Shown here: positions 1 through 64,000 of the stretch, one piece after another | How the letters are laid out: every line of letters begins with the position of its first letter | Numbering within the stretch: the first letter of the stretch is position 1 | Assembly (NCBI GenBank): GCA_902570265.1 | Contig: CACFXF010000007.1 | Location: forward strand, 1 to 64,000 | DNA from: an uncultured Alphaproteobacteria bacterium | Lineage (GTDB): Bacteria; Pseudomonadota; Alphaproteobacteria; Rhodobacterales; Rhodobacteraceae | Direction: 5' to 3' | Length of the DNA stretch: 64,000 nucleotides | Made by a program: the position numbers and the translations under genes | Notes under the pieces: model-generated | The model's database searches: none | The model's input: only the letters and a program-made list of their open reading frames with translations | Told to the model about the DNA's origin: nothing

Positions 1-95
1 GAGATATGATGAATTTTCGTATTTTTAAAGTGTATAATATTAGAATTAAATAAAGCATGACATAACAAATTTATAATGAAGAAAACAAAAAATAT

Positions 96-455
96 CTATT
101 TAATTAATCTACACTTACTAAACCAAAACCATCTTCTTTCAATATTAGGGAAAAAAACATAAATCAGAAATGATGAATCTGATACTGGAGTAGCCGTAAC
201 TATTGTACCATTTGGAGACAAAAATAAATCATAGTTAGGTAAGCTTAATGAAAGCTGTGAAAATTTTGGAATTTCTTGAGGTAAATTATTACTGCTTCTT
301 AAGTTTAAAGTTCCACTTTCTATACTCGCGGTAAATGTAACTTTATCTTTCTCAAGAGTTAACGTATTAGTCCAAGCATCACAGATATAGTTATTCGCAA
401 AAACTTTGCTTGTTAAAAATATTATTAATAAAATTATGTAGAAAAAACGGTTCAT
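96..455 (-). CDS. Small exported protein of unknown function
   Basis: The 119-residue product starts with a short basic end and a hydrophobic run ending FANNY at about residue 21-24, which looks like a cleavable Sec signal peptide, so it is probably periplasmic or surface exposed. The mature part is rich in Ser, Thr and Asn with alternating hydrophobic residues, suggesting a small beta-rich domain. It carries two Cys (about residues 25 and 115) that could form a disulfide. I recognise no family. It stands alone, divergent from the acyl-CoA synthetase gene downstream on the other strand. Base use matches its AT-rich neighbours. No function can be given. Confidence 0.55.
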   Translation of the reverse strand: MNRFFYIILLIIFLTSKVFANNYICDAWTNTLTLEKDKVTFTASIESGTLNLRSSNNLPQEIPKFSQLSLSLPNYDLFLSPNGTIVTATPVSDSSFLIYVFFPNIERRWFWFSKCRLIK

Positions 456-549
456 TAATTTTATAAAATTATAAAAAAGATTCTAAATTCTTAAATTAAA
501 CAATTTTTATTAATATAACTACTTAATATTTTAAGAGAAAAGGCTAAGA

Positions 550-2067
550 ATGTATAATAATATAAAAAAAAATGTTGAAAACTCAGATAGAATTGCCTTT
601 GAATCTCCAAATAGAGAGCCATTAAGTTACAGTGAACTCCACAAAAGTTTAGATCAAATTAAAATTGAATTTTTGAATTTATCAGTAAATCCTGAAGATA
701 CAGTCGCAATTGTACTACCTAATGGTCCTGATTTAGGCCTATTATTTATTGCTTGCTCATGTTTTGCAATTTCAGCTCCACTCAATCCCAATTATAGTAA
801 AAATGAGTTCATATTCTATTTATCTGATTTAAAAGCGAAATTTCTTATAGTAGATCCAAAACTAAAAACTGAAGCTTCCAAAGCTGCTACAGAACTGGGA
901 ATAACTATTATTCATCTTTCACCTAAAGAGAAAGCTGGGAAATTTAATTTAAAAAATGATACGAAAAGTTCAAATAGTACGATTGTTAAACAAAATTTTA
1001 TGAATAATACTTCTCTTTTACTTCATACTTCAGGTACAACATCTAAACCAAAACTTGTCCAACTGACTTCAGATAATTTAATTAATTCTGCACTAAATAT
1101 AGGAAGAACTTTAGACTTAAATGAGAAAGATTGCTGTCTAAACATCATGCCATTATTCCACATACATGGTCTTGTTGCGGTATTACTTTCTTGTATTCTA
1201 TTTAATGTAAAACTAGTTTTCACAACTGGTTTTAATGCCCTAGTCTTTTTCAAACTTTTACACCAATTTAAACCTACATGGTATAGTGGAGTACCTACAA
1301 TGCACCAAGCTATTCTTCAAAGAGCAAAAAATAATAATAAAATTATAGAAAATAGCTCACTAAGATTTATTAGATCTTCATCAGCTGCAATGCCTAAACC
1401 TGTGTTACTTGAAATGGAAAAAACATTTAATTGTCCTGTAATTGAAGCCTATGGAATGACTGAAGCTTCTCATCAAATTGCATCTAATCCACTTCCTCCA
1501 AAGGTAAGAAAAAATGGAACTGTGGGTATAGGATCTGGCCCATTAGTTGAGATAATGGACAAAGAAGGTAATATTTTAGAAAAAAATAAAGTTGGTGAAA
1601 TTGTCATCAAGGGAGAAACTGTAATTAAACAATATGCAAACAATGAAAAAGCTACTCTTTCTTCTTTTAAAAATGGTTGGTTTAAAACTGGGGACCTAGG
1701 TTTCATTGATGAAGACGGATATATAAAAGTTACAGGAAGAATTAAAGAGATTATTAACAAAGGTGGTGAAAAGATTTCACCCAAAGAAATAGATGATATA
1801 TTGCAAGAAATGAATGAAATAGAACAAGTTGTCTGCTTTCCTTTTCCTAGCGATAGGTATGGTGAAGAAATTGGTTGTGCTATAGTTTTAAAAGAAAGTA
1901 TGAATATTTCAGAAAAGGATATAACTGCGTATGCTTCTAAGCATATAGCCAAATTCAAAATACCAAGTAAATTTATTTTTCTTGATGAAATTCCAAAAGG
2001 CCCTACTGGGAAACTCCAAAGAATTGGTTTGTCTAAAATATTAGGTTTAGAAAATGAGTATAAGTGA
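550..2067 (+). CDS. AMP-forming acyl-CoA synthetase, oxalyl-CoA-synthetase-like
   Basis: This 505-residue protein is an ANL-superfamily adenylating enzyme that would join a carboxylic acid to CoA using ATP. Visible motifs in order are the phosphate loop TSGTTSKPK (about residues 160-168), the YGMTEASHQ adenine-side motif (about 300), the GWFKTGDLG hinge region (about 377-385) and the C-terminal catalytic lysine motif PTGKLQR (about 485-491). The sequence after MTEASHQ, reading SNPLPP, resembles the Pcs60/AAE3 oxalate-CoA ligase branch, so oxalate or another short diacid is a reasonable substrate guess. It has no signal peptide and is cytosolic. The last 14 bases overlap the following reductase gene, so the two are probably co-translated. 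The family is certain; the substrate is inferred. Confidence 0.85.
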   Translation: MYNNIKKNVENSDRIAFESPNREPLSYSELHKSLDQIKIEFLNLSVNPEDTVAIVLPNGPDLGLLFIACSCFAISAPLNPNYSKNEFIFYLSDLKAKFLIVDPKLKTEASKAATELGITIIHLSPKEKAGKFNLKNDTKSSNSTIVKQNFMNNTSLLLHTSGTTSKPKLVQLTSDNLINSALNIGRTLDLNEKDCCLNIMPLFHIHGLVAVLLSCILFNVKLVFTTGFNALVFFKLLHQFKPTWYSGVPTMHQAILQRAKNNNKIIENSSLRFIRSSSAAMPKPVLLEMEKTFNCPVIEAYGMTEASHQIASNPLPPKVRKNGTVGIGSGPLVEIMDKEGNILEKNKVGEIVIKGETVIKQYANNEKATLSSFKNGWFKTGDLGFIDEDGYIKVTGRIKEIINKGGEKISPKEIDDILQEMNEIEQVVCFPFPSDRYGEEIGCAIVLKESMNISEKDITAYASKHIAKFKIPSKFIFLDEIPKGPTGKLQRIGLSKILGLENEYK

Positions 2068-3049
2068 AATAAATAAACATTTTTGTATTTTTGGAGTAGG
2101 AGCAATAGGTGGTTTAATCACCGCTAATTTAAAAAAAAACGGTTATAACGTTTCTTGCATAGCACGAGGGAGTACATATGATAAAATCTCAAAAAATGGT
2201 ATTACTGTTATATCAAATTCTGAAAGAAACCAATTTTTCCCTACAGTCTATAAAATAGATGAAGAAATTCCTCCTATCGATTATTTATTTATTACTGTGA
2301 AGGCGAATACTCTTCCTGCAGTTGCCACAGATTTAAAACAACATATCATTAAAAATACTAATATTATAACAGGTATGAATGGTATTCCACACTGGTATTT
2401 CAACGGATTAAATTCTAAATTTAAACCGCTAAGAATAGAAGCTGTTGATCCAAAAGGAGTAGTTTCTAACTGTTTACCTCCCAAAAAAATAATTGGTTCT
2501 GTAATTTATCCAGCAGCAAAACTAATTGAACCAGGCGTAATTAAACATATAAGTGGTAATAAAATCACTCTTGGCGATCCAAGCGGTATGAATACTGAAC
2601 GTATTAATATCTTATCTAATGCGCTTAATAATTCTGGATTTAGAGCTCCTATAAAGAAAAATATAAGAGATGAAATTTGGATAAAATTACTTGGAAATGT
2701 AGCTTTCAATCCATTATCAGTTCTAACTGGAGGGACTCTAGAAGAAATGTGTAAAAATCTTGAAACAAGATCAATTGTTGAGGAAATAATGATTGAAACA
2801 AGATCAATAGGTGAGAAATTGGGAGCTAGTTTTCCTATTTCTATAGAAAAAAGAATTAAAGGTGCAGAAGCAGTTGGAGATCATAAGACTTCAATGTTAC
2901 AAGATTTTGAGGCAAATAAACCAATTGAATTTGATGCTATTGTTACTTCAGTTCAAGAATTAGGAAAATTAACTAATTCTTCTACCAAAGTATTAGATAT
3001 AGTAGCAAAAATTTTAAAACTAAAGATTAATTTGTTAAATATTCAATAA
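2054..3049 (+). CDS. 2-dehydropantoate 2-reductase family protein (PanE/ApbA)
   Basis: The 331-residue product begins with a Rossmann fold, GVGAIGG, about 12 residues in, as expected for NADPH-dependent ketopantoate reductases. The C-terminal helical domain carries WIKLLGNVAFNPLSVLTGGT (about residues 211-230), matching the K-x3-N-x4-N type catalytic and substrate region of this family. The ATG lies inside the end of the preceding acyl-CoA synthetase, so the pair is translationally coupled. PanE paralogues often reduce other 2-keto acids, and the partner gene suggests a catabolic rather than pantothenate role. Length is slightly above the usual 290-310 residues. Confidence 0.8.
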   Translation: MSISEINKHFCIFGVGAIGGLITANLKKNGYNVSCIARGSTYDKISKNGITVISNSERNQFFPTVYKIDEEIPPIDYLFITVKANTLPAVATDLKQHIIKNTNIITGMNGIPHWYFNGLNSKFKPLRIEAVDPKGVVSNCLPPKKIIGSVIYPAAKLIEPGVIKHISGNKITLGDPSGMNTERINILSNALNNSGFRAPIKKNIRDEIWIKLLGNVAFNPLSVLTGGTLEEMCKNLETRSIVEEIMIETRSIGEKLGASFPISIEKRIKGAEAVGDHKTSMLQDFEANKPIEFDAIVTSVQELGKLTNSSTKVLDIVAKILKLKINLLNIQ

Positions 3050-3071
3050 AATAATAACTATATTTCAATTA

Positions 3072-3110
3072 TTTAGAAAAAAAATAATTTTTTTTATTTT
3101 TTTTTCTAAA
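3072..3110. terminator. A/T-only hairpin, possible terminator
   Basis: Shortly after the stop of the reductase gene there is an inverted repeat made almost only of A and T: the left arm begins TTTAG plus eight A and the right arm has nine T then CTAAA. Further T-runs follow. It may end the upstream operon. A stem of only A-T pairs is weak, so this is tentative. Confidence 0.3.
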
Positions 3111-3157
3111 CTTTTTTAAAAATCAGTCGTTAGGGATATAAAATTTAAAATATGCTA

Positions 3158-3173
3158 TATGGTTGGAACCATA
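3158..3173. promoter_or_regulatory. Short palindrome upstream of the giant gene
   Basis: The sequence TATGGTTGGAACCATA is a palindrome with 7-bp arms, placed 23 bases before the start codon of the 1774-residue protein gene. It could be an operator or a 5' leader hairpin. No partner regulator is visible nearby, so the role is unknown. Confidence 0.25.
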
Positions 3174-3195
3174 CCATTGGCATAGGGGTACATAA

Positions 3196-6100
3196 ATGAC
3201 TAGAATTTCATCTGTTTCCATGGTTATGGAAACTTATTATAAATTAACTCAGACACCATCTGAAATGGAAGAGGAGTTAAAAAAAGAATTAGCCAATCAA
3301 AATAAGCAGCAAAGTGGTGATACATCCACCTTAGATGATCTCACTGAAGTGGTGGGTACTATTAAGGATGAAATTCAATTTTTAAATAAGGCAAAAAACA
3401 CATTTAATGAAATATATAAAATTATCGATGAAGCTCACAATTATTTAAAAAACTTAAATCATGAAGCTATAACTGGACTTAGTCAGACTAATTTAAAAAA
3501 TAAACTAGATGGTTATATTTCATCAATAAGATTAGCAGTATCAAATGATGGTGGTACTAATTTCTCTGATGAGCTTATAAAATATATAGATAAACTTACA
3601 GAAGTTAATATTGATGATATTTGGAAAACTTTGAGTTCTCATGAAGTTCAGGCAAAATCAAGCATCGTTGGTGGTCTGGACTCTAATGTTTCAACTAATC
3701 AGATTATAAGTGGTAAACAGATTAACATTGAAGGTGCACAAACTTCATTAAATCTAAGCCAAACTAGTAATCAAAGTGCTAATATTCTAGCTTCTTCAAT
3801 AAACGGATTATCAACTCTAGGTGTTTATGCAAAAGCAAAAAATAATGTTTCATTTTCAAATTTAAGCTCAACCGGAACTTATTCTTTTAAAATTACCAAT
3901 ACAAAAACTGGTGGATCAGGTCATTCTCTATCTGGAATAACTATTACTGATGTCAATAATTTAACACCATTTTATGACGCTGTTAATAATAGCGCTGGTT
4001 CTACTGGAGTAACAGCTAAAATAAATGCAGATCTATCAGTAGTAACATTAGTCGATGCTAAAGGTGACAATATAAATCTATCTAATTTTACAACAACAAG
4101 TGGAAATCCTACTTTAAATATATTTTCTGAGTATAATCGTAGTTCTAGAGATGCCAGTTTGGCAAGCATAAACGTACATTTCAAAGAAGACTCAAATATT
4201 GGAGATGACGGTGAGTTGAGAGGAGGTTATGTTGAATTTTTTACATATGACAAATTAAATAATGAAAGTATTTCTATTGACACAAGCACAGCAGTTAAAG
4301 TCGATTTAAACGAAGTTTCAATAGTTGATGATCAAATATATGTGGGCTTGGGAGAATCAAATTCAACTCAAATAGGATATATTGATTCAACTTTCAATGG
4401 ACAAAATGGTCAACGACTTCGTTTTAAATTTTATGATGAGGATCCTAGTGGCTCTCAAACTATATTTATTAACGAAACTATTCTACAGAATTTGTCAAAT
4501 CTAGTAACCTTCAATCATGTTAATATGGATATAACTAATTATCCAGATGATCTTGATAAAGATCCTAGAATAGAGACAGTAACTGCAGATATTAATGCAG
4601 CTATTTTTAGTACAGGAGTTGCTGAAAATCCAGTTACTTCTACCTCTAATGCTATAGCAACTGCGAACTACGGACTTACAGGCACCCATGATGTTACGGT
4701 TACAGGAACTTTTCAATATGTAGGTAATACTAGTGATGTCTCTAGAACTGTAACAATTGAGGCTAACGCAAGTGCAAAGTTATTAGCAGAACAACTCAAT
4801 ACAATTGCAACTCCTACAAATACCACTTTTGCAGCTGGTAATAAATTAGTCATATCGCATGCAGAGGCTTTAGGAGATATATCCTTTAAATTAGGTAGTC
4901 ACAATAAAACTTCTGGAATTATCGGGACAGCAGATATCTCCTCAAATATAACAGAAACTGGTCAACAAATTCGTATTCAAAGATTTGGAGCTTTAGGAAA
5001 TACTAGATCTTTCACAATTACAGGAACAGGGTCTGATGGAGGTTCTTTAACTGAAACAATAGCTAATGTAGCAGCAAATTCTACAGCTACTGGTTCTAGT
5101 TATTTTTCAACTGTTCATAGTATTGTGACAGATGGAGCTCTAGGTGGGGATGGAATTTTTAATATAGGAACCTCAACAGATAATGACGAAATAATAAGTG
5201 CACCTGGAGGTGGGGGATACAGTGAGCCCACCTTAACTAGTTTTAAAATCAATGGTTCTGCAGCTTCTGATAAAAATATAGCCAGACTTACTTACCATGA
5301 CGGTAATGCAGAAAGAAATCTAACTAATTTAAAAAATGCTATTAATGCTCAAAGTGGGACAACGGGGATAACAGCTGAAGATTTTATAACAAATGAAGAA
5401 CTTTTATTGAGTCATTCTACCGGTGAGAATATTGTAATAAGTGAACTAAGTGGAGTTGGAATAAAAGTTCAGCCTCTCCAAATAGGAGCTTCGTCTGAAA
5501 ATGGTGGGTTAAGGGATAATGTTCGAAGAACATTAGATGCCTCTAGAAATTTAGACTTCATCACTGACAAAAGATTTGTAGCGATTACTCCTACAAGTTC
5601 AGGTTCAATTACTGCTGATTATACCATCACGGGAACAAATTTTTCCGGCAGCACAATTTCTGAAACAATTTCTGGAATTAATCCAAGTGGTGGCACCCAA
5701 TATTCTAAACAATCCTTTTCTACAGTTTCTCAAATCACTACTTCAAATGTAACTTCTGATGTAACACTCGTAGGACATGTAGATACAGATGGTAGTAGTA
5801 ATTTGGTAGCTAATTCTATTATAGCTGATGATGCAAGTAATACCGCTAGGCCATTAGAAAATGATGGAACAACTAAAAGTGAAATATCCTTAAATGGAAG
5901 TAGTGTATCGGGTACTGCAGACTTGCTAAGTGCTACAGACGGACAATTTGTGACAGTAACAGCTGATGCAGGATCACCAGTTCTTACAGTAAGAATAAAT
6001 GGAAGAAATTATTTAGGAGATGCACTTGAAAGAGATATCGAAATTGTACCAGGTTCAACTGTAACAATAAATTCAAATGGTGACTCAGACAGGTTTGCAA

Positions 6101-8520
6101 CCGTTCATCGAATGAGAACTTTGGGCTCTATGATTGGAGAAAGAATAAATATACAAAATGCTGGATCTAGACAAACTCAGTTCACAATTTCAGGAACGCT
6201 TCATGATGGTGATTCAGATACTGAAGTTGTAACAGTTTCTGCAGGTGGAACTACTTCAGGATCAAAATATTTTAAAACTGTTACAGATATAAAAGCTAAT
6301 CTTAATCCTAATGGAAATGTTATAATTGGTACAGTAAGAGATCAAGATGCAGTATTCACTTCACAGTCCCCCAACTCATCAGAAAGAGTAAATATACAAA
6401 ATGCTGGAACACAAAATACTATTTTTACAGTTAATGGGACATTAGAAAACGGATCATCTGATACTGAAACAATATCTGTTTCAGCAGGTGCAACACAAAA
6501 TGGAACTACTAATTTTAAAACTATTACAAGTATTTCTGCAAATGTTAATCCAGATGGTGCGATAACTATTGGAACTTCTTCAGATCCAGATGGTATAATT
6601 GATACTGTAACTCCAGGAAGTTCAGGTGCTATTTCTTTAAATGGTGCATATGTAACTTCCGGTGTTGCAGTTTTAGGAACAAACTTTTCATTAACTCTTG
6701 ATGGAGCTGATGTTTCGTCAGGGACAGCAACACTTGCAGAAGGTAATATTCAAGTTGGAGTTGTAGGAAATAATAATGGTTTAGCCCAAAGCCAAAAACC
6801 TAGCCATGATAGTAATGATAGAATCGACCTTACTGAAAATGGAACAATCTCTAGCAGTGGTGGAGCTTTTGCTCTAACGGATGGAAAATTAGTATCTATT
6901 AATGTCCCTACTGACGGTATAAAAGGTAGTTATCGTGTTAAAGGAATGGATAAATATGGGAGAAATAATCAAGAAGAAGTAATCAATGCTAATTCTCATG
7001 GTTCTGCAATCAACGGTTCAACAGGTTTTTTAAGGATTTCTAATGTTTACGTGAATAGTTTAGATCCATCTGATATCAAAGTAGGAACAGCCAGAGATAA
7101 TGCTGATAGTGGTACTGCCAATACTATTTTTGATGATGATGCAATTACTACAGCAAATGGTTATCAAGCAGCAGGAAACCTAAATATCAATGGTTCTGCT
7201 ACTTCGGGAGGTACTGCTATTTTAAATGATTCTAATTTGTCTTACACTATTACTGGAACTAACTCAGAAGGCACTAACATTAGTGAAACTATATCTGGTT
7301 CTGCCACTTCTCCTAGTGTTAAATCTTCTAAACAGTATGCTACGGTAACACAAATATCTGTCGCTAGCTCTCCATCCACATCAGCGGCTGGAAATGTAAG
7401 AATAGGAACCAATACTAGCACAAATAATGTTGCTTCGACTCAAGCTCCAACTCCTGGGGCAAATCTTTCTCTTGCAGGAAGTGCAGGTTCTTTAAGTACT
7501 AATGACTCAGTTTTGATAATTGGATCAGTACAAGGAACTTCTAGGCAAAAACTTTCTTTTTCTGCAACTGACGATCACTATTTTGATAGAGTAAGTTATA
7601 GATCCGACACATTAGATAATAGTACTATTACAACTCCAATCCCTAATTTGACTTCTCCTGGCCTGAAAATAACTACAAATAGCAACCATGAAGTTATCAC
7701 TACTGGAGAAATCTTTGTTCACTCAAACAAACCTTTTACTATCACGCAACAGGATGCAGCTGACGAAAATAAAGCAGTACAAATCTTTGCTGATGCTGGA
7801 AATAACAATGTGGCATTTACCATTAAAGGAAGAGACGATTTAGGTAATTTGATTGAAGAAAGCATCACAAGTTCAGCTGGAAACAGTGTATCAAGCACAA
7901 CCAAATTTGCAACTGTATATCAAATAACAGCTGCTGGGGATCCTGGTGGAAATATAAAGGTAGGTACATCAATAGATGACGACTCAATAGCTACTTCCCA
8001 AAGTCTTAATATGGCTGTTTCAAGCCATCTAGTAATAAACGGAGTAAGAGAAAGTACTGAAAAAGCACTTGTAGGTGGATTTAATTATGATCAAGCTGTT
8101 TTGAGAAATGATGGGAGTACATTTTTTTCTTTAGACAATAATGAAAATGAAGTGAATCTTTATGATTTCAGTCTTTCCCAAACTGTAGCTGGACAAGAAT
8201 TCACCCAGCGTTACGCTCATGCATTAACTGATGTGACAGATGCAATCACTACAATAGATGCTGCCCTATTGAGAGAAACACAGGTTAATAGTGCCGGAGA
8301 GGATTTAACAGCAAAGAAAGCTCAGTCAGGTTTTACAAAAGAAGAGTTTATAGAAATGGGGTTAAAAACTGCAGATCGAATTAAAAATTTAACTTCAAAA
8401 ACATTACTTATTAAAAACATTTACTCACAACGTCACAACCTAAGCATGCTAATGAGTGGGCAACTATTTGGATTTGGTATGCTTAATTTCAAAGGTGATT
8501 TTAACTTATCAAAAAAATAA
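3196..8520 (+). CDS. Giant flagellin-like repeat protein (1774 residues)
   Basis: The first 160 or so residues and the last 100 or so are predicted helical and charged, while the 1500 residues between are rich in Ser, Thr, Asn and Gly with beta-strand patterning. This helical-ends, variable-beta-middle layout is that of flagellins. Segments near residues 255-297 and 704-749 (for example LTNLKNAINAQSG then TGITA) resemble the Flagellin_IN motif. At least eight diverged copies of a module of about 60 residues occur, starting near 606, 809, 930, 996, 1077, 1246, 1350 and 1541. The consensus is FTITG, then ET-I-, then YF-TV--I, and finally IGT--D-D. There is almost no Cys and no classical signal peptide. 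No flagellar or type I secretion genes are nearby. The module also recalls phage structural proteins. Surface filament or adhesin is the best guess. Confidence 0.6.
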   Translation: MTRISSVSMVMETYYKLTQTPSEMEEELKKELANQNKQQSGDTSTLDDLTEVVGTIKDEIQFLNKAKNTFNEIYKIIDEAHNYLKNLNHEAITGLSQTNLKNKLDGYISSIRLAVSNDGGTNFSDELIKYIDKLTEVNIDDIWKTLSSHEVQAKSSIVGGLDSNVSTNQIISGKQINIEGAQTSLNLSQTSNQSANILASSINGLSTLGVYAKAKNNVSFSNLSSTGTYSFKITNTKTGGSGHSLSGITITDVNNLTPFYDAVNNSAGSTGVTAKINADLSVVTLVDAKGDNINLSNFTTTSGNPTLNIFSEYNRSSRDASLASINVHFKEDSNIGDDGELRGGYVEFFTYDKLNNESISIDTSTAVKVDLNEVSIVDDQIYVGLGESNSTQIGYIDSTFNGQNGQRLRFKFYDEDPSGSQTIFINETILQNLSNLVTFNHVNMDITNYPDDLDKDPRIETVTADINAAIFSTGVAENPVTSTSNAIATANYGLTGTHDVTVTGTFQYVGNTSDVSRTVTIEANASAKLLAEQLNTIATPTNTTFAAGNKLVISHAEALGDISFKLGSHNKTSGIIGTADISSNITETGQQIRIQRFGALGNTRSFTITGTGSDGGSLTETIANVAANSTATGSSYFSTVHSIVTDGALGGDGIFNIGTSTDNDEIISAPGGGGYSEPTLTSFKINGSAASDKNIARLTYHDGNAERNLTNLKNAINAQSGTTGITAEDFITNEELLLSHSTGENIVISELSGVGIKVQPLQIGASSENGGLRDNVRRTLDASRNLDFITDKRFVAITPTSSGSITADYTITGTNFSGSTISETISGINPSGGTQYSKQSFSTVSQITTSNVTSDVTLVGHVDTDGSSNLVANSIIADDASNTARPLENDGTTKSEISLNGSSVSGTADLLSATDGQFVTVTADAGSPVLTVRINGRNYLGDALERDIEIVPGSTVTINSNGDSDRFATVHRMRTLGSMIGERINIQNAGSRQTQFTISGTLHDGDSDTEVVTVSAGGTTSGSKYFKTVTDIKANLNPNGNVIIGTVRDQDAVFTSQSPNSSERVNIQNAGTQNTIFTVNGTLENGSSDTETISVSAGATQNGTTNFKTITSISANVNPDGAITIGTSSDPDGIIDTVTPGSSGAISLNGAYVTSGVAVLGTNFSLTLDGADVSSGTATLAEGNIQVGVVGNNNGLAQSQKPSHDSNDRIDLTENGTISSSGGAFALTDGKLVSINVPTDGIKGSYRVKGMDKYGRNNQEEVINANSHGSAINGSTGFLRISNVYVNSLDPSDIKVGTARDNADSGTANTIFDDDAITTANGYQAAGNLNINGSATSGGTAILNDSNLSYTITGTNSEGTNISETISGSATSPSVKSSKQYATVTQISVASSPSTSAAGNVRIGTNTSTNNVASTQAPTPGANLSLAGSAGSLSTNDSVLIIGSVQGTSRQKLSFSATDDHYFDRVSYRSDTLDNSTITTPIPNLTSPGLKITTNSNHEVITTGEIFVHSNKPFTITQQDAADENKAVQIFADAGNNNVAFTIKGRDDLGNLIEESITSSAGNSVSSTTKFATVYQITAAGDPGGNIKVGTSIDDDSIATSQSLNMAVSSHLVINGVRESTEKALVGGFNYDQAVLRNDGSTFFSLDNNENEVNLYDFSLSQTVAGQEFTQRYAHALTDVTDAITTIDAALLRETQVNSAGEDLTAKKAQSGFTKEEFIEMGLKTADRIKNLTSKTLLIKNIYSQRHNLSMLMSGQLFGFGMLNFKGDFNLSKK

Positions 8521-8543
8521 AACCTCTTTTTAAAAAAATAATT

Positions 8544-9575
8544 TTAATATGATGGCCAAGTATCTGAAAGCTTATAACCTTGTTTAAATGGATCCGATTG
8601 ATCCATAAAATATGAATGATGACCAGTAATCCAAGCGCTTCCTGAAATTTTAGGGATTATATAGTTTCTATTAGCTTTTTTTTGAATATCTTCAACTTTA
8701 CACTCAAATTGCGTATCCAAAATAGATTTGCCAATGAATATATCTGACTTTTTTAAAATACCATTTTCAACAAGCAATGCCATTCTTGCAGAACATCCTG
8801 TTCCACATGGAGAACGATCTAATTTTCCTGGCTTAATAACAACCGCATTTTTTCCTTCAGCATATCCTTTTTTGTTTTTATCAATTGGAAGTGTGAATTG
8901 ACAAAAGGATATATGATTCCAATCTTTTATTTTTGGATGTTTAAAACCTATTTGCTCATTGGCTAAAGTAGTAATTTTTTCTCCTAATTTCACAAGATCA
9001 GCTGCCTCATTTTTAATTAATGAAAAACCAAGTTTTTTTGCATCGATTATTACAAAACTATCTCCACCAAACGCTATATCTACTTTGAAAGTACCCAAAT
9101 CTGGTATCTCTAAATCACAATCTTTCTTATAAACAAAACTAGGTAAATTTTCTATTTCTACTTTTTTTACCTTACCATCACAACAATATGCTCTAGTTTT
9201 AATTAGCCCGCCTGGTGACTCTAAAATAAGATCACTAAATGGCTCTTCCATAGACTTCATTCCAGTTTCAAAAATAACAGTAGTTGTACAAATTGCATTA
9301 GATCCTGACATTGGTGGATTGAACATAGGCTCCATTATTATCCAACCAAAATCAGCTTTCTTATCTATTGGAGGTAGAATTAAATTGAAATGTTTATAAA
9401 CCCCACCTCTAGGTTCCAATAGCAATAGATTTCTTAACTCAGGGTGGTCCATCAAGAATTTTGATTTTTCTGCAATAGTTTTTCCTATTGGATTCTGAAC
9501 ACCTGATAAAATGACCTCACCAACTTCTCCAGCAGCATGACATCCAATAGTATTTATTAAAATTTGACTTCTCAT
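8544..9575 (-). CDS. Proline racemase superfamily protein (Ser/Cys variant)
   Basis: The 343-residue sequence has the overall plan of proline racemase and hydroxyproline epimerase or dehydratase enzymes. The N-terminal IGCHAAGEVG motif is present, the first catalytic position reads PPMSGSN (Ser90 where racemases have Cys), and the second is DRSPCGTGC with Cys257 retained. Cys/Cys members racemise or epimerise, Thr/Cys members are trans-3-hydroxyproline dehydratases, and Ser/Cys members are known among the hydroxyproline enzymes. A hydroxyproline-type substrate is therefore likely but not proven. It is convergent with the giant repeat gene, with only 23 bases between stops, and is followed upstream by a CIA30-domain gene on the same strand. 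Confidence 0.8.
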   Translation of the reverse strand: MRSQILINTIGCHAAGEVGEVILSGVQNPIGKTIAEKSKFLMDHPELRNLLLLEPRGGVYKHFNLILPPIDKKADFGWIIMEPMFNPPMSGSNAICTTTVIFETGMKSMEEPFSDLILESPGGLIKTRAYCCDGKVKKVEIENLPSFVYKKDCDLEIPDLGTFKVDIAFGGDSFVIIDAKKLGFSLIKNEAADLVKLGEKITTLANEQIGFKHPKIKDWNHISFCQFTLPIDKNKKGYAEGKNAVVIKPGKLDRSPCGTGCSARMALLVENGILKKSDIFIGKSILDTQFECKVEDIQKKANRNYIIPKISGSAWITGHHSYFMDQSDPFKQGYKLSDTWPSY

Positions 9576-9597
9576 AAAATTTCAAATTCACTAAGAT

Positions 9598-10152
9598 TCA
9601 TTGGAAAGTTATCTCAGAAACAAATAGGTCAGCCTTGAAATTCCTTCCAAACGCAACCAAACCAATACTCTTAATAGTACTAGGTTTGATAGTTTTTGAT
9701 AGAAAACTACTCGATCTTTCAAATTGTGTAATTAGAATATTAATTTTTTTCCAATTATTAGTCACTTTAAATTCAGCCTTATAATACTGCCATGGCAAAA
9801 TAGTTCCAGATGTTCTTAAGAAAATATGATAAATTTCGTTATTACCCTTTGCTTTCAACTGTATAGTTTGAACAGAATTATTTAAACCAGAAACTTTTTT
9901 TCTAATCTGAATAAAACCACCATTATTTTCTGTAGTAACAATACCTGAAAGATGGGCGTAATTATTATTTGAACGCTTATTAAATACCACATCTCCTGAG
10001 GAGCGCCCACCCATCACAGTATCTGCAAAAAAAATCCATCTTTGTTCTGGATTATTATTAAAATTATCAGCCATTTTCTGATCAGCAAAAACCAATGAAT
10101 AAGACAAAAAAGAAAAAAAAATCAATTTTATAAATATGCAAAAAAAATTCAT
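9598..10152 (-). CDS. Exported CIA30 (NDUFAF1-like) domain protein
   Basis: The 184-residue product starts with a clear signal peptide (hydrophobic stretch to about residue 22, ending VFADQ). The mature part matches the CIA30 domain, with DTVMGGRSSG (about residues 44-53), the GGFIQIR strand, and a C-terminal SIGLVAFGRN. In mitochondria this fold belongs to a complex I assembly factor; bacterial exported versions are of unknown role and may bind carbohydrate or another ligand as a galactose-binding-like sandwich. It lies 22 bases upstream of the proline racemase-like gene on the same strand and could share its transcript. The divergent gene is a TPR-methyltransferase. Confidence 0.75.
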   Translation of the reverse strand: MNFFCIFIKLIFFSFLSYSLVFADQKMADNFNNNPEQRWIFFADTVMGGRSSGDVVFNKRSNNNYAHLSGIVTTENNGGFIQIRKKVSGLNNSVQTIQLKAKGNNEIYHIFLRTSGTILPWQYYKAEFKVTNNWKKINILITQFERSSSFLSKTIKPSTIKSIGLVAFGRNFKADLFVSEITFQ

Positions 10153-10273
10153 AGTTATACATACAAAAAAAATTAAACATTGTGAAATTTTAATTCATAC
10201 TTTTTAAAATTAATTCACTAAAAAAATGAAGGTTTTTGTCGTTTTGAACATTTATATTACTTAGTTTATTTGC

Positions 10274-11992
10274 ATGCTTGATTATTTAACTGATAAAAAT
10301 AAAAACATTGGTTACGATTTCAACAAAAATCGTTCTCTTAAATGTGTTTATCATTCAAAAAATGTTGATGATAAAAAAGAAAATTTACTACAAATAAAAA
10401 ACATAATTATACAAGAAAATTTATCTAAAAATAAAAAGGACCTTGAAAATTTAGTAGCTTATTTCAATAAAAAATTAAAATTGAAAAAAGACGATGTCGA
10501 ATTAACCATTGGACTAGGGAATGCTCTTGAAGAGCTACAAGAGGAAAGACTTTTAAAGAAGCTTTTTTTGTCTTTTGATAAAAATATAACCGGTTCTGAA
10601 GTTATAAAAAAAAGATTGGCAGAAATATTTTATAGAGAAGAAAATTTTAAAAAAGCAGTAGAAAATTATGAATTTTATCTAAATAGTAAGAGAAATAAAT
10701 ACAATAAAGATCTTTATATTAAAATAATTGATTGTTATTACAATTTAAAAAAGTATGAGAAATGCTCTGATTATGTACTTATGTGCCTAAAAAATTCTTC
10801 TGAATTTTCTACAGAAGTATTACTGCTATTCGGCAATGTTTTTTTGAAGTCGAAAAAATATAAACGGGCCATTGAACAGTTTTTAAATGGTATCCAAACT
10901 ATAGTTGAATATTTGAAAAAAATTGAAAATCTTTCTTATGCTTCAGAAAATAATAATAAAATAAATAAAGAGAAATTTTTGGAAGCTGCAAAATATTCTT
11001 CACCTCAGCGTTTGCTTCCTAAATTTTTAAATAATATTGGAAATGCATATAATAAAATTGGTTACTACAGGGAAGCCCAAAAATATCTTATTAAAGCTTT
11101 ATCATTAGAAAAAAATCCTTATACGCTAAATAATTTGTCCTTATCACTTAAAGCTCAAGGTAAAAAAAATGATGCTCTCAATCACTTGCTTAATGCGCTT
11201 CAAATTGAAACAAAATCAGCTGAAATTAATTTTAATTTGGCAGAAATTTATTTATCAATGAATGATATTAATAAATCACAAAAGTTTTTAAATGAAACTA
11301 TTAAATTAGACCCAAATCATGAAGGAGCAAAATTAAAAAGTGAAATTTTAAATGGTAATTTCAAAGGCAAATTTCCATTAAAGTATTTGAAACACCATTT
11401 TGACAATTATTCAGAGACATTTGAAAAGCATCTACTAAGTACTCTTAATTACAAAGTACCATTAGCTTTTTCAAAAATAATGAAGTCTAAATATGAAAAA
11501 AAATATTCATTAAAAAATATACTTGATTTAGGTTGTGGAACTGGTCTTTGTGGAATTCAAATCAAAAATAATTTTAATAAACTCGTGGGTGTGGATATCT
11601 CAAAACAAATGCTAAACAAAGCTAATCAAAAGTCAATTTATACACAGTTAATATGTACTGATATCATTAATTTTTTAAAATATACTAAACAAAAGTATGA
11701 GATAATTATTGCAGCGGATGTATTGATTTATTTAGGCGACCTTAATGAACTTTTTAAATTTGTTCACAATGTTATGCTTTGTAATGCAAGATTTATATTT
11801 TCAATTGAGGAAACAAAAAAAGGTGAATATATGATTAATCAAAATGGAAGATTTTCACATACCCTTTCTTATATAACTAAAATCTCTCAAAAAAATAATT
11901 TAATGATTGAAACATACCAAGACCTTAAAATTAGAAAAGAAAACAACAAATGGATTTATGGGAAAATTTTTACTGTTATGAAAAATCAGTAA
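10274..11992 (+). CDS. TPR-repeat protein fused to a SAM-dependent methyltransferase
   Basis: The 572-residue protein has two parts. Residues about 60-360 contain tetratricopeptide-like helical pairs (for example NNIGNAYNKIGYYREAQKYL around residue 255-275, and a later LNNLSLSLKAQGKKNDAL copy), a scaffold for protein binding. From about residue 415 follows a class I methyltransferase with the SAM motif ILDLGCGTG and the acidic GVDIS that binds the ribose. TPR-methyltransferases of this layout occur widely in marine Alphaproteobacteria, but their targets are unknown. It is lysine- and asparagine-rich, like its AT-rich surroundings. It has no signal peptide and is probably cytosolic. Confidence 0.75.
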   Translation: MLDYLTDKNKNIGYDFNKNRSLKCVYHSKNVDDKKENLLQIKNIIIQENLSKNKKDLENLVAYFNKKLKLKKDDVELTIGLGNALEELQEERLLKKLFLSFDKNITGSEVIKKRLAEIFYREENFKKAVENYEFYLNSKRNKYNKDLYIKIIDCYYNLKKYEKCSDYVLMCLKNSSEFSTEVLLLFGNVFLKSKKYKRAIEQFLNGIQTIVEYLKKIENLSYASENNNKINKEKFLEAAKYSSPQRLLPKFLNNIGNAYNKIGYYREAQKYLIKALSLEKNPYTLNNLSLSLKAQGKKNDALNHLLNALQIETKSAEINFNLAEIYLSMNDINKSQKFLNETIKLDPNHEGAKLKSEILNGNFKGKFPLKYLKHHFDNYSETFEKHLLSTLNYKVPLAFSKIMKSKYEKKYSLKNILDLGCGTGLCGIQIKNNFNKLVGVDISKQMLNKANQKSIYTQLICTDIINFLKYTKQKYEIIIAADVLIYLGDLNELFKFVHNVMLCNARFIFSIEETKKGEYMINQNGRFSHTLSYITKISQKNNLMIETYQDLKIRKENNKWIYGKIFTVMKNQ

Positions 11993-12004
11993 ATCTTTAT
12001 GCCA

Positions 12005-12202
12005 TTATACCTTTAACATTTTTTTTGCTATCATTGGAAAAAATGAGTTTTCACTTATTTTATCTTTTTTTCCACTAATATTTCTTTCATTAATTAAACT
12101 TTTAGATTTGTTGAAAGAAGAAAGTGAAACATTTCTACTTTGGAAAAACCTTCTATAATCTCTATCATCTCTATTAAATTCTTGTATCATAAATTTAAAC
12201 AT
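12005..12202 (-). CDS. Possible small basic protein, 65 residues
   Basis: A short reading frame fills the gap between the convergent methyltransferase gene and the thioesterases. An AAAGGTAA sequence about 8 bases before the ATG is a plausible ribosome-binding site. The product is basic and polar, with an Arg/Asp-rich stretch (NRDDRDYRRFF) and no membrane segment. I recognise no family. It could also be chance in AT-rich DNA, hence the low confidence. Confidence 0.35.
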   Translation of the reverse strand: MFKFMIQEFNRDDRDYRRFFQSRNVSLSSFNKSKSLINERNISGKKDKISENSFFPMIAKKMLKV

Positions 12203-12280
12203 TTTAATTTACCTTTATTTTGTCAATTAAATGACAGAAGCAAATTTAATGCCAAACCATAATATAAATCTTTAAATTGA

Positions 12281-12790
12281 CTATTTTGTTTGACTGAAAT
12301 TTTTAACTAAGAAATGTCCTGATGCCATAGCAAAAGGTTTATTAGGTTCTTCTTGCCAAGATTTTACCGAAACAGAAGCATAACGGCGACCAATTTTATT
12401 TATTTTAGCTCTTGCAAAAGACTCCACCGGACGTCCTGAATTTAAATAATCTATGGTTATGTCTATAGTTTTTGGTATCCTTTGCAATATAGTATCTTGC
12501 ACTTCTAAACTTGGCGTTTTGAGCTTAATTTTATCATCTTTTCTTTCTAAAAAGATAGCCCAGGATAATTGAATTATTGCTGTTATTTCAAGAAAAGAAC
12601 CAATAATACCCCCATGCAAGGCCGGTATTGCAGGATTTCCAATAAAATCTTTTTTGAAAGGTAAATGGGCCGTAATTTCATTTCCTAAACAATCTAGTTT
12701 TATACCTAAGTTTTCACAAAATGGAATTTGTTCAACTATAGAAACTAGTACTTCTTTTTTTACTTGATCTATTTGTTTGTTGTTTGACAA
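12281..12790 (-). CDS. PaaI-type hotdog thioesterase (second of a tandem pair)
   Basis: The 169-residue protein is a hotdog-fold acyl-CoA thioesterase of the PaaI/YbgC type. The family's active-site segment is seen as NPAIPALHGGIIGSFLE (about residues 51-67), with His-Gly-Gly at the start of the central helix. The C-terminal strand ending SGHFLVK is also typical. It would hydrolyse a thioester in the cytosol; the substrate is unknown. It lies 18 bases downstream of a paralogous thioesterase on the same strand, so the two are probably expressed together and may form a heteromer. The upstream AMP-ligase at 0.5 kb is too far away to be a clear partner. Confidence 0.8.
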   Translation of the reverse strand: MSNNKQIDQVKKEVLVSIVEQIPFCENLGIKLDCLGNEITAHLPFKKDFIGNPAIPALHGGIIGSFLEITAIIQLSWAIFLERKDDKIKLKTPSLEVQDTILQRIPKTIDITIDYLNSGRPVESFARAKINKIGRRYASVSVKSWQEEPNKPFAMASGHFLVKNFSQTK

Positions 12791-12808
12791 AATTCAACAC
12801 CTTTAAAA

Positions 12809-13252
12809 TTAAAATGGACTAGTAAATGCTCCAGTTGCAGTAGCAATTGGAATTTCTTTAGTCCCGTCTTGTGCATTTGCTCGTACAAAAACAACACTAT
12901 TTGTAACTCGATAACACATAGCTTCTGCTATGATAGTTCTTTCAGGTTTTGCAGGACGCATATAATCTATTCTTAAATCAATCGTAGCAGTTGATGTTTT
13001 TGGATCTCCTGCAGTCATTACAGCGGCACCACAACAACTATCTAATAAGGTAGTAATAACACCACCATGTAAAACCCCAGTTTTGGGATCACCTATAAAA
13101 TTTTTCTGATATGGCATTGTCATTACCGCTTGCCCATTTCCTATCCTTTCTAATTTTAAACCAATATATTTAGAAAAAGGTAAATTCATAAAAAATAACT
13201 TAACTTGCTCAGAAGGTATAGGTATTTCATCTATCATCTTTTTAACTTTCAC
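12809..13252 (-). CDS. PaaI-type hotdog thioesterase (first of a tandem pair)
   Basis: The 147-residue product has the standard length of the PaaI family. The key segment is GVLHGGVITTLLDSCCGAAV (about residues 58-77), containing the HGG turn and the acidic residue in the helix that activates water. The strand pattern TIDLRIDYMRPA follows, as in other hotdog thioesterases. It would cleave acyl-CoA or another thioester. It is the first gene of a two-gene unit on the minus strand, divergent from uracil-DNA glycosylase with only about 75 bases between starts. Confidence 0.85.
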   Translation of the reverse strand: MKVKKMIDEIPIPSEQVKLFFMNLPFSKYIGLKLERIGNGQAVMTMPYQKNFIGDPKTGVLHGGVITTLLDSCCGAAVMTAGDPKTSTATIDLRIDYMRPAKPERTIIAEAMCYRVTNSVVFVRANAQDGTKEIPIATATGAFTSPF

Positions 13253-13326
13253 TTTTAAATAAATTTAAAATAATTCATAATCTTAAATTAGAGTTTTTTC
13301 TAATAAAAAATTTTTTGGTTAAATTA

Positions 13327-13992
13327 ATGATAAAGGCAAAGATTGAAGAAAGTTGGCTTAATTATCTTTCAGCAGAATTTGAATCAGTTTATATGAAAAA
13401 TCTTAGTATTTTTTTAAAAGAGGAAAAAAAGGTAAAAACTATTTATCCACAAGGAGGTAAAATATTTAATGCTTTTAATTTAACACCATTTTCTAAAGTG
13501 AAAGTAGTAATTCTAGGTCAAGACCCTTACCATGGCCCTAATCAAGCAAATGGTTTAAGTTTTTCTGTAAACAAATCAGTCCCAATTCCACCTTCATTAA
13601 AAAATATATTTATAGAATTATATAACGATCTTGGAATTAAACCTGCCAGTTCAGGTTGTTTAGAACGTTGGAGCAACCAAGGTATTCTTCTTTTAAATAC
13701 CTGTTTAACAGTAGAAAAAGGGAAACCTGCATCACATAGAAATATTGGATGGGAACAATTTACGGACAGTGTGTTAAAAAAATTAAATGCTAATAAAAAA
13801 AATATAGTGTATTTGTTATGGGGGAAACATGCCCAAGAAAAAGCACATATTATTAATAAATACAATAACAAAGTATTTATGAGTTCACATCCTTCACCAT
13901 ATTCAGCTAATCAAGGTTTTTTTGGATCAAAACCTTTTTCAAAAACAAATGATTATTTGACCTCTACAAAACAAATAACGATCAACTGGTAA
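13327..13992 (+). CDS. ung: Uracil-DNA glycosylase (family 1)
   Basis: The product removes uracil from DNA to start base-excision repair. Family 1 motifs are intact: the water-activating GQDPYHGP (about residues 62-69), the uracil-stacking LSFSV that follows, and the DNA-intercalation loop SSHPSPYSANQGFFG near residue 185-199. About 221 residues is the usual length. I chose the ATG at 13327 because the in-frame TTG at 13315 adds only four residues and has no better ribosome-binding site. It is a single gene, divergent from the thioesterase pair. The cytosolic housekeeping role is well established for the family. Confidence 0.95.
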   Translation: MIKAKIEESWLNYLSAEFESVYMKNLSIFLKEEKKVKTIYPQGGKIFNAFNLTPFSKVKVVILGQDPYHGPNQANGLSFSVNKSVPIPPSLKNIFIELYNDLGIKPASSGCLERWSNQGILLLNTCLTVEKGKPASHRNIGWEQFTDSVLKKLNANKKNIVYLLWGKHAQEKAHIINKYNNKVFMSSHPSPYSANQGFFGSKPFSKTNDYLTSTKQITINW

Positions 13993-14076
13993 TCAAAACT
14001 GATGCTTATAATTATAAAAATTAAAAATTATAAAAAAAGGGATATTAAACATAAATGAATAGTGAGGTGATTCAAA

Positions 14077-15381
14077 ATGGAAAAAAATTATGATGTTATT
14101 ATTATTGGTGCGGGTGTAATAGGTACTGCTATTGCTTTTGAACTTTCAAAAAAAGGCTATAGGACTTTAAATATAGATCGTAACCCTTCTTCTGGTTATG
14201 GTTCAACATCCGCATCATGTGCAATTATTAGAGTTCATTACTCAACTTTTGACGGATGTGCCCTAGCTTATGAAGGTTATCATTATTGGAAGAAATGGGA
14301 AGAATATTTAGAATATAAAGACGAAAATGGACTTGCAAAATTTATTGAGTGCGGGTGTATGATTTATCAAACACATGAGAATGATTATTTAAAAAATATA
14401 ATTGCTAGAGCCAATGAGCTGCAAATACCTTTTGAAAAATGGGAGCCAGAACTAATACAAAGAAAACTACCTATTGTTAACACTAAACAATTTGGACCTG
14501 TAAAACTTAGTACAGATAAAGAATTTGGTAAAAATAGTGGTGAAAATCTCAGGGGAGCTATTTTTTTTCCTACTGCAGGTTATATAAATGATCCTCAACT
14601 ATCTGCACATAATCTTCAAAGAGCCTCTGAAAAAAAAGGTGGGCACTATTTGTTTAATAGTTCAGTAGAAAAAATCATGATCAATAAAGAAAAAACATCA
14701 GGTGTTGTTCTAAGTAATGGAGAAAAAATTTATGCCCCTATAGTAGTAAACGTAGCTGGCCCTCACTCCATGAAAATAAATCAATTAGCTGGTGTTGAAG
14801 AGGAAATGAATATCAAAACTAAAGCGCTAAAAGTTGAAGTAGCACATGTTAAACCACCAAAAGGATTTGATTATGAAAAAAACGCTTTTGTTATTTCAGA
14901 TAGCGATATTGGTTGTTACAGTAGGCCAGAAATAGGTAATCACGTTTTAATAGGAAGCGAAGATCCAAAATGTGATGAACGAATATTTGTAGATCCTGAT
15001 GACTGGGATCAGAACTTTACAGAACAGTGGAAAACTCAACTTTTAAGACAAGCACAAAGATTTCCTGATATGCCAATTTCAACAAATATAAAGGGAGTAG
15101 TTGCATTATATGATGTTTCAGATGATTGGATACCAATCTATGATAAATCAAGTTTACCAGGATTTTATATGGCCATTGGTTCCAGTGGAAACCAATATAA
15201 AAATGCACCAATTGCAGGTATAATGATGGCAGACTTAATCGAGAAATGCGAAAATGGTCATGATCACGATAAAGATCCAATTAAACTAAATCTGTCGAAT
15301 ATTAAAAGAGAAATAAACGTAGGGTTTTATTCCAGAAATAGAATTATTAATAAAGAAAGTAGTATGTCTGTTTTAGGTTAG
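14077..15381 (+). CDS. FAD-dependent oxidoreductase, DAO family
   Basis: The 434-residue enzyme begins with the FAD-binding dinucleotide motif IIGAGVIGTAIAFELSKKG at about residues 8-26, followed by an acidic ribose-binding end (NIDRNP). Its body matches the DAO superfamily, which includes sarcosine and dimethylglycine oxidases, glycine oxidase and D-amino-acid dehydrogenase. The segment GSTSASCAIIRVHYS is typical of sarcosine-oxidase-like members. A C-terminal GFYMAIGSSGNQYKNAPIAG (about residues 364-383) holds the second FAD contact. It would oxidise an amine or amino acid. A good AGTGAGGTGA ribosome-binding region precedes the ATG. The nearby amino-acid transporter fits this role. The exact substrate cannot be read. 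Confidence 0.82.
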   Translation: MEKNYDVIIIGAGVIGTAIAFELSKKGYRTLNIDRNPSSGYGSTSASCAIIRVHYSTFDGCALAYEGYHYWKKWEEYLEYKDENGLAKFIECGCMIYQTHENDYLKNIIARANELQIPFEKWEPELIQRKLPIVNTKQFGPVKLSTDKEFGKNSGENLRGAIFFPTAGYINDPQLSAHNLQRASEKKGGHYLFNSSVEKIMINKEKTSGVVLSNGEKIYAPIVVNVAGPHSMKINQLAGVEEEMNIKTKALKVEVAHVKPPKGFDYEKNAFVISDSDIGCYSRPEIGNHVLIGSEDPKCDERIFVDPDDWDQNFTEQWKTQLLRQAQRFPDMPISTNIKGVVALYDVSDDWIPIYDKSSLPGFYMAIGSSGNQYKNAPIAGIMMADLIEKCENGHDHDKDPIKLNLSNIKREINVGFYSRNRIINKESSMSVLG

Positions 15382-15428
15382 TCAATTACGTATATCTCTT
15401 TAATTATCAGATCAAATAGTTTAGTTTT

Positions 15429-16469
15429 TTAAAGGGTTAAAAGTTCTGGCCATTTATCCATACAGTTGATCAATAAGGGAAAATTATTATACATGATATT
15501 ACCATTTTGCCATAAATTAAGATCATCAACACGTATGGTTTGATTTTTTAAAATCCAACAAATCTCACCAGGCGCATAATCTCCACAAGTATGAAAATGC
15601 AAGTAATTTGGATTACCAAAAACTGTATTACTCCAATAATCAGGATTATTTATTTTAATACTTTCACTAAAAAGACCATTATGAATACCACAATGCAAAG
15701 AGTGAACAATATCTCTTTTGATTTCAAATTTATTAGAAACATAATCATAATGCCTTTTTATATTGCAAACGTCTTTTTCATTTCCAATTACTGACTGAAT
15801 ATGTCCATTTTTGATATAAAACTTAACTTTTTCATTCAATTTAATATTTGATGGAGAGTAAAAACTTGATCCAGATGAAGTTAAAAATTTTTCAACTACA
15901 ACTACCCCACTTAATAAAGTCGCACTTATTGGAGAATGAACCACCATTGGAAATCTTTTTATAGCTACATCATTACTATCTGAAAATATTTTATCACAAT
16001 TACCCGTTACATCAGTTCCAGAGGGACAGCTTATTTTTAATTTTTTTGTATTAGTAAAAACTTCATCAATACTTTTCTTTAAATCTAAATGAATTTTATA
16101 ATTAGTTGTCCCAAATTGAGAAGCTAACATTTTAATATTTCTAGCATACGACATCACTACTTTACATGAATGTACATTTTCAAACCTTCTGAGATCACCT
16201 AATCTTGAAAAGTAAATAATACAGTCATATTTCGTGGATAATTTTTGTATTTTGTAAGAATTTTCTTCTGTTGGTTCTTCAATCTTTAAAAGATTTGCCG
16301 CAATCTCTATTTCAGTACAATATTTTTTTACAATCTTTGCAACAAACTTATCATACCAACCAAACTTCTCATTTTCAGCGACAATTAAAACCCTTTGTTT
16401 TGGAGATAGTTCAGCACAATTTAAAATTAAATTTAGTGCACCTTTTTTAAGATTTTCTTTAAAATTCAA
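15429..16469 (-). CDS. M29 aminopeptidase-like protein
   Basis: The 346-residue protein resembles the thermophilic M29 aminopeptidase/AmpS group and the related ring-cleaving dioxygenase NicX. The N-terminal domain has a Rossmann-like pattern. Further on are a central HLDLKKSIDEVFTNT, a CPSGTDVTG segment and a C-terminal HFHTCGDYAPGEICW, where family members place metal ligands (His and Glu). It starts 4 bases after the upstream 2-oxoglutarate oxygenase and is the last gene of a five-gene minus-strand unit that begins with an amino-acid ABC transporter. A hydrolase or metal-dependent oxygenase acting on the imported compound is plausible. The family assignment is moderate and the activity unknown. 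Confidence 0.55.
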   Translation of the reverse strand: MNFKENLKKGALNLILNCAELSPKQRVLIVAENEKFGWYDKFVAKIVKKYCTEIEIAANLLKIEEPTEENSYKIQKLSTKYDCIIYFSRLGDLRRFENVHSCKVVMSYARNIKMLASQFGTTNYKIHLDLKKSIDEVFTNTKKLKISCPSGTDVTGNCDKIFSDSNDVAIKRFPMVVHSPISATLLSGVVVVEKFLTSSGSSFYSPSNIKLNEKVKFYIKNGHIQSVIGNEKDVCNIKRHYDYVSNKFEIKRDIVHSLHCGIHNGLFSESIKINNPDYWSNTVFGNPNYLHFHTCGDYAPGEICWILKNQTIRVDDLNLWQNGNIMYNNFPLLINCMDKWPELLTL

Positions 16470-16473
16470 AATA

Positions 16474-17439
16474 CTAGTTTTTCCTATAAGAAAATGCTCT
16501 ATTAAATCGCCAAATCAAATAATCACCACAGGTAATTGGATCCTCATTAATATTTTTTTCAATCTCAGGAATCTCTCCAGGGTTGATTAGTGTTTCTGGA
16601 TCAGGATCAAATGCTAACACAATTGATAATCTTTCTTGACCTGACAAATTAACTACTCTATGTGGGGTTGATTTATAAATTCCACCTGTCCACCTTGATA
16701 ATAAGTCAGCTACATTAACGATAAGAGTTCCTTCAATAGGAGGAGCATGAAACCATTGTCCATCTAATCCTTTAATTTGTAGCCCACCAACAGAATCTTG
16801 GCACAAAATCGTCAATAATCCAAAATCTGTATGTTCACTTACTCCAAATTGCATTTCACCCATTTCTTTTGGTTGATCAGGATAATAAACAAGAGAGGCT
16901 CTACTCAATGGAGCATTGCAATTCCTTATAAAAAAATTTTCTTTTAAATTTAGACCCATTGCAAAACAGGTTAAAAGATTTTTTGCAAGTTTGTTTATTT
17001 GATGAAAATAACTCATGGCATTTTGCTGCAATGCTGGTAAAAATTCAGGCCATTTATTCACTCCCCTTAATTGATGATCATCTGGCAAAGATCCATCGTC
17101 ATACTGATATCCCCAAATGAAACTTTCTTTTAAATCAGGTTTCGCTTTATCACCCATTTTTGCTCCACCAAAACCTAGCCAGCCCCTATGTTTTTTTGTA
17201 ATAAGTACTTTTGATTTATCATCCATAGAACTCCTAAAAAAATTTAAACCATCTGCTCTAAGATCATTGATAAGGTTTTCCGAAATATCGTGATTTTTGA
17301 TATAAATAAAACCAAGATCAGTACTTGCTTTATATAATTCTTTTGCAATTTCTTTCTTATAGGAAGCAGTATTAATTTTTTTTATATCAATTACTGGGAC
17401 TCTTTCTTTATCTATAGATTTGATTATTGAATTACTCAT
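16474..17439 (-). CDS. 2-oxoglutarate/Fe(II) oxygenase, isopenicillin-N-synthase-like
   Basis: The 321-residue enzyme has the N-terminal DIOX_N region (VPVIDIKKINTAS), then the double-stranded beta-helix core. The iron ligands are visible as HTDFGLL (His and Asp near residues 203-205) and the distal His in STPHRVVN (about 258-265), followed by the RLSI motif whose Arg binds 2-oxoglutarate. This is the standard arrangement for plant-type and bacterial hydroxylases and for ethylene-forming-enzyme relatives. It sits in the middle of a transporter-led operon between an AhpD-like gene and an M29-like gene, with gaps of 4-18 bases. It probably hydroxylates or demethylates the transported compound. 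Cytosolic. Confidence 0.85.
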   Translation of the reverse strand: MSNSIIKSIDKERVPVIDIKKINTASYKKEIAKELYKASTDLGFIYIKNHDISENLINDLRADGLNFFRSSMDDKSKVLITKKHRGWLGFGGAKMGDKAKPDLKESFIWGYQYDDGSLPDDHQLRGVNKWPEFLPALQQNAMSYFHQINKLAKNLLTCFAMGLNLKENFFIRNCNAPLSRASLVYYPDQPKEMGEMQFGVSEHTDFGLLTILCQDSVGGLQIKGLDGQWFHAPPIEGTLIVNVADLLSRWTGGIYKSTPHRVVNLSGQERLSIVLAFDPDPETLINPGEIPEIEKNINEDPITCGDYLIWRFNRAFSYRKN

Positions 17440-17457
17440 TAAATTTTACCCAATAGT

Positions 17458-17796
17458 TTATTTTTTTACTAATTGATCAAAGGCTTCTAAAGCTTTAGCA
17501 CTAAACATTATTGAAGGACCACCCCCCATATAGGAACACACACTTAATACCTCAACTATTTCTTTTCTAGTGGCACCAAGTCTTATCAAGTGCTCCATAT
17601 GTAAACCAATACAACTTTCACATTTAGTTGAAATGGCGATACCCAAAGCAACAAATTCTTTAGTTTTTTCTGAAAGATCACCATCCTTTTTAACGGGTTT
17701 CCCCATTTGTGAAAAACCTTCAAATGTTTCGGGGGTTACTTTTCTAAGTTCATTAAATCCATTTCTGGCGTTATCTAAAAAATTTTTCCAATCCAT
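17458..17796 (-). CDS. AhpD/carboxymuconolactone-decarboxylase family protein
   Basis: The product carries the redox pair CESC followed by IGLH (about residues 51-58 from the chosen start), the AhpD-type Cys-x-x-Cys with downstream His that reduces peroxides or handles small electrophiles. I used the ATG at 17796 rather than 17823 because it begins with MDWKNFLDN, the usual start of this family, and gives about 112 residues, the normal size. It lies between the ABC permease and the 2-oxoglutarate oxygenase in the same operon. It probably protects against or processes a reactive product of that pathway. The substrate is unknown. Confidence 0.8.
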   Translation of the reverse strand: MDWKNFLDNARNGFNELRKVTPETFEGFSQMGKPVKKDGDLSEKTKEFVALGIAISTKCESCIGLHMEHLIRLGATRKEIVEVLSVCSYMGGGPSIMFSAKALEAFDQLVKK

Positions 17797-17841
17797 TTTT
17801 TTCCCATTTAAAAATAAAATCAAATCTATTAAGGAATTTGA

Positions 17842-18618
17842 TTAATTTGAATTACTCTCATTAGAACCTAACTTTTTTTCCAACCATCGAACTGCAAAAC
17901 TTATTAATAAAACTAAAATTAAGTATTCTAAAATAAGTAGTGTATATATCTCAAGAGGTCTATATTCTGTTACTACAATCTCATTTGCTCTTCTTGTCAA
18001 TTCTTGCATTCCAATTACTGATGCAAAAGCTGACATTTTCACTATATAAATAAATTGATTTGCTAAGGGCGGAAGAATTCTTCTTAAAGCTTGTGGGAAT
18101 ATTATATATCTCATAGCTTGAAATTGTGATAATCCAATTGTTTGGGCTGCTTCCCTCTGACCTCTAGATATAGATTGTATACCAGCTCTATATATTTCTG
18201 CGGTAAAAGCACTATCAGAAATAGCTAAAGTAATTACAGCACCCCAAAATGCATCAATTTCTATTTTCAAACCTAAAGACTGAAAAATTACCGGAAGCCC
18301 ATAAAAAACCCAAAATAACATTGGTAATAATGGAATAGCTCTAATGAACTCCACATAAATTCTATTCAATGATCTTAAAAAGAAATTATTTGAAAAACCT
18401 GGTAAAGCAACTATTAATCCTAAGATAATAGACATAAATGCAGCAATTATTGACAACAAAATAGTTGCTCCAAATCCACCAATGAGAAATTTAATATTTG
18501 CCAAACCCGATTTTGTTGTAGGGTCAATAACATACCAACCCCAATTCCCACTACTGCTAGAACAACTAGCAAGTGAAGCTAGAAAAAAAAATACGAAAAT
18601 ATATTTAAAGGATTTCAT
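17842..18618 (-). CDS. Polar amino-acid ABC transporter permease
   Basis: The 258-residue membrane protein belongs to the HisM/GlnP-type permeases. Several hydrophobic helices are present and the EAA loop is clear (SRGQREAAQTIGLSQFQAMR, about residues 151-170), followed by IIFPQALRRILPP. This is where the ATPase docks. The N-terminus is unusual: before the family core there is a signal-like hydrophobic stretch ending SLASC with Cys19, reminiscent of a lipoprotein lipobox. Only one permease gene is present, so a homodimer is expected. It is 6 bases downstream of its ATPase, and the binding protein is transcribed divergently. Confidence 0.88.
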   Translation of the reverse strand: MKSFKYIFVFFFLASLASCSSSSGNWGWYVIDPTTKSGLANIKFLIGGFGATILLSIIAAFMSIILGLIVALPGFSNNFFLRSLNRIYVEFIRAIPLLPMLFWVFYGLPVIFQSLGLKIEIDAFWGAVITLAISDSAFTAEIYRAGIQSISRGQREAAQTIGLSQFQAMRYIIFPQALRRILPPLANQFIYIVKMSAFASVIGMQELTRRANEIVVTEYRPLEIYTLLILEYLILVLLISFAVRWLEKKLGSNESNSN

Positions 18619-18624
18619 TTTATC

Positions 18625-19362
18625 TCAGTGGTTTAAAACTTGGTCTAAAAATTTTTTTGACCTATTAGTTTTAGGTTTTTTAAAAAAAATTGAAGGTATA
18701 TTTTCTTCTAATATTTTACCATCATCCATAAAAATAATTTTGTCAGCTGCTTTTTTTGCAAATCCCATTTCATGAGTCACTACCACCATTGTCATTCCAT
18801 CATTAGCTAAATCCAAAATAACTTCTAAAACCTCTGCTATCATTTCTGGATCTAATGCTGAAGTTGGTTCGTCAAACAACATAATTTCAGGCTTTAAACA
18901 TAATGCACGAGCAATAGCAACTCTCTGTTGCTGTCCCCCAGAGAGAAGATTGGGTTTTTTATAAGCTTGTTCAGGAATTTTGACTCTATCTAAAAAATAT
19001 AATGCTCTTTCCTTAGCTTCTTTTTTTGAAACCCCCAAAGCCTTAATTGGCCCCAAAGTAAGGTTATCAATAACTGTTAAATGAGGAAATAAATTAAACT
19101 GTTGAAAAACCATACTTACTTTAGATTTTATAGACTCTAGACAGGTTCTATCATCTGTCAAAGAATGGCCAAGTACACTAATTTCACCCTCATCATGCGA
19201 TTCAAGTCGATTTATACACCTAACTAGAGTTGACTTACCAGATCCTGAGGGACCACATATAACAACCTTCTCTCCTTTCAAAACATTTAAATTAACACTA
19301 TCCAGTGCTTTAAACTTTCCAAAATATTTAGAAATATTTTTTATATTTATTACTTCTTTCAT
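18625..19362 (-). CDS. Polar amino-acid ABC transporter ATP-binding protein
   Basis: The 245-residue ATPase has a complete nucleotide-binding site: Walker [10 protein letters not shown] (about residues 37-45), Q-loop [12 protein letters not shown] signature [15 protein letters not shown], Walker [13 protein letters not shown] and the switch His in VVTHEMGFA. The length and signature match the GlnQ/HisP/AapP group for amino-acid import. It is the first gene of the minus-strand operon ATPase, permease, AhpD-like, 2OG oxygenase, M29-like. It is divergent from the binding-protein gene, and the 139-base gap holds both promoters. Confidence 0.92.
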
Positions 19363-19429
19363 AAATTATATCTCAATAAATTTTCTTTATTTTTGTGTTT
19401 TAATTGGATTATAGACTTAAATTAAAATT

Positions 19430-19458
19430 AGATTCAATAAATTCTATTGAATCTTTTT
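19430..19458 (+). terminator. Hairpin with T-tract in the binding-protein leader
   Basis: AGATTCAATA pairs with TATTGAATCT (10-bp stem, 5-base loop) and five T follow at once, the form of an intrinsic terminator reading on the plus strand. It sits 44 bases before the binding-protein start codon and downstream of where that gene's promoter should be. It may therefore act as an attenuator, or insulate the gene from upstream transcription. Confidence 0.45.
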
Positions 19459-19501
19459 AATACCTAACTAGTATCGTTATTTGTAAAAAAGGAGATTTGA
19501 A

Positions 19502-20275
19502 ATGAAGATTATAAAAATTGCAATTTTGGTTTTTTTAACCTTAGGCACTTTTACTTTTTATGCATCAGCAAATTCAGTTCTTAATGAAATACTTAGTTCT
19601 GGAAAATTAAAAGCAGGTACAACTGGTGACTTTAATCCATTCTCTACTAGAGACCCTGCTACTAATAAATATCAGGGATACGATATTGATATCATGACTG
19701 AACTAGCTAAAGATATGGGTGTTGAAATAGAATTTGTGGCTACAGATTGGAAAACCATTGTCAATGGAATTGTAGCTGGGAAATATCACATTACTGGATC
19801 TGCTTCTATAAAAGCATCTAGAATGAAAGCTGCAGGTTTTTCTGAAAGTTATTTAGCTGTTGTCTTTAAACCTTTTACCACTTCCGAAAAAGTAGGTAAA
19901 TTTAATGGTTGGGATTCAATTAATAAGGACGGGGTTAGAGTTGCAACAACACTAGGTACGGCAATGGAACCCATGGTTAAAGAATGGTTTCCCAATGCTG
20001 ATATAAAAAGTGTTGAAGCCCCAGCTAGAGGTTATCAAGAAGTGTTAGCAGGTAGAGCTGATGTATTTGTTACATCAAATCTTGAAGGGTCAACTTTGAA
20101 AGCAAAATATTCAAATGTTAAAGAAATAGAGGTAAATGCGCCTAGAAATCCAACACCTTTAGCAATGCTGCTACCACAAGCTGATCAAGTGTGGATTAAC
20201 TACGTTAATCACTGGATAAAAATAAAGACAGCAAAAGGTTTTTTCAAATCTACAGCTGAAAAATGGGGTCTGTAA
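19502..20275 (+). CDS. Periplasmic amino-acid-binding protein of an ABC transporter
   Basis: The 257-residue product has a signal peptide (MKIIKIAILVFLTLGTFTF, cleaved near ASANS) and the SBP_bac_3 fold. Diagnostic stretches are the N-terminal LKAGTTGDFNPF, the YQGYDIDIMTELAKDMGVE segment, and the central VRVATTLGTAMEP. It captures a polar amino acid or a cyclohexadienyl-like acid in the periplasm and hands it to the divergently encoded permease and ATPase. A strong AAGGAG ribosome-binding site lies 7 bases before the ATG, stronger than for most neighbours, as expected for an abundant protein. A perfect 26-bp palindrome follows its stop codon. Confidence 0.92.
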   Translation: MKIIKIAILVFLTLGTFTFYASANSVLNEILSSGKLKAGTTGDFNPFSTRDPATNKYQGYDIDIMTELAKDMGVEIEFVATDWKTIVNGIVAGKYHITGSASIKASRMKAAGFSESYLAVVFKPFTTSEKVGKFNGWDSINKDGVRVATTLGTAMEPMVKEWFPNADIKSVEAPARGYQEVLAGRADVFVTSNLEGSTLKAKYSNVKEIEVNAPRNPTPLAMLLPQADQVWINYVNHWIKIKTAKGFFKSTAEKWGL

Positions 20276-20296
20276 ATTAGAGTAAATCATTAATTA

Positions 20297-20322
20297 GAGC
20301 AAAGCATTTAAATGCTTTGCTC
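20297..20322. terminator. Perfect 26-bp palindrome after the binding-protein gene
   Basis: GAGCAAAGCATTT is followed directly by its exact reverse complement, forming a strong hairpin 22 bases after the stop of the binding-protein gene and 19 bases before the next start. There is no clear T-run, so it is more likely a 3' mRNA stabiliser or a partial terminator that keeps binding-protein expression above that of downstream genes. Confidence 0.6.
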
Positions 20323-20340
20323 AATAATAAGGAAAATAAT

Positions 20341-20913
20341 ATGTCCGCCTGGATTGAAATGGTAACTGATGAGGAAGCTTCTGAAAAATTAACCAAAGTT
20401 CTAAATAGTGTTAAAACTCCTCATGGTACTGTTGATAATGTAATGAGAGTTCATTCTCTTAGACCTAGTACCATGAAAGGCCATTACAAACTATACAAGT
20501 CTGTTCTTCACGATGAAGAAAACTTCATACCACCTTGGCTTCAAGAAACTATTAGTAGTTATGTTTCTATAATAAATAACTGTGAATATTCTTTCGCCAA
20601 TCATTGGAAAAATGCTAAAGATCTTATTAATGATGAAATAAAAAGCAACAAAATTGAAAAAGCTTTAAAAACTAAAAATTTAGATAAGTATTTTTCAGGA
20701 AAGGAACTTGCCTTATTAAATTATGCAGAAAAACTTACAGTAAATCCAGGTAAGATGCTAAAAGTAGATGTGATTAAATTACAGAGGCTAGGATTAACTG
20801 ATGGAGAAATTTTGGAAGCTAACCAAATTATTTGTTATTTTAATTATGTTAATAGAACAATAAATGGACTCGGAGTTACAACAAAAGGAGATACTGTTGG
20901 TTATTATAAATAA
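20341..20913 (+). CDS. AhpD-like (peroxidase-related) protein lacking the second active-site Cys
   Basis: The 190-residue product matches the larger, peroxidase-related branch of the AhpD/CMD superfamily. The usual Cys-x-x-Cys with a following His is seen as CEYS then ANHW: Cys81 is kept, the second Cys is Ser84 and His88 is present. The ATG at 20341 is preferred over one 24 bases upstream because AAGGA lies at proper spacing before it. It follows the binding protein and precedes a class V aminotransferase by 18 bases. With one Cys it cannot run the classical dithiol cycle, so it may decarboxylate or isomerise a substrate instead. Confidence 0.75.
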   Translation: MSAWIEMVTDEEASEKLTKVLNSVKTPHGTVDNVMRVHSLRPSTMKGHYKLYKSVLHDEENFIPPWLQETISSYVSIINNCEYSFANHWKNAKDLINDEIKSNKIEKALKTKNLDKYFSGKELALLNYAEKLTVNPGKMLKVDVIKLQRLGLTDGEILEANQIICYFNYVNRTINGLGVTTKGDTVGYYK

Positions 20914-20931
20914 AGCTTTTTTGAATTAAAA

Positions 20932-22071
20932 ATGATAACTTCTCTTTCAGATAGAGAATCCTATCCTTGTCTAGAAAAATTTACCTACTTAAATCAAGCA
21001 TCCTTGGGTTTAATAAGTAGTGAATGCATAAAGGAAATGACAAATTTTCTTAATCAAACCGCCAGATTTGGAAATATCCACATATCTGATGAAGATGAAC
21101 TTAATATAGTTGACAAACTTCGTAATACTGCTTCTAAACTTTTGGGATGTACCCCTAATCAAACTGCTGTGTTATCATCTGCAAGTGAAATTCTTAACCA
21201 AATTCCTTATATTATAAAACCATCTCAAAAGTCTGAAATACTTATGCTAAAAAATGATTTTCCAGCAGTTACTAGGCCTTGGTTGAAATATGCTAAAGAA
21301 CAATCCTGTTCAATTAATTTCATAGAAGAAAATATTAAATCAGATATTACTGATGAAGTATTAAAAAATATAACCCCCAAAACTTCAGTTATTGCTATTA
21401 GCCTAATTCAATACTCAACTGGAACTAAGATTAATTTAGATATTTTGAGTAAAGAAGCTAAATCAAAAGGAATTAAACTTGTAATAGATGTAACTCAAGC
21501 TTTGGGAGCAATACCTATTTTTGCAGATAAATGGGATGCAGATTTTTTAGTATCAAGTGGGTATAAGTGGTTAGGCGGTCATGGTGGTGTGGGTTTAGCC
21601 TATGTAAGCAAGTATTCACTTAAATCAGATCCTTTTAATGCTGGGTGGATGGGAGCCCCAAATCCATTTAACATGATTTATAATAAGTGTGATTATAGTA
21701 GAGATTCAAAAAGCTACACTCAATCAACTATGTCATATGTATCAGTAATTGGGTTAAAAAAGTCTATTGAAGAATTAATAAAGTTAAATCCATTTAAAAT
21801 TGAGAAACATTCAAAAAAGTTGTCAAAATTCTTGATCTCTAGGATTAATCAAAAGAAATGGAAAGTTTTTCAAAATAAAAAAACTTTTAATAATTCAAAT
21901 CATATCATATCTTTTCAATCTGAATCAAATATGCTTGAGCCTAGTATGATATTAAAAAGACTAAAAAAAAATAAAATTATTTGTAGTTTAAGAAATAAAA
22001 AACTTAGATTATCAATAGCACATTTTAACAACCAAAAAGATATAGAGAATCTGCTTGAAACATTGAATTAA
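20932..22071 (+). CDS. Class V PLP-dependent aminotransferase / cysteine-desulfurase-like
   Basis: The 379-residue enzyme has the fold-type I pattern of class V enzymes. The PLP-contacting Asp is in LVIDVTQALGA (about residues 183-193) and the Schiff-base lysine in SSGYKWLGG (Lys near residue 211). The N-terminal LNQASLGLIS is where many class V family members have LN-AA-G. The family includes serine-pyruvate and isopenicillin-N-epimerase-like enzymes as well as desulfurases. No IscU or SufE partner is nearby, so an amino-acid lyase, epimerase or transaminase role tied to the transported substrate is more likely than iron-sulfur assembly. Confidence 0.8.
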   Translation: MITSLSDRESYPCLEKFTYLNQASLGLISSECIKEMTNFLNQTARFGNIHISDEDELNIVDKLRNTASKLLGCTPNQTAVLSSASEILNQIPYIIKPSQKSEILMLKNDFPAVTRPWLKYAKEQSCSINFIEENIKSDITDEVLKNITPKTSVIAISLIQYSTGTKINLDILSKEAKSKGIKLVIDVTQALGAIPIFADKWDADFLVSSGYKWLGGHGGVGLAYVSKYSLKSDPFNAGWMGAPNPFNMIYNKCDYSRDSKSYTQSTMSYVSVIGLKKSIEELIKLNPFKIEKHSKKLSKFLISRINQKKWKVFQNKKTFNNSNHIISFQSESNMLEPSMILKRLKKNKIICSLRNKKLRLSIAHFNNQKDIENLLETLN

Positions 22072-22141
22072 CCAAAAAAAATAATATCTTAAATTCCAGT
22101 CAACCAAACAGCAACAAATGTAATAAACTTAAGGAAATATT

Positions 22142-23134
22142 TTGGTAGAAACTATTACTCAAACATCAAATGACTGGTTTAAGATTCATGTCGACAGAAA
22201 AGAATTAAAGAAACTTTATAAAAGAAGCGATTTGGCTGGTTTTAAGCATATTGTTACTTATTTTGTGAGTTTGATTGGATTAGGTTTTTTATGTATAAAT
22301 TACTATGAAACTTGGTGGTTTATATTGTTTTATATATGTTATTGTACTCTATGGGGAGGAGCAGATGCCATTTGGCATGAATGTGGGCATGGAACTGCCT
22401 TTAAGACAAGAAAATATAATGACTTTTTTTATAACTTAGCAAGTTTTATGAATAACTTTGAGCCTGTTAGATGGCGTTGGAGTCATTCATTACATCATAG
22501 TTATACTGCTTCAATAGATCCTCATGATTTTGAGGTAGAGGGAAGTATATTTTGGGCACCAAGAAATTTATTCAATTTTTTTATAATTTTCATGCCAGGA
22601 ATAAGCTTAATTTTTTTTCATAAGTCTTTACATAAAGAAATTATTTGGCATGCTTTTGGTTTAGAAACGAGGGTTATGCGAGAATGTATACCGGAAGATA
22701 AGAAAAAAAGCTGTATCAATAGTTCGAGAATTTTTATTTCCTTATGGGTCTGTATAGTTATTTGTTCATTTGTATTTAGCTCACTACTTCCTATTCTTTT
22801 ATTATTAATACCTAAGTGCTTTGCTTCTATTAATATGATATGGGGTATTACTCAACATATGGGTCTTCAAGAAGGAGTTAAGGATCATAGATTGTCAACA
22901 AGATCTATAAGATTAAATCCGATCTTTAGTTTTATATATTGGAAAATGGAATACCATATAGAGCATCACATGTTTCCTATGGTTCCTTCATATAATCTGC
23001 CAAAACTACACCAATTGCTTAAGCATGAATTGCCCAAACCTCAAACTTTAATACAAGCATATAAAGAAATTATTCCTGCTGTTATTAAAAAAGCAAGAGA
23101 CCCTAAGTACTATATTCCTGTTAAAATACCATAA
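22142..23134 (+). CDS. Membrane fatty-acid desaturase (copy 1)
   Basis: The 330-residue integral membrane di-iron enzyme has the three histidine boxes of the desaturase/hydroxylase superfamily: HECGHGTAFK (about residue 79), HSLHHSYT (about 115) and EYHIEHHMFP (about 271). Four hydrophobic segments in two pairs are visible. It starts at TTG, chosen because AAGGAAATAT precedes it and the next ATG would remove the conserved N-terminus. A paralogue at 43806-44819 is very similar along its whole length. It would introduce a double bond or hydroxyl into an acyl chain in the inner membrane. The gene is in a plus-strand series with XdhC downstream, with no obvious functional link. Confidence 0.88.
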   Translation: MVETITQTSNDWFKIHVDRKELKKLYKRSDLAGFKHIVTYFVSLIGLGFLCINYYETWWFILFYICYCTLWGGADAIWHECGHGTAFKTRKYNDFFYNLASFMNNFEPVRWRWSHSLHHSYTASIDPHDFEVEGSIFWAPRNLFNFFIIFMPGISLIFFHKSLHKEIIWHAFGLETRVMRECIPEDKKKSCINSSRIFISLWVCIVICSFVFSSLLPILLLLIPKCFASINMIWGITQHMGLQEGVKDHRLSTRSIRLNPIFSFIYWKMEYHIEHHMFPMVPSYNLPKLHQLLKHELPKPQTLIQAYKEIIPAVIKKARDPKYYIPVKIP

Positions 23135-23160
23135 AAAAAAATTTTATTATATGAGTTTTT

Positions 23161-24150
23161 ATGTCTTCTGATAAAAAAATCATAGAAAAAATCAATGAAT
23201 ATCTTTTTGCAAAAGAAAATTTTGCACTGGCACTGGTTGTTGAAACTTGGAATAGTGCTCCCAAACCAGTTGGTTCAATATTATTAGTAAGTGAAAGCGG
23301 TGAAATTTCTGGATCAGTTTCTGGTGGTTGTGTGGAAGGTGCCGTAATTTCTGAGGCACAAATTTCACTCAAAACACAGAAAAGTAAAATTTTAAAATTT
23401 GGTGTTACAAACGAAGATGCTTTTCAAGTTGGGTTAGCTTGTGGTGGAGAAATAAAAATACTGATTGCACCAATTACAAATGTGAATAATTCAAAAAGAA
23501 AATTACTTGAACGTTTTTTTAAAAACAATCTTAAAGGGAATTTCTCTATTCTTAAAATCTGCTTGAAATCATCTCAAATAGAATTAATTGAGAATGATAA
23601 AGCATTAAAGTTTTTATCCAAAACTGAGAAATATCATCTTCAATCATTCTTAAATGGGGAAGTCTTTTACTATATATTACCTCCTAAAAGTAAAGTAGTT
23701 GTAGTTGGTGCTGTGCATATTGCTCAGTACTTAGTTGAATTTTGTAATCAATTTGATTTTGATATTTATGTTATTGATCCAAGAACCAGCTTTGCAAATA
23801 AAAAAAGATTTCCAAATGTAAGTGTTATTGATGATTGGCCTGACGAGGCACTTAAATCTATTACAATAGATCAGAATACGGCTTTTATTACACTTACTCA
23901 TGATTCAAAAATAGACGATATAGCTCTTCAGATTGCCTTGAAAGCTGACTGCTTTTATATAGGGTGTCTAGGCTCAAAAAAAACACATGAGAAAAGAATA
24001 GATAGATTGTTAAATATGGGGTTTTATAAAAATATTATAAATAGAATACATGCACCTATCGGATTAGATATTGGTTCAAAAAAACCAAATGAAATAGCAC
24101 TGTCAATAATAGCTGAAATCATAAAAGTAAAAAACATTAAGTCGGAATAA
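23161..24150 (+). CDS. XdhC/CoxI family molybdenum-cofactor chaperone
   Basis: The 329-residue protein has the two parts of XdhC: an N-terminal domain with SVSGGCVEGAV (about residues 57-67), whose Cys is implicated in holding sulfurated molybdenum cofactor, and a C-terminal Rossmann fold with VVVVGAVHIAQYL (about 180-192). XdhC sulfurates and inserts the cofactor into xanthine-dehydrogenase-type enzymes. It is followed after 29 bases by a MobA-like nucleotidyltransferase, the usual partner for making the cytosine dinucleotide form of the cofactor. No molybdo-hydroxylase subunit lies in this window, so the client enzyme must be elsewhere. Confidence 0.88.
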   Translation: MSSDKKIIEKINEYLFAKENFALALVVETWNSAPKPVGSILLVSESGEISGSVSGGCVEGAVISEAQISLKTQKSKILKFGVTNEDAFQVGLACGGEIKILIAPITNVNNSKRKLLERFFKNNLKGNFSILKICLKSSQIELIENDKALKFLSKTEKYHLQSFLNGEVFYYILPPKSKVVVVGAVHIAQYLVEFCNQFDFDIYVIDPRTSFANKKRFPNVSVIDDWPDEALKSITIDQNTAFITLTHDSKIDDIALQIALKADCFYIGCLGSKKTHEKRIDRLLNMGFYKNIINRIHAPIGLDIGSKKPNEIALSIIAEIIKVKNIKSE

Positions 24151-24179
24151 ACTAAAAAAAAATAACAAAATATAGACTT

Positions 24180-24821
24180 ATGATGAAACAAGAAATTAGA
24201 AAAATAGAAATTCTGATTTTGGCAGCTGGTCAATCTACAAGAATGATAGGAATTAATAAATTATTAAAAAACTTTAATGGTAAAACACTTGTAGAGAAAG
24301 TAGTATGTCAATCTTTGAAAAGTAAAGCATCGAATGTTTCAATAATTATTCAGGAAAAAGATTTAGAAATTGAAAATGTATTAAGTTTACTTCCTGTTAA
24401 AATATTAAAAACTAGCTTTGAAAATATTGGAATTGGATATTCTATATCAAAAGGAATGAAGTTATTAAAAAAGAATGACCCTGAAGGAGTTTTAATATTA
24501 TTAGGAGATATGCCGGATATAACTACTAAACATATTAATCGAATGATTGATGAGTTTATTAATAATTCTTTACAAAAAATTATAAGAGCTTGTTCACAAA
24601 ATTTGATACCTGGAAACCCAGTACTTTTTCCAAAAAGTTTTTTTGATTTACTATTAAAATTAAATGGAGACAACGGAGCAAGGAAAATTCTTAATAATTA
24701 TAATCATATGATAAAGCACATTATACTTCCTAAAATGACTGCATTAACAGATATAGATACTCAAGAACAATATGATGAATGGAAAAAAAGGAATTCTTTA
24801 TCCAAAAAGAATTTTAAATGA
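24180..24821 (+). CDS. MobA-like molybdenum-cofactor nucleotidyltransferase (MocA type)
   Basis: The 213-residue protein has the nucleotidyltransferase start LILAAGQSTRM (about residues 10-20) with the following Lys in INKLL, and the metal-binding VLILLGDMPDI near residue 105. These features mark MobA/MocA enzymes that add CMP or GMP to molybdopterin. Its place right after XdhC points to MocA-type cytidylyl transfer for a xanthine- or CO-dehydrogenase-like enzyme. The last 8 bases overlap the convergent methyltransferase gene. Cytosolic. Confidence 0.82.
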   Translation: MMKQEIRKIEILILAAGQSTRMIGINKLLKNFNGKTLVEKVVCQSLKSKASNVSIIIQEKDLEIENVLSLLPVKILKTSFENIGIGYSISKGMKLLKKNDPEGVLILLGDMPDITTKHINRMIDEFINNSLQKIIRACSQNLIPGNPVLFPKSFFDLLLKLNGDNGARKILNNYNHMIKHIILPKMTALTDIDTQEQYDEWKKRNSLSKKNFK

Positions 24822-26061
24822 TAGATAAACTCGGAATAGCAACTACAAATTTACATCCCCATTTCTTCGTAAATTTAAGTTGATCTATTATTTCATCTTT
24901 TATATTCCATGGGAAAATAACTATAAAATCTGGTTTTTCTTCTCTAATTTTTTTTTCATCTAAGATAGGAATTTTACTACCTGGACAATATAACCCTTGT
25001 TTCATAGGATTTTTATCCACAATAAATTGCAATAATGCTTTTGAAATATTACAAAAATTTAGTAGTGTGTTACCTTTTGCTGCTGCACCATAACCAGCAA
25101 TAAGTTTACCATTATTTTTTTGTTCAATAAGAAAGTTTTTAAATTCATCTCTTATACTTTCAGCGACTTTTTGAAAATTCCTATAAAAATCTAAATTGGT
25201 TAAACCAGCATCTCTTTCTTCTTTCAGAAGTGCATTTACTCTCTTAGAAATAAATCTTTTTCCAGTATCAGATTTCTGTGCATAATATCTTAAACTGCCT
25301 CCATGTACTGGTATTTTTTCTACGTCAAAGATAGTCAGTCCATTGTTTTTAAAAATTTCATTGACTGATGTTAGAGATAGATAAGAGAAATGCTCATGAT
25401 ATATAGTATCAAATTGTTTTCCATTAGCCAGTTCAAGTAAATGAGGATTCTCAAAAGTAGCTACACCTTCTGGATTGAGGATTTCATAAAAACCTTTTAC
25501 AAAATCGTTAATATTTGGAACATGTGCTAAAACATTATTAGCAATTGCCAGATCTACAGTATTTCTTTCATTGGCTATTTTTTTTGCCAAATTAGTGGAG
25601 AAAAAATCACCAATAATCTCTAAACCTTTAGATCGAGCAACATCAGCTGTACTTTTGGTAGGCTCGACACCTAAGCATTTTATATTCAATTTTTTTACAA
25701 AATTTAACAAATAACCATCATTAGAGGCGACTTCTAAAACACTGCTATTTTCATCAAGAGAAAATTTAGAAACCATCTTATCAACATATTCTTTAGTATG
25801 ATTTAAAAAAGATGAAGAATATGAACTAAAATATGCGTATTCATGTGTAAACATTTCTGAAGCATTTACAAAGTCTTCAGTTTGTACCAACCAACATGTA
25901 TCACAAACCATAACCCTTAATGGAAAGGCCTTTTCAGGAAGATTTAGATTTTCTTTTTTAATAAATGAATTCGAAGGAGCAGACACTCCTAAATCTAAAA
26001 ATTCATATTTCAACTTATTATTACAATGTCTACACTTCATGGAATACTTTTTTTCTTTCAC
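24814..26061 (-). CDS. Deoxy-sugar C-methyltransferase (TylCIII-like, zinc-binding N-terminus)
   Basis: The 415-residue enzyme shows the three-part plan of NDP-hexose C-methyltransferases. The N-terminal zinc module has CRHC and a later CDTC. A SAM-binding core is present (SSVLEVASNDGYLLNF, about residues 101-116). The C-terminal domain has GYGAAAKGNTLLNF, typical of the family. It adds a methyl group to a nucleotide-bound keto-sugar, giving a branched sugar. Translation may start at GTG 26061 or at ATG 26040, whose product starts MKCRHC; the latter looks more natural. It is the third gene of a minus-strand sugar cassette with overlapping ends. Confidence 0.85.
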   Translation of the reverse strand: MKEKKYSMKCRHCNNKLKYEFLDLGVSAPSNSFIKKENLNLPEKAFPLRVMVCDTCWLVQTEDFVNASEMFTHEYAYFSSYSSSFLNHTKEYVDKMVSKFSLDENSSVLEVASNDGYLLNFVKKLNIKCLGVEPTKSTADVARSKGLEIIGDFFSTNLAKKIANERNTVDLAIANNVLAHVPNINDFVKGFYEILNPEGVATFENPHLLELANGKQFDTIYHEHFSYLSLTSVNEIFKNNGLTIFDVEKIPVHGGSLRYYAQKSDTGKRFISKRVNALLKEERDAGLTNLDFYRNFQKVAESIRDEFKNFLIEQKNNGKLIAGYGAAAKGNTLLNFCNISKALLQFIVDKNPMKQGLYCPGSKIPILDEKKIREEKPDFIVIFPWNIKDEIIDQLKFTKKWGCKFVVAIPSLSII

Positions 26062-26587
26062 ATTTAAAAATTTCTAAGTTTTTATCCTTTTCAGATATTT
26101 GTGTTACTTCTATGGGCCAAGGGATTTTTAGGTCACTACTATTATAATGGTACCCCTTTTCTAATTCTTTATTATGATAATCAGTGTGAAGATATAACAT
26201 TTCACAATCTGGTAATAAAGTTTGAAATCCATGAGCAAAACCAGAAGGAACAAAAATCATATTCATTTTTTTTGAGTCTAAAATAAGAGAGTATGATTTA
26301 CCAAATGTCTTAGATTCTTCTCTTAGATCAACTATGACATCAAAAATCTTACCTTTTATACATCTAATAAATTTATTTTCTTGGCTTGGTGATGATTGAA
26401 AATGCAAGCCTCTAACTGTCCCAGCCATCCTTGAATATGAAGAATTAATTTGTACAATTTTAGTATCATTGAATAATTTTGATAAAGATTTTTGGCAAAA
26501 AAATCTAACAAAAGATCCTCTTTTATCTTTTTTAGGAATGCATTCTATTTCTACAGCACCCTCTAAAGGAGTCTTTTTAAGTAACAT
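26030..26587 (-). CDS. rfbC: dTDP-4-dehydrorhamnose 3,5-epimerase family protein
   Basis: The 185-residue cupin-type epimerase has the family's hallmark region GTVRGLHFQ (about residues 55-63; His is the catalytic base). This is followed by KFIRCIKGKIFDVIVDLR and the late GFAHGFQTL. RfbC normally inverts C3 and C5 of 4-keto-6-deoxyglucose nucleotides; next to a CDP-glucose dehydratase it may act on the CDP sugar instead. It overlaps both neighbours, 11 bases with the dehydratase and 11-32 with the methyltransferase, so the three are co-translated. The product feeds lipopolysaccharide or another surface glycan. Confidence 0.88.
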   Translation of the reverse strand: MLLKKTPLEGAVEIECIPKKDKRGSFVRFFCQKSLSKLFNDTKIVQINSSYSRMAGTVRGLHFQSSPSQENKFIRCIKGKIFDVIVDLREESKTFGKSYSLILDSKKMNMIFVPSGFAHGFQTLLPDCEMLYLHTDYHNKELEKGYHYNSSDLKIPWPIEVTQISEKDKNLEIFKCERKKVFHEV

Positions 26588-27656
26588 CTAGTGCCCAACT
26601 TAATTTATTTTTTTGTGCATCTTGAATAAAGTTTTCAATTTGATCGTCAGTTTTTACTATTTTTTTCTCATAGTAATTTTTATACCAATCAATTGTATTA
26701 TTTACTGTTAGATCAATTCCCCAAACTGGATTCCACTTTAATTTATTATATGCCTTAGAACTATCTAACATAAGATATTTAGATTCATAGATTTTTGGTT
26801 TTTCAAATTCAACTTCAATGTCATTCCATCTTTTTTTTACAATATTGACTAATTCTCTTACTGTTATATTCGAATTATATGATGGACCAAAGTTCCAAGG
26901 CTCTGCAAATTCTTTTCGATTTTGAAATAATAACTGTCCCAATAGTAAGTAGCCTGATAAAGGTTCCAAAACATGTTGCCATGGCCTTATACTTTCTGGA
27001 TTCCTTAAAATTAATTTTTCCTTTTCTGATGCTGCTATGGCAATATCTTTAAAAATCCTATTTGAGGTCCAGTCACCTCCTCCCAAAACATTTCCAGCTC
27101 TAGCTGACGCTATTAGTAATCCAGTATTATCTTCTTTAAAAAAAGAATTTTTGTAACTTTCAGTAACAAGTTCTGTACATGCTTTTGATGCACTGTAGGG
27201 ATCATAACCTCCTAATTCATCAGTTTCCCTATATCCATAAATACACTCTTTATTTTTATAACACTTATCAGTAGTTATTATGATGACCGCTTTTACAGAG
27301 TCTATATATCTAGCAGTTTCAAGTATATTAGCTGTACCTATAACATTAGTAGTGAAGGTTTCTAAAGGTTCTTTATAACTTTCAATTACTAAAGGTTGAG
27401 CAGCTAAATGAAAAATGATCTCTGGCTCAATTTTAGTAATGAAATCTCTGACAGAATTGAGGTCCTGTATATTATTTATATGAGAATTTACTTTAGGATT
27501 TGATAAGTCAAAGTGATTTGGTTCAGTACTTGGATTAAGTGAGTAACCAAAAACTTCTGCACCTAAATGGTTCAACCATTTACACAGCCAGCTTCCTTTG
27601 AAGCCTGTGTGACCAGTTACCAAGACACGTTTATTTCTATAAACTCCACCGAACAA
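26577..27656 (-). CDS. rfbG: CDP-glucose 4,6-dehydratase
   Basis: The 359-residue extended SDR enzyme starts with VLVTGHTGFKGSWLCKWL (NAD-binding, about residues 10-27), the version typical of CDP-glucose dehydratases. It also carries the catalytic YSASK (about residue 151) preceded by GYRETDELGGYDP. It makes CDP-4-keto-6-deoxyglucose, the entry to CDP-linked deoxy sugars. It leads the cassette with an epimerase and a C-methyltransferase. The usual partner glucose-1-phosphate cytidylyltransferase (rfbF), commonly just upstream, is missing here. The upstream neighbour is instead a divergent truncated gene close to a rearrangement. Confidence 0.9.
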   Translation of the reverse strand: MFGGVYRNKRVLVTGHTGFKGSWLCKWLNHLGAEVFGYSLNPSTEPNHFDLSNPKVNSHINNIQDLNSVRDFITKIEPEIIFHLAAQPLVIESYKEPLETFTTNVIGTANILETARYIDSVKAVIIITTDKCYKNKECIYGYRETDELGGYDPYSASKACTELVTESYKNSFFKEDNTGLLIASARAGNVLGGGDWTSNRIFKDIAIAASEKEKLILRNPESIRPWQHVLEPLSGYLLLGQLLFQNRKEFAEPWNFGPSYNSNITVRELVNIVKKRWNDIEVEFEKPKIYESKYLMLDSSKAYNKLKWNPVWGIDLTVNNTIDWYKNYYEKKIVKTDDQIENFIQDAQKNKLSWALDVT

Positions 27657-27838
27657 TAGTTATCCCTTAAATTGTTATGGTTTATTTATATTGTTTTTTG
27701 ATTATGACGATGCAACAAAAGTGCCAAGAATAAAGACCATTACCATACTATGAATGTAAATTTTATATCATTAAAAAATAAACCATTAGTTTGTTGGAAT
27801 TATTACACAATTGTTTATTTCATAAGTTTATATAGAGT

Positions 27839-28534
27839 GTGATTATGGATAATAGTTGGTTAGAAAAAGCAGCATCAAGATATGAAATCTGTAATTATAA
27901 AACTTTGAATTGGATTCTTTCAAGATCACCACTAATTGAAGGCTTCTTAAATACCAAAGTAAATTCTATAACTGGAATTTCTTACACTAATAATTCTGGA
28001 ACAAGAGGACCAAAATTTATATATGGTTGGATACAAGGAAGAGGGTTGGAGGCACTAGTAACATTTGCAGAATATTATAAAGATAAAAATTATTTCTTTT
28101 CCAAAAAAATTCTGAAGCGTGCAGAAATACTCTATTACTCATTGAAAAAACTTTATTTTAGAGATGAGCATATATTTTTTCTTTATGACCAAGATTTAAA
28201 AGCCATAAGAAATTCAAATAAAGTAATAAATTTTCAAACAAATGAAAAAGGCATATTTACATACTCAGATGCATTTGCAGCAAAAGGACTATTTGCAGCC
28301 TCAAGGATTTTCGAGCCAAGTAATTCAAAGTTTTTCGAACAATATATTTTTGACATCATTAATGCAGTTGAGAATAATTTTTTTCAAATGGATGAAACAG
28401 TTGAAATTAATTTAAAAAAATACGAGAATATTTCAGAAAAGATCCTTAGAAAAAATTTAATCGATTTCTTGAGAGAAGTTACTCCAATTATTCTCCAATC
28501 CCCACCAGATTTTTCCAAGACTTTATCTGTATAA
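27839..28534 (+). pseudogene. C-terminally truncated AGE-like (N-acylglucosamine 2-epimerase) gene with foreign tail
   Basis: The first 190 residues look like the start of an alpha/alpha-barrel sugar epimerase or isomerase, with YGWIQGRGLEALVTFAEYY (about residues 62-80) and AAKGLFAASRIFE later. The AGE assignment is moderate. At base 28410 the frame runs into a 79-bp inverted copy of part of uxuA, so residues 191-217 are the UxuA segment LKKYENISEKILRKNLID and its continuation. The remaining residues are antisense uxuB. The real gene would be about twice as long, so this is a broken gene or an assembly junction. It starts at GTG 27839 or ATG 27845. Confidence 0.6.
28410..28488 (+). repeat. 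79-bp inverted repeat, misplaced copy of a uxuA segment
   Basis: These 79 bases are the exact reverse complement of 29191-29269, inside uxuA. The copy here joins two truncated genes. The right end of the copy (ATTGGAGTAACTTCT on the minus strand) also fits the natural uxuB codons for IGVTS, so the two sources share a microhomology of about 15 bases. The left end joins through an A/T-rich stretch. Confidence 0.9.
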
Positions 28535-28662
28535 TAAGCTTGATGCGCTTTATGAAATGATCCCACTCCTAAATGAACTATTCCAATACCAAAACTACTT
28601 GGATTATATCTTGGACGATTAATATTTGATAAATCACTTAAATTCCTAAGGCGTTTAGTCAT
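28475..28662 (-). pseudogene. uxuB: 5' fragment of a mannitol-dehydrogenase/fructuronate-reductase family gene
   Basis: The first 63 residues read like the start of UxuB or another polyol dehydrogenase of this family: GIVHLGVGSFHKAHQAYYT (about residues 27-45) is the NAD-binding and start-of-domain motif, then SGGDWRIIGVTS. After that codon the sequence becomes the inverted uxuA copy and the remaining 400 or so residues are missing. The start overlaps the uxuA stop as ATGA, so it was translated together with uxuA. D-fructuronate reductase is the natural operon partner of mannonate dehydratase. The open frame itself continues to base 28384 with foreign sequence. Confidence 0.8.
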
Positions 28663-29873
28663 TCCTTATCCTCAAACTGTTTTGATAATGCAGTTGATAT
28701 ACCTCTGAGCTCAGCCAACCCTTTTAACCGACCAATAGCAGGGTAACCAGGTTTAGAATACCTCTGCAGATCGTCTAATATATTCTGCCCATGATCTGGA
28801 CGAAATGGAATTGACCAGTCCTCTCGTCCATGTTTGCGACGACGATTTTCTTCTTTTAAAATAGCGCTTATAAGAGATACCATGTCAGTACTTCCATTTA
28901 AATGTTCCGCTTCATAGAAAGAGTTTGGAATGTTATCAGTTTCTCTTTTTACATTTCTTAAATGTAAAAAATGGACACGATCTCCTAGCCGTGACATCAT
29001 ACCTGTTATATCATTATCTTTTCTGACACCAAGAGAACCAGAACAAAGTGTAATCCCATTAGCTTGTATTGGTATCTCATCCATAATTATTCTATAGTCT
29101 GATTCAGTTGACATAATCCGTGGTAATCCTAGTAAAGAAAATGGTGGATCATCAGGATGACAGCATAATCTAACACCTAGATCTTGAGCTATTGGAGTAA
29201 CTTCTCTCAAGAAATCGATTAAATTTTTTCTAAGGATCTTTTCTGAAATATTCTCGTATTTTTTTAAATGATTTTTGACGTCTCCAAGAGAAAATTTTTC
29301 TGCTGCACCTGGTAGTCCAGAAACTATATTCGATGTCAAATTTTCTTTTTGTTTTTTACTCATATTCTCAAATCTTTTTTTAGCTGAAACCTGTAGCCCT
29401 TTAGAATAATCTTTAAGAGCCCCATTTCTCTTCAATAAAAAGACATCAAAAACAACAAAATCTATTAAGTCAAAACGCATACAAGTACCCCCATTTGGTA
29501 ACTTACTGGCAAGCTCTGTACGTGTCCAATCTAGAATTGGCATAAAATTATAACAAATAGTATAAATACCAGCGGCAGCTAAATTCTCCATACTTAAACA
29601 AAAATTTTTAATATGATTACGCCAATCTCCTGATTGACGTTTTATATCCTCACTTACTGGCAAACTTTCAACTACAGCCCATTGTAAATCAACTTCTATA
29701 TTTTCCTTAGATTTTAAAATCTCCTTTTTCCTATTAGATATTTCTTTTTCTGACCAAATTACACCTGCCGAAAGGTGATGTAGAGATGTGACAACTCCTG
29801 AAGCACCAGCTTGTGCAATATCTTGAAGACTTACTGGATCATCGGGCCCGAACCATCTCCAAGTTTCTTTCAT
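28659..29873 (-). CDS. uxuA: Mannonate dehydratase
   Basis: The 404-residue enzyme is complete and of normal length. It starts MKETWRWFGPDDPVSLQDI, the standard UxuA N-terminus. It carries the metal-site features RLCCHPDDPP (about residues 228-237), the LCSGSLG loop and the C-terminal FRPDHG, where His, Cys, Asp and His ligate the divalent metal. It dehydrates D-mannonate to 2-keto-3-deoxygluconate in hexuronate catabolism. It is coupled by ATGA to the uxuB fragment. Bases 29191-29269 within it are duplicated in inverted form at 28410-28488, but this copy is intact. Confidence 0.93.
   Translation of the reverse strand: MKETWRWFGPDDPVSLQDIAQAGASGVVTSLHHLSAGVIWSEKEISNRKKEILKSKENIEVDLQWAVVESLPVSEDIKRQSGDWRNHIKNFCLSMENLAAAGIYTICYNFMPILDWTRTELASKLPNGGTCMRFDLIDFVVFDVFLLKRNGALKDYSKGLQVSAKKRFENMSKKQKENLTSNIVSGLPGAAEKFSLGDVKNHLKKYENISEKILRKNLIDFLREVTPIAQDLGVRLCCHPDDPPFSLLGLPRIMSTESDYRIIMDEIPIQANGITLCSGSLGVRKDNDITGMMSRLGDRVHFLHLRNVKRETDNIPNSFYEAEHLNGSTDMVSLISAILKEENRRRKHGREDWSIPFRPDHGQNILDDLQRYSKPGYPAIGRLKGLAELRGISTALSKQFEDKE
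29191..29269 (-). repeat. 79-bp inverted repeat, native copy inside uxuA
   Basis: This is the original of the segment found inverted at 28410-28488. It encodes UxuA residues in the KYENISEKILRKN region in the proper frame and position, so it is the source. The two copies are separated by 702 bases. Confidence 0.9.
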
Positions 29874-30099
29874 AATGAAATCCTTTATTGCGATTTTGTA
29901 TTTTAAGATTTTTATAAATATTTCAAAAATATACTACTTCAAATAAAAAAATTTTAATCCATTCCTCTAAAGAGATAGTTATGTTTTTATTTAACAAAAA
30001 CTTTTTTATATAGCAAAAGTTTTAATTACCTCTTGAAACTTTCTTACTTGTATTAAACGAATTAGATATCTTCTTTAATTCTTTTAAATGACGAAAAAA

Positions 30100-30495
30100 C
30101 TATTTTTGTGCAATAACTTCTATCTCTACTAAGAATTCAGGCTTATTAAATCCAGAAACAATTAATAAAGTGGATGCTGGTTTAATTTTTATATCTAAAA
30201 AAAAATCATCTCTAACTTTCATATACTCAGTGATGTTTTCTCTATTAGTTAAAAAAGCATTAACTCTAAGTATGTGTGTTTTATTAAATTTAGCCTCATC
30301 AAGTATTTCATTTATGTTATTAAAGCAAAGCTTTGCCTGTTCTCCAATTGTTTTTGGTATCTTACCAACTCTATCAATACCCAGCTGACCAGAAGTAACT
30401 AATAGTCCAGTTTTTTTATTAAGTACTGCAAGAGAATATTCGCCAAATGGTTTATGTATTTTTTCCGAAGTTATAGGAATTTTTTTATCAATCAA
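30100..30495 (-). CDS. RidA family protein (YjgF/YER057c/UK114)
   Basis: The 131-residue protein has the RidA fold features. GLLVTSGQLGID (about residues 30-41) comes first, then the AKLCFNNINEILDEA helix, and the Arg of HILRVNAFLTN in the position that binds imine or enamine carboxylates. The ending PEFLVEIEVIAQK matches the usual VEIE(A/V)IA end. RidA proteins hydrolyse reactive enamines and imines released by PLP or amine-oxidising enzymes. It is the last gene of the minus-strand cluster with amidohydrolase and creatininase genes, where clearing a reactive nitrogen intermediate makes sense. Confidence 0.88.
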   Translation of the reverse strand: MIDKKIPITSEKIHKPFGEYSLAVLNKKTGLLVTSGQLGIDRVGKIPKTIGEQAKLCFNNINEILDEAKFNKTHILRVNAFLTNRENITEYMKVRDDFFLDIKIKPASTLLIVSGFNKPEFLVEIEVIAQK

Positions 30496-30519
30496 CTTAA
30501 TTATCTCTCAAAAGTTTAT

Positions 30520-31116
30520 TTAATAAATATTAGAAAAAAAATCCTCTACTTTTTTTAGAAATTTTTTTCGATCAAAATTTGTGGAATGATTCATATCATA
30601 AAGTTGCAACCACTTTAAAGTACATTTTCTACTAAATAAAACTTTGTATCCCTTAAAAAGCATACTCTTTGCAGGATTTCCTATTAACCAAAGCCACCAT
30701 CTTGGAGATCCTGAAGTAGTAATAACAAAAAAATTTTTAATGTTTGTTAACTTTCCAATGGCTCTCCTATTTTTAGCACTAGGTATTTCGAATGCAATAT
30801 CTGGAAGCCAAACTCTTTCAAGCCATCCTTTTAATAAAGCAGGAGGACCGTACATCCATGTTGGGAAAATAAATATTAAACCTTCGGCCCACTGCAAGTC
30901 ATCAACATGCTGTTTAACATTTTTGATAATTTGTTGAGTATCATCTAAATAGACATTCCATTCATTCTTACTTAAAACTGGATTGAAGTCTATCCTGTAT
31001 AAGTCTAACAATCTTATCTGATGATTTGATTTTTGAAGAGTTTTACAAACGAGATTATTCAGGGCAGCACTGAAGCTTTCTTCACTTGGATGGCAAAAAA
31101 CAACCAAAAAACGCAT
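30520..31116 (-). CDS. Flavodoxin-fold NAD(P)H dehydrogenase (quinone) / KefF-MdaB-like
   Basis: The 198-residue protein begins VVFCHPSEESFSAAL (about residues 5-19), the FMN/FAD phosphate-binding start of the NQO1/KefF group. It also has the FPTWMYGPPALLKGWLERVW segment near residue 105-124 that packs on the flavin. It would transfer two electrons from NAD(P)H to a quinone or other acceptor. It sits between RidA and a binding-protein gene, 15 bases downstream of the latter. It may reduce an intermediate of the same pathway or limit oxidative damage. Confidence 0.85.
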   Translation of the reverse strand: MRFLVVFCHPSEESFSAALNNLVCKTLQKSNHQIRLLDLYRIDFNPVLSKNEWNVYLDDTQQIIKNVKQHVDDLQWAEGLIFIFPTWMYGPPALLKGWLERVWLPDIAFEIPSAKNRRAIGKLTNIKNFFVITTSGSPRWWLWLIGNPAKSMLFKGYKVLFSRKCTLKWLQLYDMNHSTNFDRKKFLKKVEDFFSNIY

Positions 31117-31131
31117 TGCCCTGAATAATTT

Positions 31132-32136
31132 TTATTTTAATTTAGCCTTAATATCTAGTCCGTGACCTCTATTAACAAATTGGTCAGTTGCTACCTTACT
31201 AATATCAACAGATCCTTTTTCAATTATTCCAGAATCGATAGCAAGTTTATGAAATGCCTTTACACGATCCATGTCTATGGAGCCTATACCTTTTGTCAAT
31301 GCATCACCAACATCTATTATCCCAAGCTTTTCAAATTGTTTCATTTCTTTATCAAGCTTTTCTTTAGTCATTTCAGGATTATCTTTCATAATCAATTCGT
31401 AAGCTGCTGTTCGGTTTCCATAAAGAAAATTATACCAGCCTTCAATAGATGCATTAACAAATCTTTGAATTAAGTCAGGATTATTTTTCACCATTTCAGA
31501 TCTTGCTTCTATTGTAGTCGAATACGTAGTCCATCCTTGATCTGCCAATAAAAAAGTCTTTGGTGTTGCTCCAGCAGCTGCAGCATAAATAGGTTCAGCG
31601 GTACCATAAGCCTGTTGAACCATTTTTTTGTCACTAAGAAACTGTGCTATATTATACCCATATGGTTTGACCTGCTCATCCCTAAATCCATGTGCATTAA
31701 CCATCCACTTCCAGTAGCTAAACTGACCATCTTTTGAAACCAGAATGGTAGGTGCAGTAGTAAGGTCACTGAAACTAGAATAACTTCCTTCATGGATTAA
31801 CATTGCCTGAGGGTCCTTTTGAAAAAAAGCGGCTACTACCATAGTAGGGATCCCATTTCTAACATTATCAAAAGAAAGAAGTAAATTTCCTGTCATTAAG
31901 AAATCTAGTTTCTTAGCAATAAGCATAGGCCTATTGTTCATCTGAGGACCACCCATTGAAATCTCAACGTCTAGTCCATACTTTTCATAAGTTCCGTCAG
32001 CGATTGCTTGGTAGAAACCACCATGTCCACCTTGAGCCAACCAATTAGTACCAAAAACAACTTTATCTGCTGCTTGCACAATCTGAAAACTAAATAATGA
32101 AACCAATGTTAAAACTGTAAAAAAAACTTTTTTCAA
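31132..32136 (-). CDS. ABC transporter substrate-binding protein, NMT1/SsuA type
   Basis: The 334-residue product has a signal peptide (to about QAADK, residue 22-25). It carries the NMT1 fold pattern VFGTNWLAQGGHGGFYQAIA followed by YEKYGLDVEI, typical of binding proteins for pyrimidines, thiamine precursors, sulfonates and similar small molecules. The matching permease (34767-35600) and ATPase (35632-36399) are upstream in the same run, with an FAD oxidase and an amidohydrolase lying between. The insertion of catabolic genes inside the transporter suggests these enzymes act on the imported compound. Periplasmic. Confidence 0.87.
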   Translation of the reverse strand: MKKVFFTVLTLVSLFSFQIVQAADKVVFGTNWLAQGGHGGFYQAIADGTYEKYGLDVEISMGGPQMNNRPMLIAKKLDFLMTGNLLLSFDNVRNGIPTMVVAAFFQKDPQAMLIHEGSYSSFSDLTTAPTILVSKDGQFSYWKWMVNAHGFRDEQVKPYGYNIAQFLSDKKMVQQAYGTAEPIYAAAAGATPKTFLLADQGWTTYSTTIEARSEMVKNNPDLIQRFVNASIEGWYNFLYGNRTAAYELIMKDNPEMTKEKLDKEMKQFEKLGIIDVGDALTKGIGSIDMDRVKAFHKLAIDSGIIEKGSVDISKVATDQFVNRGHGLDIKAKLK

Positions 32137-32163
32137 GATTTCCTCCCTATTTTGAAAATAAAT

Positions 32164-33528
32164 TTAATTTTTTTTGGCCATTTCCTTATGCCATCCTCTT
32201 GTTTTTCCCGGATTCATTAAACCATAAGGGTCAGCCTTCTTCTTAAAATCAATCTGATTATTATCAATTTCCTTCATACCTCCATCCTCAATAGTATAAA
32301 CATGTGGATCATAAATTGTACAGCCATCTTTATTTTCAAGTTCATGGATTAATTTGTACATCTCTTGACGTCCCCTACTTTTTACTAGTGGAAGTGCAAA
32401 AATTTGTACATTTCCACCCATTCGAGCCATTTCATGATGCCAATATATTTCTTCTCCATAACGTTCCATTTGCTTTAAAACCAAATCAGGATTAAATGGT
32501 TGAGGATATGCTACCTGTAAATAAGTCCAACTTTTATCAACTTTGAGAGCTTGTAGAGTTGTGTGATTCCATCCGAACTCATAGGCTGGTTGCAAACCAT
32601 TCGGTTTTAATTCCTGCTCTCTAAATGCAAATGAAATTTTTCCGTTTTTAGAACTAACAAAACTTTTGAATTTATTAAATTCTTCTGGAGCTACCATTGA
32701 AAACACAGCATCACAGTGATTAGGAAATAATTTGCCAAGTTTAGTATAAAACTTTGAAAACCTCCTTTCAACAACAGTAAGTAAATAACAATCAAGAGAA
32801 TTTTCTTGCGCTGAAATAGAAAAATTTAGAGCTTGGTCATAACCATTAAATAGAACTGCACAATGAATCCAATCCCTTGATTTTGACAAAGAGAGTTCCA
32901 TTTCAAGCACTATTCCATTGGTTCCATATGCATGTTGTACTTTTTGAATCTCATCATCATATAACTCAATAATTTTCGGGTGCTTTTCAACTGTTAATAC
33001 TTTTAAATAAGTTATATTACCAGGATCCCTTAGCATCCCATTTCTTAAAGACCCACATCCTCCCGAACCACCAGATAAAAAGCCTCCAATTGTTGCCGTT
33101 AGTCTAGTCGAAGGATACATTAACAACTCTAGACCTTTTTCTCGAGCAGCGTCATCCAATCTAGAAATTCTAATTCCGGCTTCAGTTAAAACTGATTTTT
33201 TTTTGAATTTTATTATTTTATTAAGTTTTGTGGTGATCATTATAACTCCCCCTTCTAGAGGGACACACTGACCATAATTACCTGTGCCACCTCCACGAAT
33301 TGTAAGAGGAATTTTATGTTTAGCTACTGCTGCTGCAATCTTCATAACTTCTGTTTGATTTGAAGGAATTACTACTATATCACCAACTTTATCTTCTAAA
33401 ACTTCAGATAAGAGTGGACTATACCAATAGTAATCCTTGGATCTAGATGCAACAAAAGCCTTGTCATCGTAAAAACTGACTCCAGATATATCTCTCTTAA
33501 ATTCGTCCCAATCAATAGTTTTTTTCAT
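32164..33528 (-). CDS. FAD-linked oxidase (PCMH type, GlcD-like)
   Basis: The 454-residue enzyme has a PCMH-type FAD-binding domain, with VVIPSNQTEVMKIAAAVAKH (about residues 52-71), TIRGGGTGNYGQCVPLEGG (about 77-95) and TIGGFLSGGSGGCGSL (about 145-160). These are the diphosphate-binding loops found in glycolate oxidase GlcD, D-lactate dehydrogenase and 4-cresol-type enzymes. The C-terminal part is less typical. It is expected to oxidise a hydroxy acid or related alcohol. It lies between the binding protein and the amidohydrolase. Its substrate is unknown. Confidence 0.82.
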   Translation of the reverse strand: MKKTIDWDEFKRDISGVSFYDDKAFVASRSKDYYWYSPLLSEVLEDKVGDIVVIPSNQTEVMKIAAAVAKHKIPLTIRGGGTGNYGQCVPLEGGVIMITTKLNKIIKFKKKSVLTEAGIRISRLDDAAREKGLELLMYPSTRLTATIGGFLSGGSGGCGSLRNGMLRDPGNITYLKVLTVEKHPKIIELYDDEIQKVQHAYGTNGIVLEMELSLSKSRDWIHCAVLFNGYDQALNFSISAQENSLDCYLLTVVERRFSKFYTKLGKLFPNHCDAVFSMVAPEEFNKFKSFVSSKNGKISFAFREQELKPNGLQPAYEFGWNHTTLQALKVDKSWTYLQVAYPQPFNPDLVLKQMERYGEEIYWHHEMARMGGNVQIFALPLVKSRGRQEMYKLIHELENKDGCTIYDPHVYTIEDGGMKEIDNNQIDFKKKADPYGLMNPGKTRGWHKEMAKKN

Positions 33529-33592
33529 TATATATGAAATCTCCCTAATATTTCATTATCTTAATTTTTTTCCTAAAGATATTTTAATAATA

Positions 33593-34795
33593 CTACTTAA
33601 TAAATCTACCCTTTTGCCAAATCTCAAATTTATATTCAGTTTTGTTTATAAGCTCATCTAAAGAGTTAGCCTGATACCACAAGAAATTGGCCTCTGAACC
33701 TTTATTTATATTATTTTCAGCACCCATCCAATTTACCGGAATGGAACTTATACTATCAAACCAAAGCCTCTCATCTAGCTGAGCAGCTAATACGGCGATA
33801 CTAAAGTTTGAGATTTGGTTATAATTCCCGAATGGGTAGAAAGCATCCTCACAATTATCTGAGGCTATCATTATTGGTATACCTTCATCCTTAGCCTCCA
33901 TTATAGGGGCAAGTCCTCTGTATCTTGGTGTTTTACCTATAGCATTATCTTGCAACCAAAGATTAGTTGTTGGTAGACAAGTTAAACCAACTCCTGTTTC
34001 AGCTGCCATTTTAAGAACCGTTGAAACCTTAGAATTTTCACGGATTGATAATGAACAACAGTGACTGCATAAAACTCGATTTTTCATATTAAATTTTTTA
34101 ACTAAATCGATTACGGTATCAAATCCATTTGCCTGTTTGTCTAATCCTTCATCAACATGAAAATCAAGCTCGATGTCATTTGTTTTAGCTGCCTCAAATA
34201 CCAATTTTAGTTTTTCTCTTAATCTAAAATTACGAAAAATAAATCCCCCTAATATTGCATTGTCAGCTTTAACTATTTTAGCTATTTTTTTTACTTCTTC
34301 AGCTAACATGTCTAAAGGACAAAGGGATGCTAACTGAATTTCTATTTTCCCTCTCCACTCTACTCTAAGCTCCTTAATCACATGCCAGGCTATTGGCACC
34401 TCTGGAGTTGTCCAATCAATATGAGTACGGATAAAGCCAGTACCTTGTTCCCAAGCAATATTTAAGGCTTTTGATGCTCTATTGTATATATCATTTTCGT
34501 TCCAATTAACTTTGTCTTTTTCCATTAAATCAATAGCTTCAAATAGTGTTCCAGCTCTTTTCCCTATTCTTTTTGCCGTTCCTGTTTTATCTAAATGTAC
34601 ATGAATATCAGCTAGTTTAGGTGTTAATATACCTCCATTATGCTTTAATGATTTTGTAATAGATTCAAATATACCATCTTTAATTGATATATCCCAAAAC
34701 CCTTTTTGGTTTGGTATCCTTACGCCTAAAAATCTAGTATCTTTTTTTGTCAAAAATTCATACTCATTATTTTTCTCTTTTAATCTCACTTTCAT
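33593..34795 (-). CDS. Cytosine-deaminase-like amidohydrolase
   Basis: About 400 residues with all metal-site signatures of the CodA branch of amidohydrolases: DIHVHLDKTGTA, RTHIDW, DFHVDEG (His plus the general acid Glu), CSHCCSL and ASDNCEDAFYPFGN. It would remove an amino group from, or hydrolyse, a pyrimidine, creatinine, hydantoin-like or triazine-like ring. The ATG at 34795 is preferred over an upstream TTG at 34813. The coding region starts inside the end of the permease gene (29-base overlap), so the two are translated together, a strong hint that the transported molecule is its substrate. Confidence 0.85.
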   Translation of the reverse strand: MKVRLKEKNNEYEFLTKKDTRFLGVRIPNQKGFWDISIKDGIFESITKSLKHNGGILTPKLADIHVHLDKTGTAKRIGKRAGTLFEAIDLMEKDKVNWNENDIYNRASKALNIAWEQGTGFIRTHIDWTTPEVPIAWHVIKELRVEWRGKIEIQLASLCPLDMLAEEVKKIAKIVKADNAILGGFIFRNFRLREKLKLVFEAAKTNDIELDFHVDEGLDKQANGFDTVIDLVKKFNMKNRVLCSHCCSLSIRENSKVSTVLKMAAETGVGLTCLPTTNLWLQDNAIGKTPRYRGLAPIMEAKDEGIPIMIASDNCEDAFYPFGNYNQISNFSIAVLAAQLDERLWFDSISSIPVNWMGAENNINKGSEANFLWYQANSLDELINKTEYKFEIWQKGRFIK

Positions 34796-35600
34796 GCCAA
34801 TGCCCAAGAACAAGATGAGACATAATACTGGTTATTAAAAATATTGAGATGCCTAAAATTGAAACAAGAAATAATGCCGCAAACATTCTAGGAATTTCAA
34901 ACCTAAAACTGGATTCTAATATTCTAGAGGCAAGGCCTGTATTCTGACCTGCGGTTCCAGCGACAAATTCAGCTACCACTGCACCTATAAGTGATAGCCC
35001 TCCAGCTATTTTAAGGGCAGCCATAAAATAAGGTAGTGCTGTTGGTATAAGTAAATATCTTAATCTCTGCCAAGGTGTCGCTCCATATAAGGAAAATAGA
35101 TCCCTTAGATTATGATCAGCACTTCTCAAACCTATGACTGTATTTGAAAGAATCGGAAAAAAAGCCACTATCCAAGCACAAATTAATAAAGCTGCAAATG
35201 TACTGTTTACGTAAATTAATATTAAAGGGGCAATTGCTATAACTGGAGTAACTTGAAGGATTACAGCAAATGGAAACAAGCTAATCTCTATAGTACGTGA
35301 TAGAGCAAATATAAACCCCAAAAAAACTCCACCTATAATAGCTAATATCAGTGAAAAAAAAGTTAGTTTGACTGTAAAAAACATTGCTTTAATCAGTGAA
35401 GGACCATCTGATAATAGAGTAGAAAAAATCTTAGTTGGTGCAGGTATTAAATAATGAGGTACTTCATAATATCTTACTAAGAGCTCCCAAATCAAAATTG
35501 CTAAAGTTATAGTAAAGATGGGCATGATCCATTTGAGGCGATTTTTCCATAGTTCTTCACCATCTAATTCTTTACTTACTTTTTTTCTCTTTTTTATCAT
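34767..35600 (-). CDS. ABC transporter permease, SsuC/TauC/ThiX type
   Basis: The 277-residue membrane protein has about six hydrophobic helices and the EAA-type loop FSLYGATPWQRLRYLLIPTA (about residues 167-186), where the Gly and following residues contact the ATPase. It matches permeases for nitrate, sulfonate, taurine and pyrimidine-precursor uptake that work with NMT1-type binding proteins. Its 3' end overlaps the amidohydrolase gene. It is 31 bases downstream of the ATPase gene. It is present once, so a homodimer is expected. Confidence 0.88.
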   Translation of the reverse strand: MIKKRKKVSKELDGEELWKNRLKWIMPIFTITLAILIWELLVRYYEVPHYLIPAPTKIFSTLLSDGPSLIKAMFFTVKLTFFSLILAIIGGVFLGFIFALSRTIEISLFPFAVILQVTPVIAIAPLILIYVNSTFAALLICAWIVAFFPILSNTVIGLRSADHNLRDLFSLYGATPWQRLRYLLIPTALPYFMAALKIAGGLSLIGAVVAEFVAGTAGQNTGLASRILESSFRFEIPRMFAALFLVSILGISIFLITSIMSHLVLGHWHESEIKREK

Positions 35601-35631
35601 ATTTAATTCTTAAATTATTTAATTAATTTTA

Positions 35632-36399
35632 TTAAACAACATTTTTTAAATATTTACTAACCATACGGCAGTTTTTTGCATACTCAGAAGTGGTCCTATA
35701 TTCTTCTGTTCTGGGGTAGTTATCATTTAGAACAATATCAGCAATTACTCGTCCGGGTCTTGGCGCCATTACTACTACTCTATTCGAAAGATATACTGAC
35801 TCAAAAACACTGTGAGTAACAAAAATAACAGTAAGGTCAGAATTTTTCCAAAAACTCATTACATCATCATTTAATTTAAATCTTGTAATTTCATCCAATG
35901 CTGCAAAAGGTTCATCCATTAATAAAAGCTTTGGTTTTACTATAAGCGCTCTTGCAATAGACACTCGCATTTTCATACCTCCAGACAACTCTCTTGGATA
36001 TGATTTTCTAAATTCAATCAACCCTACTTTAGAGAGAATTTCTTCAATATCTTCTCTAACTTTTTCTTTACTTGTACCTTTCAAACGTAGTGGAAGGTAA
36101 ACGTTGTCTTCGACTGTGGCCCATGGCATTAAAGTAGAATCTTGAAAAACAAATCCTATTTCGCCACTCTTACTACTAGAATTTAAAGTTTTTTTGTAAA
36201 TTTCTATCTGACCTGATGTTGGTTTTAAAAGACCAGATATCATTCTCAAAACGGTACTCTTTCCACAACCAGATGGCCCCAAAAAACTAATAAATTGACC
36301 TTTAAAAACATCAATGTCCATACCTTTTAATGCCTCGGTTCCGTTTTCGAAGACTTTATTAACTTTTTTCAATTTGATAATTGGTTCTAATGCTGACAT
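35632..36399 (-). CDS. ABC transporter ATP-binding protein, SsuB/TauB type
   Basis: The 255-residue ATPase has Walker A GPSGCGKST (about residues 42-50), Q-loop VFQDSTLMPW, signature LSGGMKMRVSIARAL, Walker B LLMDEPFAALDE and switch VTHSVFES. The MPW after the Q-loop and GMKMR in the signature are typical of the nitrate/sulfonate/taurine group. It energises the permease next to it. It is the second gene after the creatininase-family gene in the minus-strand unit, 18 bases apart. Confidence 0.92.
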   Translation of the reverse strand: MSALEPIIKLKKVNKVFENGTEALKGMDIDVFKGQFISFLGPSGCGKSTVLRMISGLLKPTSGQIEIYKKTLNSSSKSGEIGFVFQDSTLMPWATVEDNVYLPLRLKGTSKEKVREDIEEILSKVGLIEFRKSYPRELSGGMKMRVSIARALIVKPKLLLMDEPFAALDEITRFKLNDDVMSFWKNSDLTVIFVTHSVFESVYLSNRVVVMAPRPGRVIADIVLNDNYPRTEEYRTTSEYAKNCRMVSKYLKNVV

Positions 36400-36417
36400 T
36401 AAGAAAATCTTTCAAAT

Positions 36418-37233
36418 TCAATAGGCAGTATCGTCTGAAATCAAAGAGAAAGGAATTGCTTCTATTTCCTTAATTACCTCTAAAATTTTTTTACAGACAA
36501 AGTTTAATGTTAATTTTCCTTTTTCTACACTAGCAATTTTTGCATTACCACATGCACCAAATTTATTTAAATCCTGAATTTGCCAACCAAACTTAGCACC
36601 AAAATTAACCCCAATGTGTTTAGATTCTTTTTCAATAGTTTTTGTTTTAGGGATAAAATTTTTAGCACGTTCCATACTTACATTATTTGGATCTAGGGCT
36701 AACATTATAGAAGTTTCAATATCCCCTGCATGGATTCCGTGATTTAGTTCATCTTTTGAGTAAAGTTCTTCTGGTACACCAAGAGAAAACCAATTCAAAG
36801 TAAAAACTATCAAATTATGTCTAACTCTTAATTCCCTAGCAACTGTATCTAAAACACTTATATTTCCACCATGACTATTTATTAATAATAGTTTTTTTGC
36901 ACCACTAGAAGAGACTGAGCTTCCAATATCTAAGAGTGTTGAATATAAAGTTTCAGCAGACAAACTCAAAGTTCCAGGAAAAGCTAAATGCTCATTACTT
37001 TTTCCAAATTTTTGAGTTGGTAAAAAAATTGCCTTACTTTTTTTTGGTAGTTTCTTTACAAGTAAATTTACTATTCCATCAATTATCTTACTATCAACAC
37101 TTACCGGAAGATGAGGGCCATGTTGCTCAATAGCAGCAATTGGAAGAATAACTAAACTATTCTCTAAGTCGATTTTATGAAAATCAAGAGTGGTTAAATT
37201 CTCCCAAAATCTTTTATTAACACCTTTATTCAC
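36418..37233 (-). CDS. Creatininase family amidohydrolase
   Basis: The 271-residue protein has the di-metal site of creatininases: PIAAIEQHGPHLPVSVDS (about residues 31-48, with Glu, His and Asp ligands), SHGGN near residue 120 and GIHAGDIETS near residue 165. The family cleaves cyclic or linear amides and includes creatinine amidohydrolase, ArfB and MftE. It opens the cluster encoding an NMT1-type transporter and a cytosine-deaminase-like enzyme. One protein could open a ring and the other remove ammonia, as in creatinine or pyrimidine breakdown. The exact substrate cannot be told. Confidence 0.85.
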   Translation of the reverse strand: MNKGVNKRFWENLTTLDFHKIDLENSLVILPIAAIEQHGPHLPVSVDSKIIDGIVNLLVKKLPKKSKAIFLPTQKFGKSNEHLAFPGTLSLSAETLYSTLLDIGSSVSSSGAKKLLLINSHGGNISVLDTVARELRVRHNLIVFTLNWFSLGVPEELYSKDELNHGIHAGDIETSIMLALDPNNVSMERAKNFIPKTKTIEKESKHIGVNFGAKFGWQIQDLNKFGACGNAKIASVEKGKLTLNFVCKKILEVIKEIEAIPFSLISDDTAY

Positions 37234-37262
37234 ATTAATTATCCTCTTTCATTTAAAAAATC

Positions 37263-38579
37263 TCAGGAAAGGTAACCAAGGTAGTCTTTTTGAATTTCAA
37301 TCATAGTATTTAATAAATTTTCTGCTGTAACTGGGTTGTCTACAATAGGTTCTGCTAGCAAGGCTAGATATGCTAGATGTTTCGATTTTTTTAATGCAGC
37401 CTCTGTCGTTAATTTAATAACTCCTACCTGATTACTTAAAAGTAGCGCAAAAGACTTAGGATAATTTTGCAATCTCAAACCTTGAACACCTTCCTTGTTT
37501 ATATTTGCTGGCACTTCAACAACTATGTCATTTGCTATTTGATCTATATAATAATTATTAGGAACATTAACTGCTGCTTCCACAACATTCTTATTCCCCA
37601 ATATTGCTTCAATAATAGGAACAATTTTTTCAAACATTTTTCGATTTGGATCAAAAAATTGAGCCAACGATGATTCTTCATTATGAAAATCTAAGCACTT
37701 ATTTTTATAATTAGTGTAAAATTCATTAATACCATCATGATCTGCAATAGAGTGGGCCCATTGAATATATTCCCCAAGATGGCTATCAACTGTGATTGGT
37801 AAATACCCATAACGCTTATATAATTCCCGAAAAACTCCTCTTTCTCCACCTGGCTTTGACTTATGATAACTATCATATTGATTAACAACGCTAGAAAAAT
37901 AGGCATCAAATTTCCTTCGAATTATAGGATATCCATCCTTTTTGGTATCTTTGTATCTAGCTTCTAATAAAATACTTAGGTGATTTAGCCCACCAGCTTT
38001 AAATTCAATATTTGAAAAGTCTGTTTCCATTAATATTGGTAATTGTTTTTCCATAGAATTTATTTCATGACAAAGACCTACAAACTTTAATTCTGGAAAT
38101 TTAGTAGTTACTGCATGACAAATCCTTTGCATAGGGTTTGAATAATTGAATATAAATGCATTTGGGCAAATTCGACTTATGTCTTTACATATCTCTAGTA
38201 CTATTGGAATGATCCTTAACGAATGGAATAGTCCTCCTGGTCCTCCATTCTCTCCATAAATTTGTTTAAAACCATATTGTAATGGAATTTTCCAATCCTG
38301 TTCCCACAGGTCAAATCTATTACCTACTTCAATAGAAATAATACAGAAATCAGCTTTTTCTAGAGCTTTTACTCTTTCAGTAGTTGCTTCAATTTTAAAG
38401 TTTCTAGAAAGTTTAGATTTATATTCTTCTGCAGTATCTACTGTCTTTTTCAAAGCTGATTGATTTATGTCATGTAAAACTATGGTTGATCCTTCTAAAA
38501 CTTGGGAATTAAAAATATCACTTATAGTTCCCAAGCCAAAAATAGCACTACCCGCACCTATTAAAACAATTCGAGTCAT
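37263..38579 (-). CDS. Glycoside hydrolase family 4 (MelA/AglA-like)
   Basis: The 438-residue enzyme begins with the NAD-binding VLIGAGSAIFGLG. It carries the GH4 features YGENGGPGGLFHSLR (about residues 111-125), IFNYSNPMQRI (about 143-153) and GLCHEIN with the metal-binding Cys and His. GH4 enzymes use NAD+ and Mn2+ to oxidise and eliminate, cleaving alpha- or beta-glycosides or glucuronides in the cytosol. It is 38 bases downstream of a sugar permease of the ribose/fructose type, so it probably hydrolyses the imported glycoside. Confidence 0.9.
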   Translation of the reverse strand: MTRIVLIGAGSAIFGLGTISDIFNSQVLEGSTIVLHDINQSALKKTVDTAEEYKSKLSRNFKIEATTERVKALEKADFCIISIEVGNRFDLWEQDWKIPLQYGFKQIYGENGGPGGLFHSLRIIPIVLEICKDISRICPNAFIFNYSNPMQRICHAVTTKFPELKFVGLCHEINSMEKQLPILMETDFSNIEFKAGGLNHLSILLEARYKDTKKDGYPIIRRKFDAYFSSVVNQYDSYHKSKPGGERGVFRELYKRYGYLPITVDSHLGEYIQWAHSIADHDGINEFYTNYKNKCLDFHNEESSLAQFFDPNRKMFEKIVPIIEAILGNKNVVEAAVNVPNNYYIDQIANDIVVEVPANINKEGVQGLRLQNYPKSFALLLSNQVGVIKLTTEAALKKSKHLAYLALLAEPIVDNPVTAENLLNTMIEIQKDYLGYLS

Positions 38580-38617
38580 TATTTTTTTCTTTCAATAAAA
38601 GATTATTATCCTTTTGC

Positions 38618-39595
38618 TTATCTTACTCTCTCACCATGAAGTCGATGCCCCATTAAAGCCAATATTATTATCAGACCGTTAAAAAACTGCCTCCAAGTGC
38701 CACTCATTCCTACAGCGATAACACCAATTTCCATATATGCTATTATGCCTACTCCAAAAACTGCTCCCACAATTGTCCCAAGACCTCCCCAATAAGGTGT
38801 TCCCCCAACAAAAACTGCCGCTAGTGCAAGTAATAAATATCCAAAACCTTGAGTTGGGAAAAAAGTGTATGTAATTAAAGTAGTAAAAATGCCAGCAATA
38901 GCAGCTCCAATTCCAACAAACATAAAGGCTTTTATTTTTAAAGCGTTGACGTTTATACCCATTTGTGCAGCACTTACATAATTATCCCCTACATGATGAA
39001 TATGTATGCCAAATTTATGTTTGTTAAATAGGTAATAACAAAATATCACAAACAATGAAGCCCAAAATACTTGCATAGGAAACCCGTAAAATTTACCAAC
39101 TAAAATAGGGTAAATCCAGTGAGCATCAAGCTCATCCATCATAGTAATTGATCTACTTTTTGTTGCGACCAAGATAAGGCCCCTTAAAAGAAATAATACT
39201 CCTAAAGAAGCAACTAATGATGATAATCTGAAGACAACAATCAGTGCACCCACTAAAGCTCCAATAGCGGCACCACTTAATATTCCTGCAGCAATACCAA
39301 TAGCTGGATCTATTCCTGCTTTGACTAGTAATGCAAAAATATATGCCGCCAAAGCATAGGTTGATGCAAAAGATAGGTCAATTTCTCCCGATGCTACCAA
39401 AAATACTAAAGGAATTACCAAAAAAATAAGTGTTGGCATCATTACAAATACCGATTGATGCAAATTAGGTCTCATCCAAGCTTCAGGTGCACCTATAAGA
39501 AAAATAATCATTAATAAAAAGAAGTAGCCCATACTTCCAAGTGCTCTTCCATTATTATGTGCAAAATTATATAAAAATGATTTTTCTTTACTCAT
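38618..39595 (-). CDS. Sugar ABC transporter permease, RbsC/FrcC type
   Basis: The 325-residue protein is almost entirely hydrophobic helices with short loops, as in BPD_transp_2 permeases. Characteristic pieces include PLVFLVASGEIDLSFASTYALA (split: the GEIDLS part is the conserved turn near residue 70) and the late AVFVGGTPYWGGLGTIVGA. It moves a monosaccharide or similar compound together with the ATPase and binding protein just upstream in the same operon. The gap to the ATPase gene is 7 bases. Confidence 0.9.
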   Translation of the reverse strand: MSKEKSFLYNFAHNNGRALGSMGYFFLLMIIFLIGAPEAWMRPNLHQSVFVMMPTLIFLVIPLVFLVASGEIDLSFASTYALAAYIFALLVKAGIDPAIGIAAGILSGAAIGALVGALIVVFRLSSLVASLGVLFLLRGLILVATKSRSITMMDELDAHWIYPILVGKFYGFPMQVFWASLFVIFCYYLFNKHKFGIHIHHVGDNYVSAAQMGINVNALKIKAFMFVGIGAAIAGIFTTLITYTFFPTQGFGYLLLALAAVFVGGTPYWGGLGTIVGAVFGVGIIAYMEIGVIAVGMSGTWRQFFNGLIIILALMGHRLHGERVR

Positions 39596-39602
39596 AATTT
39601 GC

Positions 39603-40370
39603 CTAGTTTTTTCTTACTGTATCTCGCATTATCTTCATTAATTCTTCTGGTGAGGAAATTTCAGTTTTAGAAAAGTTGTGAACTACCTCACCCCTATCCA
39701 ATATGACAAAGCGATCTGATATATCATATACGTGGAAAATGTTATGCCCTATGAATAAAACCGACCGATTGGATTTTTTTACATTCCTTACAAACTCAAA
39801 AACCTTTTGAGTTTCATTTAGAGACAGAGCATTTGTGGGTTCATCAAGTATAATCAATTCTGCATTATTATAAATTGCTCTTGCAATTGCTACTCCCTGT
39901 CTCTCTCCTCCAGACAAATTTCCAACTGGTGATTCGGCATCAATTAATTTAGATGTAAAACCAATTTCCCTTATTAGTCTATTAGCCTCTCTTATTTGTT
40001 CTTTTTCTCTTATAAATCCAAAAGGATAAGTTAATTCCTTACCCATAAAAATGTTCCAAACTATAGATTGTTGAGGGCATAGTGCTCTATCCTGAAAAAC
40101 AGTCTCAATTCCAGCTTCCCTAGCCTTTAAAGCACTCCAGCTTGAAACTTTCTTTCCTCTTATTATGATATCACCTTCATCTGGAAAATATACTCCTACA
40201 AGGGTTTTGATTAGAGTAGATTTTCCGGCTCCATTATCACCTATAAGACCTACTACCTCTCCAACATCTACATGTAGGGATGCTTTATTTAGAGCGGTAA
40301 TTCCTCCAAATTTCTTTGTTACTTTATTTAATTCTATTAATTTATTCATATTTTTTGTAGACTGATCCAT
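39603..40370 (-). CDS. Sugar ABC transporter ATP-binding protein, single-domain (FrcA type)
   Basis: The 255-residue ATPase has Walker A GDNGAGKST (about residues 44-52), Q-loop VFQDRALCPQQ, signature LSGGERQGVAIARA, Walker B ILDEPTNAL and a switch reading GHNIFH with His in place. It has one nucleotide domain rather than the two of RbsA, as in the fructose importer FrcA. The start is uncertain: ATG 40370 lies within a perfect palindrome that would bury it, while ATG 40349 (product starts MNKLIEL) is outside but lacks a ribosome-binding site. Confidence 0.9.
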   Translation of the reverse strand: MDQSTKNMNKLIELNKVTKKFGGITALNKASLHVDVGEVVGLIGDNGAGKSTLIKTLVGVYFPDEGDIIIRGKKVSSWSALKAREAGIETVFQDRALCPQQSIVWNIFMGKELTYPFGFIREKEQIREANRLIREIGFTSKLIDAESPVGNLSGGERQGVAIARAIYNNAELIILDEPTNALSLNETQKVFEFVRNVKKSNRSVLFIGHNIFHVYDISDRFVILDRGEVVHNFSKTEISSPEELMKIMRDTVRKN

Positions 40371-40387
40371 TTAATTAAATGGATCAG
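40362..40387. terminator. Perfect 26-bp palindrome after the sugar-binding-protein gene
   Basis: CTGATCCATTTAA followed by its exact reverse complement forms a 13-bp-arm hairpin 12 bases beyond the stop of the binding-protein gene and covering the first ATG of the ATPase gene. It resembles the 26-bp palindrome at 20297 in size and place. It probably protects the binding-protein mRNA and reduces expression of the ATPase. Confidence 0.6.
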
Positions 40388-40399
40388 TTATTAATGATG

Positions 40400-41395
40400 T
40401 TATCTCAATCCAGCATCTGCTAGAGCTTTCACTGCTTTGTAGTTGTTTGTATCAACAAATCCAGCCCCTGTATCTTGGTTAATAGCACCAGTCCCCAAAA
40501 CTGCAGTCTGGCACAACGATAAGACAGGTAGATAACCTTGTAGAAAAGGTTGTTGATCCGAAGTTAGATGAACATAACCTTTTTCAAAGGCTGTCATTAT
40601 TTGCGGACTAGTATCAAACCCAACTTGTAAAATTTCGTTTGGACCATACCCTGCAGCTTTTGCTATTCCTTCCGCTACATTCATTACATCGCTTCCTGGA
40701 TGAACGATAATTTTAGTTTCTGGATGTGTGTTTAGGGCAGCTCCAAAAATAGGAATTACTAGATTTGGATCAGAAGCAAAAGTAGGTTGGCCATCTAAAA
40801 CTGTAACTGTCATTCCGTGTTCTTCAAAAATAATACGTGCACCATCTTCCCTCTGAGCCCTGGCATAATCACCTATAGGAACCATGACAATAGCATGATC
40901 TCCAGCTTTTAAACCAAACTGTCTTATGGCTTCCCTTGCCAGTGCTTTACCTTGGGTTGCCAAATTAGCACCAACATAGCCACCACCATACTTGGCTCGC
41001 ACACCTGACGGGTCTACATTTTGATAAGTCATCAGTATGCCTTTCTCTGCAGCTTGTTTGGCTAAAGGCATTAATGCATCATCTCCTGGATGTCCCATCA
41101 TTGCTATTGCATCAACACCTAATCCAACAGACTCTCTTAGTTGTCTAACCATTTTTTCGAAATCCCATTCAGAATATAAGATTTCAGCATCTGCACCAGT
41201 ATCTCTAATTGCATTCATAGCACCAGCTGCCACTATACCTGCAAATCCACCTGCTTCAGGGCCACCAGCATAAAAATGCATTTTTACGTCAGAGCACCAA
41301 TTATCTCCAAGATCTTGACCAGTAGGGCCAGCAAAAGATACTGCTGTCCATACATAGAAACATAAAATTGCTAAAATATATTTAAAGTTTTTCAT
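40400..41395 (-). CDS. Periplasmic sugar-binding protein, RbsB/FrcB type
   Basis: The 331-residue product starts at ATG 41395, where GGGAGGAG gives a strong ribosome-binding site 3-10 bases before. The upstream in-frame extension is not used. A signal peptide (MKNFKYILAILCFYVWTAVS) precedes a Peripla_BP_4 domain, with MHFYAGGPEAGGFAG, MGHPGDDALMPLAKQAAEKG and GYGPNEILQVGFDTSP as recognisable segments. It binds a sugar-like ligand and feeds the ATPase and permease that follow. A strong palindrome separates it from the ATPase gene. Confidence 0.92.
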   Translation of the reverse strand: MKNFKYILAILCFYVWTAVSFAGPTGQDLGDNWCSDVKMHFYAGGPEAGGFAGIVAAGAMNAIRDTGADAEILYSEWDFEKMVRQLRESVGLGVDAIAMMGHPGDDALMPLAKQAAEKGILMTYQNVDPSGVRAKYGGGYVGANLATQGKALAREAIRQFGLKAGDHAIVMVPIGDYARAQREDGARIIFEEHGMTVTVLDGQPTFASDPNLVIPIFGAALNTHPETKIIVHPGSDVMNVAEGIAKAAGYGPNEILQVGFDTSPQIMTAFEKGYVHLTSDQQPFLQGYLPVLSLCQTAVLGTGAINQDTGAGFVDTNNYKAVKALADAGLR

Positions 41396-41520
41396 TTCTC
41401 CTCCCAATTTTTTTTTTAATATAAAGAGGCTAATCAATACATTCCTTAAGGTCAAGTAAATGAATAAATTCAAATTTTATTGAAATGATTTTTCAGTAAT
41501 AGTGAATAATATCTTTTAAA

Positions 41521-42312
41521 TTACTTATGAAACTGCTTTAAAAAATTTTGTAATTCTATTTCATCTATTGCAATATCATGTTCTTGTCCTGGATAGATAT
41601 TACTATCAATATCTGATTTAAAACTCTTATAAGCATCTATGGACTTAATCTTTATCTTTTCAAAATCCTCAGAAAGATTAGTATAAACCTTAGAATGCCT
41701 AGGTATATGTCCTTTGTTATAACCTAATATATCTTCCGAAAATAAATACTGAACATCACAGCCTTGTCCACTACCCATTCCAATCATACAGGCTTGAACA
41801 TTTTTGGAAATAAAATCAGCTACTTTTACAGGTACAATCTCAATTTCAATGGCAAACGCTCCAGCATCTTGTAATCTTAGAGTTTGTTCATAAATCTTTG
41901 TGGCTTCTTCCGCTGATTTCCCGTAGGCCTTAAAACCACCATAAAAGGTTGATTTATATGGAATGAACCCAGTATGTCCAATTACAGGTATACCTTCATC
42001 AGAAATTGCTTTAATCAATTTAATACTCTGTGGACAATAAATTGCGTCAGCACCATTTTCTAATAATGAAAAAGATCTCCTTAAAATTTCATATTCATTT
42101 AAATATTTTCCGTATGACAAACCTACTGTAAAAAATGTGTTTTTGGCACAATCTCTTATACTTTGAATATCATTATTTTCTGAGGAGATAATCATATCAA
42201 TACCTGCTCGCTCGCAAGCCTCCGCCTCAAGTTGATTATGAGTGTAAACTTCAGCCAATTTTTTTTTGCCTTTGGCTGATAGAATTTCCTTTACAGTGAG
42301 TTTAGTTGACAT
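41521..42312 (-). CDS. Divergent PanB-like (ketopantoate hydroxymethyltransferase fold) protein
   Basis: The 263-residue protein aligns by eye with PanB: GHTGFIPYKSTFYGGFKAYG (about residues 112-131) and IGMGSGQGCDVQ (about 177-188) match the family, and the catalytic Glu of the LECVP motif is kept as IEIVP. The Mg2+-binding positions are changed: the VGDSLG loop reads SSENND (residues 43-48) and the DLPF Asp is Gly in VGLSYGKY. True ketopantoate synthesis is therefore doubtful. It sits 9 bases after an aldehyde dehydrogenase and upstream of a sugar transporter, so a related aldolase or lyase in a catabolic path is more likely. Confidence 0.72.
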   Translation of the reverse strand: MSTKLTVKEILSAKGKKKLAEVYTHNQLEAEACERAGIDMIISSENNDIQSIRDCAKNTFFTVGLSYGKYLNEYEILRRSFSLLENGADAIYCPQSIKLIKAISDEGIPVIGHTGFIPYKSTFYGGFKAYGKSAEEATKIYEQTLRLQDAGAFAIEIEIVPVKVADFISKNVQACMIGMGSGQGCDVQYLFSEDILGYNKGHIPRHSKVYTNLSEDFEKIKIKSIDAYKSFKSDIDSNIYPGQEHDIAIDEIELQNFLKQFHK

Positions 42313-42321
42313 ATTCTCTTC

Positions 42322-43758
42322 CTAGTGTAACCGTTTACTAACTCGCTTTGTTTGACCATAGCTATATAAACTATCAATTCCTCCATCCCTGCCATAGCCA
42401 GATTTTTTATATCCACCCCCTGGTAGATTAACCGCATCCACGAACCAATCATTTTGCCATATGATTCCTGCTTGAATCCTCTCTGCTGTCCACTTTGCTT
42501 TTTCATCATTTGAAGTAAAAATGCCCGATGCGAGACCATAGTCAGTTGAATTTGCAAGAGTGATAGCTTCTTCTTCGGTTTCAAAATCTAGTATCGCAAT
42601 TACAGGTCCAAATATCTCTTCTTTTGCTATTGTAGAATTATAATCGACATTGTCAAAAATTGTAGGTTTAAAATAATTACCACTATTATAATCTATCTGC
42701 TCACCACCAGAAACTAGTGAAGCTCCAGATTGAATTCCCGACATACAATAGTTTGAGACACGTTGAAGATGATTTTTGGTAATGAGTGGAGTGACTTCTG
42801 AATTATTATTTTTCCCAGGACCAATCCTAAGACCTTCTGCTCTTTTTTTTAATTTGCTAAGGAATTCATCTTTCACTTTGCTGTGAATAATGGCTCTGGA
42901 CATTGCAACACATATTTGTCCAGCATTTGGTTCAAAAATGCCTTTTACTGTACTATCAACTACTTTGTCAATATTAGCATCTGGGTAAATAATTGCTGCT
43001 GACTTCCCACCTAATTCAAGATGACAAGGGATTACTCTGTCTGCGGTACGCCGTAATATCTCAGAAGCAACCTCTTGTGATCCAGTAAATACAATATGGT
43101 TAACTTTTTCGTTATCTACCAACTTTTGACCTGTTATCTCACCATACCCATGAACTATATTTAAAATTCCTTTAGGAACACCTACTTCCTCAAAGACTTT
43201 ACCAAATAAGTTTGAGGAAATAGGACACAATTCAGGTGGTTTTATAACTACAGTATTACCAACTACCATACTGGTAGCTACCGACCTAGCGAAAAGGGAT
43301 ATAGGATAATTCCATGGAATTATTTGAAGACTAACACCAAATGGTTCTAGTAAAATATAGTTGAAAGTATTTTTCTCAGCCGGAATAAGCTTGTTTTCAA
43401 TTTTATCAGTTAAGCCTGCATAATAGTCAAATATGCAAGCAGCTCCCTCGAACTCTCCAGCACACTGGTTAATTGTTTTCCCATTTTCTAAGCTTAATAA
43501 TTGGGATCCAATTTTTTTATATTTTCTAAGTTTAGATGCAATAGATCTCATCAAATTAGATTTAATGAATGGATCCATATCTTGAAGAATTCTAGATCTG
43601 AAAGCATCAGATGCAGCAGAAAATGCTAACTCAATTTCTTCATCAAGAGCTTCATCTACAAATCCAACCGTTTCTTGATTAGCAGGGTTCATAACTTTAA
43701 TATTTTGTTTTGAAATTGAGTTTATAAATCTACCATTTATATAATTTCTAATCTCCAA
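42322..43758 (-). CDS. NAD(P)-dependent aldehyde dehydrogenase
   Basis: The 478-residue enzyme has all catalytic signatures. IIPWNYP (about residues 137-143) provides the Asn of the oxyanion hole. The cofactor glycine motif is FTGSQEV (about 224-230). The general-base Glu is in HLELGGKSA, and the nucleophile Cys in PNAGQICVAMSR (about residue 283). A C-terminal KEEIFGPVIAI is also typical. It oxidises an aldehyde to an acid in the cytosol. It leads the run ALDH, PanB-like, sugar ABC transporter, GH4. An aldehyde made by the PanB-like protein is a plausible substrate. Confidence 0.93.
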   Translation of the reverse strand: MEIRNYINGRFINSISKQNIKVMNPANQETVGFVDEALDEEIELAFSAASDAFRSRILQDMDPFIKSNLMRSIASKLRKYKKIGSQLLSLENGKTINQCAGEFEGAACIFDYYAGLTDKIENKLIPAEKNTFNYILLEPFGVSLQIIPWNYPISLFARSVATSMVVGNTVVIKPPELCPISSNLFGKVFEEVGVPKGILNIVHGYGEITGQKLVDNEKVNHIVFTGSQEVASEILRRTADRVIPCHLELGGKSAAIIYPDANIDKVVDSTVKGIFEPNAGQICVAMSRAIIHSKVKDEFLSKLKKRAEGLRIGPGKNNNSEVTPLITKNHLQRVSNYCMSGIQSGASLVSGGEQIDYNSGNYFKPTIFDNVDYNSTIAKEEIFGPVIAILDFETEEEAITLANSTDYGLASGIFTSNDEKAKWTAERIQAGIIWQNDWFVDAVNLPGGGYKKSGYGRDGGIDSLYSYGQTKRVSKRLH

Positions 43759-43805
43759 TATTTTCTCCTAAGACTTTCTGTTTTATAAAATTGTTGTAAA
43801 ATATA

Positions 43806-44819
43806 TCAATTTGTAGGTAAATTAACAGTTATATAATAGCTGGGGTCTTTTGATTTTTTTATTACTGCAGGTATAATTTCTTTGTAAGCTTGGAACAAAG
43901 TTTGTGGTTTTGGTAACTGATGTTTAATTATATCGTGTAATTTTGGGAGATTATAAGATGGTATCATAGGAAACATATGATGCTCAATATGGTATTCCAT
44001 TTTCCAATAAATAAAACTAAATATGGGATTTATACGTACAGATCTAGTAGAAAGTCTGTGATCTTTTATCCCTTCCCTAAGACCCATGTGTTGAGTTAAT
44101 CCCCAAACTATATTGAGTGTAGCAAAACATTTTGGAACTAGAAAAAGTAAAATCGGAATTAGAGAGTTCAAATAAATTGAAAATGCTATTATTAATAACC
44201 ATAATAGAACAAAAATTCTAGATACCAAAATACAGCTAGACCTTTCCTCTTTAGGAATACACTCTTTCATAACTCTAGTTTTTAAACCAAGTGCATGCTC
44301 AATTATTTCTCTATAAAGAGATTTATGAAGAAAGAAAAGGCTAATTCCAGGAACAAAAATTATCAAAAAATTAAAAAGGTTTTTAGGAGCCCAAAAAATA
44401 CTTCCTTCTACTTCAAAATCATGAGGGTCAACTGAAGCAGTATAGCTGTGGTGTAGAGAATGACTCCATCTCCATCTTACAGGTTCAAAATTATTCATAA
44501 AACTTGCAATATTATAGAAGAAGTCATTTAATTTTTTTGTTTTGAATGCAGTGCCATGACCGCATTCATGCCATATAGCATCTGCACCTCCCCATAAAGT
44601 AGCATAACAGAGGTAAATTAATATAAACCACCATGAGCCCCAAAATTCAACACACAGCAAACCTAATACTAAGAGAGCTATAAAAAAAGTAATTATATGG
44701 CGCCATCCTGGCCAATCACTCCGTTTATAAAGGTTTTTCAGAGTTTTTCTATCTACTTCAATTTTGAACCACTCTTCAGTGCTGTGATTTATTTTCTCAC
44801 TTTTATTCCTCTCAGACAT
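43806..44819 (-). CDS. Membrane fatty-acid desaturase (copy 2)
   Basis: The 337-residue di-iron membrane enzyme has the histidine boxes HECGHGTAFK, HSLHHSYT and EYHIEHHMFP at the same positions as its paralogue at 22142-23134, and the two are nearly alike across their whole length. The N-terminus is a little longer and polar. It would desaturate or hydroxylate acyl chains. It is upstream of the aldehyde dehydrogenase on the same strand, 47 bases away. It is the last gene before the compositional break and the tRNA-Phe remnant at 45 kb. Confidence 0.88.
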   Translation of the reverse strand: MSERNKSEKINHSTEEWFKIEVDRKTLKNLYKRSDWPGWRHIITFFIALLVLGLLCVEFWGSWWFILIYLCYATLWGGADAIWHECGHGTAFKTKKLNDFFYNIASFMNNFEPVRWRWSHSLHHSYTASVDPHDFEVEGSIFWAPKNLFNFLIIFVPGISLFFLHKSLYREIIEHALGLKTRVMKECIPKEERSSCILVSRIFVLLWLLIIAFSIYLNSLIPILLFLVPKCFATLNIVWGLTQHMGLREGIKDHRLSTRSVRINPIFSFIYWKMEYHIEHHMFPMIPSYNLPKLHDIIKHQLPKPQTLFQAYKEIIPAVIKKSKDPSYYITVNLPTN

Positions 44820-45005
44820 TAAGAAATCCTTTGAACCTTTATTTTACAACAAATGTATTATTTTATATAAAAAATGTATATCCTATTTTTGAATGATTTT
44901 TAATATACTTTTTAAACATTTTTAAATTGCACATCCTGAAATAAATTTAACAATAAGGTTACAAAATAACTTCATCGAATTTAACAAAGCAACGGGCATA
45001 GGAGA
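44820..45005. other. Intergenic AT-rich DNA before the tRNA-like remnant
   Basis: This stretch holds the likely promoter of the desaturase gene but no consensus box stands out. I see no reading frame or strong hairpin. Base composition is still that of the left part of the window; it changes at the repeat that follows. Confidence 0.4.
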
Positions 45006-45062
45006 TAAGGTTTTCAAGTTGTATCCAGGGGCGCATTTGAACCACCGACACGAGGATTTTCA
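45006..45062 (-). repeat. 57-bp direct repeat, tRNA-Phe-derived, left copy
   Basis: These 57 bases match 48817-48873 at 52 positions in the same orientation, the last 28 without a mismatch. Read on the minus strand they hold the anticodon-loop to 3'-end part of tRNA-Phe plus 14 bases beyond. The pair flanks the malyl-CoA lyase and malate-CoA ligase genes, like left and right attachment sites of an inserted element. Confidence 0.85.
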
Positions 45063-45088
45063 GTCCTCTAATCTTACCCCTATGGTAT
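45018..45088 (-). pseudogene. Degenerate tRNA-Phe (GAA anticodon) gene
   Basis: On the minus strand the anticodon arm GAGGA CTGAAAA TCCTC is perfect and carries GAA. The T arm (GGTGG TTCAAAT GCGCC) has one mismatch. The 3' acceptor strand lacks a matching 5' strand, the D arm is shortened, and the CCA has decayed to CAA. It cannot fold as a normal tRNA, so it is a relic. The functional tRNA-Phe must be elsewhere in the genome. Confidence 0.7.
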
Positions 45089-45093
45089 AAAAA

Positions 45094-45204
45094 AATCAAA
45101 CGTTCAGTTGCTTTCTAATGCAAGATTGAAATGCTGTAAAAGAGTTTGCCCTTTCAATAGAAGTCTCACATACTTTTAAAGCTTTGGCTTTTAATTCATT
45201 AATT
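45094..45204 (-). other. Possible gene relic beside the malyl-CoA lyase gene
   Basis: On the minus strand an open stretch of about 37 codons, with no start, runs in another frame just after the lyase stop. It reads ELKAKALKVCETSIERANSF and then a few more residues to a stop. The helical character and wording recall phasin-type proteins, but the match is weak. It may be debris from an earlier gene at the insertion edge. Confidence 0.25.
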
Positions 45205-46182
45205 TTACTGACCAGCAATTTGTTTTGCTTTCTCAACAAGTACTTCAGCCTGTTTAATAGACGCATAATCTATAAGACGTCCATCAAGAGACACTGCACC
45301 TTTGCCGCTTGCTTCAGCATCAGCCATGGCCTCTAAAATTCGATTTGCTTTTAGGATTTCAGCATCTGACGGGCTCATAACCTCATTAGCTAATTCAATT
45401 TGACTTGGGTGAATTGCCCACTTACCTTCACATCCTAAAACGGCTGCCCTTTTTGCAGCAGCTCTAAACCCATCATGATCTTTAAAGTCACCAAAAGGTC
45501 CATCTATTGGTCTTAAACCATTTGCTCGTGCTGCTACAACCATGCGTGCAATCGCGTAATGCCACATATCACCCCAATGAGTTTGACGCGCTTCATCTTC
45601 TACTTTATCCGTTAATACTGAATAATCCGGATGGACTCCACCTATGCTAGTTGTGCGAGCTCTAGTAGATGCAGCATAGTCTGCAACTCCAAAATGAAGG
45701 CTTTCGTTGCGTTTGGAAGCAGCTGCTATTTCAGAAACGTTTTGCATTCCCAATGCCGTCTCTATTATAAGTTCGAACCCAATACGTTTTTTGTAACCCA
45801 TCGCGTCTTCAACCTGGGTTACAATCATATCAACAGCGTACACATCAGCAGCTGTACCTACCTTAGGGATCATTATTAAATCCAACCTCTCACCGGCTTG
45901 TTCAACGATGTAAACTACATCTTTGTACATGTAGTGAGTATCCAGACCATTAATTCTAATAGACATGGTTTTTTTTCCCCAGTCTATTTCATTAAGCGCC
46001 TTAATAATATTTTTACGCGCTTGCTCTTTTTCGTCCGGAGCTACTGCATCCTCTAAATCTAAGAAAATAATGTCAACATCTGAATCTGCAGCCTTCTGAA
46101 ACATATTGAATTGAGAGCCCGGCACCGCCAATTCAGATCTATTTAGTCGGGGTGGCGCCTGTTCAATTGGGAAAAAAGACAT
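45205..46182 (-). CDS. mcl: Malyl-CoA lyase (CitE-like HpcH/HpaI family)
   Basis: The 325-residue enzyme cleaves malyl-CoA to acetyl-CoA and glyoxylate, and related forms cleave methylmalyl-CoA. Family features are the start PRLNRSELAVPGSQFNMFQK, the metal- and CoA-binding DVDIIFLDLEDAVAPDEK (about residues 35-52), IPKVGTAADVY, the Glu of FELIIETALGM and the late WAIHPSQIELAN. Length is as expected. AGGAGG lies at good spacing before the ATG. It is divergent from mtkA and mtkB, whose product is its substrate, so the three form a functional malate-cleaving unit. Base composition is clearly higher in GC than in genes to the left. Confidence 0.92.
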   Translation of the reverse strand: MSFFPIEQAPPRLNRSELAVPGSQFNMFQKAADSDVDIIFLDLEDAVAPDEKEQARKNIIKALNEIDWGKKTMSIRINGLDTHYMYKDVVYIVEQAGERLDLIMIPKVGTAADVYAVDMIVTQVEDAMGYKKRIGFELIIETALGMQNVSEIAAASKRNESLHFGVADYAASTRARTTSIGGVHPDYSVLTDKVEDEARQTHWGDMWHYAIARMVVAARANGLRPIDGPFGDFKDHDGFRAAAKRAAVLGCEGKWAIHPSQIELANEVMSPSDAEILKANRILEAMADAEASGKGAVSLDGRLIDYASIKQAEVLVEKAKQIAGQ

Positions 46183-46505
46183 TTTATAATTCCTCCTACT
46201 TTTGGGTTATCTAGTCGAGGTCATTGCGGTAAAAAAGTTCACTGTCAATAAAAAAATATAAATTCCAGTGTAAAATATAATATTTCACACACTCAATTTG
46301 GATTTATCCAAGTTGTACATATCCCTCTTTTATAATATCACCTATTAATGTTAAGGATTTAGTTGGTTATTTGTGGATACGTTTGTATAATAAGAAATAA
46401 TGGGTATTTAAATTACTTTACTTAACGTTACCCAAAAGCTAGTTAGAGGTGGTTTCTTTTTTAAATGATCTTGATACCTTTTCAGTACAGGCACAAGGAG
46501 TAGTA
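46183..46505. promoter_or_regulatory. Divergent promoter region of mcl and mtkA
   Basis: This AT-rich gap between the divergent lyase and ligase genes must hold both promoters and any shared operator. I see no unambiguous -35/-10 pair, no strong hairpin and no known regulator gene next to it. It is unusually long for this gene-dense window. Confidence 0.4.
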
Positions 46506-46652
46506 ATGTCCAACAAAAAAATTTATCTAAACCCAGACATCCCAAAAAAAACAGCCACCTGCCTAGTATCAGGTAATATAAATGTAAGGTTATTGACTCC
46601 ATTTTTAATTACTGGCTTAAGCGAAAGAATGCACGTTGACATAATAATATAA
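46506..46652 (+). CDS. Possible 48-residue leader or relic upstream of mtkA
   Basis: An ATG at 46506 is preceded by AAGGAG with 5 bases spacing, one of the better ribosome-binding sites in the area. The frame reads MSNKKIYLNPDIPKK onwards for 48 codons and stops 33 bases before mtkA. The product resembles nothing I recognise. It could be a leader peptide, a decayed gene start or chance. Confidence 0.3.
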   Translation: MSNKKIYLNPDIPKKTATCLVSGNINVRLLTPFLITGLSERMHVDIII

Positions 46653-46685
46653 AAGTATTGAAAAGTTTTAGTTGGAGATAAATAG

Positions 46686-47885
46686 ATGGATATCCATGAA
46701 TATCAGGCGAAAGAAATATTAGCAAAGTTTGGTGTGGGCGTGCCGCAAGGAGCTCTTGCATACAGTCCAGAGCAAGCCGCATATCGAGCTCGAGAGATTG
46801 GAGGGGATACCTGGGTAGTTAAAGCTCAAGTACATGCAGGTGGTCGTGGAAAAGCTGGGGGTGTTAAAGTTTGTAATAGCGATACCGAGATTGTGGAAAC
46901 ATGCGAAATCCTATTTGGAAGTAAATTAGTTACTCACCAAACAGACTCAAACGGCAAGGGCGTTTACCGAGTTTACGTTGAAGGTGGTGTGAAAATTGAT
47001 AGGGAAATATACCTAGGGTTTGTCTTAGATAGATCCTCTCAAAGAGTGATGATCGTAGCATCTGCTGAAGGAGGCATGGAGATCGAAGATATCTCTGAAA
47101 ATAAACCTGAAAGCATTATACGGTCGACGGTTGAACCAGCAGTTGGATTGCAAGATTTTCAATGTCGTCAAATTGCTTTTAAACTGGGTATTAATCCAGC
47201 TTTAACTCAAAGCATGGTAAGGACTTTGCAAGGTAGCTACCGTGCATTCAGGGAACATGATGCAACCATGGTTGAAATAAACCCTCTGGCAATCACAAGG
47301 GATAACCGTATTCTCGCATTAGATGCTAAAATGACATTCGACGACAATGCGCTTTTTAGACATCCTCATATCTCAGAATTACGCGATAAAAGCCAAGAAG
47401 ACCCGAGGGAAAGTCGTGCTGCTGATAGGGGGCTAAGTTATGTCGGATTAGAAGGTAACATTGGCTGCATTGTCAATGGAGCAGGCTTAGCTATGGCTAC
47501 AATGGATACCATCAAGTTGGCTGGTGGTGAGCCAGCTAACTTTCTTGATATTGGAGGCGGAGCTACACCTGAGCGGGTCGCTAAAGCTTTCCGTTTGGTA
47601 ATGTCAGATGACAACGTACAAGCGGTTTTGGTTAATATATTTGCTGGTATAAACCGTTGTGACTGGGTTGCAGAGGGTGTTATTCAAGCATTGCATGAAG
47701 TTCAAGTCAATGTTCCAGTTATCGTCCGCTTGGCAGGTACAAATGTTGAAGAAGGACAAAAGATCCTAGCTAAGTCTGGTCTTCCAATTATCAGAGCAAA
47801 AACATTGATGGAGGCAGCAGAGCGTTCAGTCCAAGCTTGGCAGAGTTTCTCTGTTAGAGAAACTAAGTCGAAGGCAGTAAAATGA
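46686..47885 (+). CDS. mtkA: Malate-CoA ligase beta subunit
   Basis: The 399-residue subunit has the ATP-grasp fold of succinyl-CoA synthetase beta. It opens [20 protein letters not shown] and carries [18 protein letters not shown] (about residues 43-60), then [22 protein letters not shown] and [16 protein letters not shown]. The pattern around the Asp/Asn-rich CoA domain and the CDWVAEGV ending follow malate thiokinase MtkA rather than SucC. With MtkB it makes malyl-CoA from malate, ATP and CoA. GGAGA precedes the ATG. It overlaps mtkB by 4 bases (ATGA). It is cytosolic and part of the serine cycle for one-carbon or C2 assimilation. Confidence 0.9.
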
Positions 47886-48775
47886 GTATATTAATTGATA
47901 GAAATACCCCAGTAATTGTGCAAGGTATAACTGGCAAAATGGCCCGTTTTCATACTGAAGACATGGTGAAGTATGGTACTAATGTTGTTGGTGGAGTTGT
48001 TCCTGGGAAAGGTGGTGTGGAGGTAGAGGGTTTGCCAGTATTCGATACTGTTGCTGATGCCATTGAAAATACTGGTGCAGAAGCAAGCCTAGTATTTGTT
48101 CCTCCACCTTTTGCTGCTGATAGCATAATGGAAGCTGCAGATGCGGGAATAAAGTATAGCGTATGTATAACTGACGGGATTCCTGCGCAAGATATGATAC
48201 GAGTGAAGCGCTACATGTATAGATATCCATTAGAAAAACGCATGCTTTTAACTGGTCCAAATTGCGCAGGAACAATTAGTCCAGGCAAAGCTTTACTTGG
48301 AATTATGCCCGGTCATATTTACCTACAAGGAAGTATTGGTATCGTTAGTCGCTCAGGTACCCTGGGATACGAAGCTGCTGCTCAGTTGAAAGCACATGGG
48401 ATTGGTGTTTCTACTTCAGTGGGTATTGGCGGTGATCCTATAAACGGTTCATCCTTTAAGGATATTCTGCAACGCTTTAAAGATGATGATGAAACTCATG
48501 TTATTTGTATGATCGGTGAGATAGGTGGCCCACAAGAAGCGGAGGCTGCAGCATACTTAAAGGAACATATTAACAAACCTGTTGTTGCTTATGTAGCTGG
48601 AATGACTGCACCAAAAGGTAGAACCATGGGGCACGCCGGTGCCATTATTTCTGCATTTGGTGAAAGTGCGAGTGAAAAAGTAGAAATTTTATCAGCAGCG
48701 GGTGTGACCGTTGCTCCTAACCCTGCAGTAATTGGTGATACTATTGCTAAGGTTATGAAGCAAGCAGGTTTGTAA
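47882..48775 (+). CDS. mtkB: Malate-CoA ligase alpha subunit
   Basis: The 297-residue subunit has the CoA-binding Rossmann domain [20 protein letters not shown] (about residues 13-32), [19 protein letters not shown] and the phosphohistidine loop [17 protein letters not shown] (about 250-266), with the His that carries phosphate. The MARFHTEDM and PPPFAADS wordings match MtkB of serine-cycle methylotrophs. The start codon overlaps the mtkA stop, giving equal production of both subunits. The gene ends 41 bases before the right-hand tRNA-Phe-derived repeat. Confidence 0.9.
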
Positions 48776-48816
48776 TATAAAATAAAAATTATGTAACAGA
48801 GTAAAAAGTATTAGAT

Positions 48817-48873
48817 TAAGGTTTTCAAGTGGTGCCCGGGGGCGGATTTGAACCACCGACACGAGGATTTTCA
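48817..48873 (-). repeat. 57-bp direct repeat, tRNA-Phe 3' fragment, right copy
   Basis: Read on the minus strand, bases 48873 down to 48830 are the tRNA-Phe part from the anticodon loop to an intact CCA, with a perfect T stem and normal acceptor 3' strand. The 5' half is absent. Beyond 48873 the sequence changes abruptly. It matches 45006-45062 at 52 of 57 positions. A 3' tRNA fragment of this kind is the usual attachment-site scar of an integrated element. Confidence 0.85.
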
Positions 48874-48875
48874 TG

Positions 48876-48915
48876 TAGGATGAGGTAGTTCAGTGGTGGC
48901 AGGTGACCATTGTGA
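48876..48915 (+). other. tRNA-like 5' fragment next to the repeat
   Basis: The stretch GGATGAGGTAGTTCAGTGGT resembles the acceptor-to-D-arm part of a tRNA on the plus strand, but no matching 3' half follows; the PfkB gene stop comes next. It may be a second scar from tRNA-targeted recombination, or chance. Confidence 0.25.
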
Positions 48916-49911
48916 CTAACAAAGTGACTTAATTGCTGCTGCCGAAATTGCGGAAGTTGCTGTAAGCCCTTTAAGAGATGCTCGAGCTGCAGCGTTTCCC
49001 AGTTGGATTGCACGTTCGGGCCCCCGACTTTCATGTATGCCGTAAAGTAAGCCCGCGCAGAATGCATCACCAGCGCCAAGATTACTGGCAATTTCTTCTG
49101 GTCGAACTAGTTCTACCTCGATGACAAACACATCTCTGTTGGTATCCATCCAGACAACTCGTTCAACGCAGTGAATGATAACAGCCTTTCTGACACCCAA
49201 GTCTAGCATTCCGTGCGCCATTTGGGTAAGCGCCTCGACGCTGGTTAAGGTTTCTTCATCTACCCTAGTACCCGTTGCTTGTGCAGCTTCAATTTCATTT
49301 GATATAAGGAAATCCACGAAAGGGGCAGCACTTTCAACAATTCGTGAAAACTCTGGATGGTGGATTGAGACTAGGTCTACGCAAGTCACTAAGCCTGCAT
49401 TTTGAGCCCTTTTTAGAACCTCTGCAGCGTTCGTCGAATTATCGTCTATTATTTGGTCGAGGTTACGTAACAATGTAAGATAACCGAGATAGAAGATGCG
49501 GGCAGATGTACCTTTGAATGTTCCTTCAGGAAAATCGTTAATGTTTAGTGTATCGTTAGCACCGCCTTGATAAAAAAATGTTCTGCTTTGTCCTGCCACC
49601 GACATTACGTGAGTATGGGCTGTTGCAACTTCAGTCTTAGATATTAGTCCGGAAGTTGGGAGACCAAGACGGCTGCATTCCTTTAGAATGAACGCACCAT
49701 ATTCATCTTCTCCAATAGCTCCCATGGGATAGAGTGGCAAACCAGTTTCAAGCTTTGCAAGCGTTGTGATGACGTTGGCGGGTCCACCTCCTACACCGCG
49801 GGCCTGAGTTCCTATACGTACCAATTCACTTTCGTTTGGCCAACGATCTAGGTCATGTATTAAATCAACGATCCAATTACCCGCGCAAATTATTCCAGAG
49901 CGATCTGTCAT
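48916..49911 (-). CDS. PfkB family carbohydrate kinase
   Basis: The 331-residue kinase has both PfkB signatures: ARGVGGGPANVITTLAKL near residues 37-54, and SNLGAGDAFCAGLLYG (about 287-302), whose GAGD holds the catalytic Asp. It would phosphorylate a sugar, ketose or polyol with ATP. It is the last gene of a minus-strand operon with a Gfo/Idh/MocA dehydrogenase and a DhnA-type aldolase, so phosphorylation before aldol cleavage is likely. Its stop is 43 bases from the tRNA-Phe repeat. GC content is higher than in the mtk region. Confidence 0.9.
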   Translation of the reverse strand: MTDRSGIICAGNWIVDLIHDLDRWPNESELVRIGTQARGVGGGPANVITTLAKLETGLPLYPMGAIGEDEYGAFILKECSRLGLPTSGLISKTEVATAHTHVMSVAGQSRTFFYQGGANDTLNINDFPEGTFKGTSARIFYLGYLTLLRNLDQIIDDNSTNAAEVLKRAQNAGLVTCVDLVSIHHPEFSRIVESAAPFVDFLISNEIEAAQATGTRVDEETLTSVEALTQMAHGMLDLGVRKAVIIHCVERVVWMDTNRDVFVIEVELVRPEEIASNLGAGDAFCAGLLYGIHESRGPERAIQLGNAAARASLKGLTATSAISAAAIKSLC

Positions 49912-49969
49912 TGTACATTTACGTGTTTAAGAACGCATTTTTTGCGCGCATTATTTAACCAAAAGTATT

Positions 49970-51115
49970 TCATTCAAAATACGACACGTGTTGAACTGAG
50001 TTCGTGGTTCCCGCTATCAGTGCTGCATTTAGAATAGCGTGATGGTCGGCAACCTCCTGAGGTGTCACGCACCCAAAGCCATTGGCATTACCGCCTGCCA
50101 ACTCGTCCATAAATGCCGCCCACATTTGCTGAATCGCATCTGCAAAGCCAAATTCAAAGATTCCTCCAGTAATTGCTGGAAATAGGCTTTCGAACCCTAA
50201 GTCTTCTACACTCCAAACTCCAGAACCTCCCGTATATGTCATAAACTGCCACCGACGCGGGTTCTTGGTGGAGAAGTAGGCACTTTTCTTTGTACCCAGA
50301 ACGCGTACACTCCAAGTATTCGAATGGCCAGGTGCAATCCTCCAGGTTTTTAGAACTATTGGAAACCCACCTCTATCGTCGTCCACATGCCCTAAAATCG
50401 TTGCATTATCCCATGTTTCGCACGGCACAGTATTGCCTTGACCATCAGGACGAGTTGCGAAACGGTTGACCAGCGTTGCTGAAACTCTGCTAGGCTTCCA
50501 GCCCAGACGCAAGGGCAAATGAAGCACGTGCATTCCCAAATCTCCCATGCAGCCATAAGCACCATTCATGTCAACTATTCTTTTCCAGTTGATAGGTTTG
50601 TCGGGGTTCAGATCAGAAGAATGAAGGAAAGCCACTTCGACTTCGATGATGTCACCCAAATCGCCTGCCCTCAAGAAATTAATTAACTTCTGCGCTCCGG
50701 GAAAGAATGGCATTTCTGAAGAGCATCTAACCAAGGAATTTGGATGCGCCAATATTGAATCTTGGATTTGGCGGTTAGCGTCTGCGTCTATACCGAATGG
50801 CTTCTCACCCAAAAGGTGTTTTCCAGCAGCCAAGATTTCTGGATAAATGCTGTGGTGAAGATTATGGGGTACAGCGCAATATACAGCTTCAACAGTTTCA
50901 TTAGCCAGAAGTTCACGATAGTCTGCAGTGATCTGTTTAACTGATGGTAGATTAGCCGAAAACCAATTGGTAAGCATAGGGTTCAGGTCACAAACTGCAA
51001 CGATTTCAGGGCGTGCTTTCGTGTCTGTCAGATGAAACCACCGAGCGGCAGCTGAAGCAAATTCCTTTCCCATCAGACCGCAACCAATCACACCAAATTT
51101 GATAACGCGCGTCAC
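49970..51115 (-). CDS. Gfo/Idh/MocA family oxidoreductase
   Basis: The 381-residue protein begins with an NAD(P)-binding GVIGCGLMGKEFASAAARW (about residues 8-26). It also has the family's EKPFG (about 99-103), whose Lys is catalytic, and a C-terminal beta-sheet domain with GCMGDLGMHVLHLPLRLGW holding the active-site His. Such enzymes oxidise hydroxyls of sugars, inositols or amino-sugars. The start overlaps the upstream aldolase stop by 4 bases (ATGA-type), so they are coupled. Together with kinase, aldolase and transporter it forms a sugar or polyol catabolic set. Confidence 0.9.
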   Translation of the reverse strand: MTRVIKFGVIGCGLMGKEFASAAARWFHLTDTKARPEIVAVCDLNPMLTNWFSANLPSVKQITADYRELLANETVEAVYCAVPHNLHHSIYPEILAAGKHLLGEKPFGIDADANRQIQDSILAHPNSLVRCSSEMPFFPGAQKLINFLRAGDLGDIIEVEVAFLHSSDLNPDKPINWKRIVDMNGAYGCMGDLGMHVLHLPLRLGWKPSRVSATLVNRFATRPDGQGNTVPCETWDNATILGHVDDDRGGFPIVLKTWRIAPGHSNTWSVRVLGTKKSAYFSTKNPRRWQFMTYTGGSGVWSVEDLGFESLFPAITGGIFEFGFADAIQQMWAAFMDELAGGNANGFGCVTPQEVADHHAILNAALIAGTTNSVQHVSYFE

Positions 51116-51942
51116 GAAATCAAACTAAATGCACTGGCCCCTGATAAGCCTTCATGAACGACGGCCATCAGTGCTTTTGTCATACCAGCCGGGTTGGCGT
51201 GATGTATTACGTTACGCCCATATACGATGCCCTTCGCTCCTTGCTCAATTAAAGCAGAAGTTCTGGTTAAAATCTCTTCATCAGAAACTTTGCCACCTCC
51301 CCTAACCAATACAGGGATGCCTTGAGCAATCTCGATGACTTGATGATAATCTTTAACCTCATCGCAAGGATCAGCCTTTATTATATCAGCTCCAAGTTCC
51401 ACGGCTTGACGCACCAAAGCTAGTATTTTGGTGATGTTGCCATCGACCATGTAGCCTCCTCCTGCCTTTGCATTGTCTTGCATGACAAGGGGTTCGACCA
51501 TAAGCGGCATTCCAACCTTCTCGCACGCCCGCTTTAATATACTAATATTTTTGATGCAGGCCTCGTGCAACTCAGGTTGATTGGGCAACATCAAGAGGTT
51601 GACAACAACACAAGCAGCGTCAAGCATAATAGCTTGTTCAACTGCATCCTCAATAATGACTGAAAAAAGCTTATGTGGCAGAGGGTTCCCGTAGACATTG
51701 GCAATGTCTGTCCGTAACACTAAGGCGGGTCGTGCTTTGCCTGGTATTGCTTGTAGGATTGGCGCTGTACCCGGTGTAAGTTGAATTGCATCAGGTGCAG
51801 CAGCGGCTACGATGCTGATAGCGTTGTGCATATTCTCTATTCCATTAAGAAAGCCCGGTTCGTTGAACATGCCATGGTCGATTGCTACATCAAAGCAATT
51901 TCCTGATGTGCCAAATAGCCGTTTCATTCGTGCCGACTTCAT
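51112..51942 (-). CDS. DhnA/LsrF-type class I aldolase
   Basis: The 276-residue barrel protein has AIDHGMFN near residues 21-28, the Schiff-base region ADIIKADPCDE with Lys near residue 190, VLVRGGGKVSDEEIL and the late GRNVIHHANPAGMTKALMAV. These are hallmarks of the DhnA/LsrF aldolases that cleave phosphorylated ketoses or acyl-sugars through a lysine imine. It lies just upstream of, and overlaps, the Gfo/Idh/MocA gene. The phosphorylated product of the PfkB enzyme is its probable substrate. The upstream 185-base gap may hold an internal promoter. Confidence 0.87.
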   Translation of the reverse strand: MKSARMKRLFGTSGNCFDVAIDHGMFNEPGFLNGIENMHNAISIVAAAAPDAIQLTPGTAPILQAIPGKARPALVLRTDIANVYGNPLPHKLFSVIIEDAVEQAIMLDAACVVVNLLMLPNQPELHEACIKNISILKRACEKVGMPLMVEPLVMQDNAKAGGGYMVDGNITKILALVRQAVELGADIIKADPCDEVKDYHQVIEIAQGIPVLVRGGGKVSDEEILTRTSALIEQGAKGIVYGRNVIHHANPAGMTKALMAVVHEGLSGASAFSLIS

Positions 51943-52127
51943 TTGAAATACTCCTTTTTATAATCCTAATTTAAAGCACATAGACGCTCTGTTTGAAAGA
52001 TAAATCTGTCAATCCGATATGTTATTAATTCGAAAATTTACAAATTATTTATACTTATTTTTTTCTTGCCTCCTCGCTAAAATGTGTTTTTCATCCGTTT
52101 TAAAAATTAAATGTTCTTTGTTCAGTT
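51943..52127. other. AT-rich gap between aldolase and truncated dehydrogenase genes
   Basis: A ribosome-binding AAGGAG sits before the aldolase start. The rest is AT-rich, unlike the genes on either side, and could contain a promoter for the aldolase-dehydrogenase-kinase part. I find no convincing -35/-10 pair or hairpin. Confidence 0.35.
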
Positions 52128-52688
52128 TCAGTCATGGTTAGGAACAACAATTGCGCGCACTTCACCCTTTGGTGAGGGAGACGCAATTGCCAATGCAACC
52201 TCCTCTATTGAGATAATCCTGCTTACTAGGGGTGAAACGTTTATTGTACCATCTGCGATTATTTTCGCAGCACGCTTGTGGGTAAAAGGATTTATTTCGT
52301 TGGAGAGTACAATCGCCTTTGACGCCGAAAAACCACAAAACTCGGCAAATCCAACATCTCTGTGAATACCTGCAGCAATATTGTTAAGGCATAGATTAAC
52401 CCGACCGCGCTGGCCCTGACTGCAGGCGCCACACCAAGTATTAGGGTCGCACGTGACCCGCGCACCTTCAGCGATGTCTGCCTCACCACTATCCACTACA
52501 ATACCTAAAAACTCATGGCCTAAAATTTTGTCAGGGGCTGAGGGAAACTCGCCATGATAAAGATGCCGGCCAGTGCCACAGATTCCAGCCACCTCAACCT
52601 TGATCAAAATTTCATTTCTGGCAGAGCTCGGTACGTCCACATCTACCCTCCGAATGTCGCCAGTTGCATAGAGTTTTGTAGCACGCAT
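52128..52688 (-). pseudogene. Zinc alcohol dehydrogenase (MDR) with the cofactor domain deleted in frame
   Basis: The 186 residues match the two ends of an MDR sugar or polyol dehydrogenase of about 340 residues. The N-terminal catalytic domain is present with GICGTGRHLYHGEF and GHEFLG zinc ligands. The text then jumps at about base 52295 from AIVLSNE to INPFTHKRAAKIIADG, which normally lies some 150 residues later. The whole NAD-binding Rossmann region is missing but the frame is kept. The structural zinc site is also damaged: CGACSQG has Gly where the third Cys belongs. It is probably non-functional. Start and operon position are normal. Confidence 0.8.
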
Positions 52689-53761
52689 TATAGCTCCTTT
52701 AGGGCTGCGATCATCTTAATCGTCTTCTCTGTCTCGCTTGCCGTAAGCAAGCCTAGTTTTATCTCAATGCGCCAGGTATCGCCACTTTGGATTGTTTTAA
52801 TTCTACCTTTTTCTTTTTCCGCCGTATATCCCTCAACTCCCGATGTGGACGGAAAGGCAATTCCCAGACCATCTTGATCTGGGGTCCGACAAATCCAGCG
52901 GGTACAGATCGGCGCTTGATCGGGGCGACATCGAACATAGTCCGCTGTACCATTAGGATGTTTTTGCAATGCGTGGGCAAACCCATCTGAATCGTTAATC
53001 ATGTCAATCTCAAAAACAACTTCTGGATCGAAGGCTAGTCCGGGCTGAAGTATGTGATGTATTTCTGGACTATCAGCGAGCCTGGACAAAAACTCTTTGT
53101 ATCCCGGCTTTGGGTTTACGTGCGACGGGATTGATTGCCGCACCCGAACCGATTTTGAGTTATAAAAGGCGCTGTAGTGTAGCTCTCCTTCATCGACAGG
53201 ACGGAAATTTGCATGACCCAGATACATTAAGTCCATAGGCGTCTGCTTCAGATTCTCGACACTGACTGAGACATCGAGCAGTGCAGATTCTGCCTTCATT
53301 GCAGTCTCGACTGTCGCAAGATAATTTGTTGAAAATGCAACTATGTGCTGATAAGTTCCCCCGACTTTTGTGCTCCGTTTATCTGGATCAAGCTCTAGCC
53401 AGGCAGAATTAAATGGTGCGTTTGGTAGTTCGCCATGCAATTGATGGTTGTCATTGGGGCCAGGTGCTCCGAGCCCAGTTATGCCGCAGTGGATCATAAA
53501 AGCGCCATAGTTTTCCAAATAATTACGCGTAAAAACAGGCTCATCAAACATTGATCGCATTGTCAGGTCGCGCCCATCAAAATTGGCGCGCCATATCTGC
53601 TGACCTTGAAAGGGCAAGACAATAATCTCGCCTCGGGCGTTTATTATACGCAGGGCTGCCACCCCGCTTTCGTATCGGAATGTCGTGATGGAAAAAGCGT
53701 CAAATTGACAAAGTGGGCGCTCTTTTTCATCAAACATTTGATCGTAGAGTTCTATTCGCAT
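52688..53761 (-). CDS. DUF4432 family aldose-1-epimerase-like protein
   Basis: The 357-residue protein looks like the galactose-mutarotase-fold DUF4432 group. It has VLPFQGQQIWRANFDGRDL (about residues 48-66), then GAFMIHCGITGLGAPG, HQLHGELPNAPFN with conserved His, and GHANFRPVDEGEL. These proteins bind a sugar and probably convert anomers or epimers. It is between the ABC ATPase gene and the damaged alcohol dehydrogenase, with an overlap of one base at the latter. It supports a carbohydrate substrate for the operon. Confidence 0.83.
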   Translation of the reverse strand: MRIELYDQMFDEKERPLCQFDAFSITTFRYESGVAALRIINARGEIIVLPFQGQQIWRANFDGRDLTMRSMFDEPVFTRNYLENYGAFMIHCGITGLGAPGPNDNHQLHGELPNAPFNSAWLELDPDKRSTKVGGTYQHIVAFSTNYLATVETAMKAESALLDVSVSVENLKQTPMDLMYLGHANFRPVDEGELHYSAFYNSKSVRVRQSIPSHVNPKPGYKEFLSRLADSPEIHHILQPGLAFDPEVVFEIDMINDSDGFAHALQKHPNGTADYVRCRPDQAPICTRWICRTPDQDGLGIAFPSTSGVEGYTAEKEKGRIKTIQSGDTWRIEIKLGLLTASETEKTIKMIAALKEL

Positions 53762-53767
53762 GCTGCC

Positions 53768-54838
53768 TTACCGTATACGCTGACCGTTGCTTTCGTCAAA
53801 AATGAAGAGACAATCGGGATGAATTATAACACCAACTTCATCGCCCTGTTCACCGGTAAAGTCTTTTGGGGCTTTCACTGAAATTTTGTCATCGCCCCAA
53901 TCCAATGTTACAAGAGCATGATCTCCAATTAATTCGTTGGTGTAAATTTTTCCAAATAAAGTCCCTTCACCGGAGGATGCAATGGAGCAATCCTCTGGCC
54001 GGACGCCCATGATAGCTTTATCCGCCTGTCCCGTAACCGCAGTTTGGATTGCAACACCATTGGTTGTGAATTGACCTCCGTTAAGACTTCCATGTACTAC
54101 GTTCATTGGCGGTGAGCCAATAAACTGGGCCACGAATAAGTTTGCAGGATTATTATAAATCTCTGCCGGTGTAGCAAGCTGTTGCAAAACACCTTTTTCG
54201 AGGATGGCGACTCTGTGCGCTAATGTCATTGCTTCGATCTGGTCATGGGTGACATAAATCGTTGTAATTCCCATAGATTTTTGCATGTGTTTAAGATGCG
54301 CGCGCATATGCCCGCGAAGTTTGGCATCAAGGTTCGACAGCGGTTCGTCCATGAGGAATACTGATGGCTGCCGAATGATGGCGCGGGCGAGTGCCACACG
54401 CTGACGCTGGCCACCGGAAAGCTCTCGAGGGTAGCGATCTAAAAGATCTCCTATCTGCACTTGTTTTGCGGCATTCCGAGTTGCTGCATCCATATCATCC
54501 TTGGCCATACCACGCACTTTCAATGGAAAACTAATGTTTTCCGCAACCGTTTTGTGTGGATAGAGCGCATAAGACTGAAAAACCATTGATATATCGCGGT
54601 ACTTTGGCAAAACATCTGTAACATTTTCTTCGTCTATGTAGACCTGACCACCAGATGGCTTTTCTAGGCCTGATAAGATGCGCAGGGCTGTAGTTTTCCC
54701 AGAACCTGACGCGCCCAACAGAACGACAAACTCGCCTGGTTGTACTTCCAAGTCAAAGTTTCTAAGCACCTTAACGTCGCCGAAATTTTTTTCCACGTTC
54801 TCAAATCGGACTGCCGCCTGACGATCAAAACCTTGCAT
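53768..54838 (-). CDS. Sugar ABC transporter ATP-binding protein, UgpC/MalK type
   Basis: The 356-residue ATPase has Walker A GASGSGKTT (about residues 38-46), Q-loop VFQSYALYPH, signature LSGGQRQRVALARAI, Walker B VFLMDEPLSNLDAKLR and switch YVTHDQIEAMT. A C-terminal TOBE-type domain of about 120 residues follows, with IMGVRPEDCSI. This is the CUT1 group for glycerol-3-phosphate, maltose, trehalose or polyols. It lies 3 bases after the permease gene and completes the importer. Confidence 0.93.
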   Translation of the reverse strand: MQGFDRQAAVRFENVEKNFGDVKVLRNFDLEVQPGEFVVLLGASGSGKTTALRILSGLEKPSGGQVYIDEENVTDVLPKYRDISMVFQSYALYPHKTVAENISFPLKVRGMAKDDMDAATRNAAKQVQIGDLLDRYPRELSGGQRQRVALARAIIRQPSVFLMDEPLSNLDAKLRGHMRAHLKHMQKSMGITTIYVTHDQIEAMTLAHRVAILEKGVLQQLATPAEIYNNPANLFVAQFIGSPPMNVVHGSLNGGQFTTNGVAIQTAVTGQADKAIMGVRPEDCSIASSGEGTLFGKIYTNELIGDHALVTLDWGDDKISVKAPKDFTGEQGDEVGVIIHPDCLFIFDESNGQRIR

Positions 54839-54841
54839 TTT

Positions 54842-56026
54842 TTAGCCTTTCATTGCGCCCATGAGGACGCCCTTAGATATGAACCTTGTCAACAATATTG
54901 CCATGATGATTACAGGTATGATCATAACGACAATTACTGCACACATTTCCCACCACAAAATGCCTTTCTCACCTGTATTTTTTGCTGACACCATAATTGG
55001 CATTGTCTGAACCTTGACTGTAGCCAAGAACACAGCAAATAGGTATTCGTTCCAGCAAAGCACAAGTGTCAACAAGGTCGTTGCTGCAAGACCGGGACGG
55101 GTTAAGGGCAAGACAATTTCCCGGAAAATGCGTAGTCGCGTGGCACCGTCAAGTTGCGCAGATTCTTCTAGCTCTATTGGCAGATTCCTAAAAAAGTCAT
55201 ACATGAGCCAGACCACAATTGGCATATTAGCCACGGCATAAAGCAAAATTATTGCTAAGTGTGTGTCCAGCATTCCAACGGCTTGAAACATCACATAGAG
55301 TGGGATTACAACCACTATTGGCGGTAAGATTCTCTGCGATATAATCCAAAACAATATATCACCATTCCTCAGCGACATCTTGAAGTATCCACGAAGAGCG
55401 CGAAGTAAGAAAAAGAAAAGTGCCAACGCAACACTTGATGACACCCACCAAGGCACGCCGTAATACGTGACCGTAAAAATAACGACAACTAACAGCAAAA
55501 CAAAAATCATGATATTGCCAAAACGCGGAGCGTACTGAATGCGTGCCAAGGCAAAAGCAGCCATTGAGCCAACTAGTACACATAAACCTGTTGCAAAAAT
55601 GCTAATCACGAATGAATTGGTAAACGCTAGATAAATTTTGCAGATTTGCGGTTCCATTGGATTAAGTTCAATCACCGGCGAGACTACGAAAACCGCAGAA
55701 TTGTAAACTAACAACCATAGCTGTCTTCCGATTGCACTCACTGTACAGTATGGATCTTCACTAAATTGAACGCGCCAAGCATCGAGCGTGGGCTGAAAAT
55801 CTACGAAAGGGATATAGAAAGGCCCTTGATTGACGGCAGTCATATCCTTGAACGAAGTAATGACGACCCAGTAAATTGGAAACAGGACGAAAAAAGACCA
55901 AACCCCTAGTAGACTGTAGGCGAATATCTTGGCCATTGGTGACATCTTCCCAATTGCAGGTGCTTCAAACAAACGCTGCATCAAGGTACGTTGAGATTTT
56001 TGGAATTTATAGGAGCTTTTACTCAT
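54842..56026 (-). CDS. Sugar ABC transporter permease, MalG type, with extra membrane segment
   Basis: The 394-residue membrane protein has the CUT1 permease core and the EAA loop EESAQLDGATRLRIFREIVL (about residues 284-303). It is about 110 residues longer than a usual MalG. Part of the extra length is an added hydrophobic pair near residues 170-215 (IMIFVLLLVVVIFTVTYYG and SSSVALALFFFLLRALRG), with a long periplasmic piece before it. The partner permease carries a similar addition. The two genes overlap by 4 bases. The transported compound is probably a sugar or polyol. Confidence 0.88.
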   Translation of the reverse strand: MSKSSYKFQKSQRTLMQRLFEAPAIGKMSPMAKIFAYSLLGVWSFFVLFPIYWVVITSFKDMTAVNQGPFYIPFVDFQPTLDAWRVQFSEDPYCTVSAIGRQLWLLVYNSAVFVVSPVIELNPMEPQICKIYLAFTNSFVISIFATGLCVLVGSMAAFALARIQYAPRFGNIMIFVLLLVVVIFTVTYYGVPWWVSSSVALALFFFLLRALRGYFKMSLRNGDILFWIISQRILPPIVVVIPLYVMFQAVGMLDTHLAIILLYAVANMPIVVWLMYDFFRNLPIELEESAQLDGATRLRIFREIVLPLTRPGLAATTLLTLVLCWNEYLFAVFLATVKVQTMPIMVSAKNTGEKGILWWEMCAVIVVMIIPVIIMAILLTRFISKGVLMGAMKG

Positions 56027-57177
56027 GCGTTAGCCTTTTTAACCTGACCAAGAACCACATAGTTAAAAAACGACGCACAGACGACAACAGTAAGAATTAA
56101 GAGCATATAGGCTATTGCTGCCGAGGAACCCATGTCATTGGCCCGCCAGACGAACATTGACTGCAAAGTCATCGATTCTGTTGCCGTTCCAGGTCCACCG
56201 CCTGTCATAATGTTGGGCAGATCGACGATCTTGAACGCCTCTATCATTCGTATCAACAATACGGTCACAGCAACAGGTAGGACCTGTGGCCAAATAATCT
56301 CTCTAAAAATTTGAGGGCTTGATGCCCCGTCAACTTGTGCTGCCTCAACATGATCGTTAGGCACGTTCTCTAAAGCCGCCAACATGCAGATAAAAATAAA
56401 GGGTATCCACTGCCAAGATTCGCCAATCATCATTATAAATCGTGCTGACCATGCGTCGGCAGACCAGACCCAATCTGATAATCCAAGAAAAGCCAGAAGA
56501 GGCTCAAACGGACCCTTAGTGACGTCGGCTAACATCCGCATTGCATATCCAACACCCAAAGGGGTAATCATAAGTGGAATGAAAAAAACTACCCGAAAAA
56601 AGTTTTTGCCAGAAATTGGCTGTGAACACAGAAAGGCTAATCCAGTTCCGATCACAAATTGAAGAGCACAGCCCACGATAACATAGAAAAGTGTTGTATA
56701 AAGAGTGCCTATAGCATTTCCGGACAAGAACGACGCACACAAAAGCCAAGACAGGAAAATCGCCATAGCTGCGGAGATCGTCCGTCCTATCATGCCTACC
56801 CAAGTTGTAAGTTTTCTAGACCGCCAGAGCCACACTAAGACTGCAATGACAATTATTATAAATATTACATATCCAAAAATGCTGACAGGATCAGTTCGGC
56901 CCAGAAATTGTACCTCACTACTGCCAAAAAACAGTTTTTTAAAGTTCCGAAGACCTACATAACGAAACTTAAGCCCATCACCCGTAAAACGCACACGGCT
57001 AACTGCGAAAAAAATCGAATAAACTGTTGGAAAAATTGCGAAAATTAAAATTAAAGTCGTACAAGGTGCGATGAAAAATGTACCGGAATGTCGGTCCACC
57101 CATTCCCCCAACCGGTTTCTTCGGGTTACGCCAGCCGACATGGAAGTCGGCTGGAGCGAAGTTTTATACGAAGCCAT
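56023..57177 (-). CDS. Sugar ABC transporter permease, MalF type, with extra membrane segment
   Basis: The 384-residue protein has the CUT1 core and the EAA loop VEAAQVDGASSPQIFREIIW (about residues 279-298). About 80 residues are added near residues 97-155, with two hydrophobic helices (SIFGYVIFIIIVIAVLVWLW and MAIFLSWLLCASFL), placed before the core helices. The matching insertion in the MalG-type partner suggests the two extra regions interact. It is 16 bases downstream of the binding-protein gene and overlaps the next permease. Confidence 0.88.
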   Translation of the reverse strand: MASYKTSLQPTSMSAGVTRRNRLGEWVDRHSGTFFIAPCTTLILIFAIFPTVYSIFFAVSRVRFTGDGLKFRYVGLRNFKKLFFGSSEVQFLGRTDPVSIFGYVIFIIIVIAVLVWLWRSRKLTTWVGMIGRTISAAMAIFLSWLLCASFLSGNAIGTLYTTLFYVIVGCALQFVIGTGLAFLCSQPISGKNFFRVVFFIPLMITPLGVGYAMRMLADVTKGPFEPLLAFLGLSDWVWSADAWSARFIMMIGESWQWIPFIFICMLAALENVPNDHVEAAQVDGASSPQIFREIIWPQVLPVAVTVLLIRMIEAFKIVDLPNIMTGGGPGTATESMTLQSMFVWRANDMGSSAAIAYMLLILTVVVCASFFNYVVLGQVKKANA

Positions 57178-57193
57178 TAATTAATTGGCTTAT

Positions 57194-58666
57194 TTAGAGA
57201 CCAAGTGCCAAGGCTTGGGATGCGACCTGTTCGTCGCGCCCAAAGTCTTCAGTGACCTCTTCCCAACCTTCTTCAATATTGGCCAGAGCCTCATCAACCG
57301 TAATTTCTCCTGCCAGATAGCGCGCAAGCTCGGTATCGAGAACGACAGAAGTGTATTTCTGAGCACCTGGGATTTTCATGTCAGATGCCATGTTGAGGTT
57401 ATTGATAGCACCGTTAATTGCACCAAGGTAGTTATCAGCCAATGCTTTTGGCATGCCCGCTTTTACCCAAAGATCGGTACTCGCTAACTGCGAGGTACGG
57501 TAAGGATTGTAGCCAGTTGCGCCAATCGTTACATCAACACCAGATTGTGCTGCTTGGTTCATGTAAGACAAGAATGCGTAAGCTGCAGCTTTAGTCTTTG
57601 CGTCAGCCCCTTTATTCACTGCTCCTGCCCATCCACCAAAGGCTGCAAATGGCGCATAGTTGATGCCGTCAACAGCATAGGGGGCCGTCGCAGCAGAAAC
57701 AGGAACCAACTTTCCAGTTGCTCGGTCTAACACTTCGGTTGAACCAATTGCTGAAATAGCGTACATCTTGCCTCGGATTGATTTTGCATCATCGTCAAGT
57801 TGCAAAGTACCTGGATCTCCCCATTCTACAATCAAGCCACACCGACCTGCTTTGAACAACGCGCGAGTATCTCCAATATCCATATTCAACTCGTCTGGTG
57901 GGCCGTATTTACCCGTAGCTTTGTAGAGCTCAAACGCTTTTTTCCAGCCTTCATTATTGATAATCGGTTTCATTGTCGCATTATCGAAATGGAAGCCTTG
58001 GGCAGTACCTTGTGTCTGAACGATTGGGGCAGCAAATGTTTGAATCGCGAAATACGATTGGGCATTTCTCTTTTTGAAGATGCAGGAACCAAAATCGCCT
58101 TCGCCGTCTCCGTTCATATCTTCACCGTGAATTTTGGAAGCAACGTCCAAATACTCTTCCCAAGTTTTGGGTGGCTGCAATCCTTTACTGCTTAAAACAT
58201 CAGTCCGATAATAGACCATTTGAAAGTCACCATCTACCATCAAAAGTTTAGTTTTCCCACCAACTTTTTGGCCAAATTCGCGAAAATAAGGCGCGATGTC
58301 ATCAAGATCAATCTTACTGTCGGCTGCAATATAAGGATCGAGGTCCTCTAACAATCCGGCGGCATCAAGTTCTACACCCCAACCGGCAGCAAAAACGCCC
58401 ACGTCGATTGAATTGGTGCCAGTTGACCAGTCAGCTTGAATCTTTGGAAAAATCTCAGCAAACGGTACTTCCGTCACCACAATTTTTGCCCCTGTCATTG
58501 CTTCAAAGTCTTTTCCACGTTCAGCCAAAGGACCTGCAATCACATAGCCAGGCCGCGTTAAAATATCGACTGTAACGCCCTTAAATTCTTGAGCCACCGC
58601 TGGAATAGCGGTTAGGCCCATTGCGGCGACGCCCAAAGTCAGCGCCGACAATTTTTTTAAAAACAT
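57194..58666 (-). CDS. Periplasmic sugar-binding protein, CUT1 family
   Basis: The 490-residue product has a signal peptide (MFLKKLSALTLGVAAMGLTA, cleaved near VAQEF) and the SBP_bac_1 fold. It carries DFEAMTGAKIVVTEVPFAEI, the hinge WGVELDAAGLLEDLDPYI, KTWEEYLDVASKI and the late AAYAFLSYMNQAAQSG. It is longer than typical 420-residue sugar-binding proteins. It is the first gene of the minus-strand operon that continues through two permeases, ATPase, DUF4432, dehydrogenase, aldolase, dehydrogenase and kinase. GGGAGG lies before the start. Periplasmic and probably abundant. Confidence 0.92.
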   Translation of the reverse strand: MFLKKLSALTLGVAAMGLTAIPAVAQEFKGVTVDILTRPGYVIAGPLAERGKDFEAMTGAKIVVTEVPFAEIFPKIQADWSTGTNSIDVGVFAAGWGVELDAAGLLEDLDPYIAADSKIDLDDIAPYFREFGQKVGGKTKLLMVDGDFQMVYYRTDVLSSKGLQPPKTWEEYLDVASKIHGEDMNGDGEGDFGSCIFKKRNAQSYFAIQTFAAPIVQTQGTAQGFHFDNATMKPIINNEGWKKAFELYKATGKYGPPDELNMDIGDTRALFKAGRCGLIVEWGDPGTLQLDDDAKSIRGKMYAISAIGSTEVLDRATGKLVPVSAATAPYAVDGINYAPFAAFGGWAGAVNKGADAKTKAAAYAFLSYMNQAAQSGVDVTIGATGYNPYRTSQLASTDLWVKAGMPKALADNYLGAINGAINNLNMASDMKIPGAQKYTSVVLDTELARYLAGEITVDEALANIEEGWEEVTEDFGRDEQVASQALALGL

Positions 58667-58764
58667 TAAATTCCCTCCCAGGTAATAGTTATTTTTAAGC
58701 CCTTACGAGCACTCATCGGACCATCTTAGTTTGCAATTTTCTATCTTACAACAAAAAAATTCCT

Positions 58765-58793
58765 TTATTCCTTGACTCGCAAGTAAGTGTCAA
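58765..58793 (-). promoter_or_regulatory. Candidate sigma-70 promoter of the sugar ABC operon
   Basis: On the minus strand TTGACA (58793-58788) is followed after 17 bases by GAATAA (58770-58765). Spacing is ideal and the -35 box perfect; the -10 box is weak. It lies about 100 bases before the binding-protein start. Tandem repeats overlap the -35 box. Confidence 0.45.
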
Positions 58794-58809
58794 TCAAGTG
58801 AGTGTCGAT
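58780..58809. promoter_or_regulatory. Two tandem 15-bp repeats, possible operator
   Basis: CAAGTAAGTGTCAAT is followed at once by CAAGTGAGTGTCGAT, 13 of 15 bases identical. The pair overlaps the candidate -35 box of the sugar ABC operon and lies in the divergent region shared with the SDR gene. Side-by-side copies at such a place are typical of regulator binding sites. The regulator is not in this window. Confidence 0.5.
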
Positions 58810-58889
58810 AATTTGGTTCATCTAAATCTTTCTGGACAACTTATGAATGTTGTTTAAACTCTGAGGACAATACCTATTGGAGAAATACT

Positions 58890-59621
58890 GTGAATACAGG
58901 CTTAAAAGATCGTGTAATTCTTGTTACTGGTGCATCTGGTGGTATCGGCGCTGCAACAGTACGTATGTTAGTTAAGGAAGAAGCAAAGGTTATCGCTTCA
59001 GGCCGGAACGAAGATAAACTGGCAAATTTGGCAATGGATACCGGATGTGATGTGCTGCCTTTCGATCTAGAATCAGAGCTTTCCGTGAAAGACGCCTTAT
59101 CAGACATTGAGGTTTTTGGCATCGTAAACTGCGGTGGCTGGGGAGGTGAGATTGCATCGCCGATGGAAACCGATTTGGAGGTGTTCGACAAGGTCACTAG
59201 TGTGAATGCGCGCGGCACACTTCTTGTGACAAAGTATGCCTCTCAGGGGATGATCAAAGCTGGGCTGGGAGGCTCGATTGTAAATGTTTCCAGTCAGGCG
59301 TCGCTTGTTGGGCTAGCCGGACATATTTCGTACGCATCCTCTAAAGGGGCGGTCGATGCAATGACACGAGTTTCCGCATTAGAACTGGGAAAGTATGACA
59401 TTCGCGTCAATGCTGTAAATCCAACGGTTGTGATGACACCGATGTCGGAATGGTATTGGGGACGGGAGGACATTGGCGACCCACTTTTGGAGGCTATGCC
59501 GCTTACCCGTTGGGCAACTGAAGAGGATTGTGCAGCACCTATTGTCTTCCTTCTATCGGATGCATCAGCAATGATTTCAGGCGTATGCCTACCGATTGAT
59601 GGCGGCTTTACGGCCGTTTAG
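58890..59621 (+). CDS. Short-chain dehydrogenase/reductase
   Basis: The 243-residue enzyme has the classical SDR signs: VTGASGGIGAATVRML (about residues 11-26), the structural NCGG (normally NNAG) near residue 82, catalytic Ser in IVNVSSQASL and YASSKGA with catalytic Tyr and Lys (about 152-158). It starts at GTG, chosen because GGAGA lies at proper distance. It is divergent from the sugar ABC operon and convergent with an aldo/keto reductase, with a 4-base overlap of ends. It probably oxidises or reduces a sugar, polyol or derived aldehyde in the same pathway. Confidence 0.9.
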   Translation: MNTGLKDRVILVTGASGGIGAATVRMLVKEEAKVIASGRNEDKLANLAMDTGCDVLPFDLESELSVKDALSDIEVFGIVNCGGWGGEIASPMETDLEVFDKVTSVNARGTLLVTKYASQGMIKAGLGGSIVNVSSQASLVGLAGHISYASSKGAVDAMTRVSALELGKYDIRVNAVNPTVVMTPMSEWYWGREDIGDPLLEAMPLTRWATEEDCAAPIVFLLSDASAMISGVCLPIDGGFTAV

Positions 59622-60604
59622 CTAGGAACGGCGGCTGACGGTTCCATCAAATTTTTTTCTTTCAGAGTAGACCAAAATTCTTTTGGTATAGGTGTCTTGA
59701 ACCAAGTTACAATCTGCTCCAATTCTCCCTTGTCTCTCGGGCCTGGAATGACGGAGCAGACGATCTCATCACCTAAGGGAAATTGTAGCGCAGCCGCAGG
59801 AAGAGGAATGCCAAATTCATCTGCAACAACACCCAACGCGCGTGCTTTGTCTATCACTTCTTTTGGGGCCTTTGCATAATTCCAAGTATCACGTCCGACG
59901 AGAATACCCGAATTAAATGGGCCTCCACAGATGATTGACGTGCCAGCCTTGCGACAGGCTGGAAATAATTTGTCAACTGCTGTCTGTTCAAGGAGAGTAT
60001 ACCGGCCCGCAAGCAGAAACACGTCCCAATTCCCTATTGCCAAAGCATCCATGCATACCTTGTTTTCATTAACCCCTAGTCCAATTGCTTTTATCAAACC
60101 TGCAGTGCGCAACTCGTCCATTGCTCGGTAACCGCCACTTTCTAGACTTTTAAAATGCTTCACATGATCTTGGCCGTGCTGAAATTCTCCAATGTCATGC
60201 ACCAATAAAATATCAATTCTATCCAGTCCTAGCCTCTGGAGATTATCTTCATATGCGCGCATGATCCCGTCGTAACTATAATCGTAAACAACATTGAACG
60301 GCAGAGGGTCAACCATGCCGAAATCCGCTGGATTTTTGACTGGACCGGGCGCAAGCAAGCGCCCAACTTTATCAGATAGGATGTATTCACTGCCGCGCAG
60401 AACGTCCCCCATCACACGTTCTGAACGACCAAAGCCATACCAAGGCGCCGTATCAAAATAGCCTATGCCTATATTTTTTGCGGCTTGAATTAACTCTTCA
60501 GCTTGAGCATACCCAAGGTCTGCAAAATTTCCACCGAGTGGCGCACCACCAAGTCCAAGGCTATCTATTTCAAGCTTCGTTTGCCCTATTCTTCTTTTAT
60601 CCAT
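59618..60604 (-). CDS. Aldo/keto reductase
   Basis: The 328-residue TIM-barrel oxidoreductase has the catalytic tetrad. GYFDTAPWYGFGRSERVMG supplies Asp and Tyr (about residues 48-66), LSDKVGR the Lys near 79, and LLVHDIG the His. The late SVIPGPRDKGEL is the NADPH phosphate contact. It resembles the L-fucose/D-threo-aldose dehydrogenase branch and would interconvert a sugar aldehyde with its lactone or alcohol. Its gene ends inside the end of the convergent SDR gene. The upstream 154 bases before its start hold nothing clear. Confidence 0.9.
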   Translation of the reverse strand: MDKRRIGQTKLEIDSLGLGGAPLGGNFADLGYAQAEELIQAAKNIGIGYFDTAPWYGFGRSERVMGDVLRGSEYILSDKVGRLLAPGPVKNPADFGMVDPLPFNVVYDYSYDGIMRAYEDNLQRLGLDRIDILLVHDIGEFQHGQDHVKHFKSLESGGYRAMDELRTAGLIKAIGLGVNENKVCMDALAIGNWDVFLLAGRYTLLEQTAVDKLFPACRKAGTSIICGGPFNSGILVGRDTWNYAKAPKEVIDKARALGVVADEFGIPLPAAALQFPLGDEIVCSVIPGPRDKGELEQIVTWFKTPIPKEFWSTLKEKNLMEPSAAVPS

Positions 60605-60758
60605 GTTAAACTCCGTTCGTTTTCAAGCTAATCTATTAAGTTGAAAATTGACTCGCCACGTTATATAAGCCTAGCAGATTAGCTGACTATATTTGTTACT
60701 TCAAGTGATGTTAGCACTGCGAAACTGGAATACTACCGACTATTCGGCTTTGTTGGAG

Positions 60759-62048
60759 TTAGGAGATGTGCAATTGTCGACGGCCAAGTTCGGTAAGGTC
60801 GTCAACTGTTGCCCTCCCCTCAAAATTTACCTCATAATCCTCTGCGGCAAAATCTGGCGCGCTTCGTCCCACTTGGAAGGCATATGCTTGTCTGCGTGCA
60901 TAGGCTTCGTTTTTTGCACAAACTGGAGAGGCACCAACATAAATAACATTTGCATAATCGTCACCCTGATGCTCATTTGCTACGGAATGTATGACATCTG
61001 GATGCCACCAAACCGTATCACCCGGCTCTACTATTGGAATACTGATTAAGCCTTCTAGAATTTCGTTATGCCATTCTGGACTTGCACCTAGTGCCCGCCC
61101 AGGGAGCGCGCCACAAAGGTCATCCTCAGCAACATCTTCTTGCAAAGCCCTAAGTAGAAAATAGGAAATTGACTTTGCAATTGGCAATAGGCTCAGAGTT
61201 CCATCGCCAGGACCCTGTGGTGTCAATGCAGTCCATCCTTGAAACGTTCGAAACATCGAGCAGACGGAAGGCGATGCATATTCGCGTGTTTGAGTACGAA
61301 AAGCAGCCTTCCATGGATCGAAGCCTTGGATGTCTCCTTCGTAAATAAGACGGTATATAGCCTGATAGGCAGGATCACACCATCTTTCATAGGATCCGCT
61401 GTCCATATGTGGTGAGAGGCCAAGCGTTGTGTCTCCTGGCTGACGGCGACGAATGCGATCGGCATAAGCAAAATCGTTCTCAGGATCGAATTCAGGACCC
61501 ATGGGACCAGAAATATTATAAAGCCGATTGAGGAAACGCTTCGTAGTTGCCATACTCTCCGCCTGCCTTGCCATAATTTGTGGGCGCGACCAGTAAAGAC
61601 TAAAAATCTGTGGGTTGGCGTCTTCAAGCCCGCTGAAATATTTATCCAGATCTTTTTTTTTGTTGGCTGCAGTGAGGTAGTCGTTTCGGTCAATATACTC
61701 GCCAATCTCATGATTCCACTCACTGACTTGAATACGGTCAAAAACACCTTTTACTATCACGCATCCACGACGACGAACCAAATCACGAAATGGCTCTTCG
61801 ACAGCACCTTTAACAATTTCATGATATTCTACTTGTGGAATTACGGTAAGTTCTGCATCATGCTTAGCTCTTATCGCTTCAACTTCACGGAGCATCATAT
61901 CGCGACTTTTAACAAATGCTTTGGCTACATCGAACCTTCGTAAAAGTTCGAATTTTGTTTCTCGAATAAAACGTTTTGCGTCAAATTCCACATCATACCT
62001 CAGTACAGTCTCGTCTCCCAACACTATATCAGCTTTTGGGATATTCAT
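60759..62048 (-). CDS. DUF1479 family putative 2-oxoglutarate/Fe(II) oxygenase (YbiU-like)
   Basis: The 429-residue protein resembles YbiU and other DUF1479 members. It has RDLVRRRGCVIVKGVF (about residues 87-102), the metal-binding LSPHMDSGSYERWCDPAYQ (about 217-235; His and Asp) and the distal His in VWWHPDVIHSVANE (about 364-377). These fit a double-stranded beta-helix iron oxygenase. Some such proteins hydroxylate small acids, but the substrate here is not known. It shares the minus strand and composition of the sugar operon but is separated from it by the SDR/AKR pair. Confidence 0.82.
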   Translation of the reverse strand: MNIPKADIVLGDETVLRYDVEFDAKRFIRETKFELLRRFDVAKAFVKSRDMMLREVEAIRAKHDAELTVIPQVEYHEIVKGAVEEPFRDLVRRRGCVIVKGVFDRIQVSEWNHEIGEYIDRNDYLTAANKKKDLDKYFSGLEDANPQIFSLYWSRPQIMARQAESMATTKRFLNRLYNISGPMGPEFDPENDFAYADRIRRRQPGDTTLGLSPHMDSGSYERWCDPAYQAIYRLIYEGDIQGFDPWKAAFRTQTREYASPSVCSMFRTFQGWTALTPQGPGDGTLSLLPIAKSISYFLLRALQEDVAEDDLCGALPGRALGASPEWHNEILEGLISIPIVEPGDTVWWHPDVIHSVANEHQGDDYANVIYVGASPVCAKNEAYARRQAYAFQVGRSAPDFAAEDYEVNFEGRATVDDLTELGRRQLHIS

Positions 62049-62410
62049 AGACTTATCTGAATATCAATAATGCTGACTATTAAGCAGCGCTATGTCGTTG
62101 ACCCATGCCAACAGCCATAAGCCGCACCCAGTTGCTGCGGTGAGGAGCTACTTAAAATAAAATTCTACGGTATTCTTTAAAATCTATTACTAAATTCATA
62201 TTATAGTAAACGACAATCCGCGATTTAAAACTTATCACTATGAAATTACATATTCAGTTTAATTTTATTATCTGTAGAAGCTGTTTTAAGACATAAAGCC
62301 TTCCCACCACAATGCCTACTTGAGGGTTGATTACCTGTTTTGCAGTAGTTTAAGCGAATTAAGAATTTGGAAGTTGAGACTTTGTTAAAATTTTAAACTT
62401 AGGCCAAACT
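62049..62410. other. Intergenic region with a possible gene relic
   Basis: Near 62080-62150 on the minus strand a GC-richer stretch reads as 22 codons (VAPHRSNWVRLMAVGMGQRH and a short end) with stops on both sides and no start, which looks like the C-terminal remnant of a lost gene. The other 260 bases are AT-rich, with no hairpin or frame that I can support. Confidence 0.3.
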
Positions 62411-63061
62411 TTAATTAGCAAATGTAAGATCGGCAGCGTTTGAGCCAGAGACAACGGTCTCTACATTTACTAGATCGTTATCTTTTACACGTTTTTTTGC
62501 TTGATTCGAGGACAACCCTTGGTCTAGCCACCTTTGCATTAACCTTTCGCGTAATAATTTAGGTTCAACGTCTAAAAACACTGAAAAATCCCAGTATTTT
62601 GAAAGATCACACCAAAACGGAGCATCTAGTAAAAGGTAATTTCCTTCTACCAAAACCAAATCACAATCCTCTGATATGAAGCCCGCACCCGCAATAGCAA
62701 GGTCTTTATCTCTATCAAATTTAGGAAATATAATTTCCGGTTCGTTGCTAAGACGCGAAATTAGCTTTGCAAAACCTCCCACGTCAAAGGTGCTAGGTGA
62801 GCCTTTGACATCAATCAAATTACGTTCAAGCAAGATACTGTTATCTAAGTGGAAGCCGTCCATTGGTACGACTTGCGCAAGACCACCAGCTTGAGCTATT
62901 AGCGGGACCAAAGCCTTCGCAATTGTTGATTTGCCACTGCCGGGTGGGCCTACAATCGCAACTACACGGCGCTGACCTTGTCGCGGGGCATTTAAAATAG
63001 AAGTAACCAGACCTGTAATACCGTTAATTTCAGGCTCAAACATTGGTGCCACACTTATCAC
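62411..63061 (-). CDS. P-loop kinase, fructose-kinase FrcK / uridine-kinase-like
   Basis: The 216-residue protein has Walker A AIVGPPGSGKSTIAKAL (about residues 34-50), then VVPMDGFHLDNSILLERN (about 64-81), the phosphoacceptor-binding part of the FrcK/PanK/Udk group, and LVLVEGNYLLLD (Walker-B-like) near residue 135. An Arg-rich lid (RLMQRW) follows. It would phosphorylate a sugar or nucleoside. FrcK-type kinases accompany sugar ABC systems in Alphaproteobacteria, which fits the operon to the left. Translation may start at the ATG six codons downstream. Confidence 0.83.
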   Translation of the reverse strand: MISVAPMFEPEINGITGLVTSILNAPRQGQRRVVAIVGPPGSGKSTIAKALVPLIAQAGGLAQVVPMDGFHLDNSILLERNLIDVKGSPSTFDVGGFAKLISRLSNEPEIIFPKFDRDKDLAIAGAGFISEDCDLVLVEGNYLLLDAPFWCDLSKYWDFSVFLDVEPKLLRERLMQRWLDQGLSSNQAKKRVKDNDLVNVETVVSGSNAADLTFAN

Positions 63062-63474
63062 CCCGTTTCAATACTGGACAAACCGAAGCTTCAAAATAAT
63101 GGCGCACATGACTAAGCATCTGAGTTTTTACAACATTGTTTGGGTTCATAGCAATTTTGTCAAACTTTGACCTAGCACCATAAAGTTTTCGACAAAACAG
63201 CATCGTTCTAATTAATGCGTTGATGAATCCATTTTTGTAAACCAACCTTATACTCCCTCTGCTTCTCTTTTTAGTGGATAACCGCAAACAAAGAAAGTTC
63301 TATTTAGAAAATTTAACTTTAAAACGTAGTACACGTGTATCAAAGGCCTCAGCGATTAGCATAGACACGTATGGGTTTGAAGTGACGTAAAGTTTATTTA
63401 CCCTTGACAGGCAATTAATCAAGCTTTTTATTATTATTTGGAGAATTAAATAAATTTTTTTTAAGGAGATTTTG
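63062..63474. other. Intergenic region with candidate promoter of the desaturase gene
   Basis: No convincing gene is seen. A short minus-strand frame (63036-63287, 83 codons) overlaps the kinase gene end and has no known pattern. TTGACA at 63404 followed by TATTAT at 63429-63434 (19-base spacing, rather long) could drive the plus-strand gene, which also has AAGGAG 7 bases before its ATG. Confidence 0.35.
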
Positions 63475-64000
63475 ATGGGGGAGTCCAATTTTGGTCGCGA
63501 GGATTCGCGAGGAGACTGGTCACCAGACAAGCCGATTAGCTACGGCCCCCTCTTTACTTGGCCTCCAAAACCTAAAGCCCTTTTGACCTGGTTCTTTGGC
63601 ATTCCTGGATACCTGTTCCCCTGGAATGTGGCGTACGCAATTGCTGCGATCGTTATCTGGTTTTTTCTGACCCCATCACTGGATCATTTCGAGACACTTT
63701 CGGTATTTTGTTTTGGGATGCTTCTGATACGCAACCTTGTTCTGGCGCTGATTGTTTATGGTGCATGGCATTTATGGCTCTATGTATTCAGAAAACAGGG
63801 TACAGAATTTAAATATGACCGCAAATGGCCTGACAAAAATTCAAAGCGCTTTACATTTAATAATCAGATATATGACAACATGTTTTGGACATTGGCAAGT
63901 GGGGTACCTATCTGGACATGCTATGAAATGCTATTGCTTTGGGCCTATTCAAATGGCTATGCGACGATAATCAGTCCGGTCGAGAATCCAATGACATTCA
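63475..64000 (+). CDS. Sterol desaturase/fatty-acid hydroxylase family protein, 5' part
   Basis: The frame opens at ATG 63475 after AAGGAG and is still open at the window edge, giving at least 175 residues. The start WSPDKPISYGPLFTWPPKP is typical of an alphaproteobacterial sterol-desaturase-like group. Hydrophobic segments follow near residues 36-65, 75-101 and 135-160. The His boxes that would prove a di-iron membrane hydroxylase should lie beyond the window end. The only internal His signs are ordinary. Family by resemblance; incomplete. Confidence 0.7.
   Translation, partial: MGESNFGREDSRGDWSPDKPISYGPLFTWPPKPKALLTWFFGIPGYLFPWNVAYAIAAIVIWFFLTPSLDHFETLSVFCFGMLLIRNLVLALIVYGAWHLWLYVFRKQGTEFKYDRKWPDKNSKRFTFNNQIYDNMFWTLASGVPIWTCYEMLLLWAYSNGYATIISPVENPMTF

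Follow-up and report, generated by a model that had tools for sequence, protein, structure and literature searches.

The stretch of DNA analysed here (the window, 64,000 nucleotides long) belongs to an incomplete alphaproteobacterial assembly of 2.16 Mb in 87 contigs, which is 81% complete. On the forward strand, positions 3196..8520 hold an open reading frame that starts with ATG, contains no internal stops and encodes a giant flagellin-like protein of 1,774 aa, a length that bears out the unusual size claimed in an earlier note on this DNA. Orthologues of the giant were found in seven of the 12 genomes of the genus that were searched and were seen in this genus only; an eighth match, in genome G202, was left out of the count, being an adhesin with the module described below alone in common. 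The gene was not found in the other five of the 12 genomes, every one of which is incomplete. The six complete orthologues have 1,722-1,821 aa, and the closest public relative is the isolate AG-404-G18, with a giant that is 90% identical. The gene stands alone, outside the flagellar cluster, and its flanks are metabolic genes of conserved order, given that all six loci examined show the arrangement ApbA-type reductase, giant, proline racemase. Across the orthologues, the identity profile is highest at both ends of the protein and lowest in the middle. Searches with the whole 1,774-aa protein gave nothing above chance in Pfam, PHROGs and NCBIfam, and sequence searches of the PDB gave no credible match to either the complete protein or the module. 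The Pfam matches to PI3K_P85_iSH2 and UfSP_MPN_N were below the cut-off and were taken as chance.

Upstream of the gene, at positions 3107..3131 of the forward strand, lies a sigma-28 (FliA)-type promoter, TAAA-N15-GTCGTT, which is conserved in all seven orthologues, where the motif TAAA-N15-GTCGTW is placed 62-66 nt before the ATG. The same motif occurs in five genomes upstream of flgM, the classical FliA-regulated anti-sigma gene. The a priori chance of the motif is about 1.6e-4 per given 100-nt upstream region, and the 2.16-Mb assembly holds seven exact matches versus 51 for the reversed pattern; two of the seven fall in the window, one preceding the giant and one preceding a gene for a tetratricopeptide (TPR) methyltransferase, and two are on the contig that carries flagellar genes. 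The E. coli sigma-28 consensus TAAAGTTT-n11-GCCGATAA, which equals TAAA-N15-GCCGATAA, has the same spacing as the site in the window (PMC2859248). On the strength of these sequences, the giant very likely belongs to the flagellar late (FliA) regulon. The promoters of the flagellins FliC1 and FliC2 were seen by eye to have sigma-54-type -24/-12 elements, those of FliC2 being recovered also by pattern, and for this reason a sigma-28 promoter is not a signature of flagellins in this genus. A division of flagellins between sigma-54 and sigma-28 is known in other bacteria, where FliD can also be sigma-28 dependent (PMC8306008).

The leader of the giant contains a conserved stem-loop (3154..3181, forward strand), directly before the AGGGG ribosome-binding site, for which RNAalifold gives nine pairs, one with a compensatory change, a weak support. 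This stem-loop adjoins an invariant AGGGGTACA ribosome-binding region, and some of the loops carry GGA, like CsrA sites. A sigma-28-type site also precedes a small unknown open reading frame beside fliL, both in this genome (L123, G000:C8:68971, 99 aa) and in that of a relative (L130, G090:C7:73260, 79 aa).

Two tandem Flagellin_IN-type repeats (aa 168-306, positions 3697..4113, forward strand) were located by BLASTP and HHalign. This region is 35% identical to that of true flagellins, with a BLASTP E-value of about 2e-16 for a search space fixed at 1e7, and HHalign gives it a probability of 98.9 and a score of 114 versus 17 for the best shuffle. The equivalent region of FliC2 of the same genus shows about 36% identity with the giant's, and starts after about 195 N-terminal residues versus about 165 in the giant. 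Several pairwise alignments are collinear from the IN region into the helical N-terminus, for example giant 58-322 versus flagellin 55-333. At the level of sequence, these comparisons establish homology between aa ~168-306 of the giant and the tandem Flagellin_IN repeats that true flagellins carry, and the Flagellin_IN-like motif pointed out in the earlier note reflects real homology. An IN-type motif is present in the FlgK of this genus too, and FliD generally carries such motifs as well.

The first 100 aa are the most conserved part of the giant, with 61-69% identity to the more distant orthologues, and for the last 74 residues this identity is 61-66%. The N-terminal helical region (aa 1-160, positions 3196..3675, forward strand) is a candidate D0/D1 given its conservation, a weak similarity to the N-terminus of FliC1 and low-confidence helices, and the C-terminal two-helix region (aa 1663-1774, positions 8182..8517, forward strand) is a candidate CD1/CD0 given its conservation and low-pLDDT helices. 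AlphaFold2 was run separately on aa 1-690 and on aa 1225-1774, with one close homologue as alignment, and predicted helices at aa 6-38, 45-85, 97-116, 125-134 and 139-148 of the N end and at aa ~1663-1699 and 1715-1760 of the C end. Since the mean pLDDT of these models is about 33, the helical ends that had been proposed for the protein are retained as predicted helices at both ends, in models too poor to be other than suggestive.

Pfam returned no match of the giant to Flagellin_N (PF00669) at E<=1, the sole match to this domain in the genome being FliC2, and neither Pfam nor profile comparison revealed similarity to Flagellin_C (PF00700); the classical flagellin segment LSSG-RI-DDAAG is also absent. 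Given that both domains were tested and not detected, the giant is not filed as a flagellin. In HHalign the N end scored 21.5 with flagellins versus 22.9 for the best shuffle, and a further profile-profile comparison of the ends with flagellins gave probabilities of at most 1.3%, although the N-termini of FliC1 and FliC2 match each other at 99.6%. With composition- and block-preserving shuffles, the N-terminal 160 residues reach Z 4-6 in four of six orthologues, a score obtained against FliC1 only. A rotation control, which is demanding when the alignment of a signal is local, was not passed, and the claim of N-terminal similarity was downgraded because of this. In a ranking with about 1,040 decoy segments the ends come fairly high, but with an E-value of only 0.5-5 for the N end. 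The ends are thus suggestive candidates for flagellin D0/D1 helices.

Between the IN region and the C end, a module HMM locates eight modules of about 63 residues on the forward strand: module 1 (aa 603-668, 5002..5199), module 2 (aa 806-869, 5611..5802), module 3 (aa 929-991, 5980..6168), which is the most diverged, module 4 (aa 993-1055, 6172..6360), module 5 (aa 1074-1136, 6415..6603), module 6 (aa 1243-1307, 6922..7116), module 7 (aa 1347-1414, 7234..7437) and module 8 (aa 1538-1600, 7807..7995). With an HMM made from the orthologues of other species alone, their i-E values range from 7e-21 to 7e-5, and 120 shuffled giants, searched with the full model, gave no value better than 0.008. The intact reading frame, together with this HMM, confirms the earlier description of at least eight diverged modules and a beta-rich centre. 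Pairwise identity between the modules of the giant is 16-51%, the highest value being that of modules 4 and 5, a pair that seems to have arisen by tandem duplication fairly recently. The orthologues carry 5-8 copies each, which means that module copy number changes.

The profile of the eight modules also matches frames of 2,729-5,490 aa in the sister genomes G198, G202, G203, G204 and G205. In G202, the giant adhesin examined (a 5,353-aa frame) has by eye an RTX-type C-terminus, and RTX-type calcium-binding repeats are typical of type I secretion. The region G202:C2:80000-112000 (L051, L052) holds adhesin-like giants with frames of 5,353, 3,807 and 1,431 aa, and the module is common to all of them. 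A class-wide survey of 385 genomes found the module in just two further lineages: in one it is part of a 640-aa protein that from its sequence resembles a BNR-repeat sialidase, and in the other it is carried by a 233-aa gene that lies in a prophage-like region, directly 3' of a gene resembling one for a capsid protein (G304:C5, L147 / L163). With this prophage protein as query, 50 IMG/VR loci were retrieved, 49 of which are recognised by a module model made from the giants only (best E 9e-15); the best viral matches are proteins of about 140-620 aa with one module each, or two in one case. Module searches of GenBank phages and PHROGs gave nothing strong, and tblastn against phages and plasmids gave no match. 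Because RTX-type adhesins, proteins of phages and a sialidase-like protein all contain it, the module is, judged by sequence, a beta domain that can be exchanged among surface and virion proteins. The earlier note would have counted a module confined to a known adhesin family, along with ends that do not model as D0/D1 helices, against the flagellin idea; the module is not so confined.

Among the window ORFs that were scanned, a subset of the total, no annotated flagellar structural gene was found, in line with the remark that none is near, and two window genes have sigma-28-type promoters. Flagellar genes that the earlier note had proposed to seek elsewhere in the genome are present there. 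FliA matches NCBIfam TIGR02479 with 217 bits versus a cut-off of 190, FliL, FlgF and an FlhG-type ATPase are encoded as well, and there is a separate FliD (a 563-aa frame), a FliS match that is below the curated cut-off, and the flagellin FliC2 (G000:C62; 1,113 aa, Flagellin_N 99.7 bits). This gene content shows that the genome encodes a flagellum. FlhA, FlgL and FliC1 were not found in the assembly. The flagellar contig C8 stops no more than about 10 bases past flhG, and that of a sister genome stops inside flhA; loss of the flagellum was rejected and the missing genes look like assembly gaps, because the contigs end there. A full cluster, with FlhA, FlgM, FlgB-K, FlgL and FliC1, is present in G090, a near-complete relative. 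Its hook protein FlgE has 1,244 aa (L047:8253-11987) and its FlgK 1,687 aa (L056:706-5769), frame lengths that recur nearly identically across the genus. With flagellins of about 1,110 aa, the whole hook-filament axis is enlarged in this genus. Near the flagellar cluster of G090 (C7, L046:1280-6056) lie genes that by eye resemble those of coenzyme F420 / FO biosynthesis.

From the features of its sequence, the giant resembles a surface or adhesive protein borne on the flagellum, and it is probably made and exported as part of that organelle. Cysteine is absent from all 10,689 residues of the six orthologues, which also lack RTX nonapeptides (GGxGxD) and a hydrophobic N-terminal signal; no autotransporter or anchor domain was found in the giant. 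This lack of secretion signals is consistent with flagellar export. The reading that has slightly the better of the odds is that the giant is a late-class flagellar protein, an accessory and very large flagellin-like subunit; the chances that it is incorporated in the filament appear evenly balanced.

It is somewhat unlikely that the giant is exported by the flagellum without polymerising, as a secreted or hook- or cap-associated adhesin with a borrowed IN domain. A late-class promoter combined with IN homology and unproven D0/D1 ends would suit such a protein, as would a module common to adhesins and the IN-type motif in FlgK, but conservation peaks at both ends, the pattern that subunits polymerising by their termini should show, and the low-confidence models suggest a flagellin-like helix layout. 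A surface adhesin unconnected with the flagellum, with an IN domain acquired by fusion and a coincidental promoter, is improbable: its modules are common to the giant RTX-type adhesins of sister species and the gene stands alone amid metabolic genes, but no signal peptide, RTX repeats, autotransporter or anchor domain was found, and the promoter is kept in all seven orthologues with the same motif at flgM. The domesticated viral fibre raised in the earlier note fits the presence of the module next to the capsid-like gene and in 49 of the 50 IMG/VR loci retrieved. As a reading of the whole protein it is nonetheless highly improbable, because the viral module proteins are short, among the best matches, and mostly have a single module, and the ends and IN region are non-viral in the searches, matching no PHROG above chance; the whole giant is likewise without viral match, and its flanks are metabolic and conserved in synteny. 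What stands of the earlier interpretation is the relation to flagellins through the IN region, the size and the likeness to phage structural proteins, the last for the module alone. A replacement of the filament cap (FliD) or of the hook-filament junction (FlgL) is scarcely credible and was rejected, because, for all that FliD generally has IN-type motifs and can depend on sigma-28, the genus has both as separate genes (FliD and FliS in this genome, a 425-aa FlgL in relatives), FliD_N and FliD_C were tested and not detected in the giant, and HHalign of the giant with both proteins gave nil.

For an accessory flagellin-like subunit, the following sequence of events can be proposed. FliA would turn the gene on once the hook-basal body is finished and FlgM has been exported, and the unfolded, cysteine-free chain would exit via the flagellar export channel, a route suggested because no other secretion signal is visible. 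In the manner of flagellin ends, the helical N and C ends would next anchor the protein in or on the filament, or at its base or tip, so that roughly 1,450 residues, mostly beta domains (the modules and the IN region), would project outwards and form a bulky sheath or an adhesive bristle. FliC1 and FliC2, which are sigma-54-promoted, would build the bulk of the filament and the giant would be a later, minor subunit, in which a change of module copy number could tune reach or binding. If this is right, expression of the 1,774-aa protein should depend on FliA and its export should be flagellar, a sharp prediction, and flagellum, adhesion and phage module exchange would be linked, since a late-flagellar protein appears to draw on a module pool common to phage virion-type proteins and giant adhesins. 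That the giant represents a new class of filament protein that has lost or replaced the classical D0/D1 signature, with a late giant decorating the flagellum of the genus, is unlikely; if true, a giant subunit with phage- and adhesin-type modules would act as an adhesive bristle or as a phage-facing surface mimic.

Giant flagellins are already known, and one was demonstrated to build thick filaments; like the window protein they are very large and marine, with a repeat-bearing centre between conserved ends (PMC6248924). They differ in having recognisable D0/D1 (pf00669) and DE/DX inserts that match flagellins only, whereas the window protein exceeds 1,000 aa without detectable D0/D1, its repeats match phage and adhesin proteins, and its gene comes in addition to those of ordinary flagellins. 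FliC2 of the same genus resembles the giant in having an IN-type region at nearly the same place and a large insert, but has a clear Flagellin_N, a sigma-54-type promoter and no such modules found. Flagellinolysins carry a metallopeptidase in the flagellin hypervariable region (PMC5595980) and thus share with the giant a foreign functional domain within a flagellin-type centre; they assemble as flagellins into active filaments, and their cargo is an enzyme and not an array of beta modules. The RTX adhesins of the G202 type share multiple copies of the ~60-residue module, but the one examined has, by eye, the RTX-type calcium-binding C-terminal repeats that the window protein lacks. The IMG/VR and G304 prophage proteins share the module plus the preceding stretch GI-x-QxP...LTI-GA--SGGVATLDVPR, but are shorter, mostly with one module, and have neither helical ends nor an IN region; the prophage gene also differs in its setting beside a capsid-like gene.

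The second sigma-28-type promoter of the window, a motif match at 10219..10243 of the forward strand, precedes a gene for a 572-aa protein with TPR and class-I methyltransferase domains (10274..11992, forward strand; Pfam TPR, Methyltransf_25/12). G090, G201 and G207 have this site too (four species in all), and G090 has a second such gene, a paralogue, with the same promoter (L116). Co-regulation of the TPR-methyltransferase with the giant is probable. FlmG of Caulobacter binds flagellins through its TPR domain (PMC7591256), and by analogy it is possible that the TPR-methyltransferase modifies flagellar proteins (flagellins). Further along the window, positions 24180-27656 hold nucleotide-sugar genes for an NTP transferase, an epimerase/dehydratase and a C-methyltransferase. 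They make up a route to a branched deoxysugar, which might be used in glycans of the surface or the flagellum.
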